Below are positions 1 to 64,000 of a stretch of 64,000 nt of DNA, one piece after another. Numbering within the stretch: the first letter of the stretch is position 1; each line of letters opens with the position of its first letter. Position numbers and translations under genes: made by a program. Origin of the DNA: Fimbriimonas ginsengisoli Gsoil 348 (GTDB taxonomy: Bacteria > Armatimonadota > Fimbriimonadia > Fimbriimonadales > Fimbriimonadaceae); the NCBI RefSeq assembly GCF_000724625.1, contig NZ_CP007139.1, forward strand, positions 4,712,001 to 4,776,000, in the 5' to 3' direction. The notes under the pieces are model-generated. The model did not search any database, was not told where the DNA came from, and saw nothing but the letters and a program-made list of their open reading frames with translations.

Positions 1-352
1 CCATCCACCGCTGACGCTGCGCCTCCTTTTGCGGGTGGAGCTTGATGATGTTCGTCGCCAGCCAATCGGCCACCTGATAATAGGTGACGGCTTCGATCAT
101 TCGGTCGAGGTCATCGACCGACAGCGTTTTCGGCTTGACGATCAGGGTCGCCAGTAGCATCGCGTCGATGTTGCCGCTCGCCCATAGCTTAGCGGCGAGG
201 TCCGGGTCTACTTTGATCTGCTTGGCCATAGCGCGCAAGTCGGCGGTTTTGACGCCAAAGTAGTTGTCGCCGGCACCGCGCTTTGCGTTGTACGCCCGCA
301 CCTGTTCATTGCCAAGCGCCTGCAACTGGGCCATCACTTCCTCATACGTCAT
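1..352 (-). CDS. AlkD-like DNA alkylation repair protein (partial, C-terminus off the window)
   Basis: The first 117 residues are visible, starting at ATG 352 (MTYEEVMAQLQALGNEQVRA). The text YFGVKTADLRAMAKQIK, then SGNIDAMLLATLIV and VTYYQVADWLATNIIK, matches the helical HEAT-like repeats of the AlkD/DNA_alkylation family, whose members excise or bind alkylated bases. The family is about 230 residues long, so half the protein lies outside. A decayed paralogue sits at 8142-8434, and remnants of that copy's neighbour follow this gene at 395-548. Family call is good; exact substrate is not known. Confidence 0.8.
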   Translation of the reverse strand, partial: MTYEEVMAQLQALGNEQVRAYNAKRGAGDNYFGVKTADLRAMAKQIKVDPDLAAKLWASGNIDAMLLATLIVKPKTLSVDDLDRMIEAVTYYQVADWLATNIIKLHPQKEAQRQRWM

Positions 353-394
353 GGCGCGATTGTATCAAAACTTCTCGCTTCCTGCCGTCGCTTG

Positions 395-548
395 TAGCGC
401 GCTGTTGGGGCACAGGCGACTCCGGATGGCTCCGAAAAGTCCGTTCTTTCTCCCGACCTTTGAAGTCGAGCTGCCGGTCGATATGGGCCACGTCTTGCAG
501 ATCTCCGAGAGCCGGCATCGGGGTGGCATGAACCCGCTGACCCAGCCC
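395..548. pseudogene. Scrambled remnants of a paralogue of the 8458-10731 gene
   Basis: Two short stretches match the intact secreted gene at 8458-10731. On the minus strand, 458-548 matches 9690-9770 and still reads GWVSGFM before the frame is lost. On the plus strand, 395-443 matches the complement of about 9130-9175 and reads TGDSGWLRK. The two pieces therefore lie in opposite orientation, and everything between them in the intact gene (about 500 bases) is gone. Together with the alkD neighbour this marks an old duplication of an alkD-glycosidase pair. Confidence 0.65.
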
Positions 549-555
549 TCGCCAG

Positions 556-1401
556 TTAGAGACTTAGTTGGCTAATCCGCTCCGCCAGGCTCGCGGCGCC
601 AATCTCTCGCAGAACTGCGGCCCCCCTGAGCCAATCCGGCGGTCCGTCTGGGAGCACCACCGGCACTTCCGGCCGCATCGTAACGACTTCTCGAAAAGTT
701 AGGGCAAGTTTTGAGTCCTCGGTATCGCCCCAGGCTTCGACGATCCGGTCCAAGGTGCCGTAACGGAGGAGCAGGGACGATGCGGCCTTGGGACCGACGC
801 CGCGAATCCCCGGAATCTTGTCGGAAGCGTCTCCGCTGAGCGCCTTAAAGTCTGGAACCTGCTCGGGAAGGACGCCCATCCGTTCCACGACCTCGCGAGG
901 TCCGATTCGGCTCAGCTCGCGCGTTCCCCGTTGGGCGGCGAGAACGAAGATCTCTTCACAGACGAGCTGGTAGGCGTCGCGGTCGGTGGTAAAGAGGAGG
1001 GCACTTCCCCCTTGAGCCACTTCGCTCCTTGCCGCGGCGGCCATGATGTCGTCGGCTTCGAACCCGGCCGCCTTTCCAACTCCGAAACCGAATGGCCGGC
1101 AGAGGTCGGGCAAGCGGTTGATCTGCTCGACGATTTCCGGGTCGAAGATGCGCCCACCTTGATACGGCGGCCACAGGCGGTTGCGATAAGTGTCGACGCC
1201 GAGCGTGTCCCAGGCAACGAAGATTCCGCGAGCTGGCACTTCGCTCCAGACTCGGCTGAGCATGCTGAAGAAGCCGACGATCGCGTTGATTGGACGGCCG
1301 CCCTCCCCTTTAACGCTCTTAGGCGTCGAATGATAGGCGCGGTGGGCGAGATTGTCGCCATCGACGATCAGGAGCGGCTTGCGGAGCACGGTTAGGATCA
1401 T
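556..1401 (-). CDS. 5'-3' exonuclease, PolA N-domain / FEN family
   Basis: About 281 residues from ATG 1401; a longer frame to 1443 exists but the conserved domain begins right after ATG 1401 (LLIVDGDNLAHRAYH). Seen in order: the DGDN metal site at the N-terminus, FEADDIMAAAA, the TTDRDAYQL acidic site, and PDFKALSGDASDKIPGIRGV followed by GPKAA, the helix-hairpin-helix that binds DNA. This is the stand-alone 5' nuclease fold of DNA polymerase I, used for flap or RNA primer removal; no polymerase domain follows. It stands alone, divergent from the gene at 1461. Confidence 0.9.
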   Translation of the reverse strand: MILTVLRKPLLIVDGDNLAHRAYHSTPKSVKGEGGRPINAIVGFFSMLSRVWSEVPARGIFVAWDTLGVDTYRNRLWPPYQGGRIFDPEIVEQINRLPDLCRPFGFGVGKAAGFEADDIMAAAARSEVAQGGSALLFTTDRDAYQLVCEEIFVLAAQRGTRELSRIGPREVVERMGVLPEQVPDFKALSGDASDKIPGIRGVGPKAASSLLLRYGTLDRIVEAWGDTEDSKLALTFREVVTMRPEVPVVLPDGPPDWLRGAAVLREIGAASLAERISQLSL

Positions 1402-1460
1402 GGCAGAGGGTCCACCAAGACTTTCACCGATCTGATCAGGCAAGCTGAGACCGAGCCTCT

Positions 1461-1901
1461 ATGAGAAAATTCATTGTGACCACTATCGCCGTCTGCCTCG
1501 CCTGCCTTGGCTCCGCCCAAAGTCCGGCAGAGTTTGTAAAGCAGGTTCGAGAGGTCGACTTCCGGTTTATGCAGTGCCTCGCCAACGGAGATCATAAGAC
1601 CCTGGACGAGATCCTCGATAAGAACGCGGTGATCGTAAGCTCGGCGGGAAAGGTGGGTCCCCGCGATCATATGATCAATGCGGTTCGAACCGGGATAACT
1701 CGAGTGACGTGGAACGCCATCGAGCATGAGGCGGTGTATCTCCACGGGGAAACCGCCGTGGTCAGCGAAAAGCTGCACTCACGCGGACTCTCCCGCGGCG
1801 AAAAAATCGACACGTGGCTACAGATCCTCCGGGTCTACATGCACAAAGAAGGTAAGTGGCGGTTGATAAGCTACCAATCCACCCGCATCCTCCCGTCGTA
1901 G
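1461..1901 (+). CDS. Secreted NTF2-like (SnoaL/DUF4440-type) protein
   Basis: A 146-residue protein with a clear signal peptide (MRKFIVTTIAVCLACLGSAQ). The mature part has the alternating pattern of the NTF2-like cone fold: VDFRFMQCLANGDHKTLDEIL, then DKNAVIVSSAGKV, and a final HKEGKWRLISYQSTRI strand pair typical of DUF4440 proteins. Such domains bind small ligands or act as putative enzymes; no catalytic residues can be assigned. A second protein of this class lies at 6423. The start is set by the signal peptide. Confidence 0.65.
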   Translation: MRKFIVTTIAVCLACLGSAQSPAEFVKQVREVDFRFMQCLANGDHKTLDEILDKNAVIVSSAGKVGPRDHMINAVRTGITRVTWNAIEHEAVYLHGETAVVSEKLHSRGLSRGEKIDTWLQILRVYMHKEGKWRLISYQSTRILPS

Positions 1902-1949
1902 CCGACTGTGCCAAGTGAGGGTGCAAGGGTTGCGACCATCGAAACCTTG

Positions 1950-3335
1950 CTAGTCGCTTATCGAGAACCGGATGATCTGTCCGTTCTTGTCGTACACGCA
2001 CGTCACGTAAGTCTCATAAAACGGGCGAACCCGGCTAATGCGGTAGCGGCGGGACAGACCCAATGGAACCTGAGATCGGTTCATCAGGCTGACCGATCGG
2101 ATAGGGCCGAGGGTCCGCATTCCGTTGGCAAGACCGTTTCGCAAGTCGCCCTCCAACAGACCCGCAAGCTGTGGCGAGAACTCTTTGTGGTCGACCCGTC
2201 CGCTAGCCAGTTGGCCCAGGATTCTTGAGATGCGAAGACTCTCGGTGGGCGCGTCGTCAACAATAGGCAACTCCGGAGGAACGGCTAGCCTGGGTTCGAC
2301 CATACCGGCCACGGTTAGGGCGATGCGATCCAGATCGACCTCCACCGTGTTGGCCAGCACGATCACCGTCAGGCCACTTTGGGGAAAACGATGAAACTCA
2401 GACTGATATCCAGGCACGCCGCCGCCATGGTGAATGTGGCGATAGCCTCGATAACTGTCGACGAACCAGCCAAAGCCGTAGGAGCAAGCTGCACCGCTTA
2501 GCAATTTTGCCGGCGTCCACATGGCGACGCGGCTTGCTGGACGCAAGAGGGCATCTGACTCGAGAGCAATGTCCCACTTCGCGAGGTCGAGCACGGAAGA
2601 CTGGAACGCTCCGCTGGGGCGAATCGAGGGCCATTTCTCGGCTGGATTGAACTTCCCGCGCCCCCATTCGTAGCCGGCAGCCAAACCGGGCGCCGGTTGC
2701 GACCAATTTACCTCGCTAGTATTTGCCAACCTCAGTGGCCGAAAGATGCGGTCCCGAACATACGCCGTCCAAGATTTGTGAGTTACCGATTCGAGGAGTT
2801 GGGCTACGAGGTAATAGCCTACGTTTGAATATCCCCAGGCCGATCCAGGTTGCGAAGTGAGAGGGGTAGACGCGGCCGCGGCGATCACTCCGGCGACTGT
2901 CTGCGGCTTGGACGGATCGAAGCCCGGAGCTTCCCGGACGAGCCCTGCAGTATGGGACAGAACCTGACGAACGGTTATCTTCTGCCAACTTGGTGGCAAG
3001 CCTCGAACGTACTGCGAAATAGGATTGTCGAGTCGGACTTTTCCATCTTGTACGAGCAGCATCGTCGCCGCCGCCAAGAACTGCTTGCTAAGGGAACCCA
3101 GCAGAAAGACCGTCTCAGGCCGTACTCGTCGCTTGGATTCCAGGTTCGATGTGCCGTACCCGCCGACGCGCACAAGTTTCCCGTGCTTCAGGACCGCGAA
3201 GGCAAGCCCTGGAATATGCTGCATGCTCATTCGGGCGTGGATAAAGTCGTCGATTCTGTCTGCCGATGCAAGACCGGCAAATACAAATAAGCATGGGATC
3301 GTAACGGCTCGAAGCACAGATGAACAGCGAATCAT
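1950..3335 (-). CDS. Serine hydrolase, class C beta-lactamase / penicillin-binding-like
   Basis: 461 residues with an N-terminal signal peptide (PCLFVFAGLASA). The class C beta-lactamase signatures are complete: SLSK at residues 81-84 with the nucleophile Ser81, YSN at 169-171, and HHG at 302-304. The catalytic domain ends near residue 345 and is followed by a tail of roughly 110 residues that probably forms the lipocalin-like or NTF2-like extension seen in many of these esterases. It acts in the periplasm or outside on a beta-lactam, peptide or ester; the substrate cannot be told. It is a single gene with its stop close to the convergent gene at 1461. Confidence 0.85.
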   Translation of the reverse strand: MIRCSSVLRAVTIPCLFVFAGLASADRIDDFIHARMSMQHIPGLAFAVLKHGKLVRVGGYGTSNLESKRRVRPETVFLLGSLSKQFLAAATMLLVQDGKVRLDNPISQYVRGLPPSWQKITVRQVLSHTAGLVREAPGFDPSKPQTVAGVIAAAASTPLTSQPGSAWGYSNVGYYLVAQLLESVTHKSWTAYVRDRIFRPLRLANTSEVNWSQPAPGLAAGYEWGRGKFNPAEKWPSIRPSGAFQSSVLDLAKWDIALESDALLRPASRVAMWTPAKLLSGAACSYGFGWFVDSYRGYRHIHHGGGVPGYQSEFHRFPQSGLTVIVLANTVEVDLDRIALTVAGMVEPRLAVPPELPIVDDAPTESLRISRILGQLASGRVDHKEFSPQLAGLLEGDLRNGLANGMRTLGPIRSVSLMNRSQVPLGLSRRYRISRVRPFYETYVTCVYDKNGQIIRFSISD

Positions 3336-3404
3336 GCCTACATCGTAGGATGGGCCACGGCCTCCGTCTTGTCTTTACAGAGCGTTCCTTTGACTAGGCT
3401 GAGC

Positions 3405-4199
3405 CTATGCATGGCGCCGTTGATAGGCGGATGGGGTTGTGCCAGTGTATTTCTTGAAGGTACGCGTAAAGTGGCATTGGTCGGCAAAGCCAACCGTCAA
3501 TGCGATCTCCGCAATGGGCATATCGGATTCCGTCAGCAGTCGGCCAGCATTTTCTATCCGGAGGCGGCGAATGTATTCTCCAATGCTACAACCAAATTGC
3601 CCTCGAAACGTCCTGGTCATGTGTGCTGGATGTACGCCAGCTTCATAAGCTATTCGCTCCAGACTCAGCGGCTCCGAATAGTTCGCGTGAAGCAGATCGC
3701 GAACCCGCGCAAGCCAACGCGGCAGTCGCGGCTCCGGACGGTCATCCGCCCGACGATGAAGATCTACGAGCAACTCCAAGGTCAATCCTTCTAGCATCAT
3801 CGAGGTGAGATTGTCCGGGCTCTTGAACTCGCGGTACGCGTTCGTCGCTAGCTGGGCTGGACGGTCCCGGTCGCACATTGACCGTCTCGAACAAAACCCT
3901 GGGTAACGGCGGCCGAACTCGTCTCCTAGAACGATGTCAAAGGTCGTTACCTCTCCCAAAAAATGATCCGCGTGCAGGTCGTCTCTCGGCACGTAACCGA
4001 TGGAGGCCTCTCCGATGTAGTGAGATGTGTCACCGGACAAGTGCTCGACGGCACCCGACAGGCATAGGAACAAGTGGGAAGCCGAATTCCGGTGCGGGGC
4101 CATCCGGTAATTTGCCGGGTATGACACCTGGCGGAACTGAAGGTCACCGCTAGCGATCTCCTTCCAAATCTTTGGTTCGGTTAAATTCTCCGTCGTCAT
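3405..4199 (-). CDS. AraC family transcriptional regulator
   Basis: 264 residues. The N-terminal half is a cupin-like sensor region (residues about 20-110, with HRNSASHLFLCLSGAVEHL). The C-terminal 100 residues hold the two helix-turn-helix motifs of AraC/XylS: PLSLERIAYEAGVHPAHMTR and IAEIALTVGFADQCHFTR followed by TFKKYTGTTPSAY. It lies directly downstream of the GH26-like glycosidase on the same strand (110 bases apart), so it may control sugar use, but no operator was found to show that. Confidence 0.88.
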   Translation of the reverse strand: MTTENLTEPKIWKEIASGDLQFRQVSYPANYRMAPHRNSASHLFLCLSGAVEHLSGDTSHYIGEASIGYVPRDDLHADHFLGEVTTFDIVLGDEFGRRYPGFCSRRSMCDRDRPAQLATNAYREFKSPDNLTSMMLEGLTLELLVDLHRRADDRPEPRLPRWLARVRDLLHANYSEPLSLERIAYEAGVHPAHMTRTFRGQFGCSIGEYIRRLRIENAGRLLTESDMPIAEIALTVGFADQCHFTRTFKKYTGTTPSAYQRRHA

Positions 4200-4309
4200 G
4201 TTTGCTCACTCCTCAGGGCCGACAAACCTAAGCGCTTCCTCCGAGGTGAGTACGAATTCGTCAGCCGATCCGTATCCCGCCTTCCGGATCCTCCCCGCAG
4301 AATAGACCA

Positions 4310-5335
4310 TCAGAATCGCTTCGGCAGCTTGTCCAGCGTCACCATAAGCGGGTCGTTTGCAACTTGCCTCACCCAATCGGGCGGATTGTCCTTCCCGGGC
4401 GCCCACCAGGGGAGGCAATACAACCAGCGCGGACCTTTCGACGCCATCACCGCCGGGCTTGGGACCGTGTCGCACTCGCATAGCGCCAACATCTTGTCCG
4501 GCGCGACCTGGCGCATCGTGTCGTAGTAATTCTGGTACGCATCCGTGCGGTAATCCTGCCCCGCTTGGTTGCTGTAGATGTCGACTCCCGCGATGTCCAC
4601 GTAATCTGATCCTGGATAGAAACGCTTCCGGAACGCGACCGGATCTTTTTGCACCCCAGCGCTGTACACCCAAATCAGGTTGTGGAATCCGCGCTTCTTC
4701 ACGAAGTAGTCGAAGATGAGGCGAAAGAGCGCCGCCGTGTTCTCCGGTTTCTGCCGGTCGGTCCACCAAAACCAACCGCCGTCGATCTCGTGCAAGGGTC
4801 GGAAGAGGATCGGTACATGGCCGTCCGCCAACGGCTGCATCGCGTCCGCCGTCCGGCGCAGATCTTCCATCGCCGCCCGATTCTCATCCGTACCTGGCGT
4901 TACGAGCCGGCCGACGTCGACGTGCGGCGCCGTCTTCGGCTGCCCAACCCAAGCGGTTCCGTCGGGAGCGAGCGGGTTCCCCCAGTGGTACTGCATCGTG
5001 ACGAACCCATGCCGTTCGCGCCACCATCGGCCCGCATCTTTGACGTAGCTCGCCACAACGGAACGGTACGAGTCTCCCCAGTGGGGTGGATTCCAACCGT
5101 AAACGTCGATGCTAAGCATCGCCGGATACTTCCCCGCCACCTTATACATCGCCTCCGCGTTGGGCCAGTCGCCAATCCCAACCCCGGTGTTGGTGCTCTG
5201 CCCGTAGATCACCTTCTTCCCGTAGATCGATTGGAGGTAGGCCATGACCCCACGCGCCTCCTTCTGCAGCCGAGGATCCGCGCTTTTCTGAGTCGGCGGA
5301 GCCAGCATAACGGCGGCTAAGAGTCCCATGAACAT
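4310..5335 (-). CDS. Glycoside hydrolase family 26-like (beta-mannanase type)
   Basis: 341 residues with a short hydrophobic N-terminus (MFMGLLAAVMLAPP), so probably exported. The GH26 TIM-barrel signature RPLHEIDGGWFWW is at 179-191, with the acid/base Glu183. VDIAGVDIYS at 247-255 and ALCECDTVPSP near 284-294 follow, where Glu288 is the likely nucleophile. YGQSTNT and TMQYHWGNP are further family segments. GH26 enzymes cut beta-1,4-mannan or related glucans; which one is not shown by sequence. An AraC regulator follows. Confidence 0.85.
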   Translation of the reverse strand: MFMGLLAAVMLAPPTQKSADPRLQKEARGVMAYLQSIYGKKVIYGQSTNTGVGIGDWPNAEAMYKVAGKYPAMLSIDVYGWNPPHWGDSYRSVVASYVKDAGRWWRERHGFVTMQYHWGNPLAPDGTAWVGQPKTAPHVDVGRLVTPGTDENRAAMEDLRRTADAMQPLADGHVPILFRPLHEIDGGWFWWTDRQKPENTAALFRLIFDYFVKKRGFHNLIWVYSAGVQKDPVAFRKRFYPGSDYVDIAGVDIYSNQAGQDYRTDAYQNYYDTMRQVAPDKMLALCECDTVPSPAVMASKGPRWLYCLPWWAPGKDNPPDWVRQVANDPLMVTLDKLPKRF

Positions 5336-5351
5336 GGACCAATTATGCTAC

Positions 5352-5719
5352 TCAGTGACTTAGAGGGTCGCTAAGGGCGAAGTCTTCGGCGCTGCAGACA
5401 CGGAACCAAAGACGTGGCGCGAGGCCAAGATCGTCAATATCCTTCTGTAGCTTGGACGCTGCGTGAATCAGATTGAGCAACGATCGGTGCTCCGGCTCAA
5501 CGCCGCGTAAAACTCGACGAAGTCACTCTCCAATCGTGGAGGGAGGGCCTGGGCTTACGCGAAGGACGACTGCAAAGAAGGAAGAGTCTCCCTCGTAACC
5601 GTCCCTGCGAGAAGGGACAAGCGCTCCTCCTCAAGAAAATCCCACCACGCCGGCAGCCGGGCGCGCATATCTTTTGCCGCACGCATTCGAGATTCGGTCA
5701 CAGAAAGATTACGGGGCAT
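5352..5719 (-). pseudogene. Frame-broken gene of unknown family
   Basis: Two coding-looking pieces lie in different minus frames. The first runs from ATG 5719 (MPRNLSVTESRMRAAKDMRA) to a TAA at 5555-5557. The second, in another frame, carries LRRVLRGVEPEHRSLLNLIH and LGLAPRLWFRVCSAEDFALS before a TGA at 5352. A frame change near 5560-5580 plus one in-frame TGA near 5533 would join them. I do not recognise the family. It overlaps the end of the tetR gene by about 10 bases. A sequencing error is a possible alternative to decay. Confidence 0.35.
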
Positions 5720-6359
5720 ATCTGCGGACAGTGAGATCCGTGAACCCGACTCCACGGCAGGCAAACAAGAACGCTTCCCGGAACAGTTCCTCGGGACCGG
5801 AAACCGGGAAAAAACGCCGCTGGGGCAAGCTAAACAAGGCGATCATTCCGAAAAAGTGGTGAACGAACAGAGTATGAAGCTCGCTAGGAGCCTTCTCGGT
5901 CTGGAGTTCCCCGCTCGCCCAAGCGACTTGCAAGCACTCCGTCAGATAAGGGCAGATCGGACCAAATACGCTCTCTAGGAACGACGCGGCGAAGGAGCCG
6001 TCGCCGAGAAGGCTCTGGCCGATGAGACGGTCGATGCTGTCGTCCTTCACACGCCCCGGAGGACCGAGCAAGATGGTCTTCGCAAGGACGTGGAAAGCGC
6101 CGATAAACGAAGCGGCGCTCGGCGGCTCCGCCATGAGTCGCGCAAAGAGCGCGTCCTTGTTGGTGACCAGCGCCAGCGCCAGCTCGCTATACAGGATCTC
6201 CTTGGTTGGAAAATGCTTATACAGCAGCCCCTCCGAAACCCCGGCCGCCGCGGCAAGCTCTCGCGATGTGGCCCCCTCGAGCCCCTTCTGGGCGAAGACC
6301 TTCAGTGAGCTCTGAAGAATCATTTTCTTTCTTTCGCTCGCCGCCACACGTTTTTGCAC
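5709..6359 (-). CDS. TetR family transcriptional regulator
   Basis: 216 residues. The N-terminal helix-turn-helix is typical: ILQSSLKVFAQKGLEGATSR then ELAAAAGVSEGLLYKHFPTK at residues about 14-53. The C-terminal ligand-binding part resembles TetR_C domains only loosely. The start codon lies 16 bases from a 38-bp perfect palindrome at 6375-6412, which is the obvious operator and sits between this gene and the divergent gene at 6423. The regulator therefore probably represses both itself and the NTF2-like gene. Confidence 0.9.
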   Translation of the reverse strand: MQKRVAASERKKMILQSSLKVFAQKGLEGATSRELAAAAGVSEGLLYKHFPTKEILYSELALALVTNKDALFARLMAEPPSAASFIGAFHVLAKTILLGPPGRVKDDSIDRLIGQSLLGDGSFAASFLESVFGPICPYLTECLQVAWASGELQTEKAPSELHTLFVHHFFGMIALFSLPQRRFFPVSGPEELFREAFLFACRGVGFTDLTVRRYAP

Positions 6360-6374
6360 GATTCTATGTTATCA

Positions 6375-6412
6375 TCCTTTAATAAGTGAGTGATCACTCA
6401 CTTATTAAAGGA
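6375..6412. promoter_or_regulatory. 38-bp perfect palindrome, likely TetR operator
   Basis: Each base from 6375 to 6393 is mirrored by 6394 to 6412. The core AGTGAGTGATCACTCACT is the familiar TetR-family style of operator. It lies in the 63-base gap between tetR (start 6359) and the divergent gene at 6423, and its right end forms part of the AAAGGAG ribosome site of that gene. Confidence 0.8.
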
Positions 6413-6422
6413 GAAGTTGAAC

Positions 6423-6887
6423 ATGGTTCAGAAAATGGTTATTGCCCTCTGGTGCGGACTCATGTCGTCCGTAAGTTTCGCGAACGTAAACAAAGACGAG
6501 GCGTCGGTCAAGGCGATCCTGGGAAGACTCGAAAAGGCGTGGACCTCGGGCGACGCCAAGGCATGGAGCGAAGCATTCGCGAAGGATGCGGACTTCACGG
6601 TGTGGAGCGGTTTGCGAGTCCACGGCCGAGAGGCGATTCGCGCCGGGCACGAAGGGATTTTCAAAGGCCCATACAAGGGAACGGTCCTGAAATTCGAGAT
6701 CGACAGCCTGCGGTGGGTAAGGCCGGATGTCGCTGTGGTTTTGACAAAGGGCGACACTCCAGGAGGCAAAGCCGGCGAGCAAATGAAGCAGACCTTCGTG
6801 ATCTCGAAGCATGGCAAGAGCTGGCTCGTCGACGCCTTTCAGAACACGCGCGTGCAGGAGTGGCGAGGGCCGACCGACCGCCCGTAA
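6423..6887 (+). CDS. Secreted NTF2-like (SgcJ/DUF4440-type) protein under TetR control
   Basis: 154 residues. ATG 6423 is chosen because it follows AAAGGAG at good spacing and begins a signal peptide (MVQKMVIALWCGLMSSVSFA). The mature region, ASVKAILGRLEKAWTSGDAK and DADFTVWSGLRVHGREAIRA, is the SgcJ/EcaC-like NTF2 fold, and GKSWLVDAFQNTRV closes it. This family has no settled reaction. The divergent TetR regulator and the shared palindrome suggest it is induced by a small molecule. Confidence 0.75.
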   Translation: MVQKMVIALWCGLMSSVSFANVNKDEASVKAILGRLEKAWTSGDAKAWSEAFAKDADFTVWSGLRVHGREAIRAGHEGIFKGPYKGTVLKFEIDSLRWVRPDVAVVLTKGDTPGGKAGEQMKQTFVISKHGKSWLVDAFQNTRVQEWRGPTDRP

Positions 6888-7045
6888 AAAAAAACGGGAG
6901 AAAGGGTCTTCGGTTCCGACGGCCCTTCCCTCCTCCTTTACTGTTGACCCTTCCAGTCGAGATCATTGCGAGTGCAGCTTCGAGGAAGTCCTGCCTGTCC
7001 CATCTTTTCCAGACCGTGGAGACCGCAACCGTATATAGTTATCGG

Positions 7046-8092
7046 ATGCTTTCGCTCGCCGTCCTCGCAGCCTTAACGCTCTCTCCGCAGGAGTTGAGCA
7101 ACCAGTCGTTCCTTCAGGGTCTCCCGAAGCCAGCGGCAAAGGAGCTCGAGAGACGGAGGGACCTCATCGAAAAACGTCACGGATCGGCTTTAAAGAATGT
7201 GTTGGAGGCGACTGAGAAGTTCGCGGCGGACTTCTCGAAGCAACCACGAATCTCGGAAAGTCTCTCGACCCTGAACCGGGAATTCGGCGACCTAGCCAAG
7301 GACGAAAAGCTAAAGCCTGCAGATCGAGCAAAGCGCCTTGAGGATTCGGCTCAGCGTTTTGCGGGGGTAGCCGGGTCCGCCCTGGAGACGCACATCTTCG
7401 GCAATCTGCAAAACCTGGCGAAGTCGCTTGACGTAAAGACGCCACTGAAGCGACGTCCTTCAGGTGGTTTCGTTTCCACCTCCGGTTCGTCCGCCGATCG
7501 CCCTAGCCTGCCACCACAAACGACTCTAACCTCGCACGGGCCATACGAGCTAAGTACATCCTACGAGCGGACCTATGGCGCTAGCATTGCCCGGAATCAG
7601 ACGCTGCTATTGGCCGATCCGAGAGGCATATTTATGGCAAACGTTGGGGCCGACTCCATTGTTCTTGGGGCAGGAGGTCGTAGCGCAACCTGCATCCTCG
7701 GTCACAGTTTTGACATTCCGGCCGGGTATTCCCGCGGCGAGGCAACCGTTTATTTGCACGGGAATGCGCAGATGGCGGTGTTCGCCGGGTTGGGCGGTGC
7801 TTCCGCCGTTACCTCAATCGGCACAATCGTCACCGACCGCGGACTCGTTCTGGGTTCAACTCAACGGGACGTTGCCACTTACGTCGCGCCGTTCGCCTAC
7901 TATGTCCGAGGAAGCGAACCACTGCCGACGGCCCAAACCATCATTTTCGCCGCGCCGCCCGGCGGCGGACCGATATCCGTCACCTTTAACATCATTGCCT
8001 ACACTGGCGCGGGTAGTGCTATAGGTTCAGCCTATGCCACTGCCGACATCCTTGGATCGGTCGATCGAATCGAAGTCCGCCTCCAGCGGTAG
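7046..8092 (+). CDS. Secreted protein of unknown function
   Basis: 348 residues from ATG 7046, which starts a signal-like segment (MLSLAVLAALTLSPQ). A longer upstream frame is open but crosses the preceding gene in another frame, so it is not coding. Residues about 20-130 are charged and helical (KELERRRDLIEKRHGSALKN), then a Ser/Thr/Pro linker, then a beta-rich C-terminal part with many Gly and small residues (AGLGGASAVTSIGTIVTDRG). I do not recognise a family. A strong hairpin ends the gene. Confidence 0.6.
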   Translation: MLSLAVLAALTLSPQELSNQSFLQGLPKPAAKELERRRDLIEKRHGSALKNVLEATEKFAADFSKQPRISESLSTLNREFGDLAKDEKLKPADRAKRLEDSAQRFAGVAGSALETHIFGNLQNLAKSLDVKTPLKRRPSGGFVSTSGSSADRPSLPPQTTLTSHGPYELSTSYERTYGASIARNQTLLLADPRGIFMANVGADSIVLGAGGRSATCILGHSFDIPAGYSRGEATVYLHGNAQMAVFAGLGGASAVTSIGTIVTDRGLVLGSTQRDVATYVAPFAYYVRGSEPLPTAQTIIFAAPPGGGPISVTFNIIAYTGAGSAIGSAYATADILGSVDRIEVRLQR

Positions 8093-8094
8093 GT

Positions 8095-8123
8095 CGAAGA
8101 AGACCGAGACCCGGTCTTCTTCG
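8095..8123 (+). terminator. Hairpin after the 7046-8092 gene
   Basis: CGAAGAAGACC (8095-8105) pairs perfectly with GGTCTTCTTCG (8113-8123) across a 7-base loop, starting two bases after the stop codon. It is followed by GTCCTTT, a weak T-run. Confidence 0.65.
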
Positions 8124-8141
8124 GTCCTTTAGCGAGAGAAG

Positions 8142-8434
8142 TTTGATGATATTCGTCGCCAACCAGTCGGCTACTTGGTAATAGGTGACGGCTTGGATCA
8201 TTCGGTCTAGATCTTCGACCGAAGGCAGCCTGGGGTTCATGACCTGGGTCGCCAGGAGCATCGCGTCGATGTTCCCGCTCACCCATTACTCGGTCGCCAA
8301 ATCCGGGTGGGCTTTGATCTGCCTGGCCATGGCGCGCAGATTCGCCGTATTGACCCCAAAAACCGTTGTCGCCTGCCCCGCACTTGATCGTTGCCGATCG
8401 CCTCCAACTAGGCCATCACTTCGCCGTACGTCAT
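8142..8434 (-). pseudogene. Decayed alkD-like paralogue
   Basis: From ATG 8434 this matches the alkD-like gene at 1-352 over most of its visible length (VFGVNTANLRAMARQIK, then SGNIDAMLLATQVM and AVTYYQVADWLATNIIK). It is broken: a deletion and frame change lie in the first 60 bases, and a TAA replaces a sense codon just before the SGNIDAM segment (near 8287). Similarity ends near 8142, so the C-terminal half is missing. It lies 23 bases from the stop of the glycosidase-like gene at 8458. Confidence 0.8.
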
Positions 8435-8457
8435 CCAAACTTCGGGCTGGTGGTTCC

Positions 8458-10731
8458 TCAATGGACAGACCCATCAGTCCAGATCGTGACGACCGCCGTC
8501 GACTTTGCCGGAACGGCTACTTTCGGCCACCTAAGGTAGTTCGTGTAACCAAGCGGGTGCTTTGCCTGACCACGGCTCTCCGCAAACACGGAGACCTTGG
8601 CGTCGTAATCGGTCGGATTGGAGAGCTGGAGGGTGATGCCGCGGGCGGCGTGCTTGACGACTTTCGCGATCACATGGTCGAAGACAAACAGGTCGCCGGA
8701 GTCCGTACGCAAATAGATTCCAGGGATCTCGATCGCCATCATCAGGCCGTCGAGCTCACACCACGCATTTTGAGTTTGGATGAAGTTGCCGACCGCCCCC
8801 TTGCCCTCGGCATCCGTGGGTTGGATCCGCTCCATGGACGCGCCGAATCCGGTATGGCATGTTGGGTGGCCGGGCATATCGGTGGCCTCGACCTGTGCGT
8901 GCTGGATGTCGCGAAGCAACTCCGCGTACCGCCGATCCCCGGTCGCGCGAAACAGCTTAAACAGGTAGTCGCCGGAGGATGTGCAAATGCCGGGCGCGGC
9001 ATGCTTGTTCTGAGCGCTTGCCCATACCGCGCCGGCCATGTGGCCACCCAACCTGGCGATATCGCTTTGGGGTGGAAAAATGTAGTCGTAAGAGAGAACC
9101 CAGGAAGCGGCCAGAGCCGCTTCGTCTCGGGCCTTTCGGAGCCATCCGGAGTCGCCGGTTGCCCAGCAGAGCGCCATCAGCGACTCCAAGAAGCCGAAGG
9201 AGGACTCCGAATCGGGATCTTGCGAGATGTCGGCGCAGTGGCCGCCGGTGAATCCCCTCCCGACCACGTCGCGCCGGTAGTAGAAGTTGGCCGACTCTTT
9301 GGCGACGCGCAGGTACTCGGGATTGTTGAAATACTTCCCCGCCATCGCGAGCCCCGCGGGGAAAAGAGCGCCCGAGGTGGAGTTGAACACGGCGATTTCA
9401 CCCGTCTCGGGGTCTAGATACTGGCCAAACTCGCCGCGCTTCCTCCACATCGACTCGAAGGCGGCGGCGAGCCGCCGGGCGGATTGCTCCCACTCCGGCT
9501 TGATCTCGTTTCGGTGGCCCTGCGCGATCAGGATCTGGAAGAACTTGAAGAACATGACCAGCGCGTCGGCGTTCTTCCTGGTCAGCACAAATGGACGACC
9601 ATCGAGAGAGCGATCGGCGCGTATCAGTCCTTTCGCGGTGATCCCGCCATAGAAGAGCCCGCTCTTCCCTTGGAGCTTTGCGACTACGAAGTCGAGCTGC
9701 CGCTCGACATGCGCCCGTTCTAGGGGATCGCCGAGAGCCAGCATCGGGGTTTGCATGAATCCGCTGACCCAGCCGAGCTGAAAGTCTGGACTGTTTTCGG
9801 GAAGGTAGTAGCCGCCGACCGGTGCCTCTTGCCAGCGCTTTTTGAAGCGCGGCGCGATGGTCTCAGCCATCTTGCTCATCGGGACGAGGTTGCGAGGCTG
9901 GTTGGGTCCGGTCAATGCTTTTCGAACGGACAGGAGCTTGTTCAGGAGGTCCGGGATCCCTTTCGCCGGGAATGAATAGCTCTTAAACTTCAAGGTCAGC
10001 TCGTCGCCAGCTTTCCAATCGGCGCCCACATCGCCGCTCGGGCGAAATCCGCCGAACTCAGCCGCGCGCTCGCGCACCCCGGGAGCGCTGACGATGAAGC
10101 TGATTCGGTCCTGTACGGCGTTTTCTTCGATTCGCAAACCGTTGTTGCCGAATCGAGATTTTTGCTCGCACAGGAGGATGAACCCTTTCTTTTGGTTGGG
10201 CGAGTAATAAGCCACCGCCGGAATCGAAGCGTTGCCGGTCTGCAACTCGATCAGGGAGGACTTGCCCGGCTTCAGCTCGAGTCGAGGGTTATTCGACATC
10301 GTGACCGGCAGATTAGGGTTGAAGAACATCGAGCGCGGGTAGGCCGGCATATAGCCGTCACCGAGGGCGTGCAGGCGGTTGCCGTTGTAGATCGCGGCAG
10401 GCACGATCACGTAGTTCTTGGGCGTCCAACGCGCGAAGTCGAATGCCACGGCGACGCCGGCCGCCTTGGCGGCTCCCTTGACGAGGCGGAAGGTGACCTG
10501 GAAGGAATCGGACGATCCCCGGCGTTCGCAGCTCCAGAATGCTCCACCGACGGCGGAGGGGCGAGGAGCAACCTCCGTTGTCCGTTGGAGCTTCGAGCCT
10601 TCGTAGTCGCAGACAAGAAACCGAACCTGCTCCCTGCTCACGGCCACGTCGGGCATCATCGACTTCGTTTGTGCCGCGGCACTGGTCGCGGCAAGCATGC
10701 CACACCAGATCAGTGCGGGAACCTTGCTCAT
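8458..10731 (-). CDS. Large secreted protein, probable six-hairpin glycosidase-like
   Basis: 757 residues with a signal peptide (MSKVPALIWCGMLAATSAAA). Residues about 25-270 look beta-rich; from about 290 on the sequence is helical with many aromatic pairs (GWVSGFMQTPMLALG, ADALVMFFKFFQ, SFGFLESLMALCWATGDSGW), the look of an (alpha/alpha)6 barrel as in several glycoside hydrolase families. I cannot name the family or catalytic residues. Its start overlaps the stop of the 10728 gene by 4 bases (ATGA), so the two are one operon and probably act on the same polysaccharide. Confidence 0.6.
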   Translation of the reverse strand: MSKVPALIWCGMLAATSAAAQTKSMMPDVAVSREQVRFLVCDYEGSKLQRTTEVAPRPSAVGGAFWSCERRGSSDSFQVTFRLVKGAAKAAGVAVAFDFARWTPKNYVIVPAAIYNGNRLHALGDGYMPAYPRSMFFNPNLPVTMSNNPRLELKPGKSSLIELQTGNASIPAVAYYSPNQKKGFILLCEQKSRFGNNGLRIEENAVQDRISFIVSAPGVRERAAEFGGFRPSGDVGADWKAGDELTLKFKSYSFPAKGIPDLLNKLLSVRKALTGPNQPRNLVPMSKMAETIAPRFKKRWQEAPVGGYYLPENSPDFQLGWVSGFMQTPMLALGDPLERAHVERQLDFVVAKLQGKSGLFYGGITAKGLIRADRSLDGRPFVLTRKNADALVMFFKFFQILIAQGHRNEIKPEWEQSARRLAAAFESMWRKRGEFGQYLDPETGEIAVFNSTSGALFPAGLAMAGKYFNNPEYLRVAKESANFYYRRDVVGRGFTGGHCADISQDPDSESSFGFLESLMALCWATGDSGWLRKARDEAALAASWVLSYDYIFPPQSDIARLGGHMAGAVWASAQNKHAAPGICTSSGDYLFKLFRATGDRRYAELLRDIQHAQVEATDMPGHPTCHTGFGASMERIQPTDAEGKGAVGNFIQTQNAWCELDGLMMAIEIPGIYLRTDSGDLFVFDHVIAKVVKHAARGITLQLSNPTDYDAKVSVFAESRGQAKHPLGYTNYLRWPKVAVPAKSTAVVTIWTDGSVH

Positions 10732-13229
10732 CGAGGTGTCCTTGGAGGCAAGAGGATCGGTTTTTCCGCGAGCCAGACCGTGAGCTCGTACGGAGAGGCG
10801 GCTTGGCCGGTGAACGATACTCTTACCGTCGACTGACCTTTCGGGATTTGCACGCGACCACGAACGGTCAAGGGAGCAAGCTCCTTTCGGAACTTGTCGG
10901 CGAGATAGGCGCGGCCGTGCTTCGCTATGACGAACTGCCCCGCTTCTATCTTGTGGTCGCAGGCGACTTGACCTCCCTCCGGGAGATCGATGGTAAGCCC
11001 GGTAACCGGCGACGCTATCCGAAGGGAAAATTGAAGCGGCTGCTCGGCGTAAGGGTTAGTTACTTCGCCCGAAGTTAGGCGTAGCTCGCGGATTGGGACC
11101 AGAGCGAGCGTTCCATCGGCACGGCTCTCTAGGTGGAATTTGCGGTTCAAATCCCGGAGGAGCGACTTCACGGCCGGCGTGAAGGCCCCGCGGGCGCGGG
11201 CATCCTCCCAAGTGCGGAACGCTTTGAATATCTCATCCTTCTCCCCGCTCGGCTCGACCGCGTCCTGGCTGAGTCCCAGCATGTAGGTCGCATCCCAGCC
11301 GATCGCCTTCGCCTGAAGGTTCTCGGCATCGTAGACGGACCAGTCGCGATGATAGTCCTGGATGCCGAAGGTGGGTGGGAAGTAGCTGTTGCCGAGGCCG
11401 TTTCTCACGTCTTTCCCTTCGATTCCCCAGCGGTTGAGAACCGGGTCGAACATGTTGGCGCCGCCTCCCACGTTGCAAACGCTCATGTACTCCCAACCTC
11501 CCGCGAAGACACAGGAGCCCATGATTCGAGGCGCCTTGCCGTTTGTTAGTTTGCCGAAAGTCTCGACGAATCTGCGGAGGAATCTGCGAACGCCGAAGTA
11601 CCCGTGGTTTTGATAGAGCGTGCTTTCGAGCCCATCGAAATCGATGTACTCCATCCCGTTTTCCACCAGCACCTTGGCATAGTAGTCGGCGTAGTCGAGC
11701 ATGCCGGCCATGTCCGGCACAAAGCCGCCGTAGCAGTTCATTTGGAGCTTAGCAAGCTCGCTCCCCGCCGGGTGCGGCAGGGCGGCCGTGCCGTATTGCC
11801 CGCGTTGGATCCCTTTGAGAGTGTAGGGTGGTCGGTCGGAAATGCCGGAGTATTTCAGGATCTCGGTTCCGATGCGGATCGCGTTCGATCCATCGCGCAT
11901 CGGCCAAGTCCCATCCTCGGCGAGAAAGGAAGGGTCGTCGACCGTAATCTCGGTGTCGGTTGGAGTGATCTCGCGCGCAAGCTTGGTCCGAAGAACGGTT
12001 TGAAGCTTCGGGCTGGCGTCGGGAGTGACGTCCGAGTTTCGCCCCGCTTGGGCGAAGAGGCAAAGGGTGTGCAGTCCGTACTTTATGCCGTGGCGGCCGA
12101 GCTCGCGGGTGTATTCGCGGTAGGTCAGCTTCCGGCCGTCGGAAAACCCCACCCTCGGTCCAAGCCAATGGTCGGCGGGATCCGCATAATATTCCCCCTG
12201 CGCCTCGTCTTGCACCGCGTGCAATCCGAGCGCATCGGCGTATTCGATCAGCTTGTCGTGAGGGCCGGTCCAAGCGATATCGGTCTTAAATCCCCGCGGG
12301 TCGCGCACCCACTTTCCATCCATCTTCACATGGGGGAGATGCTCTGCGTCGGCGATTTCTTCGAGTACCGCGAGGCCGTCTCGGTCCGGACAGGCGTATA
12401 GGGCGACTCCGGAACCAATGAAATCGACGTTCACCGGGTCGGTGACCTGGTGTCGAGGCCGGGATCCGGGGAAATGCGGAAGTAGGGAAAAGGTGAATGT
12501 GCGAGGGCGGCGGCGGTCTCGCGAGTGGTAGGCCAGGCTCGATCCATAGGCCGGCTCGAGGCGGCAGCCAGTGCCATAGACCATCTGGAAATACTCCTCG
12601 GGATGGGAGTAAAACGCAACGTCACTGACCCCGTCCCCCCCGATGTTAAACGTCTGCCCCTCTTTGAGCCCCGCCGGAAGCGGCAAAGTCTTGGGATCGG
12701 GCGAATGCACGTAATACTGCATGCCGTAGGCATCCCCCGGCGAAGGCGCGCCCGCGATCGTATTGTCATCGAGTCCGACCATCCCAATCGCCCAATCGTC
12801 CTCCCGAACGACCCCGATGAGGTCTCCGATCCGCTTGGAGACGGTCGTCCTGATCGGACCCCACACTACGTCGTCGACGTTCTCCCGGTGGGTGAGCGAG
12901 AGAAGTTGAAACCGGAAGTAGCGGCTTTTGGCTTGGGTTTTTACCCGGGCGACCGCTCCGTTCCTGTACCTAAGTTCGATTTCTCCGTTTGATGCGGCTG
13001 AGGCGGAGTCGGGAGCCATCAGATCGTTGTCCGGTTGACCGGCACGGTGGAGACTCAACAGAGGAGACGGCCGGCCAGCCGGGCTATATTCCCTACCCGT
13101 CGCCTGGGATACCAGTGAAGTGACCCAGCCGTGACTGTTCACCACGATGCGAGCATCTCGCGACTGAAGAATCAGCAACCTGGCAGGTTGCATTGGAAGC
13201 AAGGCAAGGAAAATCAGTGAGGCAATCAT
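10728..13229 (-). CDS. Large secreted protein, probable TIM-barrel glycoside hydrolase
   Basis: 833 residues with a hydrophobic N-terminus (MIASLIFLALLPMQPARLLI). An N-terminal beta domain (about 1-290) is followed by a region that looks like a TIM barrel: GFKTDIAWTGPHDKLIEYAD, RELGRHGIKYGLHTLCLF, and GMEYIDFDGLES. The Asp in IDFDG is the sort of residue that acts as nucleophile in retaining alpha-galactosidase-like clans, but this is an inference. A C-terminal beta domain follows. First gene of a two-gene operon, coupled to the 8458 gene. Confidence 0.6.
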   Translation of the reverse strand: MIASLIFLALLPMQPARLLILQSRDARIVVNSHGWVTSLVSQATGREYSPAGRPSPLLSLHRAGQPDNDLMAPDSASAASNGEIELRYRNGAVARVKTQAKSRYFRFQLLSLTHRENVDDVVWGPIRTTVSKRIGDLIGVVREDDWAIGMVGLDDNTIAGAPSPGDAYGMQYYVHSPDPKTLPLPAGLKEGQTFNIGGDGVSDVAFYSHPEEYFQMVYGTGCRLEPAYGSSLAYHSRDRRRPRTFTFSLLPHFPGSRPRHQVTDPVNVDFIGSGVALYACPDRDGLAVLEEIADAEHLPHVKMDGKWVRDPRGFKTDIAWTGPHDKLIEYADALGLHAVQDEAQGEYYADPADHWLGPRVGFSDGRKLTYREYTRELGRHGIKYGLHTLCLFAQAGRNSDVTPDASPKLQTVLRTKLAREITPTDTEITVDDPSFLAEDGTWPMRDGSNAIRIGTEILKYSGISDRPPYTLKGIQRGQYGTAALPHPAGSELAKLQMNCYGGFVPDMAGMLDYADYYAKVLVENGMEYIDFDGLESTLYQNHGYFGVRRFLRRFVETFGKLTNGKAPRIMGSCVFAGGWEYMSVCNVGGGANMFDPVLNRWGIEGKDVRNGLGNSYFPPTFGIQDYHRDWSVYDAENLQAKAIGWDATYMLGLSQDAVEPSGEKDEIFKAFRTWEDARARGAFTPAVKSLLRDLNRKFHLESRADGTLALVPIRELRLTSGEVTNPYAEQPLQFSLRIASPVTGLTIDLPEGGQVACDHKIEAGQFVIAKHGRAYLADKFRKELAPLTVRGRVQIPKGQSTVRVSFTGQAASPYELTVWLAEKPILLPPRTPR

Positions 13230-13316
13230 AAGTTTCGAAGGTTTCCGCTCGCGTCCTTCACCTAAGTCATTCTATTGCCGACGGCCCGCAGGAGGTCAGG
13301 GGGCGAGCGGGCTCCT

Positions 13317-13688
13317 TTAGAGACGAGCCTTTATCGCGGAGCGTTGAAGATATCTAGCTACCTGAAAACCCGCTCGAATTCGCTTTCCGGCATGTTTCGC
13401 GGTAGGCGCCGCTACCATCAGGATTCGAGGTGGGTCGCCAGCGAAAGCCTCAAATGCTTCATGGAGCGTGGTGCCAACGATTGGCATCCGGGCCGGGTTG
13501 AGGAGCCGCTTCGGTCTACTTCGAAGTTCAGGGTTGAACGCCGATCCGCACTTCAAGGAATCGATTATCGTTCGGCAGGCGTCTGAGCCCATGGCAAAAA
13601 GTTCGAATCCCGTGCGGTGTACCAATTCATGTGTTACCTGAAATGTCGTAATGTGCTGGCTTAAGACACTCGCGTCAACCGCGAAGCA
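13317..13688 (-). pseudogene. N-truncated fragment with a HELVH metallopeptidase-like motif
   Basis: The frame is open from 13688 to the stop at 13317 but has no plausible start before an internal ATG at 13592. In the upstream part it reads HITTFQVTHELVHRTGFELF, which holds a zinc-protease-like HExxH motif. The rest (GSDACRTIIDSLKCGSAFNP and TLHEAFEAFAGDPPRI) is not recognised. An N-terminal domain is missing, so this is probably a remnant rather than a working 102-residue protein. Confidence 0.4.
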
Positions 13689-13815
13689 TTAAACGGGCAA
13701 AACCCGTTAGAAGGGGTCTAGGGCATGTCCTACTTCGAGCTTCAGATGCTCCGGCGTGACGATATCTGCGCCCATATGCTGTCGCACGCAACAAACGCCG
13801 CTAGAATGGGCTCAT

Positions 13816-14964
13816 ATGTACCCCCCTCCCGACGTTCCACGTAGGAAGCCGCGCTGGAGTTATTTCCTCGTTGCGGTGGGAGTGTTTATGTTCGTCTTGC
13901 CAGTGATATTCATGATGGCCGGCATGCTTGGCCTGGGGCGTGTGGTGACCACTCACGATTACGCACACGACGTTCATGAGAAGGATGTTACGGCCACCCA
14001 GATGGGCATCGGTGGCACGGTTGCCATCCCGGCTCCGAATGGCGTCGAGATGACGGACGTCGCCTCCGGCGACACCAAGACTTGGTACCAGCCGACCGGC
14101 GATTGGCGTATCTGGGGAGTTGCTGGCCCGAACAGAAACCGACTCGCCATTTTCACCGAGAACGATATGTCCGCGAAACTTCATCGGCTGAACACGCTCG
14201 ACATGGGTTCGGGGGTGGTCCGACGACTATTTGAACGCCCGGGCGATGCCCTGTGGGACCATGCGATTAGCGACAATATGGTGGTCGCCGGTGCGTCTGA
14301 CGTGGCCGTGATCGCCGACGGAGTGGGCAACGAGCAGCTTCACGCTCCCGAGGCATACATGCCTGTTTGCGATCTCGAACGGGTTGACCTCACGACAGGA
14401 GCCACTCGGAGGTTCAAGGTAAGGGCATTCGAGAGCACCATGGCGATCTCCGGCGATGGCCGCTACGTTTTCTACGTAGCGGGGCTTGATAGCAATAGGG
14501 CGGCCAGGCTGCAGAACCTTTCCGCGCCGAAGTCCGCTCCTACCGAAGGTCCAACTCCGGTCGTCTTTCGCTTAGATATGGTGTCCGGGAGATCGACTGC
14601 TCTATTCCCCGGATGGAACGTCACTGGCGACCCCGACGATGGCCTCGTCTTAATTAGCGACTACGACGGTAACGTGACCGTCTTTGACTTGACAACCTTG
14701 CGTTCTAGGCCGTTCTCAAAACCCAACTACGTTCACACGCCGCTTGGCCTTGTGGGAGGAAGCATCCTTATCTCACGCGCGATGCAAGCTCGGCGCGAGG
14801 ACGTAGAGTTGACTCGGTTCAATGGTTTGCCAGGCCCACGACCAATGCCGCGTGTCGTAGCGTACGACGGGAAAGGCAGGCGAATCGCCACCTTAGTGAA
14901 GGCCTTCGACCCTCGCCACCAAGCCAGTTACAGCCCGTGGCCAAAGCCAATCACGAAGAGATAG
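13816..14964 (+). CDS. Membrane-anchored beta-propeller-like protein
   Basis: 382 residues from ATG 13816. The N-terminus is basic, then one strong membrane segment (SYFLVAVGVFMFVLPVIFMM). The rest shows repeated strands of a WD40/TolB-like propeller: GDWRIWGVAGPNRNRLAIFT, MAISGDGRYVFYVAG, and DDGLVLISDYDGNVTVFDLT. It probably sits in the inner membrane with the propeller outside. No enzyme motif is seen; a scaffold or sensor role is possible. Confidence 0.6.
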   Translation: MYPPPDVPRRKPRWSYFLVAVGVFMFVLPVIFMMAGMLGLGRVVTTHDYAHDVHEKDVTATQMGIGGTVAIPAPNGVEMTDVASGDTKTWYQPTGDWRIWGVAGPNRNRLAIFTENDMSAKLHRLNTLDMGSGVVRRLFERPGDALWDHAISDNMVVAGASDVAVIADGVGNEQLHAPEAYMPVCDLERVDLTTGATRRFKVRAFESTMAISGDGRYVFYVAGLDSNRAARLQNLSAPKSAPTEGPTPVVFRLDMVSGRSTALFPGWNVTGDPDDGLVLISDYDGNVTVFDLTTLRSRPFSKPNYVHTPLGLVGGSILISRAMQARREDVELTRFNGLPGPRPMPRVVAYDGKGRRIATLVKAFDPRHQASYSPWPKPITKR

Positions 14965-15264
14965 TCGGGAGGCTCGTAGGTGACGCTCAAGTTGCCACAT
15001 TCGGCTACTGGGGTCCACTCGAACGATTAATTCGGCAAAGGAATGACATATGGAACCGCAATAGCGAGATTTGCGAGCATTCGACTTCGGGATCGTCACA
15101 TCAGGCTCTTCGATGAGAGGATGGCCCGAGCAAGCTGCTTGTCGAATTCGGTCCCATTCAATTGCGTCTACCCAAGGAGCAGAGTTCCAAACCTGCTCCG
15201 TGCGGTGTACATGCCGTCTTGAGCCTAGAGTCCAGTACATGACGGGACGGGATTCAAACGTCAA
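14928..15264 (-). pseudogene. Frame-broken gene remnant, unknown family
   Basis: One minus frame reads WVDAIEWDRIRQAACSGHPL and PDVTIPKSNARKSRYCG; near 15020 a more protein-like text continues in another frame (FEWTPVAECGNLSVTYEPPD) and stops at 14928, inside the 3' end of the gene at 13816. One frameshift would join them. No family is recognised. It abuts the S51 remnant at 15265, which suggests both are leftovers of one lost segment. Confidence 0.3.
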
Positions 15265-15810
15265 TCACCTCGGAGGCCAGAAAAGACGATTGTTGCGGTA
15301 GCTACTTAGCAGTTTCCAGGTTCCCTCAGAAACAACCTCGACGGTTCCGTTCACAACCTTGAATGCGGTGTGAATATCGGAAACGTAGGCTTTGTTACCG
15401 ATTTCCGCTGCCCACTTCTCTGCGTTCTCCATCGTGTTCCACGGGCAGCCATCGGCGCCCGAGTGGGGAAAGATCGAGAAGTCTACGACTCCTAAGGCTC
15501 GATCGCCTCCTCCGGGAGGATTCCAGCCTACAAAGTCCGATCCGATGCGGGGCGTCATCACCATGCTTCCGGCGCTTAAGCCAACCCAAAGCTTATCGTC
15601 CAAGTTCGGCAGGAGGTCCGCAAGACCGGATTCTCCCATCCAGTGGGCCAGGTAAAGGGCGTCGCCGCCATTCACAAGGAGGGCATCCGAGGCCTCAATC
15701 CAGCCCACCCAGCGCTCGTTGTTGAGGCTGGGGTGCAAATCGCAGTCGATCAGCGGAGTAGATTTTTGAAGTTCTACGAGGCGTTTGAGCGCGGCGGCAA
15801 GCCACGCTAG
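15265..15810 (-). pseudogene. N-truncated peptidase S51 (dipeptidase E-like) remnant
   Basis: The frame is open from 15810 to the stop at 15265 but has no ATG; the first usable start is TTG 15738. It carries ALLVNGGDALYLAHWM and the nucleophile elbow VGLSAGSMVM of the S51 family, then SDIHTAFKVVNG near the end. S51 peptidases are about 220-235 residues; here the first strands of the Rossmann-like fold are missing. It could make a 157-residue protein from TTG, but an active enzyme is unlikely. Confidence 0.6.
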
Positions 15811-15898
15811 TTACGGGCGAGGATGGTCCGGGCCAACAGCCTCTGGGATTCTGTCGCACTCCTGGCAGAACAGAGAAACGGCGGCGTATGATCCGGGA

Positions 15899-16453
15899 AT
15901 GTCCACCTCCGCACTTCCCGATCTCTGCGGTCTAGTTCGTGCTCGGTCGCGAGAGAATCAACAAGCGATGGAAAGGCTCGATGGGCTCCCCGGTCCACAA
16001 ATCGCCATCCTTCGGGAAGAAATGGAATCTCTGGTCAAGGTTATGTACCTCCTGCGGCTCGATATGGGCGAAAGGGAGGCAACCGCGCGGAACGTTTTAG
16101 ACGGAAGAGGCTTCTGCGACCCGAGCGGGCAACCGATCACAGACCAAGAAATGCTCGCGGTTGCGGGGACCCTTCACGGATGGGCAAAAATCGTTTACAC
16201 CTTTGCCCGGGTGTTCATCCATTTCGCGTCGCTTTATTCCTTCGCGAGTCGTGACCCGCTTGACCAACTGACTACTGCCGAGCGGCGAACGATTGTCGAT
16301 CACTTGAACGGCTGCCACGAAGGGCGTCTCAACGACAAATCGCCGTTTGATGCGCTTGCCCCTCTTCTCGTTCGCGTCTTCAACAACATATCGATGAACC
16401 TGACATGCTATCTGGCAATTCTCGAAGCCGGAAGATCGATAGAGCCTGTGTAA
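15899..16453 (+). CDS. Protein of unknown function, helical
   Basis: 184 residues from ATG 15899 (MSTSALPDLCGLVRARSREN); an upstream in-frame extension to 15785 runs over the antisense S51 remnant and is unlikely. The sequence is helix-rich with no signal peptide (LREEMESLVKVMYLLRLDMG, KIVYTFARVFIHFASLYSFA). No family is recognised. Its stop is 5 bases from the convergent VOC fragment. Confidence 0.5.
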   Translation: MSTSALPDLCGLVRARSRENQQAMERLDGLPGPQIAILREEMESLVKVMYLLRLDMGEREATARNVLDGRGFCDPSGQPITDQEMLAVAGTLHGWAKIVYTFARVFIHFASLYSFASRDPLDQLTTAERRTIVDHLNGCHEGRLNDKSPFDALAPLLVRVFNNISMNLTCYLAILEAGRSIEPV

Positions 16454-16458
16454 GGCCC

Positions 16459-16706
16459 CTACGGTTTCCAGTCGCCGTCGGCGGTTCCATCCGGACTTAC
16501 CGCCACCACCTTGTACCCCTCCGGGTCTTTCATCCAAATCTCCCAGTGGTTGGGCCCGCCATTCCGATCGGGAGGATTACAGTGCTTGTCGAGCAGAATT
16601 TCCACCCCCATCTCATGCGCTCGCTCCACCAACGCGTCGAAATCGTCGACCTCAAACCAGATCGGCGGCCCAATGCAGAGTGGCTGAGTCTGATCCGCGA
16701 TCACGG
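16459..16706 (-). pseudogene. Truncated copy of the VOC gene at 19759-20175
   Basis: The last 80 or so codons of the VOC protein at 19759 recur here nearly unchanged (IWFEVDDFDALVERAHEMGV, NPPDRNGGPNHWEIWMKDPE, ending DGDWKP instead of DGEWKP). Similarity stops near 16706, after QTQPL and IADQ, and no start codon suits. The first half of the glyoxalase fold is missing. A recent partial duplication of about 250 bases explains it. Confidence 0.8.
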
Positions 16707-16807
16707 GCCGCGAGGATCTGGAACGTCGGTGACGTTGGAATCCTGGAGGTTGCGGCCTTTGTGTCCCGCAACGATCGGGGCAGTTTGCGCAAGTAAACTT
16801 CGAGCCG

Positions 16808-17290
16808 ATGAACGATCGGACGGTGTTCCGCGCGGCGGAGGTGGCGGACTTGCCGCAGATGGTGCAGCTTTCGCATGAATACCGGCTCCAACTTAGTACG
16901 TTCCAGCCAACCATGTGGCGGATGTCGGAGGACGGAGACCGCATCCAGATCGACTATTTCGGCCACTTGCTCCAGCAGGGAAACGTCGCCGCTGTCGTGG
17001 CAATGAAATCTGATCGGGTGGCGGCATTTGCGATCGGAAGCCTAGTCCCGGCCCCGCCGGTCTACGCTCCAGGTGGACTCACCTTCCTAATCGACGATTT
17101 CGCCATTGCCGAAAACGAGAGTTGGGACACGCTGGGCCAGCAGGTTCTATCAGAGATGATCCTCTTGGCAACCGCGCGGGGCGCCGTGCAGGCCGTCGTT
17201 ATCTGCCCCAACCTCCTCGAAGACAAGCGACTCGCCCTCTCATCTTCCGGCTTTACCGTTGCCTCCGAATGGTGGGTTCGCAACCTCTGA
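16808..17290 (+). CDS. GNAT-like acetyltransferase family protein
   Basis: 160 residues. It begins FRAAEVADLPQMVQLSHEYR, the usual GNAT first strand and helix, and continues through VAAVVAMKSDRVAAFAIGSL and LTFLIDDFAIAENESWDTLG. The acetyl-CoA loop (Q/RxxGxG/A) is replaced by DTLGQQVLSEM, so it is a divergent member, and the C-terminal SSSGFTVASEWWVR fits the last GNAT strands. Substrate unknown. Confidence 0.65.
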   Translation: MNDRTVFRAAEVADLPQMVQLSHEYRLQLSTFQPTMWRMSEDGDRIQIDYFGHLLQQGNVAAVVAMKSDRVAAFAIGSLVPAPPVYAPGGLTFLIDDFAIAENESWDTLGQQVLSEMILLATARGAVQAVVICPNLLEDKRLALSSSGFTVASEWWVRNL

Positions 17291-17350
17291 CCGCGGGCTG
17301 CCCTAGGCCGGCCACTATCGCTCCGCCAAAACCGATTGCGTTCCCATTTT

Positions 17351-17377
17351 ACGGGGGCGACGAACAGTCGCCCCCGT
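17351..17377. terminator. Perfect hairpin between convergent units
   Basis: ACGGGGGCGAC (17351-17361) pairs with GTCGCCCCCGT (17367-17377) across GAACA. It lies between the stop of the GNAT gene and the VOC fragment on the other strand. There is no T-run on either side, so terminator function is probable rather than sure. Confidence 0.5.
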
Positions 17378-17387
17378 GAGGAACCGT

Positions 17388-17565
17388 TCACTGAGCGAAA
17401 AGAATCAAGTTGCCGTCTGGGTCCGTGACGATGAAGGTACGAGATCCCCAAGGTTCGGTGCGGAGAGTTTGGTGGAACTCCACTCCGTTGGCTTGGTACT
17501 GCAGAAAGAGCGCCTTAATCGAATCGACACAAATAGTAGCCGAGAGATAACGCGCAGGCACTCTT
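17388..17565 (-). pseudogene. C-terminal fragment of another VOC (glyoxalase-fold) gene
   Basis: Just past the stop of the 17573 gene the minus strand reads VISATICVDSIKALFLQYQA, then FHQTLRTEPWGSRTFIVTDP and DGNLILFAQ before TGA 17388. This is the last third of a bleomycin-resistance-type VOC protein (the EPWG...DPDGN motif) and differs from the 19759 gene. No start is available, so it is a remnant. Confidence 0.65.
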
Positions 17566-17572
17566 CAAGGCG

Positions 17573-19771
17573 TCAACGTATTCTCCGAAGGACCAGCACC
17601 CAGTCTTGCGGCGAGGGGAGGCCGGGGGCTCGGAACTCGCTAAAGACGATTACCGGGCGGGTCAGCTTTCCCGTTGCGTCCGAGAGGCGGTAGTTGGAGT
17701 ACTCCTGATGGTCGCCAACCTGATACATCCAGAGTCCGGCCGAGCCTTTCGAACGGTTTGCGATCCGCACGCTCTGGGTGGCTACCTTTCGGACGCCGTC
17801 TCGTAGCTCCATGATGGCGTTGTCGCCGCACACCGTTGCCGTGAGAGTGATCCTCGGACCCAGGTCTCGCACCTCCACCTTCCCGAGCATTTCTCCGTAA
17901 TCGCCACTTCGCCGGTCATGGATATAGATCGCATGCAGCAGGGGCGAGTACAGCGCGACCACGTAGTTGTCCTTGTCGTGATAGCGAAGCATAAGCCCCG
18001 CTTCGGCATCGCTTCGAGCCTCGACGCTGGCAGTCGCGTCGGCTACGTCGATCTTGGGCAAAATCGTCAGCATCCCCTTCTGGCCAATAAGCTTTCCGTC
18101 GACGCGACGGGTGGCGGTGCCGGCATCTTGCCAGCCGTCGAGAGGATCGTCGGCCAGGACGGCCGAGGAGTGCCGGAAGACGGGGGTATGTTCGGGGTCG
18201 ACACGCATAAAATCGCCCGCATCGAACTGCTTCCCGCGAACCGGGTCGAAGTAGAACGCGTGGTACGGCACATCCGCCTCGAGTCCCTTTACGATCGTGC
18301 CGGTCCAGTTGTAGACTCCCCGCCGCGGCTGATAGACGACCCGCGCTTCGCCCGGCACACCGGCCGCGAACGAATCCGCCTCCGCCCATTCCGGATGGGG
18401 TTCGAAGCGAGACCAGGGCAGCGTTTCGAGAAGACGTTTGCCCAACCCTATCTGCGTCGAGCCCGGGTAAGCCATTCCCTCCTTCCACGTCGTAAGGTCG
18501 TACACCCGGTTTACACCCGGGGCGCTCTGGACGCCAGGGTCTCCATCCACGCTCGCGTGCCACACCCCCGCCGCGCCGTAAGTGAGCCCGGCGGCTCCGC
18601 TCAGCATGCTTGCCCAAAACACGTACCGCTCGACATCTTGGTATGCCGACTGCATGTGCCCTTCGTAGCAGAACTCCCCGATGAGCGCGGGCATCGCGGG
18701 CTGGCGCGCAACCGCCGCCTTTAACTGCGGGATGGCGGCCATCCCCGCGGCCATGTCGCCGTGGCCGGTTTGGAGCATGTCGAAATTCACCGCCCCTTCG
18801 TCCGTCACCGAGAGGCGGCCGGATTGCTGCGGGTGGATGGAGATCGGCCGATCGCACGGATCGGTCGCGCGAATCATCAGGGCGACTTTCGTCCATTCAG
18901 GCCCTTGCGCCTCCCCGCCCGTGATCCAGACCGTCGGGTAAGCCCAGTATCGGGCGATGAGATACCGCCAGTGGCGCTTTATTCCTTCGATCCCCACCAT
19001 GCGCATCGCATCGCAGTCGCCCCGCCCCCATCCGCCCACGATCACGGGAACGATGCCCGAATCGACGAGGTGGGCGAACCTTCGGTCGGCGTAGTCGAAG
19101 TAGCTCGGATTGACCGCGCTGAACTCCTTCGTCTTATACGGCAACCCGCCTTCGTTCTCCCAAAGGGGCTGAAACGGCAGTTCGTCGGGGTACGGCCCGC
19201 AAACGATCTGAACGGCCGAGAACCCCTTCCCCACCCGATCCGCGGTGAGTTCTTGGAACCCTTCCCACGTCAGCCGCTTGCTGAGCGCCTTCCACCACGT
19301 GTCCGCCAACCAGAAGAACGACGTTCCATCCACATGTTCGAAATGCCGGTGATCGGCCGCGATTCGAAGCTGGCCGTGTTTGTAGAGCGGATTCGCGCCT
19401 TGGTACGGCTCGATTTCGACCGTGCCGGTTACGCCATCCAACCCTTTATCGGCATGGTCGGAGCAGATCGATCGGTAACTTTGCTTACCGAGGGTCGGGG
19501 AGGCAAATCGGACCTTCCAGATCTCTCCCCCGGCCCAGAAAGCCGGCACCTTCTTGGTCTTCCCCGTCGAGTCCGTAAACTCCACATCGAGTACGACTTC
19601 GACAAACGAATTCACGTGATGACGTTGCGACGTGAACGCGACCTCGACCGCCACGTTCGCCTGCGTCCGGAGAACCTGACCCGGCGACGCGCTCGCAAAC
19701 GCAGCTAGCGAAAATAACCCCGCCGCCAAAATCCGGCCGAGGTTAGGGAGTCGAAAACTTATGGTTTCCAT
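17573..19771 (-). CDS. Secreted DUF5060-DUF4038 (apiosidase-like, GH140-type) glycosidase
   Basis: 732 residues with a signal peptide (ILAAGLFSLAAFASASPGQV). A DUF5060-like beta domain is at about 30-130 (EVVLDVEFTDSTGKTKKVPA, FWAGGEIWKVRFASP), then the DUF4038 TIM barrel from about 140 (TSFFWLADTWWKALSKRLTW, VIVGGWGRGDCDAM). PALIGEFCYEGH holds the likely nucleophile Glu. A C-terminal beta region of about 200 residues follows. GH140 enzymes release side-chain sugars such as apiose from pectin; the substrate here is inferred only. It overlaps the VOC gene at 19759 by 13 bases. Confidence 0.78.
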   Translation of the reverse strand: METISFRLPNLGRILAAGLFSLAAFASASPGQVLRTQANVAVEVAFTSQRHHVNSFVEVVLDVEFTDSTGKTKKVPAFWAGGEIWKVRFASPTLGKQSYRSICSDHADKGLDGVTGTVEIEPYQGANPLYKHGQLRIAADHRHFEHVDGTSFFWLADTWWKALSKRLTWEGFQELTADRVGKGFSAVQIVCGPYPDELPFQPLWENEGGLPYKTKEFSAVNPSYFDYADRRFAHLVDSGIVPVIVGGWGRGDCDAMRMVGIEGIKRHWRYLIARYWAYPTVWITGGEAQGPEWTKVALMIRATDPCDRPISIHPQQSGRLSVTDEGAVNFDMLQTGHGDMAAGMAAIPQLKAAVARQPAMPALIGEFCYEGHMQSAYQDVERYVFWASMLSGAAGLTYGAAGVWHASVDGDPGVQSAPGVNRVYDLTTWKEGMAYPGSTQIGLGKRLLETLPWSRFEPHPEWAEADSFAAGVPGEARVVYQPRRGVYNWTGTIVKGLEADVPYHAFYFDPVRGKQFDAGDFMRVDPEHTPVFRHSSAVLADDPLDGWQDAGTATRRVDGKLIGQKGMLTILPKIDVADATASVEARSDAEAGLMLRYHDKDNYVVALYSPLLHAIYIHDRRSGDYGEMLGKVEVRDLGPRITLTATVCGDNAIMELRDGVRKVATQSVRIANRSKGSAGLWMYQVGDHQEYSNYRLSDATGKLTRPVIVFSEFRAPGLPSPQDWVLVLRRIR

Positions 19772-20175
19772 TCACCATCGGCGGTCCCGTCCGGACTGAC
19801 CGCCACCACCTTGTACCCCTCGGGGTCTTTCATCCAGATCTCCCAGTGGTTGGGGCCGCCATTTCGGTCGGGTGGGTTACAGTGCTTGTCCAACAATATT
19901 TCCACCCCCATCTCGTGGGCTCGCTCCACCAGTGCGTCGAAATCGTCTACTTCGAACCAAATCAGCGGCCCATTTCCTAGCGGTTGAGTCTTGTCCGCGA
20001 TTAGGCCGTGATGGTCCTCCACGTCGATGCCGTGAAGTTGAAGCACCAGGTTTCCGTTGAAGATCAGTCTCTCATAATGAGTTCCCCCGTGGCCACTGGT
20101 ACATCCGAAAAGGCGTTGATACCAGCGACTGCTTGCCTCCACATCGTTAACCGCCAGCATAGGTTGAGGTCGCAT
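19759..20175 (-). CDS. VOC family (glyoxalase/bleomycin resistance fold) protein
   Basis: 138 residues of the vicinal-oxygen-chelate fold: MLAVNDVEASSRWYQRLFGC at the start, FNGNLVLQLHGIDVEDHHG in the middle, then IWFEVDDFDALVERAHEMGV and HWEIWMKDPEGYKVVAVSPD. Metal ligands are probably a His and a Glu, but they cannot be assigned with certainty. Likely a small-molecule lyase, dioxygenase or binding protein. The 3' half has been copied to 16459-16706. Confidence 0.85.
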   Translation of the reverse strand: MRPQPMLAVNDVEASSRWYQRLFGCTSGHGGTHYERLIFNGNLVLQLHGIDVEDHHGLIADKTQPLGNGPLIWFEVDDFDALVERAHEMGVEILLDKHCNPPDRNGGPNHWEIWMKDPEGYKVVAVSPDGTADGEWKP

Positions 20176-20243
20176 CGGCTAAATCTACCCTTCTGCTCTC
20201 TCCTCCCATTGATCGTCGCACGTAACATCTCAAACTACTTATC

Positions 20244-20256
20244 TGGACTCTGTCCA
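20244..20256. promoter_or_regulatory. Short palindrome upstream of furA, candidate Fur/PerR-type box
   Basis: TGGAC-TCT-GTCCA lies 23 bases before the GTG start of the Fur family gene, inside AT-richer sequence (TTATCTGGACTCTGTCCAAATA). TAGAAT at 20264-20269 could be the -10 box, which would place the transcript start almost on the GTG. Autoregulation by the Fur protein is the usual pattern for furA-katG operons. Confidence 0.4.
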
Positions 20257-20278
20257 AATAGCGTAGAATAGGCGGCAC

Positions 20279-22953
<2,675 letters not shown>

Positions 22954-22965
22954 ATGAGCCGGAAA

Positions 22966-23006
22966 GCGACTCTCGTAACCGAGGAATTATCGGTTACGAG
23001 AGTCGC
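22966..23006. terminator. 17-bp perfect hairpin after katG
   Basis: GCGACTCTCGTAACCGA (22966-22982) pairs with TCGGTTACGAGAGTCGC (22990-23006) around a 7-base loop. It lies between the stops of convergent genes and probably serves both, although there is no T-run. Confidence 0.75.
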
Positions 23007-23015
23007 CGGAAATCT

Positions 23016-24587
23016 TCAATACGAGAATGGGTGGGGAGTGGCAAGGATTAGCGTGACCCGTCTACCTTCTCGGCGAAGGGTTCCTGTTACGTGGTGGCAG
23101 GTCAACCCTGGAACGCTCCAGTCTTGGTCTCGCAGCTCCTGGTCCTTCACGGAGTCCGGAATTGCCGGAAGCTGGATACGGAGGGTTCTTGCCACCGTAT
23201 CGTGTAGAACGGGTCGAACCAGGGTTTCTTGGAATTGAAAGGCGCCAACGCCCCCCGAGATCGGTACTAAGCGCAAGATGTATCGGTGATCGTCCACCCT
23301 TAAGACTCCGAATGGGGTGAAACCAAGTTTTGGCTCGGTGCCCATCGCCGAGTAGTCGATCACCAGCTCACCCGGAGATTCGTCGAACTGAGCCAACGAC
23401 GACGCGATGTGGGCCTGCCCCTTATCGGCCAGATCCTGCTTCTGGGCGGTGAGCTCGGCCACTTTGGGTTCGCGGGCAATCCGGCTCCAAGCCTCTTCCA
23501 ACTCCGCCGGGGTTGCCTTTAATGCGTCGCGCACCAAGCTGGAGAGGGTGACGTCACGATGAAGGATCTGAGGTTGCCATCCTGGGGCGATCCTGTCCAG
23601 CATGGCGGCGATTCCCATTCCGGAGAAGTACTGGCGAAAGCGGATCCCCGCCGAACCGTACGGGTCGCCGTTCACAATGTTATGGCCGTTCATAAACCCC
23701 CGCATCGATTTGATCATTCCGGCGCGGATCGGATCGAGATTGTCGTAGCCGGTAAACCCCTGGAGCAGCCACATGTCATGGCTCGGAGCACGTCCTTTCA
23801 AGGCTTGAAGCGTTCGGAGTTCGACGTACTTGGCCAATCCCTCCACGAACTCCGCCGAGTCTTCGTATTGCACCTGCGCGGGGGTCAGAGCCTTTCGCCG
23901 ATGCTCACGGATCGACAGCCAGTCCAAAGCTGCCCGGCGATCCTTAACCGGATCGGCCGGTCGAGAAATGGCGTCGGCCAATGCATCGGCTTCCAGCGCT
24001 TCCCCGACATTGTTCTCAACGCTTAGCGACGGATAGCCGCCCAGCGCCAACTCCGAAGGGTGTTTGTCCGGCGCGGCCCGGAACTGGAAGACGTGAAACG
24101 CTTCGTGGGCGAACATGAGCGTTTGAGAGTAGGGGTTGGGGAACAAGCTGGATTCGATGGTCTTATCGGCCTCATCCGGCTTCGCCGCAACTTCCGAGGC
24201 GATCGACTCCACCCACTGCCGCCGAGTGGACAGAGTGTCCGCGACGACCAAGGTTTCGACGTCGCCCACCTTCATCGACGTATTCTGCCCGTCGGAATTC
24301 AAGAGAGTCTTGCCGTTCTTGATGTAGATCGGACCGATCGCCGAGCGGATCGGACCTCGATAACGATGGAATCCTTCCGGCGGATGAGGATGATTGATGA
24401 GCAGGTCCTGCCGCCCTGGGAAGTAGATCAGAACAGGCGTTTTTCGGGCGTTCCAACCGGGAAAGACCGGGTTCTTGTCGTTTCCGATCACGCGCCAGAC
24501 TTCGTCGACTTGAGCGATCAGAAGCGGATCGACGAGAATATTGTCGGTCGACGAGAGGGCGACGGCAGCGGACAGGTAAGCAAGCAT
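23016..24587 (-). CDS. Probable secreted or membrane-bound zinc metallopeptidase-like protein
   Basis: 523 residues with a short hydrophobic N-terminus (MLAYLSAAVALSST). MFAHEAFHVFQFR at 158-170 contains HEAFH (161-165), a HExxH zinc motif, and NVGEALEADALADAI some 35 residues later offers the third, Glu, ligand as in gluzincins. The rest has no recognised domain. Two palindromes that match across the divergent padR promoter lie on its start codon, so it is almost surely the target of the PadR regulator. Peptidase activity is inferred from the motif alone. Confidence 0.6.
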   Translation of the reverse strand: MLAYLSAAVALSSTDNILVDPLLIAQVDEVWRVIGNDKNPVFPGWNARKTPVLIYFPGRQDLLINHPHPPEGFHRYRGPIRSAIGPIYIKNGKTLLNSDGQNTSMKVGDVETLVVADTLSTRRQWVESIASEVAAKPDEADKTIESSLFPNPYSQTLMFAHEAFHVFQFRAAPDKHPSELALGGYPSLSVENNVGEALEADALADAISRPADPVKDRRAALDWLSIREHRRKALTPAQVQYEDSAEFVEGLAKYVELRTLQALKGRAPSHDMWLLQGFTGYDNLDPIRAGMIKSMRGFMNGHNIVNGDPYGSAGIRFRQYFSGMGIAAMLDRIAPGWQPQILHRDVTLSSLVRDALKATPAELEEAWSRIAREPKVAELTAQKQDLADKGQAHIASSLAQFDESPGELVIDYSAMGTEPKLGFTPFGVLRVDDHRYILRLVPISGGVGAFQFQETLVRPVLHDTVARTLRIQLPAIPDSVKDQELRDQDWSVPGLTCHHVTGTLRREGRRVTLILATPHPFSY

Positions 24588-24623
24588 TTACGAATCGTAA
24601 AACGCGCATTTACGATTCGTAAG
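24587..24623. promoter_or_regulatory. Double palindromic operator between the HEAFH gene and padR
   Basis: Two copies of TTACGA-N-TCGTAA, centred at 24594 and 24616, 22 bases apart (two helical turns). The first (24587-24601, TTTACGAATCGTAAA) begins on the first base of the ATG of the minus-strand gene. The second is 18 bases before padR. This fits a regulator that binds as a pair of dimers and controls both genes. Confidence 0.7.
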
Positions 24624-24640
24624 TTCCGGCATACTGAGAA

Positions 24641-25192
24641 ATGATCGGAAATCGGGCTCCTTCCACGCTGGAATTGATCGTGTTGGGAGTGCTCCACAAA
24701 AAGGGGCCCTGCATCGCTCACGCAGTTTTGGTCGAGTTTTCAGGATCCTCGACTCATGCGTATCGCAGCGGAGCGGGCGCCATCTACCCGCTTCTCAAGA
24801 GGCTGACGGACGCTGGGCTTGTCCAAATGGAAGGACGGCTCTTTTCCTTGACCGAGACCGGGCTCACCGTATTACGTAACTGGGTAACGCCACCCTTTGC
24901 CGAAGCGGATTTCAGCACGAGCGTCGACTTGCTACGGGCAAGGATGTACTTTCTACGACTCCTGTCGCCCGTCGAAATAGCCGACTTCCTAACGGCCGCT
25001 GAGGAAGGACTGCGGCGATTGAGGCAGGAAGCGGAGGCGACTTTCGAGAACTATGTCCGGAGCGGAGACCGATACTCCCAATTGGCGATGCGAGGCGCTT
25101 TGCTGGAGACGGACGCCCGCCTTCAATGGATCGACGAAGTGCGACAAAGCCTGACGGTCGATAATCAGAACCTCGGTTCGGCCGGACATTGA
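24641..25192 (+). CDS. PadR family transcriptional regulator
   Basis: 183 residues. The winged-helix domain is at residues about 6-80: TLELIVLGVLHKKGPCIAHA, GAGAIYPLLKRLTDAGLVQM, and LFSLTETGLTVLRNW. A C-terminal helical dimerisation region follows (DLLRARMYFLRLLSPVEIAD). It is divergent from the HEAFH gene at 24587, with two palindromes between, an arrangement that suggests a repressor acting on itself and its neighbour. Confidence 0.88.
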   Translation: MIGNRAPSTLELIVLGVLHKKGPCIAHAVLVEFSGSSTHAYRSGAGAIYPLLKRLTDAGLVQMEGRLFSLTETGLTVLRNWVTPPFAEADFSTSVDLLRARMYFLRLLSPVEIADFLTAAEEGLRRLRQEAEATFENYVRSGDRYSQLAMRGALLETDARLQWIDEVRQSLTVDNQNLGSAGH

Positions 25193-25261
25193 AACGTCCG
25201 TGCCGGGAAACCTCCAAGGAACGATAATAAAACTCGCGCTCCCACAATCACTCTATTCACC

Positions 25262-26023
25262 ATGGTCACCGCCGCCACGCCGATCCTTGCCTCCGCCGAC
25301 ATCCTGGCCACCCTCAAGTTCTATCAAGAGGTTCTTGGATTCGAGTCGTCGTGGACGTGGGGAGAGCCGCCCGTTTTTGGGGCGGTCATCTGGGGACCGG
25401 TAACGATCATGTTCAACCTCCAGCCGGAGCTGGCGGGCAAAGTTGCCGGACACCAGTTGGCCATCAACGCCGACCCGGTCGATGAGATCTACTCCCTTCA
25501 CCTCGAGCGCGGGGCGAAGATCGCATCACCTCTGGAGGACAAACCGTGGGGAATCCGCGAATACATTGTCGAGGACTTGCACGGATATCACCTCCGCGTC
25601 AGCGGTCCCATTCCTGCTGAAGTTAAGCCTTCGATAGAATTCCCCGAGGGGGTGACCGTCGAGAGACGTCTTCCAACCGAGGCCGAGTTCGCCGAGCTGG
25701 CGCGGGCGGTGTTCGATCGAAAGGAAACGCCGGAAAGTGTAGTCGAGCGAAGTTGGCAAGGGGTCGTCGCCTGTTCACCCGACGGCGATGTCATTGGCAT
25801 GGTGCGAATCGTGTACGACGCACCCGGCTGGTTCAGCATCTGGGATGTGGCGGTTCTCCCTCAATGGCAGGGCCGCCGGATTGGTCAGCGGCTCATGCAG
25901 GAAGCGCTCGCCATCATCCGCGACGAATGGCCCGGAGCGTGGGTGTTTCTCTTCACGTACAAGCACGGCTTCTACGAACGGCTCGGTTTTTCGGAGAAAA
26001 CCGTCAGCATGAGAAGGGTCTAA
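25262..26023 (+). CDS. VOC-GNAT fusion protein
   Basis: 253 residues in two domains. Residues 1-120 are VOC: ILASADILATLKFYQEVLGF, EDKPWGIREYIVEDLHGYHL. Residues about 125-253 are a GNAT acetyltransferase: LPTEAEFAELARAVFDRKET, WFSIWDVAVLPQWQGRRIG with the QGRRIGQRL acetyl-CoA loop, and FYERLGFSEKTVSMRRV. Both parts look complete. The fusion suggests a small-molecule (antibiotic- or metabolite-modifying) protein. Start ATG 25262 directly precedes the VOC domain. Confidence 0.85.
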   Translation: MVTAATPILASADILATLKFYQEVLGFESSWTWGEPPVFGAVIWGPVTIMFNLQPELAGKVAGHQLAINADPVDEIYSLHLERGAKIASPLEDKPWGIREYIVEDLHGYHLRVSGPIPAEVKPSIEFPEGVTVERRLPTEAEFAELARAVFDRKETPESVVERSWQGVVACSPDGDVIGMVRIVYDAPGWFSIWDVAVLPQWQGRRIGQRLMQEALAIIRDEWPGAWVFLFTYKHGFYERLGFSEKTVSMRRV

Positions 26024-26101
26024 CCGGAACGGGCGAGACCCCCGCGCTCCGTTGCACCTTTGTATGCAGCGGTTTCGGTACTTGGATCGTATGCTGTCGT
26101 C

Positions 26102-26941
26102 ATGAACGACGACCGCGATTCGTTGGAGCGGTACCTCAAATCCCGAGGCGCCCAAATCCTCGGCCACTCGCTCAACCGGGCTGGCCTAACGATCCAAGCG
26201 GGCGTGGGAGGGCTGATGCTTGCGGTCGCCGGCGCCTTCTTGGTCGCCCCACTCTTCGGAGCTTCGAAAGATCTCTTGCCCGCCGCGATCGGACCGCTTT
26301 TTGCGGGCGGCATCAATCTGACCATCGCACTGGCGATTCGCCGACGCATCGTGCCGGACACCCCGGTTCGCGTTGAAATGTCGCGAGATGCGAGGTCGCT
26401 GTTGTTGGTGCTGTACCAACAAGTCGCGGGTTGGCCAACCCCGCTAGGCGGGTTTAACTACTTACGGATGCGCCGGATGAGAAGACGGATGTGGGTCGCC
26501 GGCCTAACCTCGCAGATTCCCCTTCCGAATCAAGAGGTAATCGGATTCCTCGAGCGGGCCGCCGAAGCTTTCAACCGCATCTCCGCGGTGGTGGGCGGGC
26601 AGCGGGAAGTCCCCGCGATCGCCAAGATGTCCGCCCGGGTCACCCTCGCCGCCGACGAGGCGATGGCCGAGATCTTTCACCAAGCCGCCACCCTCAGCAG
26701 ATACCCCGAAGGAGTCCAGGCGGGACGTGGGAGAATCGAAGCGGAAATCCAAGCCCTCGGCCAAGTTGCCGCCGGTCTGGAATCGCTGGCCGCGACCGGC
26801 GAATCGATCCTCGAGCGGCAACCGCGTACCAGCGTCGCCGATGTTCTATCCGAGCTTCGGCTTGAGCAGCTCGCGCGCCGCGAACTGACGATCGACGATC
26901 GGCCGAACTCGATCGAGGATCAATTGCGCGCCGACAACTAA
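26102..26941 (+). CDS. Membrane protein of unknown function
   Basis: 279 residues from ATG 26102. Two membrane segments are at about 30-55 (GVGGLMLAVAGAFLVAPLFG) and 60-80 (AAIGPLFAGGINLTIALAIR), then a long soluble helical region (VIGFLERAAEAFNRISAVVG, ADEAMAEIFHQAATLSRYPE). No family is recognised. The stop overlaps that of the convergent ppk gene by 4 bases. Confidence 0.6.
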   Translation: MNDDRDSLERYLKSRGAQILGHSLNRAGLTIQAGVGGLMLAVAGAFLVAPLFGASKDLLPAAIGPLFAGGINLTIALAIRRRIVPDTPVRVEMSRDARSLLLVLYQQVAGWPTPLGGFNYLRMRRMRRRMWVAGLTSQIPLPNQEVIGFLERAAEAFNRISAVVGGQREVPAIAKMSARVTLAADEAMAEIFHQAATLSRYPEGVQAGRGRIEAEIQALGQVAAGLESLAATGESILERQPRTSVADVLSELRLEQLARRELTIDDRPNSIEDQLRADN

Positions 26942-28995
26942 ACTCGCCCGAACTGCTCTTTGGTCGCCGGGTGCTCCATGAACCAGGCCTGGGAATCGAA
27001 CCGCGGCTCACGTTTCTTCGGAACGATCCGGTGGTAATGACCCGATGAATCCAGCTCCCAAGCGCGGACATTGTCTTGGAGGCAGGGGGTGAGAATTCGC
27101 TCGCGGATCAGGTCGATGAGGGGGCGGCTTTCCACCGGCGCCAATACTTCGATCCGTCGATCGAGATTCCGTCGCATACAGTCCGCGCTGCCGATGAGGA
27201 CGTCCGGCTTACCGCCGTTTTCGAAATAGTAGACGCGGCTGTGCTCTAGGAAGCGGCCGACGATGCTCACTACGCGCACGGTTTCGCTCATGCCCACAAC
27301 GCCGGGACGAATGCAACAGGTGCCCCGGACGATCAGATCGATCTTAACCCCGGCTGCGCTCGCATCGTAAAGCGCTTCGATCACCTCCGGATCCACTAGC
27401 GCGTTCAGCTTTAGGAATATTCGACCTTCCCTCTTTAGCTTCGCCTCCCGACGAATCCGGTCGAGGATCCCTTCGCGGAGGTTCAGGGGGGCCACTAACA
27501 GCTTGCGATAGTGCGTCTGCTTACTGAAGCCGGTGAGGTAGTTGAATAGCTCGCTGATGTCTTGGGTAAGCGCGGGGTCGCATGTGAACAGACCAAGGTC
27601 GGTGTAAAGGCGCGCCGTGCTTGGGTTGTAGTTGCCGGTGCCGATATGGGCGTACTGCCGCATCCCATCTTTCTCTCGCCGAACGACGAGACACAGCTTA
27701 CAGTGGGTCTTCATCTCCTGGAAACCGTAGGTGACGTGCACCCCGGCTCGCTCCAGCGCCCGCGCCCAGACTAGATTATTGCTCTCGTCGAACCGGGCCT
27801 TCAGCTCGACCATCGCTGCAACCTGCTTCCCTTCTTCGGCGGCATCGAGCAGCGATTCGACGATCGGCGACTCCGAACCGACTCGATACAACGTTTGTTT
27901 CACGCCGACTACGGCCGAGTCTTTGTCGGCGGAGGCCACGAACTCTTCCACCGGTCGAAACGCGTCGTACGGATGGTGAACGAGGACGTCGGTGGCGGCG
28001 ATCGTCTCGAACAGGGTCTTGAAGTTGGCGAGCGGCTCGGCAACGTACGGCAGGTGGGGCGGAAATCTCAGGGACGGCTTATCGATCTTGGTCAGCTCGT
28101 GGAACGACTCCAATCCCAGTGGACCGTCCACGCTGAAGACGTCCTCGTCGTCCAGGCGCAGCAGCGTCATAAGCGTCTTGCGGACGTGGTCGGGCAACGT
28201 CGGCTGGTGCTGCAGCAAGACCGGGTCCCCGAAGCGGCGCAAGCGGAGGGTTTCTTCGATGACGGCGATGAGGTCGGCCGCCTCGAGTTGGCGGATTTCG
28301 ACGTCCGCGTCGCGGATGACCCGGAAGAGATGGGCGCCCAGGATCTCGACGCCGGGGAAAAGCGATTGGAGATTGTTTGCGATGATCTCTTCGAGCAGAA
28401 CGAACTCGAATTTACGCTTACTGAGCCGGACGAGGCGCGGCGTGCCGTCCGGCACCTTCACGCGAGCAAGCCGAACATCGCTTGCGCCATCGGAAACCTC
28501 CACCGCGAGGTTGAGCGAGCGGTTGGAGATGAATGGCACGCTCGGCGCGGGGTGAAGAATGAGCGGCGTGCAGAGCGGAAACACCTCGCGGTGGAAGTAC
28601 TCGTGAAGCTCCTCGCGCTGCTTGTCCGTTAGCTCCGCATACGTGCGGATCGCGATGCCGTGCCGGTCGAACTGTGGCTGGAGTTGCTCCAAATAGACGT
28701 TGGCCGCGCGCCGCCGGAGCGGACCGGCACCCCGGCTGATCGCAAGGAGCTGCTCCGTGGGCGTCAACCCGTCGGGCGAGACCTCCAGGACCCCGCTCTC
28801 GAATTGTTCGATGAGGCCGCTGACGCGGACCATGTAGAACTCGTCCAGATTCGATTCGAAGATCGCCAGGAACCGGACCCGCTCTAGCAGCGGGTTCGCC
28901 GGGTTGACCGCCTCTTCCAAGACCCGGCGATTGAACTCCAGCCAACTCAGCTCCCGGTTCAGGTACCGGGTGGATTTTTCCTCCGTAGGTCTCAC
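26938..28995 (-). CDS. ppk: Polyphosphate kinase 1
   Basis: 685 residues from GTG 28995, matching PPK1 length (about 690); a longer frame upstream runs into the ppx gene and is not used. Seen: YLNRELSWLEFNRRVLEEAV and FESNLDEFYMVRVSG (N domain), MKTHCKLCLVVRREKDG with the phosphorylated His, YAHIGTGNYNP, and VLIGSADCMRRNLDRRIEV. It makes polyphosphate from ATP. The GTG overlaps the ppx stop (GTGA), so the two are translationally coupled. Confidence 0.95.
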   Translation of the reverse strand: MRPTEEKSTRYLNRELSWLEFNRRVLEEAVNPANPLLERVRFLAIFESNLDEFYMVRVSGLIEQFESGVLEVSPDGLTPTEQLLAISRGAGPLRRRAANVYLEQLQPQFDRHGIAIRTYAELTDKQREELHEYFHREVFPLCTPLILHPAPSVPFISNRSLNLAVEVSDGASDVRLARVKVPDGTPRLVRLSKRKFEFVLLEEIIANNLQSLFPGVEILGAHLFRVIRDADVEIRQLEAADLIAVIEETLRLRRFGDPVLLQHQPTLPDHVRKTLMTLLRLDDEDVFSVDGPLGLESFHELTKIDKPSLRFPPHLPYVAEPLANFKTLFETIAATDVLVHHPYDAFRPVEEFVASADKDSAVVGVKQTLYRVGSESPIVESLLDAAEEGKQVAAMVELKARFDESNNLVWARALERAGVHVTYGFQEMKTHCKLCLVVRREKDGMRQYAHIGTGNYNPSTARLYTDLGLFTCDPALTQDISELFNYLTGFSKQTHYRKLLVAPLNLREGILDRIRREAKLKREGRIFLKLNALVDPEVIEALYDASAAGVKIDLIVRGTCCIRPGVVGMSETVRVVSIVGRFLEHSRVYYFENGGKPDVLIGSADCMRRNLDRRIEVLAPVESRPLIDLIRERILTPCLQDNVRAWELDSSGHYHRIVPKKREPRFDSQAWFMEHPATKEQFGRV

Positions 28996-29909
28996 AGCGG
29001 GTATGCCTCGATCTTCCCTTCCGCCATCTCCAAAATCGCTCCCTCGCGGATCCCGAATTCGCTCACTACGACTTCGCGCACGCCGAATCGCTTCATCAGC
29101 GCCCGGTATACCAAGGCCCCGGGCAAGAGCGTCCCCGCCCGCTTTGACTTTACGCCAAATCGCACGGCGATGCGGTCGACCGGCAGTCTGCAGGTTGCCC
29201 ATACGACGTATTCGATCTCCTCCAAAAGGAGGACCTTTTCGTTGTCTGGGTGGAGAGCTCGCCAGAGGCCGCGGGCGACGCCGCCGCTGGCCACCGCTCG
29301 GCGAGCCGCTCCCCCGAGCGAGCCGTGATCCAACGCGGCTTCGATGTAGTTCTCCGCCGCATGCAGGGCGTAGTCGGGACATGGGTTGCGCAGTCCCGAC
29401 TCGGCGATGATCCGGCCGGTCCCAAGCGCCAGCGATTCCGTTTCCAGAAGAGTATTCCGGATGACCCGTCCGATCTGGGCGGAGCCGCCACCGACCTCGA
29501 ACATAAGGTCTACCCCGTAGTGGCGAGTGTCCAGGAGCGTTCCCCTAAGGCTTAGCTCGGCCTCTCGGTGCGGAGAGATAAGGTCGATTTTGACCCCGGT
29601 TTCCGCGGTGATTTTATTGATGACCGCATCGTGGTTTTCCGCCGCTCGCATCCCTTCGGTGGCAAACAGGTACAGCGACTCGGCCTGCCGGGCGGCGGCA
29701 ACGCGCCTGAACTCCCTAACCGCGGCAATAAGCTGAGCGACGAGCTCCTTGGGAATCTTTCGCTGACGGGCGACGACTTCACCAAGCGGGATCCACTCGT
29801 TGAAGTTGTCCACCCTCATGACGAGCTCACCGTCCGTCTGAGCCACCAGGAGATGCGCCGTATTGCTCCCGATGTCGGCCGCGGCGAAGGTTCGGGTCAT
29901 GGGGGTCAT
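28992..29909 (-). CDS. ppx: Exopolyphosphatase (Ppx/GppA family)
   Basis: About 305 residues from ATG 29909 (or 29900). AAADIGSNTAHLLVAQTDGE is the phosphate-1 loop of the ASKHA fold, and DLMFEVGGGSAQIGRVI the second conserved loop. The length (about 300) fits the short Ppx class without the HD-like C-terminal domain. It degrades polyphosphate or pppGpp. Coupled to ppk by a 4-base overlap, so synthesis and breakdown of polyphosphate are made from one transcript. Confidence 0.9.
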   Translation of the reverse strand: MTPMTRTFAAADIGSNTAHLLVAQTDGELVMRVDNFNEWIPLGEVVARQRKIPKELVAQLIAAVREFRRVAAARQAESLYLFATEGMRAAENHDAVINKITAETGVKIDLISPHREAELSLRGTLLDTRHYGVDLMFEVGGGSAQIGRVIRNTLLETESLALGTGRIIAESGLRNPCPDYALHAAENYIEAALDHGSLGGAARRAVASGGVARGLWRALHPDNEKVLLLEEIEYVVWATCRLPVDRIAVRFGVKSKRAGTLLPGALVYRALMKRFGVREVVVSEFGIREGAILEMAEGKIEAYPL

Positions 29910-29944
29910 TATGAAGCCATGGGTAACACTCGAAGGGGCGATCA

Positions 29945-30526
29945 ATGAACTATCCACGTTTGGACCGGGCGATTCGGGCGGCCACGAAGTGGCATGCGGG
30001 CCAAGATCGGGAAGGGGACAGCCCACTTCCCTACATCACGCATCCGATGGAGGTCCTCATTCTCTTGCGAACGGTGGGGAAAGTGCTCCACGAGGAGCTC
30101 CTTTGCGCGGCAATACTCCACGACGTTTTGGAAGAAACGGACGCCACTCCCGAGCAGATCGAAGAGATCGCGGGAGCTCGGGTTAGGAGTTTGGTTCAGG
30201 AATTGACCCGCGTCGAGCCGTCGGCGCAGGAGACGAAGGGGCTATCGAAGGAGGCGATTTGGAAGTTGAGGGCGCTTCGGCTGCTGGACGAGATTCGTGG
30301 GCAGTCTCGAGACGCCCAGCAGATCAAGCTCGCCGACCGGCTTTCGAACGTTCGGGAGGCGAAGCGGACGAAACCGCCGGAGAAGCGGGACCGATACCTA
30401 TGGCAAACGTTTCGAATCCTTGAGATCGTGCCGAGAGAGGTGAACCCGCCGCTTTGGGATGCGATCCGAGCCGAGCTGCCCGAGGCGGAAGTCCCAGAGC
30501 CGTATCCCCACTTGGCATCGTCCTAA
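29945..30526 (+). CDS. HD-domain hydrolase, MESH1/RelA-SpoT-like
   Basis: 193 residues. IRAATKWHAGQDREGDSPLP followed by YITHPMEVLILL, then AAILHDVLEETDATPEQI with the HD pair, and IKLADRLSNVREAKRTKP give the full ppGpp-hydrolase HD pattern (H..HD..D). No synthetase or TGS domain follows, so it is a small alarmone hydrolase-like protein. It is divergent from ppx with 35 bases between start codons. Confidence 0.85.
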   Translation: MNYPRLDRAIRAATKWHAGQDREGDSPLPYITHPMEVLILLRTVGKVLHEELLCAAILHDVLEETDATPEQIEEIAGARVRSLVQELTRVEPSAQETKGLSKEAIWKLRALRLLDEIRGQSRDAQQIKLADRLSNVREAKRTKPPEKRDRYLWQTFRILEIVPREVNPPLWDAIRAELPEAEVPEPYPHLASS

Positions 30527-30640
30527 AACCCGACGTATGATAACGGTATGGAGAGCGGTCCACCGTATCGTCCGAACGTCGTTTCTCACTAGGGAAACGA
30601 CACCAGCCGTGCCTCCGAATCGAGATCCCCGGTTTGGAGG

Positions 30641-30677
30641 AAAGACCCCGGAGACGAAGCTTCCGGGGTCTTTTGGT
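30641..30677. terminator. Strong terminator hairpin
   Basis: AAAGACCCCGGA (30641-30652) pairs with TCCGGGGTCTTT (30662-30673) around a 9-base loop, with a T-run on the plus strand and an A-run at the other end. It lies between the HD gene and the convergent DinB gene and can serve both. Confidence 0.85.
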
Positions 30678-30691
30678 TTGTCCCCTTTGGT

Positions 30692-31171
30692 TTATCCGGG
30701 ATACCCGGGAGCGCTCTTGATCATGTGAACCTGCGCCTGGTGATAGCCGGGGTGGTAGGCCAAACGGGCGAAGGTTCCGGTACCGTCGATCATCGGCCCG
30801 AGGGCACTCTTGATCGTGTTCCCGCGGTAGGGGTCGGGATTCTCGATCACGGGGGTAACCAGTTGACGCGCGAGCGACAACGCTTCCGCGGTTAGCTCCG
30901 GCGTAATCTCCTCCACCGCGAACGGGAACGCATTTTCGTTAACCACCCCTTCGGTCGCCGCTTGCTTGAGCCGACCGGCAAATCCTTCCGGCTCCTGACC
31001 CTGCAACTGAGTGATGAACGACACCTCTACCCCCGCCACGTGCAACATCATCTCCCCGATCGTAAGCGTCCCCGCATGCAGCCGCCAATTCAACTGCTCC
31101 TCACTAAGACCAGCGACTGCGTCATCGAAACGCCCACGAACAAGCGACCAGGTAACAGAGAAATCGGACAT
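30692..31171 (-). CDS. DinB family protein
   Basis: 159 residues from ATG 31171, which begins the helical bundle (MSDFSVTWSLVRGRFDDAVA). GLSEEQLNWRLHAGTLTIGE and MMLHVAGVEVSFI hold the first DinB metal His, and YHPGYHQAQVHMIKSAPGYP near the end has the remaining HxxxH. DinB proteins are metal-dependent, often thiol-linked transferases; the substrate is not evident. A longer upstream frame is not used. Confidence 0.8.
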   Translation of the reverse strand: MSDFSVTWSLVRGRFDDAVAGLSEEQLNWRLHAGTLTIGEMMLHVAGVEVSFITQLQGQEPEGFAGRLKQAATEGVVNENAFPFAVEEITPELTAEALSLARQLVTPVIENPDPYRGNTIKSALGPMIDGTGTFARLAYHPGYHQAQVHMIKSAPGYPG

Positions 31172-31187
31172 GCTTGCAACGTTACCT

Positions 31188-32702
31188 CTAGCCCTTGGTG
31201 TTGTCCTCCTGTCTCCTCGCCCGCTCATTATCCCGGCGAATCTCGTAAAGGATTTCCGCAATACGAACGGGGTCCTGACCCGTCGCGCGACTGATTGCGT
31301 CGACGGAAATATCTCCCTTCGCCGGCCAGGATCCCGAATCTTCGATATCGAGCCGCTCAAGGACCTGCCGCAACTCGGCCTGACTCACGCCGGCTGTTCC
31401 CGCAACGGATTCGTCTCCGGTGGCGATCATCACTTTGTCCTTTGCATTCATCAGAAGCTTGGGCAGGATCGGCAGAAGTAGCAAGACGACGAGCGTCGTT
31501 CCAACGTTTAGGAAAACCAACGTTTCGAAGGACCACTTCTGCTTGTCGGCAAGGAAGGAGCCGAGCCAGTCGGCGCCGAATAGGGCAAGGTTCCGCGCAG
31601 AGAGCATGAGGGAGTAACCAAGCCCCTCACATCCCTTCGGCGTAGCCCGAGCGGCAAGGTCGAGGAGGGCAATCTCAGCGAGCGTGAAAAAGAATCCGTT
31701 CTGGGACTCAATAATCCAGGCCATGGTAGCGCCTGAGTACATCAGGTAAAGCAAGTTGCCCAGAGCAAAGGTTAAGATGCCGGCGACGATCATCGTCATC
31801 ATGTCCAAGCGCTTGATGAGCCGGCTATACACATAAGCGCCCAGGATCCCGAAGGCGCCACTCGCGACCTGCAGCCACCCAATGAACTCCTGACTGAACT
31901 TCAACTGATCCGTCTGCTTGTAGTAGAGAGGAGTCGAAAATCCCGGTGAGAAGTAGAAAAGGAAAATGAACAGGATCGCAAACCAAAGATTTGGCGACCG
32001 AAAGATGATTCCCAACTGGATCTTGGCGTTCTTCAGCGGCTCGGCGTTTTCTTCCCGCACCCTCTTCTCTCTCATGAAGAGATAGGCAATGGGCACGACG
32101 CTTACCACGATGGCGGCATTAACCCCCGAAGCGAGACCGAAGGACAATCCCGCCAAATATCCTGAAACCGGACCGTTAATGAGCTGACAGGCGTTGGACA
32201 CCGTCTGCCTTAGGGCAGTGAGTCGTCCTGTGGCGCCCAGACGCTGGCCCGATTCAACTAGAAATGCGCCGATGACCGTGCTGGCGATCACCATGAAGAA
32301 ATTGATGATGATGCAGCCGTAAAGGAGCGCATCGTACGTCTTGGGCACCAACATGATGCCCACCCAACTGACGCCGGCAAAAATCGCGCTGGCCAGCAGG
32401 TAGTAACGTCTCCGAGTGCCGAAGAGAGGAAATGCGTCGGTCAGGATCCCGGCAAACGGCTTGAAATACCAAGCGAGGCCGCAAAGAAAGAAGAACCGCG
32501 CCATCGCCTCTCGCGACACGTGAAGGTTGTCTTTCAGTAAGTGCTGGAGTGGCAACTTCCCCATCACCTGGGGCTGGGCGAGTGTTGTCGCAAAAATGCC
32601 TGCGATGATGATAAGCGCCAAGTGGCTGTACTTAAAGTCTTCGAGTTGAGTCCTCGGCCGATCCAGATCGGGGTAATCGAAACTTTCCTTGTTCGCGGAC
32701 AT
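31188..32702 (-). CDS. BT1-type folate-biopterin/MFS transporter with a C-terminal cytosolic tail
   Basis: 504 residues with about 12 membrane segments. RFFFLCGLAWYFKPFAGILT followed by DAFPLFGTRRRYYLL matches the BT1 family motif after the second helix. The last 75 residues (TAGVSQAELRQVLERLDIED, AKGDISVDAISRATGQDPVR) are soluble and helical, an unusual extension. It lies 16 bases downstream of nothing on its strand and upstream of dinB; substrate is inferred from the family only and could differ. Confidence 0.7.
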   Translation of the reverse strand: MSANKESFDYPDLDRPRTQLEDFKYSHLALIIIAGIFATTLAQPQVMGKLPLQHLLKDNLHVSREAMARFFFLCGLAWYFKPFAGILTDAFPLFGTRRRYYLLASAIFAGVSWVGIMLVPKTYDALLYGCIIINFFMVIASTVIGAFLVESGQRLGATGRLTALRQTVSNACQLINGPVSGYLAGLSFGLASGVNAAIVVSVVPIAYLFMREKRVREENAEPLKNAKIQLGIIFRSPNLWFAILFIFLFYFSPGFSTPLYYKQTDQLKFSQEFIGWLQVASGAFGILGAYVYSRLIKRLDMMTMIVAGILTFALGNLLYLMYSGATMAWIIESQNGFFFTLAEIALLDLAARATPKGCEGLGYSLMLSARNLALFGADWLGSFLADKQKWSFETLVFLNVGTTLVVLLLLPILPKLLMNAKDKVMIATGDESVAGTAGVSQAELRQVLERLDIEDSGSWPAKGDISVDAISRATGQDPVRIAEILYEIRRDNERARRQEDNTKG

Positions 32703-32801
32703 GATTAAAACCGTCGCCTACTATACAGCGAGAATGTACGGACTGAGGACGCCATATGGAGCCCGTACAACTCAATATTCGTTCTCGGGCATACTCGGCG
32801 C

Positions 32802-34241
32802 ATGCCCGACACTCCTGAGAAGCCGTCCGAGAAACCGGTCGAACGCTATCCACTGACCACCGATGTCGATCCGGTCGTCACCCACCACACTCTGGGCGAC
32901 ATGTCGTACACCGCGACCACCGGGATGCTCCCGCTCAAAGACGAGTTCGGCGAAACCGAGGCCGGAGTCTTCTTTGTCGCCTACACCAAAGACGGTGTGG
33001 AAAACCCCTCCGAGCGGCCGCTCATGTTCAGCTTTAACGGCGGACCCGGCTCGTCGTCGGTCTGGCTGCACCTCGGCGCCGTTGGACCGAAGCGCGTCGT
33101 ACTGAAACCGGACGGCGACATGCCCGAGCCCCCTTTCCGGCTCGAAGACAATCCCCAAAGCTGGCTTCAGCACACCGACCTCGTCTTCATCGACCCAGTC
33201 GGCACCGGCTATAGCCGCCCGGCCAAGAAAGACGGCGGCAAGAAGTTCTGGGGACTGGAGGGCGACCTCGATTCCGTCGGCGAGTTCATCCGTCTCTACC
33301 TATCGCGGTATAAGCGGTGGGCCTCCCCGCTCTACCTCGTTGGCGAGAGCTACGGAACCACCCGCGCGGCCGGCCTTAGCGGAAAGTTAATCGGCCAGGG
33401 AATCGCCTTCAACGGAATCGTGCTGGTCAGCAGCATCCTCAACTTCGGCACTGCGCGGTTCAACAAGGGGAACGACCTTCCCTACGTCCTCTTCCTCCCC
33501 ACCTACACCGCCACCGCGTGGTTCCACGGAAAGCTTCCCTGGGCAAAGTCGCTCGAAGAAGCACTCCAAGAAGCCGAGATTTTCGCCGAAAATCACTACA
33601 CGCTCGCCCTAACTCGCGGCGACCGGTTGACCCAAGAAGAACGGGCAAGCATCACCGCCCAGCTTTCTCGTCTAACCGGGCTCTCCACGGACTACATCGA
33701 TTCCACCGAGCTACGAATTAACATTCACCGCTTCTGCAAAGAGCTGCTTCGTAGCGAAAAGCGAACGGTTGGCCGTCTCGACAGTAGGTTCAAGGGTATC
33801 GACGAGGTAGCGGCTACCGAAAATCCGGAGCACGATCCTTCAATGTCGATCATCGTCCCGCCATACACCGCCACGATCAACGACCACATCCGCCGAACGC
33901 TTGGGTATGAGACGGACGTTCCGTACCACGTCTTCGCTCCTGGTGAATTGCACCAGAGCTGGACCTACGGCGATGCGGGCAAGGGACACCCGGATACGAG
34001 CGAATCGTTGCGAGAGGCGCTCTCTAAGAACCCGCACATGAGAGTATTCGTCGCCTCGGGTTATTACGATCTAGCGACTCCCTACTTCGCTACCGAATAC
34101 ACACTCGCCCACCTCGGCCTCGACCCTTCGCTGCGAAAGAATATCTCCACGGCCTACTATCCAGCCGGGCACATGATGTATGTGGATGAAGGTTGCCTAG
34201 CGAAGCTTCAAAAGGACGTCGCCAACTTTATGGGCGCCTAA
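32802..34241 (+). CDS. Peptidase S10 (serine carboxypeptidase-like)
   Basis: 479 residues with no signal peptide. MFSFNGGPGSSSVWLHLGAV is the oxyanion region, GESYGTTR holds the nucleophile Ser183, ASGYYDLATPY carries the Asp and PAGHMMYVDEG the His of the alpha/beta-hydrolase triad. The family removes C-terminal residues from peptides at acid pH. The bacterial copy probably works in the cytoplasm unless exported by another route. A good terminator follows directly. Confidence 0.93.
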   Translation: MPDTPEKPSEKPVERYPLTTDVDPVVTHHTLGDMSYTATTGMLPLKDEFGETEAGVFFVAYTKDGVENPSERPLMFSFNGGPGSSSVWLHLGAVGPKRVVLKPDGDMPEPPFRLEDNPQSWLQHTDLVFIDPVGTGYSRPAKKDGGKKFWGLEGDLDSVGEFIRLYLSRYKRWASPLYLVGESYGTTRAAGLSGKLIGQGIAFNGIVLVSSILNFGTARFNKGNDLPYVLFLPTYTATAWFHGKLPWAKSLEEALQEAEIFAENHYTLALTRGDRLTQEERASITAQLSRLTGLSTDYIDSTELRINIHRFCKELLRSEKRTVGRLDSRFKGIDEVAATENPEHDPSMSIIVPPYTATINDHIRRTLGYETDVPYHVFAPGELHQSWTYGDAGKGHPDTSESLREALSKNPHMRVFVASGYYDLATPYFATEYTLAHLGLDPSLRKNISTAYYPAGHMMYVDEGCLAKLQKDVANFMGA

Positions 34242-34243
34242 AC

Positions 34244-34276
34244 AAAAAGGCCGGCCTTTCGGCCGGCCCGCTTTTT
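34244..34276 (+). terminator. Terminator of the S10 peptidase gene
   Basis: GGCCGGCC (34249-34256) pairs with GGCCGGCC (34261-34268) around TTTC, flanked by AAAAA before and CGCTTTTT after. A classic intrinsic terminator, also readable from the other strand. Confidence 0.9.
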
Positions 34277-34281
34277 GCAGG

Positions 34282-34470
34282 TTACTCCTTCGTATATTCC
34301 TTAAGAACCAGGCTCACGTTGTGCTCCATAAGAGCGGTGAACTGATCCAGCACACTCGTCCGAACACGCGGTGAGCGTATCGCGGCCGGGCGGCTCTTTT
34401 GCACTCGATGGGCTCGCATCGCGAGACGAATCGGGCGCAACAACGTCCATTGTCGGACGGGAACGATCAT
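34282..34470 (-). CDS. Small basic protein of unknown function
   Basis: 62 residues from ATG 34470, preceded by CAGGAGGTCAAC, one of the best ribosome sites in the window; this supports it as a real gene. The N-terminal half is very basic (RPIRLAMRAHRVQKSRPAAI), the C-terminal half helical (SVLDQFTALMEHNVSLVLKE). No family is recognised. Confidence 0.55.
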   Translation of the reverse strand: MIVPVRQWTLLRPIRLAMRAHRVQKSRPAAIRSPRVRTSVLDQFTALMEHNVSLVLKEYTKE

Positions 34471-34706
34471 GTTGACCTCCTGAAAGGTTTCCGCACATGC
34501 CCCGTGCAATCGGGCGGACTAATTGCGGTGTCCGAGAAGGATAGGAGTCAGCTTTGATCCAGTTGTGATTATACCAGGTCGCAAACCAAGACCCATGACC
34601 GGAGCCCCCTCTCCCTGCTCGGGATGTTCGAGCCCGACGACGCTGAGGGCTTGTCGTTACACACATATCGCGAGCTGACGATTCAACGGAGCACCGACAG
34701 TCCCAA

Positions 34707-35060
34707 ACTCCCCTCCTCCGGAAGCTGTCGCATTGTATTCGTCTCGGTTGGCGGCGACTAACGATCGAAGGTTCGGACGATGGCTCGTCCCAATCCAGCC
34801 TCGAAGAGGCGGCATCTGCCAGCCCAGGGCGTCAGCGTAATACCGTTTAGTTAAAGTGGCACGGGCGGCTCGCCCGTGGGTATCTCGGGCGGCCCGCCCG
34901 AGTAGAAGCCTCCCGTTCATCCATATCTAAACGGTGTTGGGCGTCCGCCCTGGGTGCAGGCGACCCATTTCCTCAAGCCCTGAAAGGGCGGCATAACCTA
35001 AGATCCTTCGGCGTCCTCTCCGACGAGAAATACAATGCAACGGCCCCGGAGGAGGGGAGA
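34707..35060. repeat. Imperfect inverted repeat pair in a 770-base non-coding gap
   Basis: About 35 bases at 34707-34745 (reading TACAATGCGACAGCTTCCGG on the minus strand) recur in the opposite orientation at 35021-35060 (TACAATGCAACGGCCCCGGA on plus). The whole stretch 34471-35236 has no gene I can support. It holds this pair, the small inverted-end element at 34842-34935, and many short palindromes (for example GTAGAGCTCCAGCTCTGC near 35150). It looks like old mobile or REP-like repeats. Confidence 0.5.
34842..34935. repeat. 94-bp element with 9-bp inverted ends (MITE/REP-like)
   Basis: ACCGTTTAG (34842-34850) and CTAAACGGT (34927-34935) are perfect inverted ends. Inside are two palindromes with 3-base loops: CACGGGCG-GCT-CGCCCGTG (34860-34878) and CTCGGGCG-GCC-CGCCCGAG (34884-34902). 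No coding potential. Could be a tiny non-autonomous element or a structured RNA. Confidence 0.5.
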
Positions 35061-35236
35061 CGGCATTTGAGTGGTTTGCCACCGAAGGGCTCCGACCTCA
35101 TGCGATATGCGTCACTAGACCCTTTCAGCAAAGCGGAGAGCCATACAGACCGTAGAGCTCCAGCTCTGCCCTCTCATACGGCGAAGCCGTGAGGCCGGCC
35201 CCTACGCATGTCGACGGCCGTATCGGAGGGACCGCC

Positions 35237-35692
35237 TTATGACGTTCTTCGAAGAAGCTTCTGTTGAAGCAACGCACCGAGGGTCAGGCCGCTCTCCTCG
35301 GGGAGGTCGGGCACGGACCCCATCGCATCGAGAGCCGCTTGGCGCGCGGAAATCTCGTTCGAATTAAGGTCTCCCTCCTTCGGCAATGCCTTCATCGCCG
35401 CCGCCCGATCGCCGCAAAGCGCCAGCGCCTCCGCAAGGAGCGCTCTCGAGAGCGGATCTTTGAACCGATCCAGGGCCTGACGCACGAACGACGCCAGCAT
35501 CCGGCGCGACTCTTCCGTCTGGGTCGCTCGGGCGCGTAGCACGAGGGCGCGGGGGGTCTCCCTCTGAATCCTTGTCATTCGGGCAAATCGAAGTCTGGCC
35601 TCGCCAAACCTTCCCGATGCGATCTCCATCTCTGCCAAGTCAAGTTCGGCTTCGATCCCGGCCATGTTAGTGGTTGCGTCGTGCTCGGCCAT
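35237..35692 (-). CDS. TPR-like protein of unknown function
   Basis: 151 residues from ATG 35692 (MAEHDATTNMAGIEAELDLA), preceded by AGGGGAAAC; a longer frame upstream to 35821 looks non-coding. Residues about 10-110 are repeated amphipathic helices in the manner of tetratricopeptide repeats (EMEIASGRFGEARLRFARMT, PLSRALLAEALALCGDRAAA). No catalytic motif. Likely a protein-interaction partner. Confidence 0.55.
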   Translation of the reverse strand: MAEHDATTNMAGIEAELDLAEMEIASGRFGEARLRFARMTRIQRETPRALVLRARATQTEESRRMLASFVRQALDRFKDPLSRALLAEALALCGDRAAAMKALPKEGDLNSNEISARQAALDAMGSVPDLPEESGLTLGALLQQKLLRRTS

Positions 35693-35843
35693 AAGTGTTT
35701 CCCCTGTAGTCGGCGCCATGTGCATACGATGCCATCCTTGAAGATGACAATTCGAGTCGCGCATTTGTGTCTTGCCTTTGTTTTCGGCAAAGAGTGGCCG
35801 GCCCATTAGAGCGGAAAACACCCCTTCGAGCAGTTGTCAGCAT

Positions 35844-36089
35844 TTAAGAGCGGAACCGCACCGCCTCTTCCAAGATCGTAACGTCTTCGTCGGAAAAGTC
35901 GAGCAAGCGATTGAATAGCGGCCCCAATCGTTGACCGAATAGGCCGGTGGTTCCCCCGAGGCGGCAGGTCTTAACTTCGAAAGGGTTTTCGGGCAGACCG
36001 CCGATGGCACTCAGCCATGACGCCATGTGCTCTGTCTCCGACCGCCCCACGCGGAGCGCAAGATCCCGCGTAACTACCGGCCGCTGCAT
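35844..36089 (-). CDS. Small protein of unknown function
   Basis: 81 residues (MQRPVVTRDLALRVGRSETE and so on) with ordinary composition for this genome, no signal peptide and no known motif. It lies between the TPR-like gene and tRNA-Thr on the same strand. Moderate support because no homologue is recognised. Confidence 0.45.
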   Translation of the reverse strand: MQRPVVTRDLALRVGRSETEHMASWLSAIGGLPENPFEVKTCRLGGTTGLFGQRLGPLFNRLLDFSDEDVTILEEAVRFRS

Positions 36090-36126
36090 AACCGCACCGT
36101 ACCGGATATTTTCGCTCTAAAGAGCC

Positions 36127-36201
36127 TGGAGCCGTCTAAGAGGATCGAACTCTTGACCTTCCGCTTACAAGGCGGGTGCTCTACCGCTGAGCTAAGACGG
36201 C
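36127..36201 (-). tRNA. tRNA-Thr (anticodon TGT)
   Basis: On the minus strand the acceptor arm GCCGTCT pairs with AGACGGC, followed by T and an encoded CCA. D-arm GCTCAGCGGTAGAGC, anticodon arm CCGCCTTGTAAGCGG with anticodon TGT, and T-arm AGAGTTCGATCCTCT are all present. 75 bases with CCA. It reads ACA and related Thr codons. Confidence 0.97.
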
Positions 36202-36202
36202 G

Positions 36203-36234
36203 CGACGGCTCGATGGTGAACCATCGAGCCGTCG
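36203..36234 (-). terminator. 15-bp hairpin between the 36250 gene and tRNA-Thr
   Basis: CGACGGCTCGATGGT (36203-36217) pairs perfectly with ACCATCGAGCCGTCG (36220-36234). The loop is only two bases. It ends the 36250-36672 gene just upstream of the tRNA. Confidence 0.6.
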
Positions 36235-36249
36235 GGAATCAAGGGGAGG

Positions 36250-36672
36250 CTACTCCTTGGAGCGTCGGCGAGTGCGAACGAGCTTCGGGGCGCCATCGAC
36301 GGTATAGCCAAGCTTGTAACCGGCGGGAAGGTTCTTGAGTGCTTCGGCTAACTCAGTCGGCATCTCGACGCCGCCACCGCGTCGGCGACCGCGTCGCTTG
36401 CCCGGATTAAGCGCCTCGTAAGCGTCGGCGGCATCCGTCTCCTTGTCAAGCGGAGCAAGCTCCTTTGCCGATACCTTGTACAGCTCCGAAGAAGCCGGGA
36501 ACGAGAGGAACAGGTAATCCTGACCACTCAGCATACGAGCCTTCACCGGCACCGCATATTTGCGAACACCGACTCGGATCGTGAGGACGCCCTCTTTTTC
36601 TTGGGCTTTAAATTTCAGCGAGTTTTTTACGTTTTGTACGGTCTTCAAGGGTAGTTCTCCCAAAAGCTGCAT
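36250..36672 (-). CDS. Protein of unknown function with a basic RGRRRGGG linker
   Basis: 140 residues. The first half is beta-rich (QNVKNSLKFKAQEKEGVLTI, AVPVKARMLSGQDYLFLSFP). A very basic GKRRGRRRGGGVEM linker (about residues 91-104) follows, then a helix and the end YTVDGAPKLVRTRRRSKE. The basic parts suggest RNA or DNA binding, but no family is recognised. Confidence 0.6.
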   Translation of the reverse strand: MQLLGELPLKTVQNVKNSLKFKAQEKEGVLTIRVGVRKYAVPVKARMLSGQDYLFLSFPASSELYKVSAKELAPLDKETDAADAYEALNPGKRRGRRRGGGVEMPTELAEALKNLPAGYKLGYTVDGAPKLVRTRRRSKE

Positions 36673-36734
36673 TGACTATACCTATGAGGGCCACAGCTCT
36701 TGATAATAAGACGAAGCCGACGAGTAAACCGCCT

Positions 36735-37562
36735 CTACAAAACAATATTATCGATCAATCGGGTTCGACCGATTTTTGCGGCGACGATCACCGCCGAAGC
36801 TTGTGACGTATCGCGCACCGGGAGCAGGTCATCGTATGAAACCCATTCGAAATAGTCGACGTCAAACCCTACCGATGTCAGTTCTTCGCGACTCCTAGCA
36901 AGCTCAGTTTCTACTTCCGTACTCACGAACGAATTGGACTTAAACGTATTTACGCAACGAGTCAATTCGCGAAATAAAGCCGGCGCGGTTCTTCGCTCAT
37001 CTTCGGATAAATACGCGTTCCGGCTCGACATCGCGAGCCCATCCGCTTCTCGGGTGGTTGGGCAAATCTCCAGCCGAACGGAAAAATACAAATCCTCGAC
37101 CATTCGCCGAATCACCGCGCATTGTTGCAAATCTTTCTGGCCGAAGAACGCAATGTCCGGTCGTACCATGTTGAAAAGTTTGCCTACCACCGTGGCAACC
37201 CCTTCGAAGTGAGTTGGCCGCGCCGCCCCTTCCCAACGACTGGAAACCTCCGGAACCTTGATCGATGTCGACGGTAGATGCGGGTAAACCTCGGAAACAT
37301 CGGGCACAAACAAGATGTCCACGCCTACGCCTTCCGCCATCGCGGAGTCGCGGTCTAAGTCGCGAGGGTAACGGCTGAAGTCTTCCCCTTTCCCGAACTG
37401 AGTCGGGTTCACGAAGAGTGAAACCACCACGATATCGGTCTCCCTTCGGGCTCTCCGCATCAAATCGAGATGCCCCTCGTGGAAAGCACCCATCGTGGGC
37501 ACGAACCCAATCGATCGATGACTAGGCGGCGGAAGCTCCCTTGCCTTGCGGACGATCTTCAA
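36735..37562 (-). CDS. panC: Pantothenate synthetase PanC
   Basis: 275 residues, usual length. FVPTMGAFHEGHLDLMRRAR has the HxGH nucleotide site, SLFVNPTQFGKGEDFSRYPR and the SSRNAYLS (KMSKS-like) motif follow. It joins pantoate and beta-alanine with ATP to make pantothenate. Its start overlaps the stop of panB by 4 bases; the two consecutive steps of coenzyme A precursor synthesis share one transcript. Confidence 0.96.
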   Translation of the reverse strand: MKIVRKARELPPPSHRSIGFVPTMGAFHEGHLDLMRRARRETDIVVVSLFVNPTQFGKGEDFSRYPRDLDRDSAMAEGVGVDILFVPDVSEVYPHLPSTSIKVPEVSSRWEGAARPTHFEGVATVVGKLFNMVRPDIAFFGQKDLQQCAVIRRMVEDLYFSVRLEICPTTREADGLAMSSRNAYLSEDERRTAPALFRELTRCVNTFKSNSFVSTEVETELARSREELTSVGFDVDYFEWVSYDDLLPVRDTSQASAVIVAAKIGRTRLIDNIVL

Positions 37563-38344
37563 AAACTATTCTCCGAGGTGGGAAAACTTCCGTCCCTAAC
37601 CACCTCGGTGTAACTGCGAAGCCCATCTAATAAGCAGTCGCTGCCATGGACGAACGCTCGCGCATGGCGAAAACTTCCGGCAGAAAGCCCGAGCACGTCG
37701 TACAGAACTTGAATCTGCCCCGAGCAGCCCGCCCCCGCGCCGATGCCGATCGTCGGAATCGAAACCGCCTCCGTTATTCGCTCCGCAAGCTCGGCCGGAA
37801 TCAGCTCTAAAACCATCGAAAACGCTCCGGCATCCTCAAGCCGCTTCGCGGTATCGATAATCGATTCCCCCTTACTTCCCTTCCCTTGAACCCGATGCCC
37901 ACCAAAGAGATTAACCGACTGGGGCGTCATCCCAAGGTGTCCCATCACCGGGATCCCGGCGCGGACGCACGCCTCGATCTGCTCCGTGTAATCACCCTCC
38001 AGCTTCACCGCCTCGGCCCCCGCTTTCATCAGCGCGACCGCCGAACCAACGGCATCGGAAACCGACACTTGGAAACTACCGAAGGGGAGGTCGCTAACCA
38101 GTAACGCCCGCTTCACCCCGGCTCGGGTCGCCCGGGTGTGGTGCAGCATATCCTCCAAGGTCACCGGGACCGTCGTGGGGTAGCCGAGCAAGACATTGCC
38201 CACAGAATCGCCGACTAGAACGAGATCGACCCCCGCTGCATCCGCTAGGGCGCCAAATAGTGCGTCGTAAGCGGTTACGCAAACGACGCGCCTTCCCTTC
38301 TCGCGCATCGCGCGTATGTGCGGTACCGTGACCCGTTCCGACAT
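37559..38344 (-). CDS. panB: 3-methyl-2-oxobutanoate hydroxymethyltransferase PanB
   Basis: 261 residues. VGDSVGNVLLGYPTTVPVTL with the Mg-binding Asp, then AEAVKLEGDYTEQIEACVRA and PTIGIGAGAGCSGQIQVLYD are family signatures. It makes ketopantoate from 2-oxoisovalerate and methylene-tetrahydrofolate. First gene of panB-panC. Confidence 0.96.
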   Translation of the reverse strand: MSERVTVPHIRAMREKGRRVVCVTAYDALFGALADAAGVDLVLVGDSVGNVLLGYPTTVPVTLEDMLHHTRATRAGVKRALLVSDLPFGSFQVSVSDAVGSAVALMKAGAEAVKLEGDYTEQIEACVRAGIPVMGHLGMTPQSVNLFGGHRVQGKGSKGESIIDTAKRLEDAGAFSMVLELIPAELAERITEAVSIPTIGIGAGAGCSGQIQVLYDVLGLSAGSFRHARAFVHGSDCLLDGLRSYTEVVRDGSFPTSENSF

Positions 38345-38380
38345 GTCTGGCAGTTTACCGTCCGGCTATCGAGCTCGTTC

Positions 38381-38830
38381 TTACCCCAGCGCGGCCAAAA
38401 CCTCGGCCGCATGGCCTTGAGGCTTCACCTTGCGATAGATCTTTTCGATCTTTCCGTTGGGATCTAGCACATAGGTCGATCGTTCGATCCCCATGTAGGT
38501 CTTGCCGTACATCGATTTTTCCACCCATATTCCGAGCTGGTCGGCTAGCTCGTGCCCTTCGTCGGCAAGGAGCGTGAAATTGAGGCCGTACTTATCGACG
38601 AATTTTCGGTGCGACTTAACGCCGTCCGGGCTAACCCCGATAATCCGAGCTCCTTCGACCGTGGGAACGACGTCCCGAAACTCGCAGGCCTCGGCGGTGC
38701 AACCGGTGGTGTCGTCCTTCGGATAGAAATAGATCACCGCCCGCCGCCCCTTAAGATCGGCCAAGGAAACGGTATTTCCATCCTGGTCGGACAAGGAGAA
38801 ATCGGGGAATTGGGCGCCTTCTTCGATCAT
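38381..38830 (-). CDS. bcp: Thiol peroxidase, Bcp/PrxQ family
   Basis: 149 residues. DDTTGCTAEACEFRD carries the peroxidatic Cys44 and resolving Cys49, five residues apart as in Bcp/PrxQ. FSLSDQDGNTVSLADLKGRR and YFYPKDDTTG are the thioredoxin-fold segments. It reduces peroxides with thioredoxin. The start overlaps the CBS gene by 4 bases. Confidence 0.95.
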   Translation of the reverse strand: MIEEGAQFPDFSLSDQDGNTVSLADLKGRRAVIYFYPKDDTTGCTAEACEFRDVVPTVEGARIIGVSPDGVKSHRKFVDKYGLNFTLLADEGHELADQLGIWVEKSMYGKTYMGIERSTYVLDPNGKIEKIYRKVKPQGHAAEVLAALG

Positions 38831-39222
38831 GGGTTTTCTACGTCCAGCAGCATCGCCTGCATAAGGTCAACTCGTAATACGATGCCCGCCAACCGGTCGT
38901 CATCCATAACTGGTAAGAGAGTGAGCCCGCTGCTGAGCATGCGGTGAAATGCATCGGAGATTTCGGTGTCGGCGGCGGCGACCGTCGGCTCCTTGGTGGC
39001 GTGGGCAAGCACCGGCTCCTGAGCCATCGAAACGAGGTTGTCCCTCGTGGTGACGACCCGGCAGAGATCTCCCTCCGTCACTACCCCGATGGGGCGCATC
39101 CGGTCATCCACCACCACAAGCGCCGGAAACTGATAGATGTCCATCTTATCGACCGCATCCCGCACCGTGCTCTCTGCGGTCAGTGTGGGAATGTGGGCGT
39201 GCAGTACCTCGCGTAGGGTCAT
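38827..39222 (-). CDS. CBS domain-pair protein
   Basis: 131 residues made of two CBS repeats: TLTAESTVRDAVDKMDIYQF with IGVVTEGDLCRV, and TVAAADTEISDAFHRMLSSG with LAGIVLRVDLMQAM. It senses adenosine nucleotides in many systems; the partner is unknown. It overlaps the bcp start, so a redox or energy link is possible but not shown. Confidence 0.9.
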   Translation of the reverse strand: MTLREVLHAHIPTLTAESTVRDAVDKMDIYQFPALVVVDDRMRPIGVVTEGDLCRVVTTRDNLVSMAQEPVLAHATKEPTVAAADTEISDAFHRMLSSGLTLLPVMDDDRLAGIVLRVDLMQAMLLDVENP

Positions 39223-39278
39223 GGGGCGATTAGATTGTGAAGCGTTTCGCCGCCCACTTGCTCGATATACTGGTCCGG

Positions 39279-40028
39279 ATGCGGACGGGCGTACGAGTAG
39301 ATGTCGGGATTATCGGTGGAACCGGAATCGGGGAGCGCCTGCTCGCCTACGGCGGCGACCCGTTGCACGTCCCAACTCCCGCCGGCATCCTACGCGGACG
39401 TCTGGTGGAAATCGACGGAGTTTTCCTCTTTTTGGTTAGCCGCCACTCCGCCGGCCACAAGGTTCCCCCGCACAAAGTGAACTACAAAGCGATGGCGTTC
39501 GGCATGAAGGCGCTCGGCGCGAAAGGCTGTCTGTCGACGGCGGCGGTCGGAAGTCTGAGACGAGAATGGGGGCCGGGGACGCTCATCGCCTGCTCGGATT
39601 TCCTCGACTTCACCGGTCGAGCGCTAACTTTATTTGACCAAACCGTCGTTCACCGCGATTTTACAAACCCATTCGGAGTGTCAACTCGCCGAGCGCTGCT
39701 CGAATCGGCGAGTGAAGTCCGGGATTCGGTTGAGGATGGGGGGGTGTACCTGTGCGGAAACGGACCCCGTTACGAGACGCCTCGAGAGATTGAGCTGTAC
39801 CGATCGATGGGGGTCGACGTCGTGGGAATGACCGCCGCCACCGAAGCGATTCTGATGCGGGAAGCCGAGATCGACTACGCCTGCCTCGCCATCGTCACGA
39901 ACCTCGCCGCCGGCATCTCCCCAACCCCGCTCGACCACCAAGAAGTAGTGGATGAGATGCTCCGTTCCGGAGAGCGCGCCGTGCGGATCCTCATCGGAGC
40001 CGCCCGCAAAATCGCGGAGGGTGGATGA
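39279..40028 (+). CDS. S-methyl-5'-thioadenosine / thioinosine phosphorylase (MTAP family)
   Basis: About 249 residues from ATG 39279; a longer frame to 39237 adds 14 residues without support. VGIIGGTGIG, RHSAGHKVPPHKVNYKAMAF, FLDFTGRALTLFD and CGNGPRYETPREI are MTAP/PNP-II signatures. It splits MTA (or MTI) into base and methylthioribose-1-phosphate, salvaging methionine. The stop overlaps the start of the DprA-like gene by 4 bases. Confidence 0.85.
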   Translation: MRTGVRVDVGIIGGTGIGERLLAYGGDPLHVPTPAGILRGRLVEIDGVFLFLVSRHSAGHKVPPHKVNYKAMAFGMKALGAKGCLSTAAVGSLRREWGPGTLIACSDFLDFTGRALTLFDQTVVHRDFTNPFGVSTRRALLESASEVRDSVEDGGVYLCGNGPRYETPREIELYRSMGVDVVGMTAATEAILMREAEIDYACLAIVTNLAAGISPTPLDHQEVVDEMLRSGERAVRILIGAARKIAEGG

Positions 40029-40900
40029 CCCTTCCTCGCCGCACCTTCGCGCTTCTTCTCGCCATGACTCCCGGGATGGGCGGCCGCTCCGTCACGCGTG
40101 TCCTGGCCCGAAATGAGTTGCTCGGTCGCTCGCCCGAAGAGTTTCTCGCATTGTCTCCCGAGGCCTATCGCGAGGAGTACCGCCTGAGCAAACGGGCCGC
40201 CGAAAACCTGGCCCGCGACCGTTCCGGCCTCATCAAATCGACCCTCGAAACAGAACAGCGGCTGAACGGGCTTGGGGTCAGCCTCGTGACATCGGCGGAC
40301 GCTCACTACCCAACGCTCGTCGAGGAAATGGATCCCGATCCGCCGGGAGTTCTCTTCTTGTACGGCAACGCCCGTCTCTTGGAGTCGCGAACGTTTTGCG
40401 TTCTCAGCTCGCGTAACGCCCGCCCAGCGGACCTCGAGATGATCGAAAGGCTCACCGAGGAAGCGGTACTCGAAGGCGAGGTACTCGTCACCAGCCACGA
40501 CAAGCTGGAGTATCAGCGCTCGGCCGTGGTCCCGCTCCGGTGGGGCTCGCCCAGAATCCTCTGCCTAGATCGCGGCCTCTTCCAAGTTCTCGGTCCCGAC
40601 CTGCGCGACGAAGCGTTTCGAGCCGCCCGCCTGTGGCGCTACGAGTTCGACCCCTCCACCGACCTGGTCGTCAGCCCTTTCCGTCCCGACTCGTCGTTTA
40701 TCGGAGTCAACAACCAAGTCCGCGATCGACTTGTGGCCTGCCTCTCCCGCCGCCTCGACTTCGTCCACATCGCCGAAGGCGGCAACATGGAAAAGCTAGC
40801 CAGAATGGCTCTGCGCGCAGAGCGAAAGGTGCGGGTATCCGACCGAATCATCGGCTACCGGGAATTGCGCGGGTTGGGCGCCGAAGTAATCAAGACGTAG
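40025..40900 (+). CDS. Divergent DprA/Smf-like protein
   Basis: 291 residues. A short helical start (LARNELLGRSPEEFLALSPE) is followed by YPTLVEEMDPDPPGVLFLYG with NARLLESRTFCVLSSRNARP, which matches the start of the DprA Rossmann domain (YP..L....DPP.VL...GN, then GSR). The later GxRGID and nucleotide motifs are weak. Likely a degenerate member of the family that loads single-stranded DNA for recombination. Coupled to the MTAP gene. Confidence 0.6.
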   Translation: MTLPRRTFALLLAMTPGMGGRSVTRVLARNELLGRSPEEFLALSPEAYREEYRLSKRAAENLARDRSGLIKSTLETEQRLNGLGVSLVTSADAHYPTLVEEMDPDPPGVLFLYGNARLLESRTFCVLSSRNARPADLEMIERLTEEAVLEGEVLVTSHDKLEYQRSAVVPLRWGSPRILCLDRGLFQVLGPDLRDEAFRAARLWRYEFDPSTDLVVSPFRPDSSFIGVNNQVRDRLVACLSRRLDFVHIAEGGNMEKLARMALRAERKVRVSDRIIGYRELRGLGAEVIKT

Positions 40901-40955
40901 CCCCGTCTGCCCGAAAAACGGACATTGACTCTCGTTCATGCCGCGGGAAGGAAGC

Positions 40956-41267
40956 TTAACCTTGGCCGAGACGCTCGCGAATCGGGTCGGACTCGAGCCG
41001 TGCGGCAAGCGCCCGCTGCGACCGCGCGAGGTCGTCTAGCGCAAGCGTCTGGTCGCGGACGAGATCGCGAAGCGCCGCAACTTCGCTCTGAAGCCGGTAA
41101 TCGGTTTCCGGCAGCGGAACCTGATTGGCAGGGCGGCGCATAATCTCCGCCATCTTCTGCTGATGCTTGGTGAGGATGAAGATGATCGGAGTCATTAGGA
41201 AGATTCCCCCGAGGGCAACTCCTAGGACCGAGTCGATATCAGCGAGCGGCAGCAAGTTCGGGTTCAT
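40956..41267 (-). CDS. Small membrane protein with coiled coil, paralogue of the 41271 gene
   Basis: 103 residues: one membrane segment (LGGIFLMTPIIFILT at about 19-33), then KHQQKMAEIM and a helical, coiled-coil-like tail (LQSEVAALRDLVRDQTLALD). It shares the HQQKMA segment and layout with the gene 3 bases away. The layout recalls PspB-type proteins, but I do not claim homology. Confidence 0.65.
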   Translation of the reverse strand: MNPNLLPLADIDSVLGVALGGIFLMTPIIFILTKHQQKMAEIMRRPANQVPLPETDYRLQSEVAALRDLVRDQTLALDDLARSQRALAARLESDPIRERLGQG

Positions 41268-41270
41268 GAA

Positions 41271-41546
41271 TTAGCCTCCCGTTCGGAGCCGCTCCTGCAT
41301 TCCGGCGTCGACCGGCCTCGCGGGCGGACGGGACTGCGCCGCGTCGAGCGCCAGCATCTGCGTATGGATCAGCTCTTTCAGCTCCCGGACCTCTTGGCGA
41401 AGCGCCGAAATCTCCGTGGAATCTGTTTGCGGTCTGGCCTCATGGATGATCCTTGCCATCTTTTGCTGATGAGAAGTGAGGATGGCAACGATCGGAATCA
41501 TGAAGATAATGATCGGAACAAGTAAAGCAACTACTCCAGGATTCAT
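41271..41546 (-). CDS. Small membrane protein with coiled coil, paralogue of the 40956 gene
   Basis: 91 residues: a membrane segment (LLVPIIIFMIPIVAIL) then TSHQQKMARIIHEARP and a coiled-coil helix (ALRQEVRELKELIHTQMLAL). First of a two-gene tandem pair. The two probably form a homo- or hetero-oligomer at the inner membrane. Confidence 0.65.
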   Translation of the reverse strand: MNPGVVALLVPIIIFMIPIVAILTSHQQKMARIIHEARPQTDSTEISALRQEVRELKELIHTQMLALDAAQSRPPARPVDAGMQERLRTGG

Positions 41547-41603
41547 GGTTCACCGGCCTTTTAAGTCTTTACGAGCATACTCCTAGCGCCGTTGCGACGG
41601 AAC

Positions 41604-42320
41604 TTAGACTGCGAGCGCTTCCGCAAGAGTAAAGCGCCCTTCGTACAGCGCCTTCCCCGTAATCACTCCTTCGACCCCCGGAGCAGGGAGCGCCTTCAGA
41701 GCCTTGAGATCGGCCAGGTTGGAGACTCCGCCGCTAGCGATGACCGGAATCGAAACCGCGTCCGCCATGTCGATCAAGCCTTGGAGATCCGGACCTTCGA
41801 GAGAGCCGTCTTTCGCGATGTCCGTGGTAATCACGCGGCGGCAGCCAAGGGCTTGTAAACGCCGGGCCAGTTCGGTGCCACGCATTTCGCCCGTGTCGAG
41901 CCAGCCATGCACCGCGACGAGCCCGTTGCGAGTGTCGATGCCGGCGACTACCCGCTCTCCGTAACGAGAAAACACTTCCTCGGCAAATTCCAAGTCTTGT
42001 GCCAAACGCGACCCAAGCACGACCCGCGCCGCTCCGGCGTTCAACGCCGCCTCGATCGCGGCGGTGTCGCGGAGCCCGCCGCCGAACTCGATTCGAAGGT
42101 CCGTCGCCTGGGCGATCGCGCGAAGCACGGCGAGGTTCTGGGGACTTCCAGCCTTCGCTCCATCCAGATCGACTACGTGGAGCCATTCGGCTCCCTCGGC
42201 TTCGAAACCACGCGCTACCTCGACCGGATCTAAGCCATAGTCGGTTTTCCGATCGTAATCCCCCTGTGAAAGCCTAACCGTTCGCCCGTCAATGAGGTCA
42301 ATGGCCGGCAGGATCAACAT
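41604..42320 (-). CDS. hisA: Phosphoribosylformimino-5-aminoimidazole carboxamide isomerase HisA
   Basis: 238 residues. LPAIDLIDGRTVRLSQGDYD at the N-terminus, then LRIEFGGGLRDTAAIEAALN and PVIASGGVSNLADLKALKAL give the half-barrel phosphate sites of HisA/HisF. The Asp pair of the isomerase is present (D8 and the VVAGIDTRNG Asp). Last gene of a hisB-hisH-hisA operon, overlapping hisH by 7 bases. Confidence 0.95.
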   Translation of the reverse strand: MLILPAIDLIDGRTVRLSQGDYDRKTDYGLDPVEVARGFEAEGAEWLHVVDLDGAKAGSPQNLAVLRAIAQATDLRIEFGGGLRDTAAIEAALNAGAARVVLGSRLAQDLEFAEEVFSRYGERVVAGIDTRNGLVAVHGWLDTGEMRGTELARRLQALGCRRVITTDIAKDGSLEGPDLQGLIDMADAVSIPVIASGGVSNLADLKALKALPAPGVEGVITGKALYEGRFTLAEALAV

Positions 42321-42904
42321 TCGAGGAAGCTCCGCAGAATCCGCATTCCCACATCGCCGCTCTTTTCTGGGTGAAACTGCGCTCCGTAGATATTCTCTCG
42401 CTGCACCATCGCCGCGAACGGAATCCCGTAATTCGCGACCGCCGCCACGTCGTTCTTATCGGCGCAATCGGTGTAAAGCGAGTGGACGAAGTAAGCCTGC
42501 TCGCCATCTTTCACGTTCCGGCCGATTCCATCTTGCCTGCAAATCGTGATTGGACTCCAACCCATGTGCGGCACCTTCAAACCCATGTCTGGAGGAAAGT
42601 AGCGCACTCGGCCGGGAATGAGCCCAAGCCCCTGGTGCTCTCCCAGCTCTTCGCTCGAATCGAACAAAAGCTGCTGCCCCAGGCAAATCCCCAGCACCGG
42701 CGCGCCGGTGGCCGCAAAGGCTCGAATCTCGCCAGCTAATGGGCCAACCCGTTCCATCGCGGCCCCGAAGGCGCCTACGCCCGGAATGATCAACCGGTCG
42801 CAGCCGGCCAAATCAGACCGGACCTGACAAGCGGCGCCCAAACTTTCCAGGGCCTTCTCCACCGAGCGGATATTCCCCATTCCGTAGTCGAGAATCGTGA
42901 TCAA
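42314..42904 (-). CDS. hisH: Imidazole glycerol phosphate synthase subunit HisH
   Basis: 196 residues, a class I glutamine amidotransferase. GICLGQQLLFDSSEE carries the nucleophile Cys; QFHPEKSGDVG the His/Glu pair. It feeds ammonia to HisF, which is not in this operon. Coupled with hisB by a 4-base overlap. Confidence 0.95.
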   Translation of the reverse strand: MITILDYGMGNIRSVEKALESLGAACQVRSDLAGCDRLIIPGVGAFGAAMERVGPLAGEIRAFAATGAPVLGICLGQQLLFDSSEELGEHQGLGLIPGRVRYFPPDMGLKVPHMGWSPITICRQDGIGRNVKDGEQAYFVHSLYTDCADKNDVAAVANYGIPFAAMVQRENIYGAQFHPEKSGDVGMRILRSFLEC

Positions 42905-43503
42905 TCCCGAGAACCTTTTGTGGACGTGGAGCCTCGTCGCTCGGAACGCCGGGTTGCCTGATACAACGCGCGGCCGAACCCCTTAAAGATCGCCTCACAC
43001 ACGTGGTGATCGTTTTCGCCGGCAATCTTGCGGATGTGGATTGTCATGCCGCCGTGGGTCGAGAGCGCACGGAAAAACTCGCGTACGCACTCGGTAGAAA
43101 GATCGCCGATCTGGTCTCGCTTCCAGTCGACTTCAAACCCGAGCACCCCTCGCCCGCTAATATCGATCGCCACCAACGCCAGCGCTTCGTCCATCGGCGT
43201 ATGATTGCTGCCGTACCGCTCGATTGGCTCGTCCCCCAACGCCTGGGAAAGGCACTGCCCCAGCACGATCCCGACGTCTTCCACCGTGTGGTGGTCGTCG
43301 ATATGAAGATCCCCTTCGGCCGCCATTCCGATATCGAAGTGGCCGTGGAACGAGAGCTGGTGAAGCATGTGGTCGAAGAACCCGATGCCGGTCACGATGT
43401 CGCGCCGAGTTCCACCGTCCAGATCGAGCACGGCCTGGATGCGGGTCTCCGAGGTTTCCCTGTAGATCTCCGCGTAACGTACCCCCGGCGTGCTCTTGCT
43501 CAT
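42901..43503 (-). CDS. hisB: Imidazoleglycerol-phosphate dehydratase HisB
   Basis: 200 residues, monofunctional. GFFDHMLHQLSFHGHFDI, DDHHTVEDVGIVLGQ and ENDHHVCEAIFKGFGRAL hold the metal-binding His clusters. Start ATG 43503 follows AAGGAAAT. A terminator hairpin ends 32 bases upstream, so transcription into the operon may be controlled by the leader RNA at 43535-43760. Confidence 0.95.
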   Translation of the reverse strand: MSKSTPGVRYAEIYRETSETRIQAVLDLDGGTRRDIVTGIGFFDHMLHQLSFHGHFDIGMAAEGDLHIDDHHTVEDVGIVLGQCLSQALGDEPIERYGSNHTPMDEALALVAIDISGRGVLGFEVDWKRDQIGDLSTECVREFFRALSTHGGMTIHIRKIAGENDHHVCEAIFKGFGRALYQATRRSERRGSTSTKGSRD

Positions 43504-43534
43504 CTATTTCCTTATACCTGCGTTTAGCTCCACC

Positions 43535-43566
43535 TAAAATAAAAGGAGGCTCCCCTTTCGGAGAGC
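43535..43566 (-). terminator. Intrinsic terminator in the hisB leader
   Basis: On the minus strand GGCTCTCC-GAAA-GGGGAGCC forms an 8-bp stem, with one U-G wobble that would be a mismatch on the other strand, followed by TCCTTTTATTTT. It ends about 30 bases before hisB, the position expected for an attenuator. Confidence 0.8.
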
Positions 43567-43760
43567 CCCGCTCAACAGGAGGTGCTGACACGGAGAATCC
43601 CAATTCTGAATCAAGGTTGACACGGCGCCGTTGCCGCCAGAGACCTTGTTCAGCACAAAGATGCCCCTTAGACCACAAAGGCAAGTGTCATGGCGCTCTG
43701 ACAGGGACAACATTGTCCCGTCTTCCCCTCCAGCCTTGCGGCTGGCGTCGTGCGCGCGCA
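43567..43760 (-). ncRNA. Candidate structured leader (attenuator) RNA of the his operon
   Basis: About 195 bases of minus-strand sequence with no credible gene contain CCAGCC-GCAA-GGCTGG (43730-43745) with a GNRA loop, and two mutually exclusive helices. GTGCTGA (43650-43656) can pair with TCAGCAC (43582-43588). The overlapping CTGAACAAGG (43644-43653) can pair with CCTTGATTCAG (43606-43616). A palindrome at 43704-43719 (GGGACAA-CA-TTGTCCC) may be a promoter operator. No run of His codons and no T-box motif is seen. Function is inferred from position and pairing only. Confidence 0.45.
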
Positions 43761-44090
43761 TCCGACTCTCACGTCGCCTACGGGGTTAGCTGTCGGGTTC
43801 GGGCCAAGAGTTACCCTAGCGATCAATGAGATCGCGTTCACCCCTAAGTTCCGGGTCCCCCGTTCCCCCTCTCGGGGAATTCGGCGTTTGGCTTTGCAGC
43901 CTCGTATTTATTGTAGCATGGAGTTCCGAAACCGGGGGAAGTTTTTCCACATTTTGAATCCGACGAAGTCGATTGGACTGTGTCGTGTGGCCTGTGGCCC
44001 AAGGGCAAATGAGCCTTCGGGGACACCCGAGCCCCATCCGTCCCAGAAGTCCCATTCGTCCCATCGGCTGGGGTAAAGCCTCACGATAAG

Positions 44091-44176
44091 AACACCGCAA
44101 CACCGCAACACCGCAACACCGCAACACCGCAACACCGCAACACCGCAACACCGCAACACCGCAACACCGCAACACC
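44091..44176. repeat. 8-bp tandem repeat, about 10.75 copies
   Basis: AACACCGC repeats from 44091 to 44170 without error, then AACACC. It ends 15 bases before the ATG of upp. The unit is not a multiple of 3, so it cannot be read through in one frame. Copy number could change by slippage and alter expression of upp. Confidence 0.95.
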
Positions 44177-44191
44177 CGGTACCCTACAGCA

Positions 44192-44815
44192 ATGCCGCTT
44201 CAGGTCCTCGACCATCCCCTCGCCAGCCATCTCCTCGCCTCGTTGCGCGACGAACGAACCCCGCCGCAAGAATTTCGGCAGCTCGCGCGGCGATTGACAA
44301 CCCTTCTGGTGCTCCAGGCAACCTACGGCATCCGGACCCGGATCGATCGGGTCACCACGCCGCTCTGCGAGACGGAAGCGAGAGTGCTCGACCAAGGGCT
44401 AGCCGTCGTCCCCGTACTCCGCGCCGGACTAGGGATGCTCGAGCCGATCGTCGACCTGTTCCCCGACGTCGCCGTCGGCTACATCGGTCTGGAGCGCCAC
44501 GAGGAGACGGCGGTGGCCCGAAGCTACTACAGCAAGGTCCCGCAATCGGTCGAAGGCCGGTTCACGCTGTGCGTCGATCCGATGCTCGCCACCGGTGGCT
44601 CCGCCGCCCAGGCGATTTCGCTCATTAAAGCCCATGGAGCAAGCCAAATCACCATGGTAAGCATCGTCTCCGCCCCCGAAGGAGTTGAGAAGCTGCAACA
44701 GGCGCATCCCGACGTGGCCATCGTCACCGCTGCCCTGGACGAGAAGCTAAACGACCGCCACTACATCGTCCCCGGCCTGGGCGATTTCGGCGACCGCCTC
44801 TACGGAACTCCTTAG
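44192..44815 (+). CDS. upp: Uracil phosphoribosyltransferase
   Basis: 207 residues, full length. VPVLRAGLGMLEPI and DPMLATGGSAAQAISLIK (the PRPP loop) are signature motifs; the C-terminal GLGDFGDRLYGT is family typical. It makes UMP from uracil and PRPP. The tandem repeat 15 bases upstream leaves little space for a normal leader. Confidence 0.97.
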   Translation: MPLQVLDHPLASHLLASLRDERTPPQEFRQLARRLTTLLVLQATYGIRTRIDRVTTPLCETEARVLDQGLAVVPVLRAGLGMLEPIVDLFPDVAVGYIGLERHEETAVARSYYSKVPQSVEGRFTLCVDPMLATGGSAAQAISLIKAHGASQITMVSIVSAPEGVEKLQQAHPDVAIVTAALDEKLNDRHYIVPGLGDFGDRLYGTP

Positions 44816-44829
44816 TGAGCCAGCATCGT

Positions 44830-44863
44830 GGTCCGGACAAAAACCGGCGCTATTAGCCGGACC
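44830..44863 (+). terminator. Hairpin after upp
   Basis: GGTCCGG (44830-44836) pairs with CCGGACC (44857-44863); an alternative inner stem CCGGC/GCCGG also exists. It is 15 bases after the upp stop. No T-run on the plus strand, so terminator function is likely but not certain. Confidence 0.5.
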
Positions 44864-44920
44864 GTGGGTTAAGGTCAAGTAACAAACCCGGTTTTCGTCC
44901 GCACCCGTGGCTTTTAGCGG

Positions 44921-44954
44921 CGAAAACGGTTCGATCCGCATCAAACCGTTTTCG
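44921..44954. promoter_or_regulatory. Inverted repeat in front of the NIPSNAP-ArsR pair
   Basis: CGAAAACGGTT (44921-44931) and AACCGTTTTCG (44944-44954) are perfect inverted repeats 12 bases apart, 25 bases before ATG 44980. It could be the operator of the downstream ArsR protein. Confidence 0.5.
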
Positions 44955-44979
44955 CGGCTCAGCCGCCCAGCATGACCGT

Positions 44980-45291
44980 ATGGCGATCACTTGCTGCATC
45001 CGGTACGTTATCGATCCGTTTAAACTGGACGAGTTTGAGCGATACGCGAGGAGATGGGGGACAATCATTCCGAGATGTGGGGGTGATTTGCTCGGGTACT
45101 TCTTGCCGCACGAGGGGACGAATAATGTGGCCCTGGCGATGATCGGGTTTGAGAGCCTCGCCGCCTACGAGGCTTACCGGTCTCGGTTGAAGGCCGACCC
45201 CGAAGGAGCCGAGAATTTCAGGATCGCCCAGGAGTCGAAGTTCATCCTCAGCGAAGAGCGGACCTTTCTGCGACGCGCGGAGTCGACATGA
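44980..45291 (+). CDS. NIPSNAP family protein
   Basis: 103 residues, a ferredoxin-like alpha-beta fold: [38 protein letters not shown] and [20 protein letters not shown] are NIPSNAP signatures. Function is poorly known in bacteria. The stop overlaps the ArsR start by 4 bases, so the two are one unit. Confidence 0.85.
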
Positions 45292-45941
45292 CGCCGAATT
45301 CTCTAACGACGATCGCTTCCCTCTTGGCCGATCCGGCGAGGGCGGAGATGCTCCTCGCAATGATGGATGGACGAGTGCATCCAGCTTCCGATCTCGCGGC
45401 GATCGCGCACGTTTCCCCCTCGACCGCCAGCCACCACCTGGCCGCTCTCGTGGAGGGAGGTCTCGTCACGGTGACCCAAATCGGGCGGTGCCGATACCAC
45501 GGCCTGGCCGGACCTGAAATAGCGGAGTTACTGGAGTCGATCGGCTCCCTATCGCCAGCCTCGCTGAGGGCCGCTCGCCCGCTTGCCGAGTGCCGCTCTT
45601 GCTACGATCATCTCGCCGGCCGCTTTGGCATCCGTTTGCGGAAGGGACTCGAAGCGAGAGAGTTCGTCCGCTTAGAAGGAGACCGTTTCACCGTTTCCCC
45701 CTCTGGATTCGAGTTTTTTACCGAGTTCGGCATCGACGTCGCCGCGCTTAAGGCGAAGCGCCGCCCGCTGGCGCGGGCCTGCATCGACTGGACTGAACGA
45801 GTTCCGCATATCGGCGGCTCCCTCGGAGCCGCACTGCTAAGCCGGCTGCTAGACCGGGGCTGGGTCACGCGAGGAGATATCCCTCGCAGCCTAACCGTCA
45901 CCCCAGTCGGCGAAGAGTGCCTGCAATCCTTTGGCCTCTAG
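45288..45941 (+). CDS. ArsR family transcriptional regulator with a long C-terminal domain
   Basis: 217 residues. The winged helix ([40 protein letters not shown] and [20 protein letters not shown]) is at 1-80. [20 protein letters not shown] segment with two Cys, and a further HTH-like region, make the protein twice the usual ArsR length. It may bind the inverted repeat at 44921-44954 upstream of its own operon. The signal is unknown; the Cys pair could bind metal. Confidence 0.85.
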
Positions 45942-45979
45942 TGGCCCTGGCTTCCTGCCAGTGCCACGTTCCCGACAAC

Positions 45980-48346
45980 CTACCTACCGAATCGCCGGGT
46001 GGCGCCGGGATATGGCGTCGGACCCTTGACGCTGTGCCAAATCGCGTCGTTGAGAGCGAGCTCCTGGGCGGCGGTCAGTTGATCGGGCTCGGAGAAGTCG
46101 ATGCTCGCCAGCAACGGTGGCTCCTTGGCCCGCGGGTTCTTGGCGGTGATGTCGATCGAGGGCCGTCGCGACCGATACGGGGTCAGGTCGGGCCTAGAGT
46201 GGAACGACCGGTACATTGGCGTGGCGGCGGCGTCGTACTGCGTCATCGGAGTGGCGCCCAAGATCAGCTCCATCGTGCGAAGCATCGAGGTGGTGGTGTA
46301 CGGAGTGCTGTCGACCCCGGTGTTGCGGGTGTAGGGCGAAACGACCAAGCCGACGGTGCGATGCGAATCCACATGGTCGGCGCCGTTCTGCGCATCGTCT
46401 TCGATGATGAAGATGGCGAATTCTTTCCAGAGCGAGCTACTCGAGATCGCCTCGACCACCTTCCCGATCCCGATGTCGTTCGATGCGACGCAAGCCTTCG
46501 GCGTGAATTTGCCGGGACGCGTACCGGTCGTGTGGTCTTCGCTGAGCGCCATCACCATAAAGTTAGGCACCGTGCCGGCCCGCTCGAACTCTTTGAATTC
46601 CCGAATGAAGATGTCGACCGAATCCGAATCGCGGATCCCCTTCGCGCGGGCCGCCGCCCATTCCGTATTCGAATGATCCATCGTGTGATAGTAGTAAGTC
46701 CGGTAGCTGAGACCGGCGCGGCGCACGTGGTCCCAGATCCGGCCGGTCGGCGTTTCCGCAAGCGAAGCGGTTAGCCGCGGGCTTCCCTTTCCGCTGTACT
46801 CCTGAGGCCATGTGCGTTGCATAAAGTCGGGTACGTACGCGCCGTTCGTCCAGTGGTGGCCGTCAACTGAGACTTCCCCGCTCGCATACAGATTGTCGAG
46901 CAGCACGTATTGCCGAGCCAGCTCCGCATGATTCGGGGCGACGTCGTCGCCGAAAAGCGTCAGCCGAGGATCCCCGTTCCCGTACGGTTTGCCTCCCTTC
47001 TTAAGGCTGCCGAACACCTGGTCGTAAGTTCGGTTTTCCTTGATGATGTAGAGAACGTGCTTGATCGGAGACCGGTCGCCCAACCGGCTCGGGATCGGAT
47101 TGGAACCCGCGGGAGGAGCTTGGAACGGATGGTCGATCATGTTCGGCCGATACTTCGAGACGTTCAAGACGGTCTTGGTCATATCCCGTAGCCGGCTCGG
47201 ATCGGAGAGATCCACGTTGAAGATGATTCCATTGAGCTGGGTGACGATGTACGGATAACCCGCGCCCGAGTCGGGATTGATCGACGCTGTCTTATCGTTG
47301 GGGCCTGTCCCAAACCCTTTTCCGGAACCGATCAGGAGGTGCTTCCCATCGGCGAGAGTGGCGAGGGCACAAGGGTAGGCGGCGGTCGGAATAAATCCGA
47401 GCGTCTCGGTAAGCCCTCGTCGCTCGACGTTCAGAACCGCTACCGCGTTATTGTCGCTATTGGCCACATAAAGCCGCTTTCCGTCCGGGGTGATCGCCAG
47501 TGCATGCGGTGTCGACCCGGCGGGAGCGTCGGGCCACGGCCGGACAAGGATTCGCTCTTCCCGGGTGCCGGTGTGGAGGTCTAACACATCGACGGTATCG
47601 TCGTTGCCGCAAGCCACGAAAAGCCGCTCTCCGGAGACGAGCATATCGTTAGGGTGGCGGCCGGTGGGAATCGTCCTCACCACCCGCATCGCGTCGGTAT
47701 CGACCTCCGCAACCTTCGCTGCCCCTTGCAGCGAAACGATGAGACGTCCTCCGCGGGCAAAACGGACTTGATAGGGAGTGTCGCCGTCTTCGAAAACGGC
47801 CTCACCGGTGACCACATTCGTGGCGAGATCGATCTTCAGCAACTTGTCTGAAGCGGAAACCGCGATGTACGCGTTCTTATCGTCGACCGCCAAACCCGCG
47901 AGCCATCCCTTGTTGGCGGAGATCCCCGGAACCGGAATCGGCTCTCTCGCCTCGAGCTTGCCGCCGGATCCCACGTTTAGCCGCACGATCTGCGATGCGG
48001 TCCCCCCGCTCACGTAAAGCGTTGCCGAGTCGGTGGACCATCCCAGGCCAATCCAACCCTTGCCAATCGAGGCGGTGTCTACTAACGCGCCGGTCGCTCG
48101 GTCCAACAGAAAAACCTTGTGAACTCCCTGTCCGACCGAAGCGAACGCGATCCACTTACCGTTCGGACTCGCCTCTCCTCCGGCCAGCATGTCGCCCACC
48201 GGAGTTTGAGTGCCTACCGGGGCAAGACCCCAACCGCTCGGAAGAAAGACACGCACGCCACGCTGCATGGCGGACGCGAAAGCGAAAAGGACTAGGAGGC
48301 CGATCGCGGTCAGGGTGACGAGAGTGCGGAGTTGTCGTTTGGCCAT
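45980..48346 (-). CDS. YncE-like beta-propeller fused to a phosphoesterase domain
   Basis: 788 residues with an N-terminal membrane anchor or signal (LVTLTAIGLLVLFAFASAM). Residues about 50-400 are propeller blades (NGKWIAFASVGQGVHKVFLL, PDGKRLYVANSDNNAVAVLN). From about 430 the phosphoesterase family follows: IKHVLYIIKENRTYDQVFGS, VSVDGHHWTNGAYVPDFMQR, IEDDAQNGADHVDSHRTV. It is probably periplasmic and acts on a phosphate ester. It ends 39 bases from the ArsR stop and is downstream of the lipoprotein gene at 48349. Confidence 0.88.
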   Translation of the reverse strand: MAKRQLRTLVTLTAIGLLVLFAFASAMQRGVRVFLPSGWGLAPVGTQTPVGDMLAGGEASPNGKWIAFASVGQGVHKVFLLDRATGALVDTASIGKGWIGLGWSTDSATLYVSGGTASQIVRLNVGSGGKLEAREPIPVPGISANKGWLAGLAVDDKNAYIAVSASDKLLKIDLATNVVTGEAVFEDGDTPYQVRFARGGRLIVSLQGAAKVAEVDTDAMRVVRTIPTGRHPNDMLVSGERLFVACGNDDTVDVLDLHTGTREERILVRPWPDAPAGSTPHALAITPDGKRLYVANSDNNAVAVLNVERRGLTETLGFIPTAAYPCALATLADGKHLLIGSGKGFGTGPNDKTASINPDSGAGYPYIVTQLNGIIFNVDLSDPSRLRDMTKTVLNVSKYRPNMIDHPFQAPPAGSNPIPSRLGDRSPIKHVLYIIKENRTYDQVFGSLKKGGKPYGNGDPRLTLFGDDVAPNHAELARQYVLLDNLYASGEVSVDGHHWTNGAYVPDFMQRTWPQEYSGKGSPRLTASLAETPTGRIWDHVRRAGLSYRTYYYHTMDHSNTEWAAARAKGIRDSDSVDIFIREFKEFERAGTVPNFMVMALSEDHTTGTRPGKFTPKACVASNDIGIGKVVEAISSSSLWKEFAIFIIEDDAQNGADHVDSHRTVGLVVSPYTRNTGVDSTPYTTTSMLRTMELILGATPMTQYDAAATPMYRSFHSRPDLTPYRSRRPSIDITAKNPRAKEPPLLASIDFSEPDQLTAAQELALNDAIWHSVKGPTPYPGATRRFGR

Positions 48347-48348
48347 GC

Positions 48349-48699
48349 TTACATCTGTCCAAATTGGGTCGGGTGAGAATCGCCAGGCAAGGTTAGTTTG
48401 AGCGAAAGATCTCTCCGCTCGAACGCCATTTCGTACGTCTGCCCATCGAGGGTTACCCCTAGTTTGCCCGGACTCGAAGGTTTCCAGGCGCCAAGAATCT
48501 CACGCCCCGCTCGCGTTAGCTTGAAATATCCCCCTTCTTGGATGTCGACGCTCGTGCCGGAATCTCTAGCTCCAACCCATAGACCGACCGGCGAGGTCGT
48601 CATATAGGCGTCGGGGGCCGGCTTGCCCGAACATCCGGGCAGAAACAGAAGGGACGAGAGGAGCATGATCTGAGCTTTCGATCGTGTCAAATAGGCCAT
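48349..48699 (-). CDS. Small lipoprotein of unknown function
   Basis: 116 residues from ATG 48699; the upstream frame to 48855 is not coding. A signal with lipobox (SSLLFLPGCSGKPAPDAY) is followed by a beta-rich domain (SVDIQEGGYFKLTRAGREIL, DGQTYEMAFERRDLSLKLTL). Lipid-anchored in the envelope; no family recognised. It lies 2 bases upstream of the propeller gene and may form an operon with it. Confidence 0.7.
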   Translation of the reverse strand: MAYLTRSKAQIMLLSSLLFLPGCSGKPAPDAYMTTSPVGLWVGARDSGTSVDIQEGGYFKLTRAGREILGAWKPSSPGKLGVTLDGQTYEMAFERRDLSLKLTLPGDSHPTQFGQM

Positions 48700-48849
48700 G
48701 GGAATACCAACCGGCCAAGTTTGCGAAGGTGCTGTTAGGTTTGATTTAAGAGGTCGTTGGGATACCGGTTTCTTTACGGTCCGACAATCTCGCAGACGAA
48801 GAATCTCCCCGTCGACCCAGGACCTGTCCGGGCCGGCGCAGGAGGACAG

Positions 48850-49788
48850 ATGCAATCCAAACTAATTTCACCACGCTCGTCGGGCGCTTTCACGCTGATC
48901 GAGTTGTTGGTGGTCATCGCAATCATCGCTATTCTCGCCGCCATCCTTTTCCCAGTCTTCGCGCAGGCCAAGGCCGCGGCCAAGAAGATCAACTCGCTCT
49001 CGAACCAGAAGCAGATCGGGGTCGGGATCCAACTCTATGCCGGGGACAACGACGACATCCTCCCAGAAACCGGTTGGGATGGCCCCTGTTCGCGACCGAC
49101 CGAGACTCACGACGGTACGTCCGCCTCCGTCAACGACGCTTTTTGGTCCGGAGTTTATGCATTCCCTCTCGCCATTCAGCCGTATGAAAAGAACCTCCAG
49201 ATCGTAGCCGACGCGGCCGACCCCGACAAAGGGGTTTGGGGCAAGGAAGGATCGTTCTGCTACGAAGCGCAACTCCTTGCCTTCGGCGTTCCGGGCGCTT
49301 ATTCCGGCATCCGTAGCGTCCCCGGCGCGATGACGAAGGTGTTCCCGGTTTCGTATGCCGGCAACTACTTCGTCGCCCGTGCATACGACGTTCCCCGCGG
49401 AACCACGACCGCGAAGGGTCGCTCGATGACGGAGATCGCCAGCCCGGCCAACGTGTTCTTCTCAGCGGACGTAGGTTCGGCCCGCCTCGCATCCGGCGGC
49501 AGCTTCGCCGGCTGGTACATCGCGCCGGGCTACGGCAACAACGGAAACGGCACCGGCCGATGGGAGCGCGGCGCTCGTCACCTCGGCGGCCGGAACTGGA
49601 CCTTCACCGACGGCCACGCCAAGTTCGCGAAAGATCCGGCATTCACGGTCAACGGAGCAACGGTTCCTCAGCGACAGGTGATGTGGGATTACCAACAGCG
49701 CGGTATCTACACCTTCCCGGAAACCGACAGCGCCGGCTACTGCCCCAAAGGCGCTGCCTGCTCGACCCTGTCCGGCCGCACCTGGTAA
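48850..49788 (+). CDS. DUF1559-like prepilin / type II secretion pseudopilin
   Basis: 312 residues from ATG 48850, preceded by GGAGGACAG. The N-terminal methylation motif FTLIELLVVIAIIAILAAIL with Phe+1 and Glu5 is clear. The long C-terminal domain (about 260 residues, GTGRWERGARHLGGRNWTFT with GH, then DGHAKF) matches the DUF1559 type common in Planctomycetota and Armatimonadota. It is cut by a prepilin peptidase and assembled in a pseudopilus, or acts as an envelope protein. A terminator follows. Confidence 0.9.
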   Translation: MQSKLISPRSSGAFTLIELLVVIAIIAILAAILFPVFAQAKAAAKKINSLSNQKQIGVGIQLYAGDNDDILPETGWDGPCSRPTETHDGTSASVNDAFWSGVYAFPLAIQPYEKNLQIVADAADPDKGVWGKEGSFCYEAQLLAFGVPGAYSGIRSVPGAMTKVFPVSYAGNYFVARAYDVPRGTTTAKGRSMTEIASPANVFFSADVGSARLASGGSFAGWYIAPGYGNNGNGTGRWERGARHLGGRNWTFTDGHAKFAKDPAFTVNGATVPQRQVMWDYQQRGIYTFPETDSAGYCPKGAACSTLSGRTW

Positions 49789-49796
49789 ACCACGCC

Positions 49797-49828
49797 CGTG
49801 GAGGGAGCCCACGCCGGCTCCCTCCACG
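49797..49828 (+). terminator. 13-bp perfect hairpin after the prepilin
   Basis: CGTGGAGGGAGCC (49797-49809) pairs with GGCTCCCTCCACG (49816-49828), loop CACGCC, beginning 8 bases after the stop codon. An AT-rich tail (AAACATTATTA) follows. Confidence 0.8.
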
Positions 49829-50039
49829 AAACATTATTACTCCCGACTCTTCCGCCTTCCGCCTTCCGCCTTCCGCCTTGGAGAGCATCCCCCTTAAATG
49901 TATAATGGACCTCGGCGGTCTCAGACGCCTCCGGATCCGCGGGAAGGGTTCAACCCTCTGGCAAAGAATGCTTCGGTAGCACATCGACAACCTTTATGCG
50001 GCCTGATTGCGGATCTCGGGCAAGTTGCATGGAGGTCGT

Positions 50040-51587
50040 ATGTCAAAACAGTTACCGCCCCGTCCGAACCTGGACCACCTTCGCGAGCAGGCGAAGTCTC
50101 TCCTCTCCGAGTTCCGTCAAGGCGTACCCGAAGCGTCCGCTCGCTTCGTCGAGCACCTACCCGGACTAAAACAAAACGCCGTAGCGCTTCACGACGCTCA
50201 GTCGGTCGTCGCCCGCGAGTATGGATTCCCGAGTTGGGCCAAGCTAATTGCCCACGTGGAAGAGGTTAGAGCGCGAGAGGGGATCACCCCGGAAATCGAG
50301 GCACAATTCGTCGCCGCCGCTATCGACGATATGCCGGATCGGGTTCGGCGTCTCATTGAGCTGTATCCCTCGCTTCCCCGATTCAGCGCAGCCTGCGCCC
50401 TGGTCTCTGCCGAGGTCGACCTGGTTCGCCATGTCGATCCTGGCCAGACGCTCGGCCCCGGCGGTATGACTCCGATCGAGTACGTCGCGTACTCCCGCAT
50501 TCACGCCGTCTGCCCCGATCGATACGCGGCGCAATTGGAGTGCGCTCGCGATCTGCTAGATCGCGGCGCGGACCCAAACACCTACCTGCGGTACCGGGGA
50601 GAAGCAAAGATCCCCGTCCTCTATGGCGCGGCCGCAGAGTCGCAGCATATCGACATCGTCAGGCTCTTACTAGAGCGCGGCGCCGAGCCGAACGACGGCG
50701 AGTCGATCTACCACTCGGCCGAAAAGGGACGCACGGACATCTTGGAACTCCTGGGAGAACACGGCGCCGAGTTCGGCCCGCCGAGTTCTCACCTATGTTT
50801 TCTCTTCTACTACCGGGAGTACTACGAGAGCGCGCCCGCGAACCTACGTGGGGCAACCTGGCTTCTGGAGCACGGAGCCGATCCAAACGTTCGCTGTGGC
50901 GACACGAGCGAAACCCCTCTGCACAGCGCCTGCCGCTATACGAACGAGTCGACGCTGATCGGTTTGTTGCTCGACCACGGCGCCGACCCCGCCGCCCGGG
51001 ACAAGTTCGGCAATACGCCCTACCAAGTTGCCTTCGCTTCCGGGAACCAAGCCGCCCTTCGGTTATTAGAGTCGCGGGGAATCCGGCAGGAGCCCTCTCG
51101 CGACCACCAGTTCCTGGCCGCGTGCGCGAGCAACGACGTGCCGCTGATCCGCAAGGCAGTGGCCGAGGAACCGGAAATCGCGACGCGGTTGAGTTCCGAA
51201 GGCGACGATCTGATGCGACAGTTTGCGGAAACCGGTCGAGCCGACGGGCTCAGAGGTTTGATCGCGGCAGGTTTCCGATTGGACGGCAAGGATGGGTTTA
51301 CGCCCCTCCACTTCGCCGCCCTTCGGGGCCAGACCGACGCGGCAAAGGTCCTCATCGCCAGCGGCGCTCCGCTGGATATTCGAGACGGCGAGCACCACGC
51401 CGCTCCGATCGGGTGGGCTTGCTTCGGTTCGGTTCACCATCGGAGCCCCTCATCGGACCACGCCGGCGTCGTCAGGCAGCTTATCAAAGCCGGTTCGTCG
51501 GTGGAGGACGCCCTTGAGCAGATGACCAATCCCGACCATTCCCCCGACATTGTCGAGGCAATTCGCTCCTCGTTACCACCTAGTTAA
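50040..51587 (+). CDS. Ankyrin-repeat protein
   Basis: 515 residues from ATG 50040, preceded by ATGGAGGTCGT. A conserved N-terminal stretch (PPRPNLDHLREQAKSLLSEF and SVVAREYGFPSWAKLIAHVE) occurs in a group of bacterial ankyrin proteins. Ankyrin repeats run from about 120 to 480: LLDRGADPNTYLRYRGEAKI, VRLLLERGAEPNDG, TPLHSACRYTNEST, GFTPLHFAALRGQTDAAKVL. No signal peptide. It probably binds another protein in the cytoplasm. Confidence 0.88.
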   Translation: MSKQLPPRPNLDHLREQAKSLLSEFRQGVPEASARFVEHLPGLKQNAVALHDAQSVVAREYGFPSWAKLIAHVEEVRAREGITPEIEAQFVAAAIDDMPDRVRRLIELYPSLPRFSAACALVSAEVDLVRHVDPGQTLGPGGMTPIEYVAYSRIHAVCPDRYAAQLECARDLLDRGADPNTYLRYRGEAKIPVLYGAAAESQHIDIVRLLLERGAEPNDGESIYHSAEKGRTDILELLGEHGAEFGPPSSHLCFLFYYREYYESAPANLRGATWLLEHGADPNVRCGDTSETPLHSACRYTNESTLIGLLLDHGADPAARDKFGNTPYQVAFASGNQAALRLLESRGIRQEPSRDHQFLAACASNDVPLIRKAVAEEPEIATRLSSEGDDLMRQFAETGRADGLRGLIAAGFRLDGKDGFTPLHFAALRGQTDAAKVLIASGAPLDIRDGEHHAAPIGWACFGSVHHRSPSSDHAGVVRQLIKAGSSVEDALEQMTNPDHSPDIVEAIRSSLPPS

Positions 51588-51596
51588 TCAGTCCCG

Positions 51597-51623
51597 CGTA
51601 GCGTCGGCGTCCTCGCCGATGAT
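51597..51623 (-). repeat. Copy of a dispersed 27-bp repeat
   Basis: On the minus strand this is ATCATCGGCGAGGACGCCGA followed by CGCTACG, identical to 59899-59925 and nearly so to 59970-59996. The core CGGCG-AGGA-CGCCG is a palindrome. It lies just past the ankyrin stop. The next gene starts at 51711. Confidence 0.8.
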
Positions 51624-51710
51624 CCGGAAGCTGTTCGACCCTCTCTCCGAGAGCCTCGGGGAGAGGATTGTTGCTACTTCAAAATTTTCATTCGAACCTA
51701 TTATGCCGTT

Positions 51711-52982
51711 ATGGGCATACCGCGTCTTGCCATTCTGCTCTGCTTTGCATTCGCGGCTGTGCGCGCACCGGCCGCCGGCCAAGACCTCCCTGCCATCTAT
51801 CCGGGCGATCCTCCCGAGTTCGATGCCGCAACGGCGGCGCTAGCCGATGTGGACGCTCATTTACCGGCCACAAACCGTTACCGCAAACTGATCGATAGCC
51901 GGTTCAAGGTGGTCAAAGAGTTCAAGATCCAGGTGCAGACGGGCAGCCACCCTCTGGTCGCGGAGGCAAAGCGACTCGTATCCGACTCGCAGGCCTTTGC
52001 CGACGACTTCAAGAATTACGACGAAGACGGCGCCAAATACGAGGCCAGTTGTGCCGCCTATGGTTCGACGCCGCTAACCAAAGAGAACGCATCTCAGATG
52101 GCCGTCTGGGGACGCCTCCTCGACACCTGGCGGGCGAAGGGACTTGCCTGGATGGCGCGACTCTCCACAGAAGAAAAGCGACTGAACGACTGGAAGATCG
52201 ACTACGTCAACCGCCGCGAAAAGATCTGGAGCGGCTGGCTCGACGATCTTCGCGCCTTCACCAACTATGCCAACGGAGGAGTAAGGCTTGCCAAGATCGA
52301 GGCCGAGCTTGAGCACCTAAAACCCCAAATTCAACGCGACCGAATGTCCATCGGCCGCTACGGAAGCAAGCTCCCCGGTTTCCACGAGGACGTCGAGAAG
52401 ATGGCGTTCCAAGCGGAAGAAGCTCGCGAGGAGGGAAAGCAGCAAGCGTACGGCTTTGGCCTAAGCCTAGCGATCGATTCGATGGCGATCAACAGCTCCA
52501 GTAAGCAGGCGATGACGCAAGCCAAGCTTCGGAAGATCAAGGAAATCTTGGTCAACACCGGAACCCCGCCGGACCGAGTGAAGGCGATCCTGGGCGGCTG
52601 GTCGGAAGGCAACGCCGTAGTGAAGGCGATCCGTACCGACCGGCATATGATCGAGAGGATCGGAAAGCTCGTCGACTACGGAAACATCGCCGAGGGAGCC
52701 GCCCGGGAGAAATACTGGGAAGCGGCCAGCTCCTGCCTGTCGCTTTTTGTCCAAACCCCGATGCTGAAACTGGTGAAGGCGAACGCCGAGATCTACACGA
52801 GCCTTCTCTACACCGGTCTCTCGGCGCATGAAGCAACGGCACGCGTCGAGCAGTTCAGCCGCCTCGCCGACGATCAACTGCGCGCCGTAAACTCCCTCGC
52901 CAAAACCTACGAAAAACACCTCAAACTGCGCCGGACCCTGCTGAAAGAACAGGAGCAGATACGAGCCGAACAAGGCTTCTAG
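51711..52982 (+). CDS. Secreted helical coiled-coil protein of unknown function
   Basis: 423 residues with a signal peptide (AILLCFAFAAVRAPAAG). The rest is mainly helix and coiled coil: SRFKVVKEFKIQVQTGSHPL, AKIEAELEHLKPQIQRDRMS, FQAEEAREEGKQQAYGFGLS and KTYEKHLKLRRTLLKEQEQI. A large envelope structural or scaffold protein is likely. No family is recognised. Confidence 0.65.
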   Translation: MGIPRLAILLCFAFAAVRAPAAGQDLPAIYPGDPPEFDAATAALADVDAHLPATNRYRKLIDSRFKVVKEFKIQVQTGSHPLVAEAKRLVSDSQAFADDFKNYDEDGAKYEASCAAYGSTPLTKENASQMAVWGRLLDTWRAKGLAWMARLSTEEKRLNDWKIDYVNRREKIWSGWLDDLRAFTNYANGGVRLAKIEAELEHLKPQIQRDRMSIGRYGSKLPGFHEDVEKMAFQAEEAREEGKQQAYGFGLSLAIDSMAINSSSKQAMTQAKLRKIKEILVNTGTPPDRVKAILGGWSEGNAVVKAIRTDRHMIERIGKLVDYGNIAEGAAREKYWEAASSCLSLFVQTPMLKLVKANAEIYTSLLYTGLSAHEATARVEQFSRLADDQLRAVNSLAKTYEKHLKLRRTLLKEQEQIRAEQGF

Positions 52983-53017
52983 TCTCGGCGTGGCATCGGC
53001 TTCCTGCCCATGCGTCT

Positions 53018-53141
53018 CACGACCATCCCGGTCGTGTAAACGTAGCATCGGCTCCCAGCCGATGAACCCCGCGACCATCCTGGTCGTGGGAAAAGGGCCA
53101 GGGGCAGGATGCCCCTGGGACCCACTGGCAAGATGCCAGTG
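53018..53141. repeat. Cluster of five short palindromes with 3-5-base loops
   Basis: CACGACC-ATCCC-GGTCGTG (53018-53036), CATCGGCT-CCC-AGCCGATG (53046-53064), CGACCA-TCC-TGGTCG (53072-53086), GGGGCA-GGA-TGCCCC (53101-53115) and CACTGGCA-AGA-TGCCAGTG (53123-53141) follow each other in the gap after the 51711 gene. They share loop size, not sequence, and include copies of phrases such as GCATCTTGCCAGTG. They end just before the stop codon of the 53145 gene. Confidence 0.85.
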
Positions 53142-53144
53142 CCA

Positions 53145-53351
53145 CTAGCTGAGGCTAAGGATTACCGGACCATCCGAGGCGTCGACTCGCATGATCGGCA
53201 AGTCGACGGTTTCCCATGCGGCAAGGTCGCTGGCGTCGACCCTGAGGTTCCCGCCCAGCCGCTCGATCGCGGTCACGAGGAGCATGTACTGGCCCCGGTT
53301 CATCGTGTTGAGGAGACCGGCGATCATCTGGTCGGCAGAGTCGGGCGTCAT
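53145..53351 (-). CDS. Small protein after the HtrA-like gene
   Basis: 68 residues (MTPDSADQMIAGLLNTMNRG, then RVDASDLAAWETVDLPIMRV), no signal peptide or membrane segment. It lies 36 bases downstream of the HtrA-like gene on the same strand and is probably the last gene of the sigma-factor operon. No family recognised; its role is unknown. Confidence 0.6.
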   Translation of the reverse strand: MTPDSADQMIAGLLNTMNRGQYMLLVTAIERLGGNLRVDASDLAAWETVDLPIMRVDASDGPVILSLS

Positions 53352-53387
53352 CTTGCCCTAATCATGCCCCAGGAAAAGCGCCAAGGG

Positions 53388-54428
53388 CTACGGAAGCGTC
53401 TCGTCTTCCGCTCGGCCCACCACCGCATCGCGGATCTGGACGATGTTGCCGCGCGAAGTGCGGATCGCGATCTTTGCCCCCACCCGCTGGTTGAGCATGA
53501 CCCGGGCAAAGGTGACCTGGTCGCGAATCGTCTGCCCCGCAATGTCCTGGATGATATCGCCGACGCGGATTCCTGCCCGATCGGCCGAGGAACCCGGAGC
53601 AACAAACTCCACGATCGCCCCGCCGCCGATGTTGTCCTTACAGATCAGCCCGAGCGAGGGAAGATTGACCTTGTGGTCGGGCGACAAAAACCCGTTGATG
53701 ACCTGCCGAACCACTTCGCTGCCAACCGTATAAGCGACGGTCAGCTCGCCCGGCCCATATGTGCTCTGCTGAGCCAAGCCCGGCAAACCGCGCAGTACCG
53801 GTGGGATCTTTTCCTGAGAAACAAACGCTTGTTGGCCCAAACCCTGTTGAGTCTGGTTCTCCTGCCGCCGTAGCGTCGCGTTGAGTGAGCCGACGATCTC
53901 GCCGTCCTCGCACACGACCAACGCCGCGCCGATCAATTCGGCCGGCGCCTCGAAGCGGAATTCCGTGAGCGGCACGAACCGACGAGCCTTACCGATGACC
54001 CCGTAGTGCCGCGTCGAAACGCACTGCGCCCGGATCGGCCCAGTTCCCAAGATAGCCAACAGCGTGACGCCCGGTTGCTCGGGGGCGTTGGGGGCGACGA
54101 ACGGCCGGGCCTGCCCGGCAACCCAGGGCGCCGCTTGTAGCAGCACGAGGCCGGTTGAGCCGTCGCGCGCCAGCACGGTCATCTGAACATTGCGACCCGA
54201 TTTCAGACGCGCCGTCATCGACTCCCCGCGAACGGCGGCCCGAGAGGCCACAAACAGTCCGGAGTCGCTGATAAGCGCTGCCGCGCCAAGCGGGCGGTCT
54301 TCATCAACCAGCGTGGCGATCGACGGCTCCATCTTTCGCCAAATCGCCTGCTCCCTTCCGGTGAGACGGCCGATCTGGAGATCGTTACGGATCAGTGCGA
54401 CGCCGAGGCTAACCACCGATAAGAACAT
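53388..54428 (-). CDS. HtrA/DegS-like PDZ protein with no catalytic triad
   Basis: 346 residues. A short N-terminal hydrophobic anchor (MFLSVVSLGVALI) is followed by an S1C trypsin-like domain (about 35-185) and a PDZ domain (about 240-340: GGAIVEFVAPGSSADRAGIR, VGDIIQDIAGQTIRDQ). The three active-site positions are lost. At the His site (VTNNHVV in DegP) it reads FVASRAAV, at the Asp site DGSTGLVLL, and at the GNSGG site PAELIGAAL. A pseudoprotease is inferred; only its binding fold may work. It overlaps the anti-sigma gene by 20 bases. Confidence 0.8.
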   Translation of the reverse strand: MFLSVVSLGVALIRNDLQIGRLTGREQAIWRKMEPSIATLVDEDRPLGAAALISDSGLFVASRAAVRGESMTARLKSGRNVQMTVLARDGSTGLVLLQAAPWVAGQARPFVAPNAPEQPGVTLLAILGTGPIRAQCVSTRHYGVIGKARRFVPLTEFRFEAPAELIGAALVVCEDGEIVGSLNATLRRQENQTQQGLGQQAFVSQEKIPPVLRGLPGLAQQSTYGPGELTVAYTVGSEVVRQVINGFLSPDHKVNLPSLGLICKDNIGGGAIVEFVAPGSSADRAGIRVGDIIQDIAGQTIRDQVTFARVMLNQRVGAKIAIRTSRGNIVQIRDAVVGRAEDETLP

Positions 54429-55209
54429 TACTGGCTGTACCGACCTCCGTCGCGGTAGGAGCGCCCGTGGAGGCGTCCGGGTTCATGTCGATCAAGACGA
54501 TCGGGGTCGAAGCACTCGCTGGGTCCGCCGGCTTATTGGTTGCCGCCGCGGGGACTCGCGACGGAGCCGAGGTGTTGCCCACCAACGCGACGGGCCCGTC
54601 CTCTTTATTGTTGTCCTTCCACCCGTCCACCCTCAGCGGAATCGCGTCCGACGTGAAGTGGGGCGAGTGATACCGCCGCCGACGATTCGACGCAAAAATT
54701 GGCTTAAGCGGTTCCGGTTTCTTCGTCACCGCAACCGGAGCCGCCGAAATCTTCGGGGCGGTTTCGTTCTTCGCCACCATCGTACTCGACGCACTTCCCA
54801 TCGGATTGCTGTCGAAGCCGAGATTGCGGCTCGCGACGCTGCTGGGGGAAAGCACGACCTGCGGCTCGCCCGAATTCGCCCGGGGCCGAAGCATCATGAG
54901 GCCGAAGCCGAGCGACAGCGCCGCCACCGGCATCCAGATCCAGCCCGCGCCAAGCCCTTTCGGCTCCTCTCGCTTCGCCTCGGGGCGAAGCCCACGCGCA
55001 AGGATGGCGTCGCGAAGCCGCTCGTTGGAAAGCTGATGGTCCGGAACCTCCGCCAGGCCGCGCAGCCCTTCGCGCATATCGCGGAACTCCGCGAGGGCGC
55101 GTCGGGCCGCCGGGTCGCTTCCGATCTGGGCCTCGACCTGCGACGACTCCTCGGAGCTCATATCCCCGAATGCCAGTCTCGCCAGCTTCTCTTCAAACTT
55201 GCCGTTCAT
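54409..55209 (-). CDS. Anti-sigma factor (membrane-anchored, RseA-like)
   Basis: 266 residues from ATG 55209. The N-terminal cytosolic part (FEEKLARLAFGDMSSEESSQ, AALAEF-like helices) is the short sigma-binding domain; no HCC zinc motif is seen. One membrane segment (IWMPVAALSLGFGLMML) at about 100-117, then a Pro/Ser-rich periplasmic tail of about 150 residues. Its start overlaps the sigma gene stop by 4 bases (ATGA), so the pair is coupled. Likely to hold the sigma factor inactive until cleaved or released. Confidence 0.82.
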   Translation of the reverse strand: MNGKFEEKLARLAFGDMSSEESSQVEAQIGSDPAARRALAEFRDMREGLRGLAEVPDHQLSNERLRDAILARGLRPEAKREEPKGLGAGWIWMPVAALSLGFGLMMLRPRANSGEPQVVLSPSSVASRNLGFDSNPMGSASSTMVAKNETAPKISAAPVAVTKKPEPLKPIFASNRRRRYHSPHFTSDAIPLRVDGWKDNNKEDGPVALVGNTSAPSRVPAAATNKPADPASASTPIVLIDMNPDASTGAPTATEVGTASNVLIGG

Positions 55210-55829
55210 TTGTTTTCCTCGCCCAAAAGTGGGGCGATTCGATCTCTCAGCGCGCGTCTGGCGCGCAACACTCTCAACTTTGCTCCCCCAACCGTGCATC
55301 CCAGAATCGATGCGATATCCGGATACTCCCTCTCTTCGATGTCGCGCAGGACGATCACGGAGCGGTGATGGACCGGAAGGGCGTTCAGTGCGCTCCGTAG
55401 AGCTTTCTTACGCCGCTCCGCCTCCAAGTTCTGCACCGGATCCTCGGTATCGCCGATCGTCATCCAATCGAGCGCGCCCATCGCCTCTTGCTGCTCCAGC
55501 GCGGTGCGCCGTTGCGACATGCGGGCTTGGTCGGTGCAGAGGTTCGTCACGATCCGCAAGAGCCACGTGGTGAACTTCGCTTCGTCGCGATAGCGGTGCA
55601 GATTTTGATAGGCGCGCACGAACGCCTCTTGGACGATGTCTTCCGCATCGTCGCGCCGCGATGTCATTTGGTAGGCGAAACGGTACACCAGGGATCGGTG
55701 CCGCTCGAACAACTGTTCGAACGCCCCAAAGTCCCCATCTCTCGCTCGAGTAACCAGAGCGACGTCGGTGTCTAAATCCATGCGCCCTGTAACGGACGCA
55801 TCAAACCGCATCACGGTGCTTTCTACCAT
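55206..55829 (-). CDS. ECF sigma factor
   Basis: 207 residues (an internal ATG at 55781 is also possible). Region 2: VTRARDGDFGAFEQLFERHR, DAEDIVQEAFVRAYQNLHRY with KFTTWLLRIVTNLC, and region 4: HHRSVIVLRDIEEREYPDIA and GGAKLRVLRARRALRDR. It directs RNA polymerase to envelope- or stress-type promoters. It starts a four-gene operon with an anti-sigma, an HtrA-like protein and a small protein. Confidence 0.95.
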   Translation of the reverse strand: MVESTVMRFDASVTGRMDLDTDVALVTRARDGDFGAFEQLFERHRSLVYRFAYQMTSRRDDAEDIVQEAFVRAYQNLHRYRDEAKFTTWLLRIVTNLCTDQARMSQRRTALEQQEAMGALDWMTIGDTEDPVQNLEAERRKKALRSALNALPVHHRSVIVLRDIEEREYPDIASILGCTVGGAKLRVLRARRALRDRIAPLLGEENK

Positions 55830-55912
55830 GTTTTCGTATCTGACGTGGCAAAAAGTGGGGAGTTACGGTTTCGGACCCAGTGGTCCCGCATAAGGGTGAC
55901 CCGCAACAAAAA

Positions 55913-55936
55913 ACGCCCCGGCAATTGCCGGGGCGT
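55913..55936 (-). terminator. 24-bp perfect palindrome, terminator on the minus strand
   Basis: ACGCCCCGGCAA and TTGCCGGGGCGT form a 24-base palindrome followed on the minus strand by TTTTTT. It ends the greA-lipoprotein unit (and is also close to the start of the sigma operon). The gap up to 56108 holds no credible gene apart from a tiny 13-codon frame at 56005-56046 noted in the findings. Confidence 0.85.
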
Positions 55937-56108
55937 CGGATTTCCTGTTTTTTACCAGGGAGGAGGGTTCATTGCGAACCGCTTCTCTTTACGATTGCGG
56001 GTCGCTAAAACCCACAACCCCCCTGGCACATACGTTCGTTAATCATTCTGTAGCACCACCTCCCTCTGTTAAGAGTAATGATATCTACGTTTCCCGAGGC
56101 GGAAAAGT

Positions 56109-56765
56109 TCAAGGGGTTTTGACTGGGGGGCTACTGTGGCCTTGGAGGGTGGCGTCGATGGTCCGAATGCTCTCCTTGGCGTGCTCTTTGGATGCCCCCA
56201 GCGCATCCATCACGTTGTCCACCCCAAGTGCGGCCGTCACCTTGATTCCCTTGTCGGTTCCCTGGAACTCGCAAATCATCAGCCGTACGCCGCCGCTTTC
56301 CCAGAATCGATACCGAACGCGGGGTCCTTCGAACGACTCGGGCGTTATTTTGCTCAACTGTTTTTGATGGAGGGCGACCAGTTCGTCGAACCGGCTGGCA
56401 GTCGCTTGGTTTTCCTGGTACATGGCGGAGACTACGCGCCCGTTGTAAGTGATCACACCGAACCCGCGATCGTGTCCATCCTCCCAATGCGAGGCTCCAT
56501 ACGGCTCCGCGAATCCCGCCGGTAGCTTCTTGTCGACGACCGCGTCCCGGCCCGGAAAGACTTCGAAGGCGTTTCGCGGAAGACTGCCCAGCGTGACCGA
56601 TTGGTCGCCGTTGTAGAGCGCGATCTCGTTATCCTTGGGGATCGCCTGGGGAGCCTCGACCACCGGCTCGGTGACTTTTGATGCTCCTTCGGAGGCCGTC
56701 GGCGCATCGCTCCCCTGGCAGCCGAACAAAAAGAGCGGCAGGGCGAGGAACGCGACACGCCTCAT
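56109..56765 (-). CDS. Lipoprotein of unknown function
   Basis: 218 residues with a signal and lipobox (LPLFLFGCQGSDAPT). The body is beta-rich (GSLPRNAFEVFPGRDAVVDK, DRGFGVITYNGRVVSAMYQE, YRFWESGGVRLMICEFQGTD) and has no catalytic motif I can see. It begins 4 bases after greA and is likely cotranscribed. The 3' end is followed by the terminator at 55913. Confidence 0.75.
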   Translation of the reverse strand: MRRVAFLALPLFLFGCQGSDAPTASEGASKVTEPVVEAPQAIPKDNEIALYNGDQSVTLGSLPRNAFEVFPGRDAVVDKKLPAGFAEPYGASHWEDGHDRGFGVITYNGRVVSAMYQENQATASRFDELVALHQKQLSKITPESFEGPRVRYRFWESGGVRLMICEFQGTDKGIKVTAALGVDNVMDALGASKEHAKESIRTIDATLQGHSSPPVKTP

Positions 56766-56769
56766 GACG

Positions 56770-57240
56770 TTAATTCACTCCAAGGATCTTGTAGCGGTTC
56801 GTACCACCGGGAGTGTCGACCGACACTTCGTCGCCCACCGCCCGGCCTAAAATCGACTCGCCCAGCGGCGAGCTCATCGAAATGAGATTCTTCGCCGGAT
56901 CGGCTTCGAACGACCCAACCAGCGTCACCGTGATTTCCTCGTCGAATTCGATATCGTAAAGCTTGACGACCGATCCCAGTGCCGCGGTGCTCCCCGCGAC
57001 CTCCGGGCGCTCCACGATCTTGGCCAGTTGGAGCGCCTTCTCGAGGTCTGCGATGCGGCTTTCTAAGCGGGTCTGATTTAGCTTTGCCTCGTGGTAGGCG
57101 GCGTTTTCCTTTAAGTCGCCGTGCGCTTTTGCCTCGCGGATCGCATCGGCAATTCCCAGCCGAGTCGGTCCTTTGAGCTCTTCGAGCTCCTTTTGGAGCT
57201 TGTTGAACCCTTCGCGAGTGACCTGGATCTCCTTGGACAT
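56770..57240 (-). CDS. greA: Transcription elongation factor GreA
   Basis: 156 residues from ATG 57240. The N-terminal coiled-coil (GFNKLQKELEELKGPTRLGI, KAHGDLKENAAYHEAKLNQT) and C-terminal FKBP-like domain (SPLGESILGRAVGDEVSVDT) are present. It helps stalled RNA polymerase by transcript cleavage. A TACAAT box at 57251-57256 would place the transcript start only a few bases before ATG, so a very short leader is likely. Confidence 0.95.
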   Translation of the reverse strand: MSKEIQVTREGFNKLQKELEELKGPTRLGIADAIREAKAHGDLKENAAYHEAKLNQTRLESRIADLEKALQLAKIVERPEVAGSTAALGSVVKLYDIEFDEEITVTLVGSFEADPAKNLISMSSPLGESILGRAVGDEVSVDTPGGTNRYKILGVN

Positions 57241-57265
57241 TGGAGGGATATTGTAGCATCGAGCC

Positions 57266-58228
57266 ATGGCCCAGCGGGTTAGCGTCCTCGTAGTCAGTTT
57301 TAATACCATCGAGAAGCTACGCCGCTGCCTCCAGTGCATCGAGCCGCATCACGAAGTCGTCGTCGTCGACAACGCTTCCGAAGATGGTTCGGTCGAGATG
57401 GTGCAACGTGAATTCCCCCATGTCCGCCTGCAAGTAAACGCGGGGAACGTCGGCTTTGGTGTCGCCAACAACCAAGCCGCCGCTATCGCTACCGGGGACC
57501 TGCTCCTTTACCTGAACAGCGACGCCTACGCTTTCCCAGGCGCTATCGACACGCTAGCACTTGCGTGTCACGATCCCGCCGTGGTGGCCGCCGGAGGTGA
57601 GCTGCAGTACTTGGACGGTCGCCTTCAAGAAAGTATCGCCGGCCGCCTGACCCTGGCCAAGGTGTTCTTGGAACAGACCTGGCTCGACCCCCTCTTCCGC
57701 AAGCTGGGTTTGCGAATCGGATATTGGCGGACGACGGCCGTGCACGAAGAATGGGAACGCACGCAGGCTCCGGTCCCCGTCGACCAAATCATGGGCGCTT
57801 GCCTGATGGTGCGGCCGAATCTCGAATCGTTCGACCCGCGCTATTTCATGTATTGCGAAGACACGGACCTATGCCTCCGCCTGAGCCGCCACGGACGCCT
57901 CGTCTATGACGCCGCCGCTAAGTTCTATCACGAGCTCGGCTCCAGCAGCGCCAAAGACCCCGCGGTTGGGATCATGCGCTACAACTGGGGCAAGGAGCTT
58001 TTCTTCCGCATCCATCGCGGGCCGCTCGCGGAGGTGATATGCCTACTCCTCGACCGTGGCGGCGCGCTGCTACGGCTGCTGGTTTGGGCCGCGGCGTTTC
58101 CCCTGAAGCCGCAACAATCCCGGACCGCCGTCGGAATCTGGCGGCGAGTCCTTACGGCGCCGCGTCGGTCGGCAGCGGGGTCGACTCATACTCCGGCACC
58201 ACCTCGCCCGGCGGACCAATCTTCTTGA
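57266..58228 (+). CDS. Family 2 glycosyltransferase (rhamnosyltransferase-like)
   Basis: 320 residues. VLVVSFNTIEKLRRCLQCIE, VVVDNASEDGSVEMVQREFP and LLYLNSDAYAFPGAI with the DxD-like NSD, then YFMYCEDTDLCLRLSRHGR are typical of GT2 enzymes that build surface polysaccharides. It sits opposite an ABC polysaccharide exporter. The last 77 bases overlap the 3' end of the convergent ABC ATPase gene. Confidence 0.9.
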   Translation: MAQRVSVLVVSFNTIEKLRRCLQCIEPHHEVVVVDNASEDGSVEMVQREFPHVRLQVNAGNVGFGVANNQAAAIATGDLLLYLNSDAYAFPGAIDTLALACHDPAVVAAGGELQYLDGRLQESIAGRLTLAKVFLEQTWLDPLFRKLGLRIGYWRTTAVHEEWERTQAPVPVDQIMGACLMVRPNLESFDPRYFMYCEDTDLCLRLSRHGRLVYDAAAKFYHELGSSSAKDPAVGIMRYNWGKELFFRIHRGPLAEVICLLLDRGGALLRLLVWAAAFPLKPQQSRTAVGIWRRVLTAPRRSAAGSTHTPAPPRPADQSS

Positions 58229-58904
58229 TCGTCCCCTGATGCAGCCACACGCACCGGTCCGCCACTCGGTGGACCGATTCCATGTTGTGCGACACGAACA
58301 AAATGGTGCCCCCGCCGGCGCGAAATTCGTCGATCTTCGTGTAGCACTTCCGCTCGAACTCGTAGTCGCCCACCGCCAGAACCTCGTCCACGATGAGGAT
58401 GTCCGCGTCCACATGCACCGCCACCGCGAACCCCAACCGCGCCAGCATTCCGCTCGAGTAGGTGCGCGTGGGGGCGTGGATGTGGCTGGCAAGCTCAGAA
58501 AACTCGATGATCTTGTCGATCCGCTCCTTGATCTGCTTCCTTGTGAGACCAAGGATGATCGCGTTGAAATAGATGTTCTCGTAACCCGAAAGGTCCGGGT
58601 GAAATCCCGCGCCGAGTTCCAGCAGAGGCGCAACCCGGCCGTGCATCGCCACCGAGCCCGCGGTCGGTTTGTAGACCCGGGCAAGCAGCGAGAGGAGCGT
58701 CGACTTCCCCGCTCCGTTCCGACCCACCACCGCCACGCACTCCCCCGGCATCACATCGAACGAGATCCCTTTGAGGACTTCGAACGTCACGATCTGACGC
58801 CGTTTCCACCAAAGCAGGAGAGTTTTTACCGAGCCGATCCCGGAGCTGCTCATCGAGAACTCCTTCCGAAGCTCGCGGATCTCGATCATCGGACCGTCTC
58901 TCAT
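58152..58904 (-). CDS. Polysaccharide ABC exporter ATPase (Wzt/TagH-like)
   Basis: 250 residues from ATG 58904; upstream frame is not used. GRNGAGKSTLLSLLA (Walker A), YSSGMLARLGFAVAV (signature), ILIVDEVLAVGDYEF (Walker B) and LFVSHNMESV (H-loop). KGISFDVMPGECVAVVGRNG and EYESTPLPTD at the C-terminus fit polysaccharide exporters. ATGA overlap with the permease gene. Confidence 0.93.
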   Translation of the reverse strand: MRDGPMIEIRELRKEFSMSSSGIGSVKTLLLWWKRRQIVTFEVLKGISFDVMPGECVAVVGRNGAGKSTLLSLLARVYKPTAGSVAMHGRVAPLLELGAGFHPDLSGYENIYFNAIILGLTRKQIKERIDKIIEFSELASHIHAPTRTYSSGMLARLGFAVAVHVDADILIVDEVLAVGDYEFERKCYTKIDEFRAGGGTILFVSHNMESVHRVADRCVWLHQGTIKKIGPPGEVVPEYESTPLPTDAAP

Positions 58905-59773
58905 GGCCGCTCCACGAACTTCCACTTCAAGCGGTTGAAGGTGGCATAGCCGGTAACCAGCACGAATACCGACACCGCCGCCGCAAGCCAAACATATTTC
59001 CAGTTAAGTGGAAGAAATGGCGCCACGTCCCCCTTCGGGCCAAGCATGTCCACGGTCGGCGGGGCCAGCAGAGTTTTCCGGTAGGCGGTGATCAGCGCGG
59101 TCAAAGGGTTTAGATTCAAGAGTCGGTAGATCACGCCCCCGCCCATAAAGTGGCGATTAATTTCGGAGTTGGCCACCTTCTCAGTGAAGTACATCACCGG
59201 GCAGAGGAAGAAGAGCAGGTAGAGGAGGACACCGACGATGTACTTCACATCCTCGAAGAAGGTGTTCAGCGCGGAGACGTAAAACGCGCACCCCAGCGCC
59301 AAACAAAAGGTGATCAGCATCAAGAGCGGCAGATAGAGCGTGCCGATCTGGAACGGCCACATGCCGGGGAAAACGAGGTACACGACGAGGAGATAGGCGA
59401 AAAAGACAAGCTGACCCAACGCGAAGTGGATCACGTTGCTGATCACGCTAGCGAGCGGCAAGATCTCCCGCGGGAAGTAGATCTTCTTAATAAGCAGCAT
59501 CGCCCCCAGCACCGACTGGGCCGAGTCCATCACCGAAAGCTGGAAAAACGTGAACGGCAGGTACGCGGCGAGAATGTACGCGCTGATGCTCGGCGCCCCC
59601 GAGTACATGAAGTTCTTGATCACGAACGTCATCACGATGACCGTGATGATCGGATTAAGCAGCGACCAGAAAAATCCAAGCGCCGAATTCTTGTACCGGA
59701 TCTTCAGATCGCGCTGAACCATCACCAAAAGAAGCTCGCGGAATTTCCACAGCTCCCTAAGTTCGTCCAGCAT
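58901..59773 (-). CDS. Polysaccharide ABC exporter permease (Wzm-like)
   Basis: 290 residues with about 6 membrane segments (LGFFWSLLNPIITVIVMTFV, NVIHFALGQLVFFAYLLVV, FLCPVMYFTEKVAN). RDLKIRYKNSALGFFWSLLN is the Wzm/ABC-2 signature. It exports an O-antigen-like or other polysaccharide, with the ATPase at 58152 and perhaps the glycosyltransferase at 57266. Confidence 0.93.
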   Translation of the reverse strand: MLDELRELWKFRELLLVMVQRDLKIRYKNSALGFFWSLLNPIITVIVMTFVIKNFMYSGAPSISAYILAAYLPFTFFQLSVMDSAQSVLGAMLLIKKIYFPREILPLASVISNVIHFALGQLVFFAYLLVVYLVFPGMWPFQIGTLYLPLLMLITFCLALGCAFYVSALNTFFEDVKYIVGVLLYLLFFLCPVMYFTEKVANSEINRHFMGGGVIYRLLNLNPLTALITAYRKTLLAPPTVDMLGPKGDVAPFLPLNWKYVWLAAAVSVFVLVTGYATFNRLKWKFVERP

Positions 59774-59811
59774 CGATTGAGTCTACCTTTGCCCTTCCGA
59801 CCCACGGACCG

Positions 59812-59997
59812 CCGGTCTCCAGACCGGCTCCCCTACATCCGAAGGACGTGTAGCCGCAGGTTGGCTCGTACCTGCGCCCGGTGTACGAAGTACACCGAAT
59901 CATCGGCGAGGACGCCGACGCTACGTCCGAAGGACGTGTAGCCCGCGCCCGATGTAGGGAGTACGCCGAATCATCGGCGGGGGCGCCGACGCTACGT
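59812..59997. repeat. Intergenic palindrome cluster with two copies of a 27-bp repeat
   Basis: CCGGTCT-CC-AGACCGG (59812-59827), ACATCC-GAA-GGACGT and ACGTCC-GAA-GGACGT (near 59833 and 59922), GTGTAC-GAA-GTACAC (59881-59895), and two copies of the ATCATCGGCGAGG/GGG-CGCCGACGCTACG repeat (59899-59925 and 59970-59996). A third copy is at 51597-51623. The last copy runs into the FKBP gene and supplies its stop codon. Confidence 0.85.
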
Positions 59998-60396
59998 CTT
60001 CCGGAACGGCTTCACTGACACCAACCGAATGTTCAGCACCAAATCCGTGTCTCTGGGAAGAAGATTGGTCTCCGCGGACCGCAAAAGATTGCTCGACATA
60101 TAGACCGTGCGCTCCCCACCCGCGCGCATCCCCTCCAGAAGATCGACAAGTGGGGTAGATGAGGCGACTTTGAACGCGAACGGCAACCCTCGCAACGTGG
60201 TGTCCGCCAGTTCCTTCCCCCCTTCCTCGACCAGTGCGTAGTGAATGGTGGCGATCTCCCCGGCCTCGACCGGAAGCCCCTCGCCGACCGAGCGGTCGAC
60301 GAGGAGCGTCTCGCCGTCGGTCATCACGTCGACGGGCGACAAGGCATCGGCTCCTGGGAGGACAAAAAGTGGAAGAAGCAGCGGGAGCACGTCCAT
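59992..60396 (-). CDS. FKBP-type peptidyl-prolyl isomerase, exported
   Basis: 134 residues from ATG 60396 (MDVLPLLLPLFVLPGADALS, signal-like). Then LLVDRSVGEGLPVEAGEIAT and IHYALVEEGGKELADTTLRG, FAFKVASSTPLVDLLEGMRA, and GGERTVYMSSNLLR match the FKBP fold. It helps folding of envelope proteins. The stop codon (TAG, 59992-59994) lies inside a copy of the dispersed 27-bp repeat, which suggests the 3' end was rewritten by the repeat. Confidence 0.8.
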   Translation of the reverse strand: MDVLPLLLPLFVLPGADALSPVDVMTDGETLLVDRSVGEGLPVEAGEIATIHYALVEEGGKELADTTLRGLPFAFKVASSTPLVDLLEGMRAGGERTVYMSSNLLRSAETNLLPRDTDLVLNIRLVSVKPFRKT

Positions 60397-60418
60397 GTGT
60401 GGGTCTAATTCAGGGACG

Positions 60419-61339
60419 ATGCACAAGGGCCGAGTGATGGTAATTGGTAGCGCGAATATGGATTTAGTCGTCCGTACCGCCCGTTTCCCCGAGATCGGAG
60501 AGACGATCATAGGCGAAAGCTTCGCCACAAATCCGGGAGGCAAGGGCGCCAACCAAGCGGCAGCGGCCGGGAAACTCGGCGGAAAGCCTAGATTCTTGGC
60601 GAAAGTTGGAGCGGACGCGTTCGGCCGCGAGCTCCTCCACTCCCTTGGCGTCTGCGGGGTGGATACCGGCTCGGTGATCGTCGATCCCACCCTGGTTTCG
60701 GGAGTAGCCGTCATCACCGTCGATTCCGAGGGCCGGAACACGATCGTGGTGTCGCCCGGCGCAAACGGACACCTTTACGCCGACGAAGTCGAGGGCGAAA
60801 TCGAGGAGGTCGGCCCCGAAATCCTCCTCGCTCAATTGGAAGTGCCGCTCGAAGCGGTGGAGGCCGCCGCCGCAAAGCTTCCGGCCGACAAGCTCTTCAT
60901 CCTCAACCCCGCCCCGGCGCGCGACCTTCCCGACTCCCTACTCCAAAGGGTCGACTACCTGACGCCAAACGAAACCGAGACCGAATTCCTCACCGGCATC
61001 CGCCCGGTTACCGACGAGGACTGCCTCGCCGCCGCCGACAAGCTATTCGCAAAGGGCGTTCGTAACGTCGTAATCACCCTCGGCGAGCACGGATGTTTCC
61101 TTGCCACCCCGCAGTTCGGCCAGCGCTTTCCCACTCTCGAAGTTCGCCCGGTGGACACTACCGCCGCCGGAGACGCCTTTAACGGCGCCTTGGCGTTCTT
61201 CCTTTCGGAAGGGCGGGACATCGACAATGCGATCCTTCTCGCCAACGTGGTGGGAGCGTTATCGACCCAAAAAACCGGCGCGCAATCCTCGATGCCGACG
61301 ATGCGCGAAGTGCGAGAGGCGGCGAGCGAACTCTTGTGA
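60419..61339 (+). CDS. rbsK: Ribokinase-like sugar kinase (PfkB family)
   Basis: 306 residues from ATG 60419. VIGSANMDLVVRTARFPEIG, NPGGKGANQAAAAGKLGGK and VDTTAAGDAFNGALAFFLSE with the anion hole and catalytic Asp are the PfkB signatures; SVIVDPTLVSGVAVITV and TPNETETEFLTG are the ribokinase branch. It phosphorylates ribose or a related sugar. Divergent from the FKBP gene with 22 bases between starts. Confidence 0.9.
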   Translation: MHKGRVMVIGSANMDLVVRTARFPEIGETIIGESFATNPGGKGANQAAAAGKLGGKPRFLAKVGADAFGRELLHSLGVCGVDTGSVIVDPTLVSGVAVITVDSEGRNTIVVSPGANGHLYADEVEGEIEEVGPEILLAQLEVPLEAVEAAAAKLPADKLFILNPAPARDLPDSLLQRVDYLTPNETETEFLTGIRPVTDEDCLAAADKLFAKGVRNVVITLGEHGCFLATPQFGQRFPTLEVRPVDTTAAGDAFNGALAFFLSEGRDIDNAILLANVVGALSTQKTGAQSSMPTMREVREAASELL

Positions 61340-61340
61340 G

Positions 61341-62021
61341 CTACTCGCCGGTGAGCTGCTTGAAGTCGCCGGTCACCATGAAGTGAACCCGCTCGGCGAT
61401 ATTCACCGCGTGGTCGGCGATCCGCTCCACATGGTGAATGGCGAGTAGCAACCAGCCGTCGGAGACGACGAGATCCGGCCGCTCGCGCATGTTTTGGAAG
61501 ATTTGGCCTCTGAGCGCCCGGTATTGATCGTCTACTTCCTCATCCCGTTCGCAGACGGCCTTCACCCGCTCCAGGTCGCGGTGAACGTAGGCTTGAAGCG
61601 CTTCGCGAACCATCGCGAGCGCGCAATCCGCCATTCGGGGCAGGTCGATAAAGCCGACCTCGCCGTACTCTTTTTCTATCTTCAAGGTGATCTTGGCGAT
61701 ATCCACGGCGAGGTCGCCGATCCGCTCGATATCGGTGATCATCTTCATCGCGGTGCCGATCGTCCGCAGATCGCCCGCCATCGGCTGCTGAAGCGCGAGG
61801 AGCCGCACGCAACGCTCTTCGATCGCGATATCGCGAATATCGACTTCGTCGTCCCGCTTGATCACATTCAGAGCCAGCTCTGCGTCCAGGCGCGACAGCG
61901 CCTTCGCGGCATCCTCGACCATAGCCGCCGCCAGACTTGCCATTTCTAGCAAGTCGTGTTCAAGCTGATGTAGCTCGTCGTTATACGCTTGACGCGCCGC
62001 TCCAATAATCGCCACTGACAT
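61341..62021 (-). CDS. phoU: Phosphate transport regulator PhoU
   Basis: 226 residues in two repeats of the PhoU helical bundle, with metal-binding motifs ITDIERIGDLAVDIAK and HHVERIADHAVNIAERV. It links phosphate transport to signalling. The Pst genes are not in the window. Given the ppk-ppx operon at 27-30 kb, phosphate control is a theme, but no link is shown. Confidence 0.94.
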   Translation of the reverse strand: MSVAIIGAARQAYNDELHQLEHDLLEMASLAAAMVEDAAKALSRLDAELALNVIKRDDEVDIRDIAIEERCVRLLALQQPMAGDLRTIGTAMKMITDIERIGDLAVDIAKITLKIEKEYGEVGFIDLPRMADCALAMVREALQAYVHRDLERVKAVCERDEEVDDQYRALRGQIFQNMRERPDLVVSDGWLLLAIHHVERIADHAVNIAERVHFMVTGDFKQLTGE

Positions 62022-62071
62022 TGTTCTGACGATCAGAGTACGCGTTACGATTCCTGGCCGCGCTACGTTTG

Positions 62072-63022
62072 TTAAGTAATCTTGATAGTTGCGCTGTCCT
62101 GAGCAACTGGAAAATGACAGTAGAATCGCCGGTCCCCTTCAACCGTCGCCGCCGGGTCGTTGACTAGGCAAACCTCGCCCCGATTGGGACACCGGGAAGC
62201 AAACCGGCACCCCTGAAACTTCGTACGAGGGTCCGGAATCTCGCCCGCCGGCGCCTCGGGAAGATGCATCAGCCGCTCTAGCGAGGGAGCGCTGTCGAGC
62301 AATGCCTTAGTGTACGGATGCCGGGGCTCGCTAAAGATCCTCTCCGTAGGTCCTTCCTCCACGATCCGGCCGAGATACATAACGGCGACCCGGTCCGCCA
62401 AGAAGCGCACCGTCGTGAGGTCGTGCGAGATGTAGAGGAACGAGCACCCCGTAGCCGTCTGAACATCCTTCAGAAGGTTCAGGATCTGCGCCCGCACGCT
62501 CAGGTCGAGGGCCGCCGTCGGCTCGTCGCAGATCACCAACGGAGGCTTGAGCGCAAGGGCGCGCCCGATCGCCACGCGCTGCCGCTGCCCGCCGCTGAGC
62601 TGGTGAGGATAGCGATCCACGAACTTCGGATCGAGCCCGACCTCTTCGAACACCGCGACCGAACTACGCTCCGCTCTACGGCCGGCTAGCTGCATCGGCT
62701 CCTGCACGGATCGACCGACTCGCCAGCGCGGGTTCAGCGAGGCGTAAGGGTCCTGCCAAACCATTCCGACGTGCTCGGCCATGTGACGAGTGGTGCCGTG
62801 AACTTCCGCCCCTTCCAAGACGATGCGCCCACCCTTCAAACCTTGGAGGCCGAGTACCGCCCGCGCCAGCGTCGTTTTGCCGCAACCGGATTCGCCAACG
62901 ACGGCAACCGTCTCCCCCCGATGAACCTGGAGCGAAACCCCGTCTAACGCCCGAACCGCTCCCCCGTGGCCGGGAAATTCGACATGAGCGTCCTGCACAT
63001 CGAGCAACAACGAGTCGCTCAA
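62072..63022 (-). CDS. Oligopeptide/dipeptide ABC transporter ATPase (OppF-like)
   Basis: 316 residues. GESGCGKTTLARAVLGL (Walker A), LSGGQRQRVAIGRALAL (signature), LVICDEPTAALDLSVRAQIL (Walker B), and the C-terminal FQGCRFASRCPNRGEVCLVN Cys cluster of OppD/F proteins. The partner permeases lie outside the window. Its start overlaps the nadK stop by 4 bases. Confidence 0.92.
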   Translation of the reverse strand: MSDSLLLDVQDAHVEFPGHGGAVRALDGVSLQVHRGETVAVVGESGCGKTTLARAVLGLQGLKGGRIVLEGAEVHGTTRHMAEHVGMVWQDPYASLNPRWRVGRSVQEPMQLAGRRAERSSVAVFEEVGLDPKFVDRYPHQLSGGQRQRVAIGRALALKPPLVICDEPTAALDLSVRAQILNLLKDVQTATGCSFLYISHDLTTVRFLADRVAVMYLGRIVEEGPTERIFSEPRHPYTKALLDSAPSLERLMHLPEAPAGEIPDPRTKFQGCRFASRCPNRGEVCLVNDPAATVEGDRRFYCHFPVAQDSATIKIT

Positions 63023-63879
63023 AGCGAGTCACCGACCGGGCTATAGCTCCAGAGCAAACGTTGGCCAAGCTTGATAAGAAAGTCGTCCTTCTGCACCGAC
63101 ACTAAGTTTGTCATCCGAGTCGACTTTCGCACTCGCACCTCGTCGCCGCTTAGCAAGTGGAGCCGCGTCTGCCCGTCCGCGGAAAGCACCGCGTCGCCGT
63201 GACTCTGAACCTTTAGAACGATCTCCGATTCCGCCGCGAGCACAAGCGTTCGGGAGTTCAACGTATGGGGTGCGATCGCGGTGAGTACGAGTGCATGGAC
63301 CTTCGGGTCGAGAATCGGCCCGCCGGCGGAGAGGTTGTATGCGGTGGAACCGGTGGGAGTCGCGACGATGATGCCGTCCGCCGGATAGCTGGTAAGAACG
63401 TGCCCATCGACGGTGACCTGAAACGTCATCATCCGCGCCACGACCGCGCGCTGGAGCACCGTCTCGTTGAGCGCGCTAAGATGGGCCACCGTTTGGCCGG
63501 CACGCATCAACTCGGCGTCCAGCATCATTCGAGACTCAATGGAGCACCGCCCTTCCAAGAAGTCGGTCAGACACGACTCCAAGTACTCGTGCGTGCACTG
63601 CGTCACAAACCCGAACCGCCCGAAGTAGACGCCGAGGATCGGCGTTCCGAAATCGGCGCACAGGTGCACCGCCCGGATGAGCGTCCCGTCGCCACCAAAA
63701 GCGACGACGAGATCCGCCTCGCCGAATTCTGAATTGCGAACGACCGGCAGTTCTACGTGGCGCGCCGTGTCGCTATCGACCCATACATCGTTGCCGCGAG
63801 CACGCAACCATTTAGCCACCCCGACCGCCGCCTCAATAGCGTCCGGCCGGTAGGTGTTCGTCACCAAATGTACGCGCAC
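63019..63879 (-). CDS. nadK: NAD kinase
   Basis: 286 residues from GTG 63879. VVAFGGDGTLIRAVHLCA and TPTGSTAYNLSAGGPILDP are the nucleotide and catalytic loops of NAD kinases. It makes NADP. The GTG overlaps the TAG of the upstream gene by one base (TAGTG), so the three genes are a tight operon. Confidence 0.95.
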   Translation of the reverse strand: MRVHLVTNTYRPDAIEAAVGVAKWLRARGNDVWVDSDTARHVELPVVRNSEFGEADLVVAFGGDGTLIRAVHLCADFGTPILGVYFGRFGFVTQCTHEYLESCLTDFLEGRCSIESRMMLDAELMRAGQTVAHLSALNETVLQRAVVARMMTFQVTVDGHVLTSYPADGIIVATPTGSTAYNLSAGGPILDPKVHALVLTAIAPHTLNSRTLVLAAESEIVLKVQSHGDAVLSADGQTRLHLLSGDEVRVRKSTRMTNLVSVQKDDFLIKLGQRLLWSYSPVGDSL

Positions 63880-64000
63880 TAACCCGAAGACCTCATTCGT
63901 TCCAGATTGGCACGAATGTCGGGATCATCGGGGGCTATTTTCTGCGCCTTCTCCAAGATCTTGATCGCTTCGACCGGTTGCTTCATCCGTTCGAGCGTGA
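63879..64000 (-). CDS. TPR-containing protein (partial, only the C-terminus visible)
   Basis: The last 39 codons are visible, including PVEAIKILEKAQKIAPDDPD and IRANLERMR, the usual TPR end pattern. The start is beyond the window edge. It is the first visible gene of the TPR-nadK-oppF unit. Confidence 0.65.
   Translation of the reverse strand, partial: TLERMKQPVEAIKILEKAQKIAPDDPDIRANLERMRSSG

Follow-up and report, generated by a model that had tools for sequence, protein, structure and literature searches.

A three-gene operon on the minus strand of the Fimbriimonas ginsengisoli Gsoil 348 genome raises the question of what an HtrA-like protein can contribute to the control of an extracytoplasmic function (ECF) sigma factor when it lacks the residues with which its relatives cut. 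In Escherichia coli, the PDZ domain of DegS senses the C termini of outer-membrane proteins, while RseB shields the anti-sigma factor RseA (PMC8103513), and in Pseudomonas aeruginosa, the PDZ domain of AlgW senses C termini in the AlgU-MucA-MucB system (PMC8545111). The F. ginsengisoli genome has been described as 5.23 Mb in size with 30 rpoE-type sigma genes (PMC4072686); the assembly used here is a single contig of 5,231,762 bases. We analyzed one stretch of it, a window of 64,000 nucleotides, to which all coordinates below refer unless a contig or another locus is named.

The operon codes, in order, for an ECF sigma factor (55206..55829), a membrane anti-sigma factor (54409..55209), and a secreted protein combining a trypsin-like fold with one PDZ domain (53388..54428), here called the pseudo-HtrA, with each gene overlapping the next head to tail. 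The start of the anti-sigma gene, placed at 55299 in the initial annotation, had to be corrected to 55209, where it overlaps the sigma stop codon. On the basis of a codon listing and of the overlap lengths in 72 loci, the anti-sigma and pseudo-HtrA genes share 20 nt (54409..54428), in which one frame encodes the C-terminal tail of the anti-sigma factor and the other the beginning of the HtrA signal sequence, which is hydrophobic there and lacks the basic residues normally present. The initial annotation had also counted a small protein of 68 aa (53145..53351, likewise on the minus strand) as a fourth member of the operon. Because homologue searches found it in none of 30 relatives and at none of the homologous loci, we rule it out as part of the conserved unit; its sole homologue is a paralogue in the same genome (G000:C1:4313412-4313600; 44% identity, 2.7e-13), and it appears to represent a lineage-specific family of small proteins. 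Directly downstream of the operon (window positions 53000-53150) lie the GC-rich inverted repeats cggctcccagccg and ggggcaggatgcccc, which resemble a terminator or a repeat element.

Pfam detects only the PDZ domain in the product of the third gene, so the trypsin-like part had to be established by other means. An AlphaFold model built with 64 sequences (mean pLDDT 89.5, pTM 0.84) had MucD, DegS, DegQ, and DegP as its best Foldseek matches, and VIA-align superimposed it on the Mycobacterium tuberculosis HtrA Rv1223 (Z 22.1, rmsd 3.9, 270 residues), MucD (Z 22.0), and DegS (Z 21.6); a profile of the family, in turn, matched a DegP-like chain at 4e-43. Profile and fold thus bear out the original description of an HtrA/DegS-like PDZ protein and assign it to the HtrA/Deg family, with a trypsin-like domain followed by a PDZ domain. 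The HtrA fold covers residues 23-343, and the protein is not a member of the RseB family. Nor does it qualify as an HtrA serine protease, which is defined by the His-Asp-Ser triad. In the profile alignment to an S-to-A mutant of DegP, the segments glfvahrsav, DevTqLalL, and qalgGA stand opposite GYVVTNNHVV, DPRSDIALI, and GNAGGA, respectively, placing Ala64 at the position of the catalytic His, Gly93 at that of the Asp, and Gly167 (or Ile166) at that of the Ser.

The proposed loss of all three catalytic residues is therefore upheld by the alignment. Across the order, a complete triad is absent from all 75 orthologues, and no His was seen at the catalytic position in a listing of these sequences. 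Partial triads do occur, with the Asp present in seven of the eight members of family f5 and the Ser in three members of f2 and a few others. Intact catalytic residues elsewhere in the protein were also looked for in the structure and profile alignments, and none were found. A shifted His in column 62 (35/75) was rejected as a catalytic residue, as it is two residues off and lacks the accompanying Asp and Ser. Given the absent catalytic residues, a DegS-type role as site-1 protease can be excluded by inference, the absence of cleavage being itself inferred. The carboxylate-binding loop of the PDZ domain (hydrophobic-Gly-hydrophobic; SLGL with Gly260 in the window's protein) is preserved, and its Gly is kept in effectively all members. 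Pfam still labels several of the dead homologues Trypsin_2. The genome encodes a third Trypsin_2 protein, away from the operon (L003; G000:C1:281348-281743), that has TTSDVL in place of TNNHVV, and hence no His, while keeping GSSGAP; it is a candidate for another pseudoprotease.

A survey of relatives, as the initial annotation had proposed, recovered the three-gene order in 72 loci, where the sigma and anti-sigma genes overlap by 4 nt in 50 and the anti-sigma and HtrA genes by 20 nt in 46 and by 23 nt in 13. In a phylum-wide search at a threshold of E<=1e-50, we counted a pseudo-HtrA in 100 of the 113 genomes of the order; those without a match are mostly incomplete. Seven genomes, including two of 1.5 Mb rated 97% complete, lack the anti-sigma factor and the pseudo-HtrA jointly, and the distribution as a whole shows the three genes, as far as gene content can tell, to be inherited and lost together. 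In the relatives, the operon adjoins dtd and relA-type genes and a convergent recJ-nusG-secE-greA block (names read from the sequences). The surroundings in the window differ and the three genes are still together; therefore, the unit consists of these three.

The sigma/anti-sigma/dead-HtrA order is also found in the Armatimonadota families f8 and f12, whose HtrAs have Asp or Glu in place of the His and Asn in place of the Asp and keep the Ser, and across Candidatus Zixiibacteriota (loci L170 and L172 and relatives of that genome). By our count at E<1e-58, 37 of 61 Zixiibacteriota genomes have a homologue; among the ones read, loss of the His is accompanied by loss of the Ser or the Asp. Active proteases at the same position in relatives would have refuted the idea of a noncatalytic component, but there were none among those read in the order, f8, f12, and Zixiibacteriota. 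Intact HtrAs adjoining a related ECF sigma factor were met only in other phyla, namely, Actinomycetota (L203 and L204) and Deferribacterota (L207). In a tree of 46 sequences, one branch (96/95) parts all dead from all active HtrAs, which is consistent with a single origin of the dead forms, though the long branches and the open root call for caution. The presence of the unit in two other Armatimonadota families and in Zixiibacteriota indicates that, to judge from this phyletic spread, it is ancient and not a product of decay.

The first gene fits its original assignment as an ECF sigma factor (Pfam Sigma70_r2, 1.5e-21; r4_2, 3.8e-12), having regions 2 and 4 only, and its product is 46-86% identical across the order. 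Its true start is probably an internal ATG at 55811 rather than 55829, since a start at the latter position would leave just 13 nt to the -10 element. That element belongs to an ECF-type promoter, GTAAC-N16-CGTC (55842..55866, minus strand), whose motif is conserved: of 59 orthologous loci, 56 have AAC-N16-CGTC ahead of the sigma gene, whereas shuffles gave 4.1. The base two before the AAC is G, and the one following it A or T, in 65/65 sites, neither having been used in site selection. On the basis of this motif and its conservation before the operon, we infer that the operon is autoregulated, with the promoter predicted to be read by its own sigma factor. A promoter of the AAC-N16-CGTC type was not seen in Zixiibacteriota.

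Across the whole genome, CGWAAC-N16-CGTC has 32 matches, compared with 22 for the reversed pattern. Copies of CGTAAC-N16-CGTC lie 39 nt before the gene for a tricorn/TolB-like protein (L331) and 36 nt before that for a secreted protein (L326); neither is conserved (0/16 and 1/9 relatives, respectively). A wider regulon is thus not established, and as the candidate motifs are not conserved in relatives, we claim no target beyond the operon. An identical promoter-like string of 26 bases, CGTAACTGCCATGCTGACTTGACGTC, occurs at two distant sites outside long open reading frames (L314 and L320; G000:C1:874566-874591 and 2217468-2217493), and the copies are probably part of a repeated element.

The second gene product likewise proved to be the membrane anti-sigma factor it had been taken for. 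It matches the NCBIfam antisigma profile at 1.9e-6, which is below the curated cutoff, and its AlphaFold model comprises cytoplasmic helices (residues 3-72), a transmembrane helix (89-106), a disordered linker (about 110-230), and a C-terminal β-hairpin (237-256; pLDDT 86-89) followed by the tail SNVLIGG. The helical N-terminal domain, the transmembrane helix, and the position beside a sigma gene place it among the membrane anti-sigma factors; binding of the sigma factor itself is inferred. It is not a zinc-binding anti-sigma factor (ZAS; H-x3-C-x2-C), there being no zf-HC2 domain in the window's protein; this domain is present in the anti-sigma factors of f12 and Zixiibacteriota.

Conservation in the anti-sigma factor rises toward its C terminus, from about 1.1-1.5 bits per column in the linker to about 1.6-1.8 over residues 231-260 and 2.6 in the last six; this C-terminal region comprises about 34 conserved residues that lie outside the gene overlap, plus the terminal 6. 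In f1 and f5 the tail reads (P)IVLI....D..TGA..A.EV....(N/D)V(L/V)(I/V)GG; elsewhere it ends in AIICSF (f2), DSAY (f12), or AGAVE (f8, mostly AVE or GVE), and in Zixiibacteriota it takes the form RPVIRVY........Y. Terminal Tyr or Phe is found in 25 of 28 nonredundant Zixiibacteriota anti-sigma factors (binomial p 2e-25 against a background of 7.5%), in contrast to 2 of 35 controls, which are predicted membrane anti-sigma factors beside related sigma factors with no HtrA neighbor (Fisher 4e-12). These p values overstate the independence of the sequences, which share ancestry. Within the order, the last anti-sigma codons overlap the start of the HtrA gene, and conservation there could serve two frames. 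An artefact of this overlap is nevertheless rejected as the sole cause, because f8, f12, and most Zixiibacteriota have little or no overlap and retain the conserved tail.

A sensing pocket that is kept, scissors that are lost, and a partner with a tail resembling a PDZ ligand together make a holder of the anti-sigma factor the simplest reading. We infer with good support, in the absence of direct binding data, that the PDZ domain of the pseudo-HtrA binds this tail, and the dead cleft possibly holds the strand preceding it. Against tail binding, the Gly-Gly end in the window's family and the Glu end in f8 depart from the aromatic or hydrophobic ends that HtrA PDZ domains usually bind, and an anti-sigma factor at L190 ends in Tyr though no HtrA gene adjoins it. 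This protein (4536-5258, in a metagenome-assembled genome labeled Ignavibacterium) is Zixiibacteriota-like and terminates in EAGQTY. The initial annotation had offered a scaffold, inhibitor, or decoy as the role of the PDZ protein; to this can now be added a proposed partner, the conserved anti-sigma tail, while the choice of role is not settled.

We consider the best explanation, with a probability of roughly 0.55, to be an autoregulated envelope-stress circuit in which the catalytically dead HtrA grips the tail of the anti-sigma factor and so acts both as a cap, in the manner of RseB, and as a sensor. By its sequence, the anti-sigma factor spans the inner membrane and presents its conserved strand and tail at the tip of the long disordered periplasmic linker. 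In the resting cell, the pseudo-HtrA might cap the anti-sigma factor and, by analogy with RseB on RseA, protect it against cleavage at site 1. Envelope proteins that misfold and expose their C termini might then compete for the PDZ pocket, and the freed anti-sigma factor might be cut by other proteases. Candidates in the genome are two intact HtrAs encoded elsewhere, one of which could be the site-1 protease (an identity that is only inferred), followed by an RseP homologue (TIGR00054 equivalog; 170 bits, cutoff 147.6). The released sigma factor might finally boost its own operon and so reset the brake. These steps, like the direction of control, are weakly inferred. In such a circuit, one protein would combine a DegS-like sensing pocket with the shielding function of RseB, and cleavage would be the task of other enzymes.

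The same evidence for tail binding would serve equally a pseudo-HtrA that, once it binds misfolded proteins, either hands the anti-sigma factor over to another protease that cuts at site 1 or turns that protease on. MamO, an HtrA pseudoprotease that activates MamE-dependent proteolysis (PMC4794232), is a precedent for this, and the two intact HtrAs and RseP could supply the cutting; but no active protease is co-encoded, the downstream genes in relatives being housekeeping ones (recJ, nusG, secE, and greA), and we regard this alternative as unlikely, though a serious one. Were it true, deletion of the pseudo-HtrA would silence the response instead of derepressing it.

Two further readings were weighed. 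HtrAs such as DegP can act as chaperones without cutting, and a gene in an autoregulated operon could simply code for a sigma-induced periplasmic chaperone that binds misfolded C termini and not the anti-sigma factor. This seems improbable to us, as it explains neither the conserved tail, above all the contrast in terminal Tyr/Phe between Zixiibacteriota and the controls, nor the joint loss of the anti-sigma factor and the pseudo-HtrA. Alternatively, a different PDZ protease might use the tail as its ligand or recognition tag, with the pseudo-HtrA as a decoy competing for this tail; the proteases in question, intact HtrAs and RseP, are present in the genome with their PDZ domains. A decoy would have to be abundant, and the tight linkage of tail and pseudo-HtrA in genomes and gene order speaks against it, leaving it with very little to recommend it.

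The circuit comes close to the E. coli sigmaE-RseA-RseB/DegS/RseP and P. aeruginosa AlgU-MucA-MucB/AlgW systems. Like them, it has an ECF sigma factor with a membrane anti-sigma factor and, besides an RseP homologue, an HtrA protein bearing a PDZ domain; also shared are the autoregulated operon and the use of a PDZ domain as a sensor of C termini. DegS and AlgW, however, are active proteases whose PDZ domains bind the C termini of outer-membrane proteins or MucE (PMC8103513, PMC8545111), whereas the HtrA of the Fimbriimonas operon is dead. Unlike in those systems, the anti-sigma factor itself bears the ligand-like tail, and the operon has no RseB gene. The likeness of the pseudo-HtrA to RseB/MucB is confined to its proposed part as a periplasmic partner shielding the anti-sigma factor; those proteins have an unrelated fold and sense lipids. 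In gene order, the closest parallels are the actinobacterial loci L203 and L204 and the M. tuberculosis cluster, which we take to be sigE-rseA-htrA (Rv1223, the best fold match), all with an ECF sigma factor followed by an anti-sigma factor and an HtrA; the HtrAs of L203 and L204 differ in having an intact His-Asp-Ser triad. MamO and the degenerate MamE copies of magnetotactic bacteria are also HtrA pseudoproteases with noncatalytic roles, but these lie in magnetosome formation and metal binding, with no tie to a sigma factor (PMC4794232).

No report of an ECF-linked pseudo-HtrA was found in the open-access literature, subscription papers being outside the scope of the search; within that scope, the unit is a variant of the known sigma/anti-sigma/HtrA circuit that has not been described. 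More broadly, and at what we judge to be even odds, it may typify an ancient and distinct class of envelope-stress systems in Armatimonadota and Zixiibacteriota, in which a dedicated C-terminal ligand of the anti-sigma factor is clamped by a co-encoded pseudo-HtrA, a family that cuts the brake having been turned into its holder. HtrAs beside sigma factors are routinely taken as site-1 proteases, and this multiphylum family, which would be assigned by profile libraries to the serine endoproteases without having the residues to cut, gives reason to reexamine such annotations near ECF sigma factors. In it, nature would have uncoupled sensing by a PDZ domain from proteolysis in the control of a sigma factor, and the predicted pairing of peptide and PDZ domain is directly testable.
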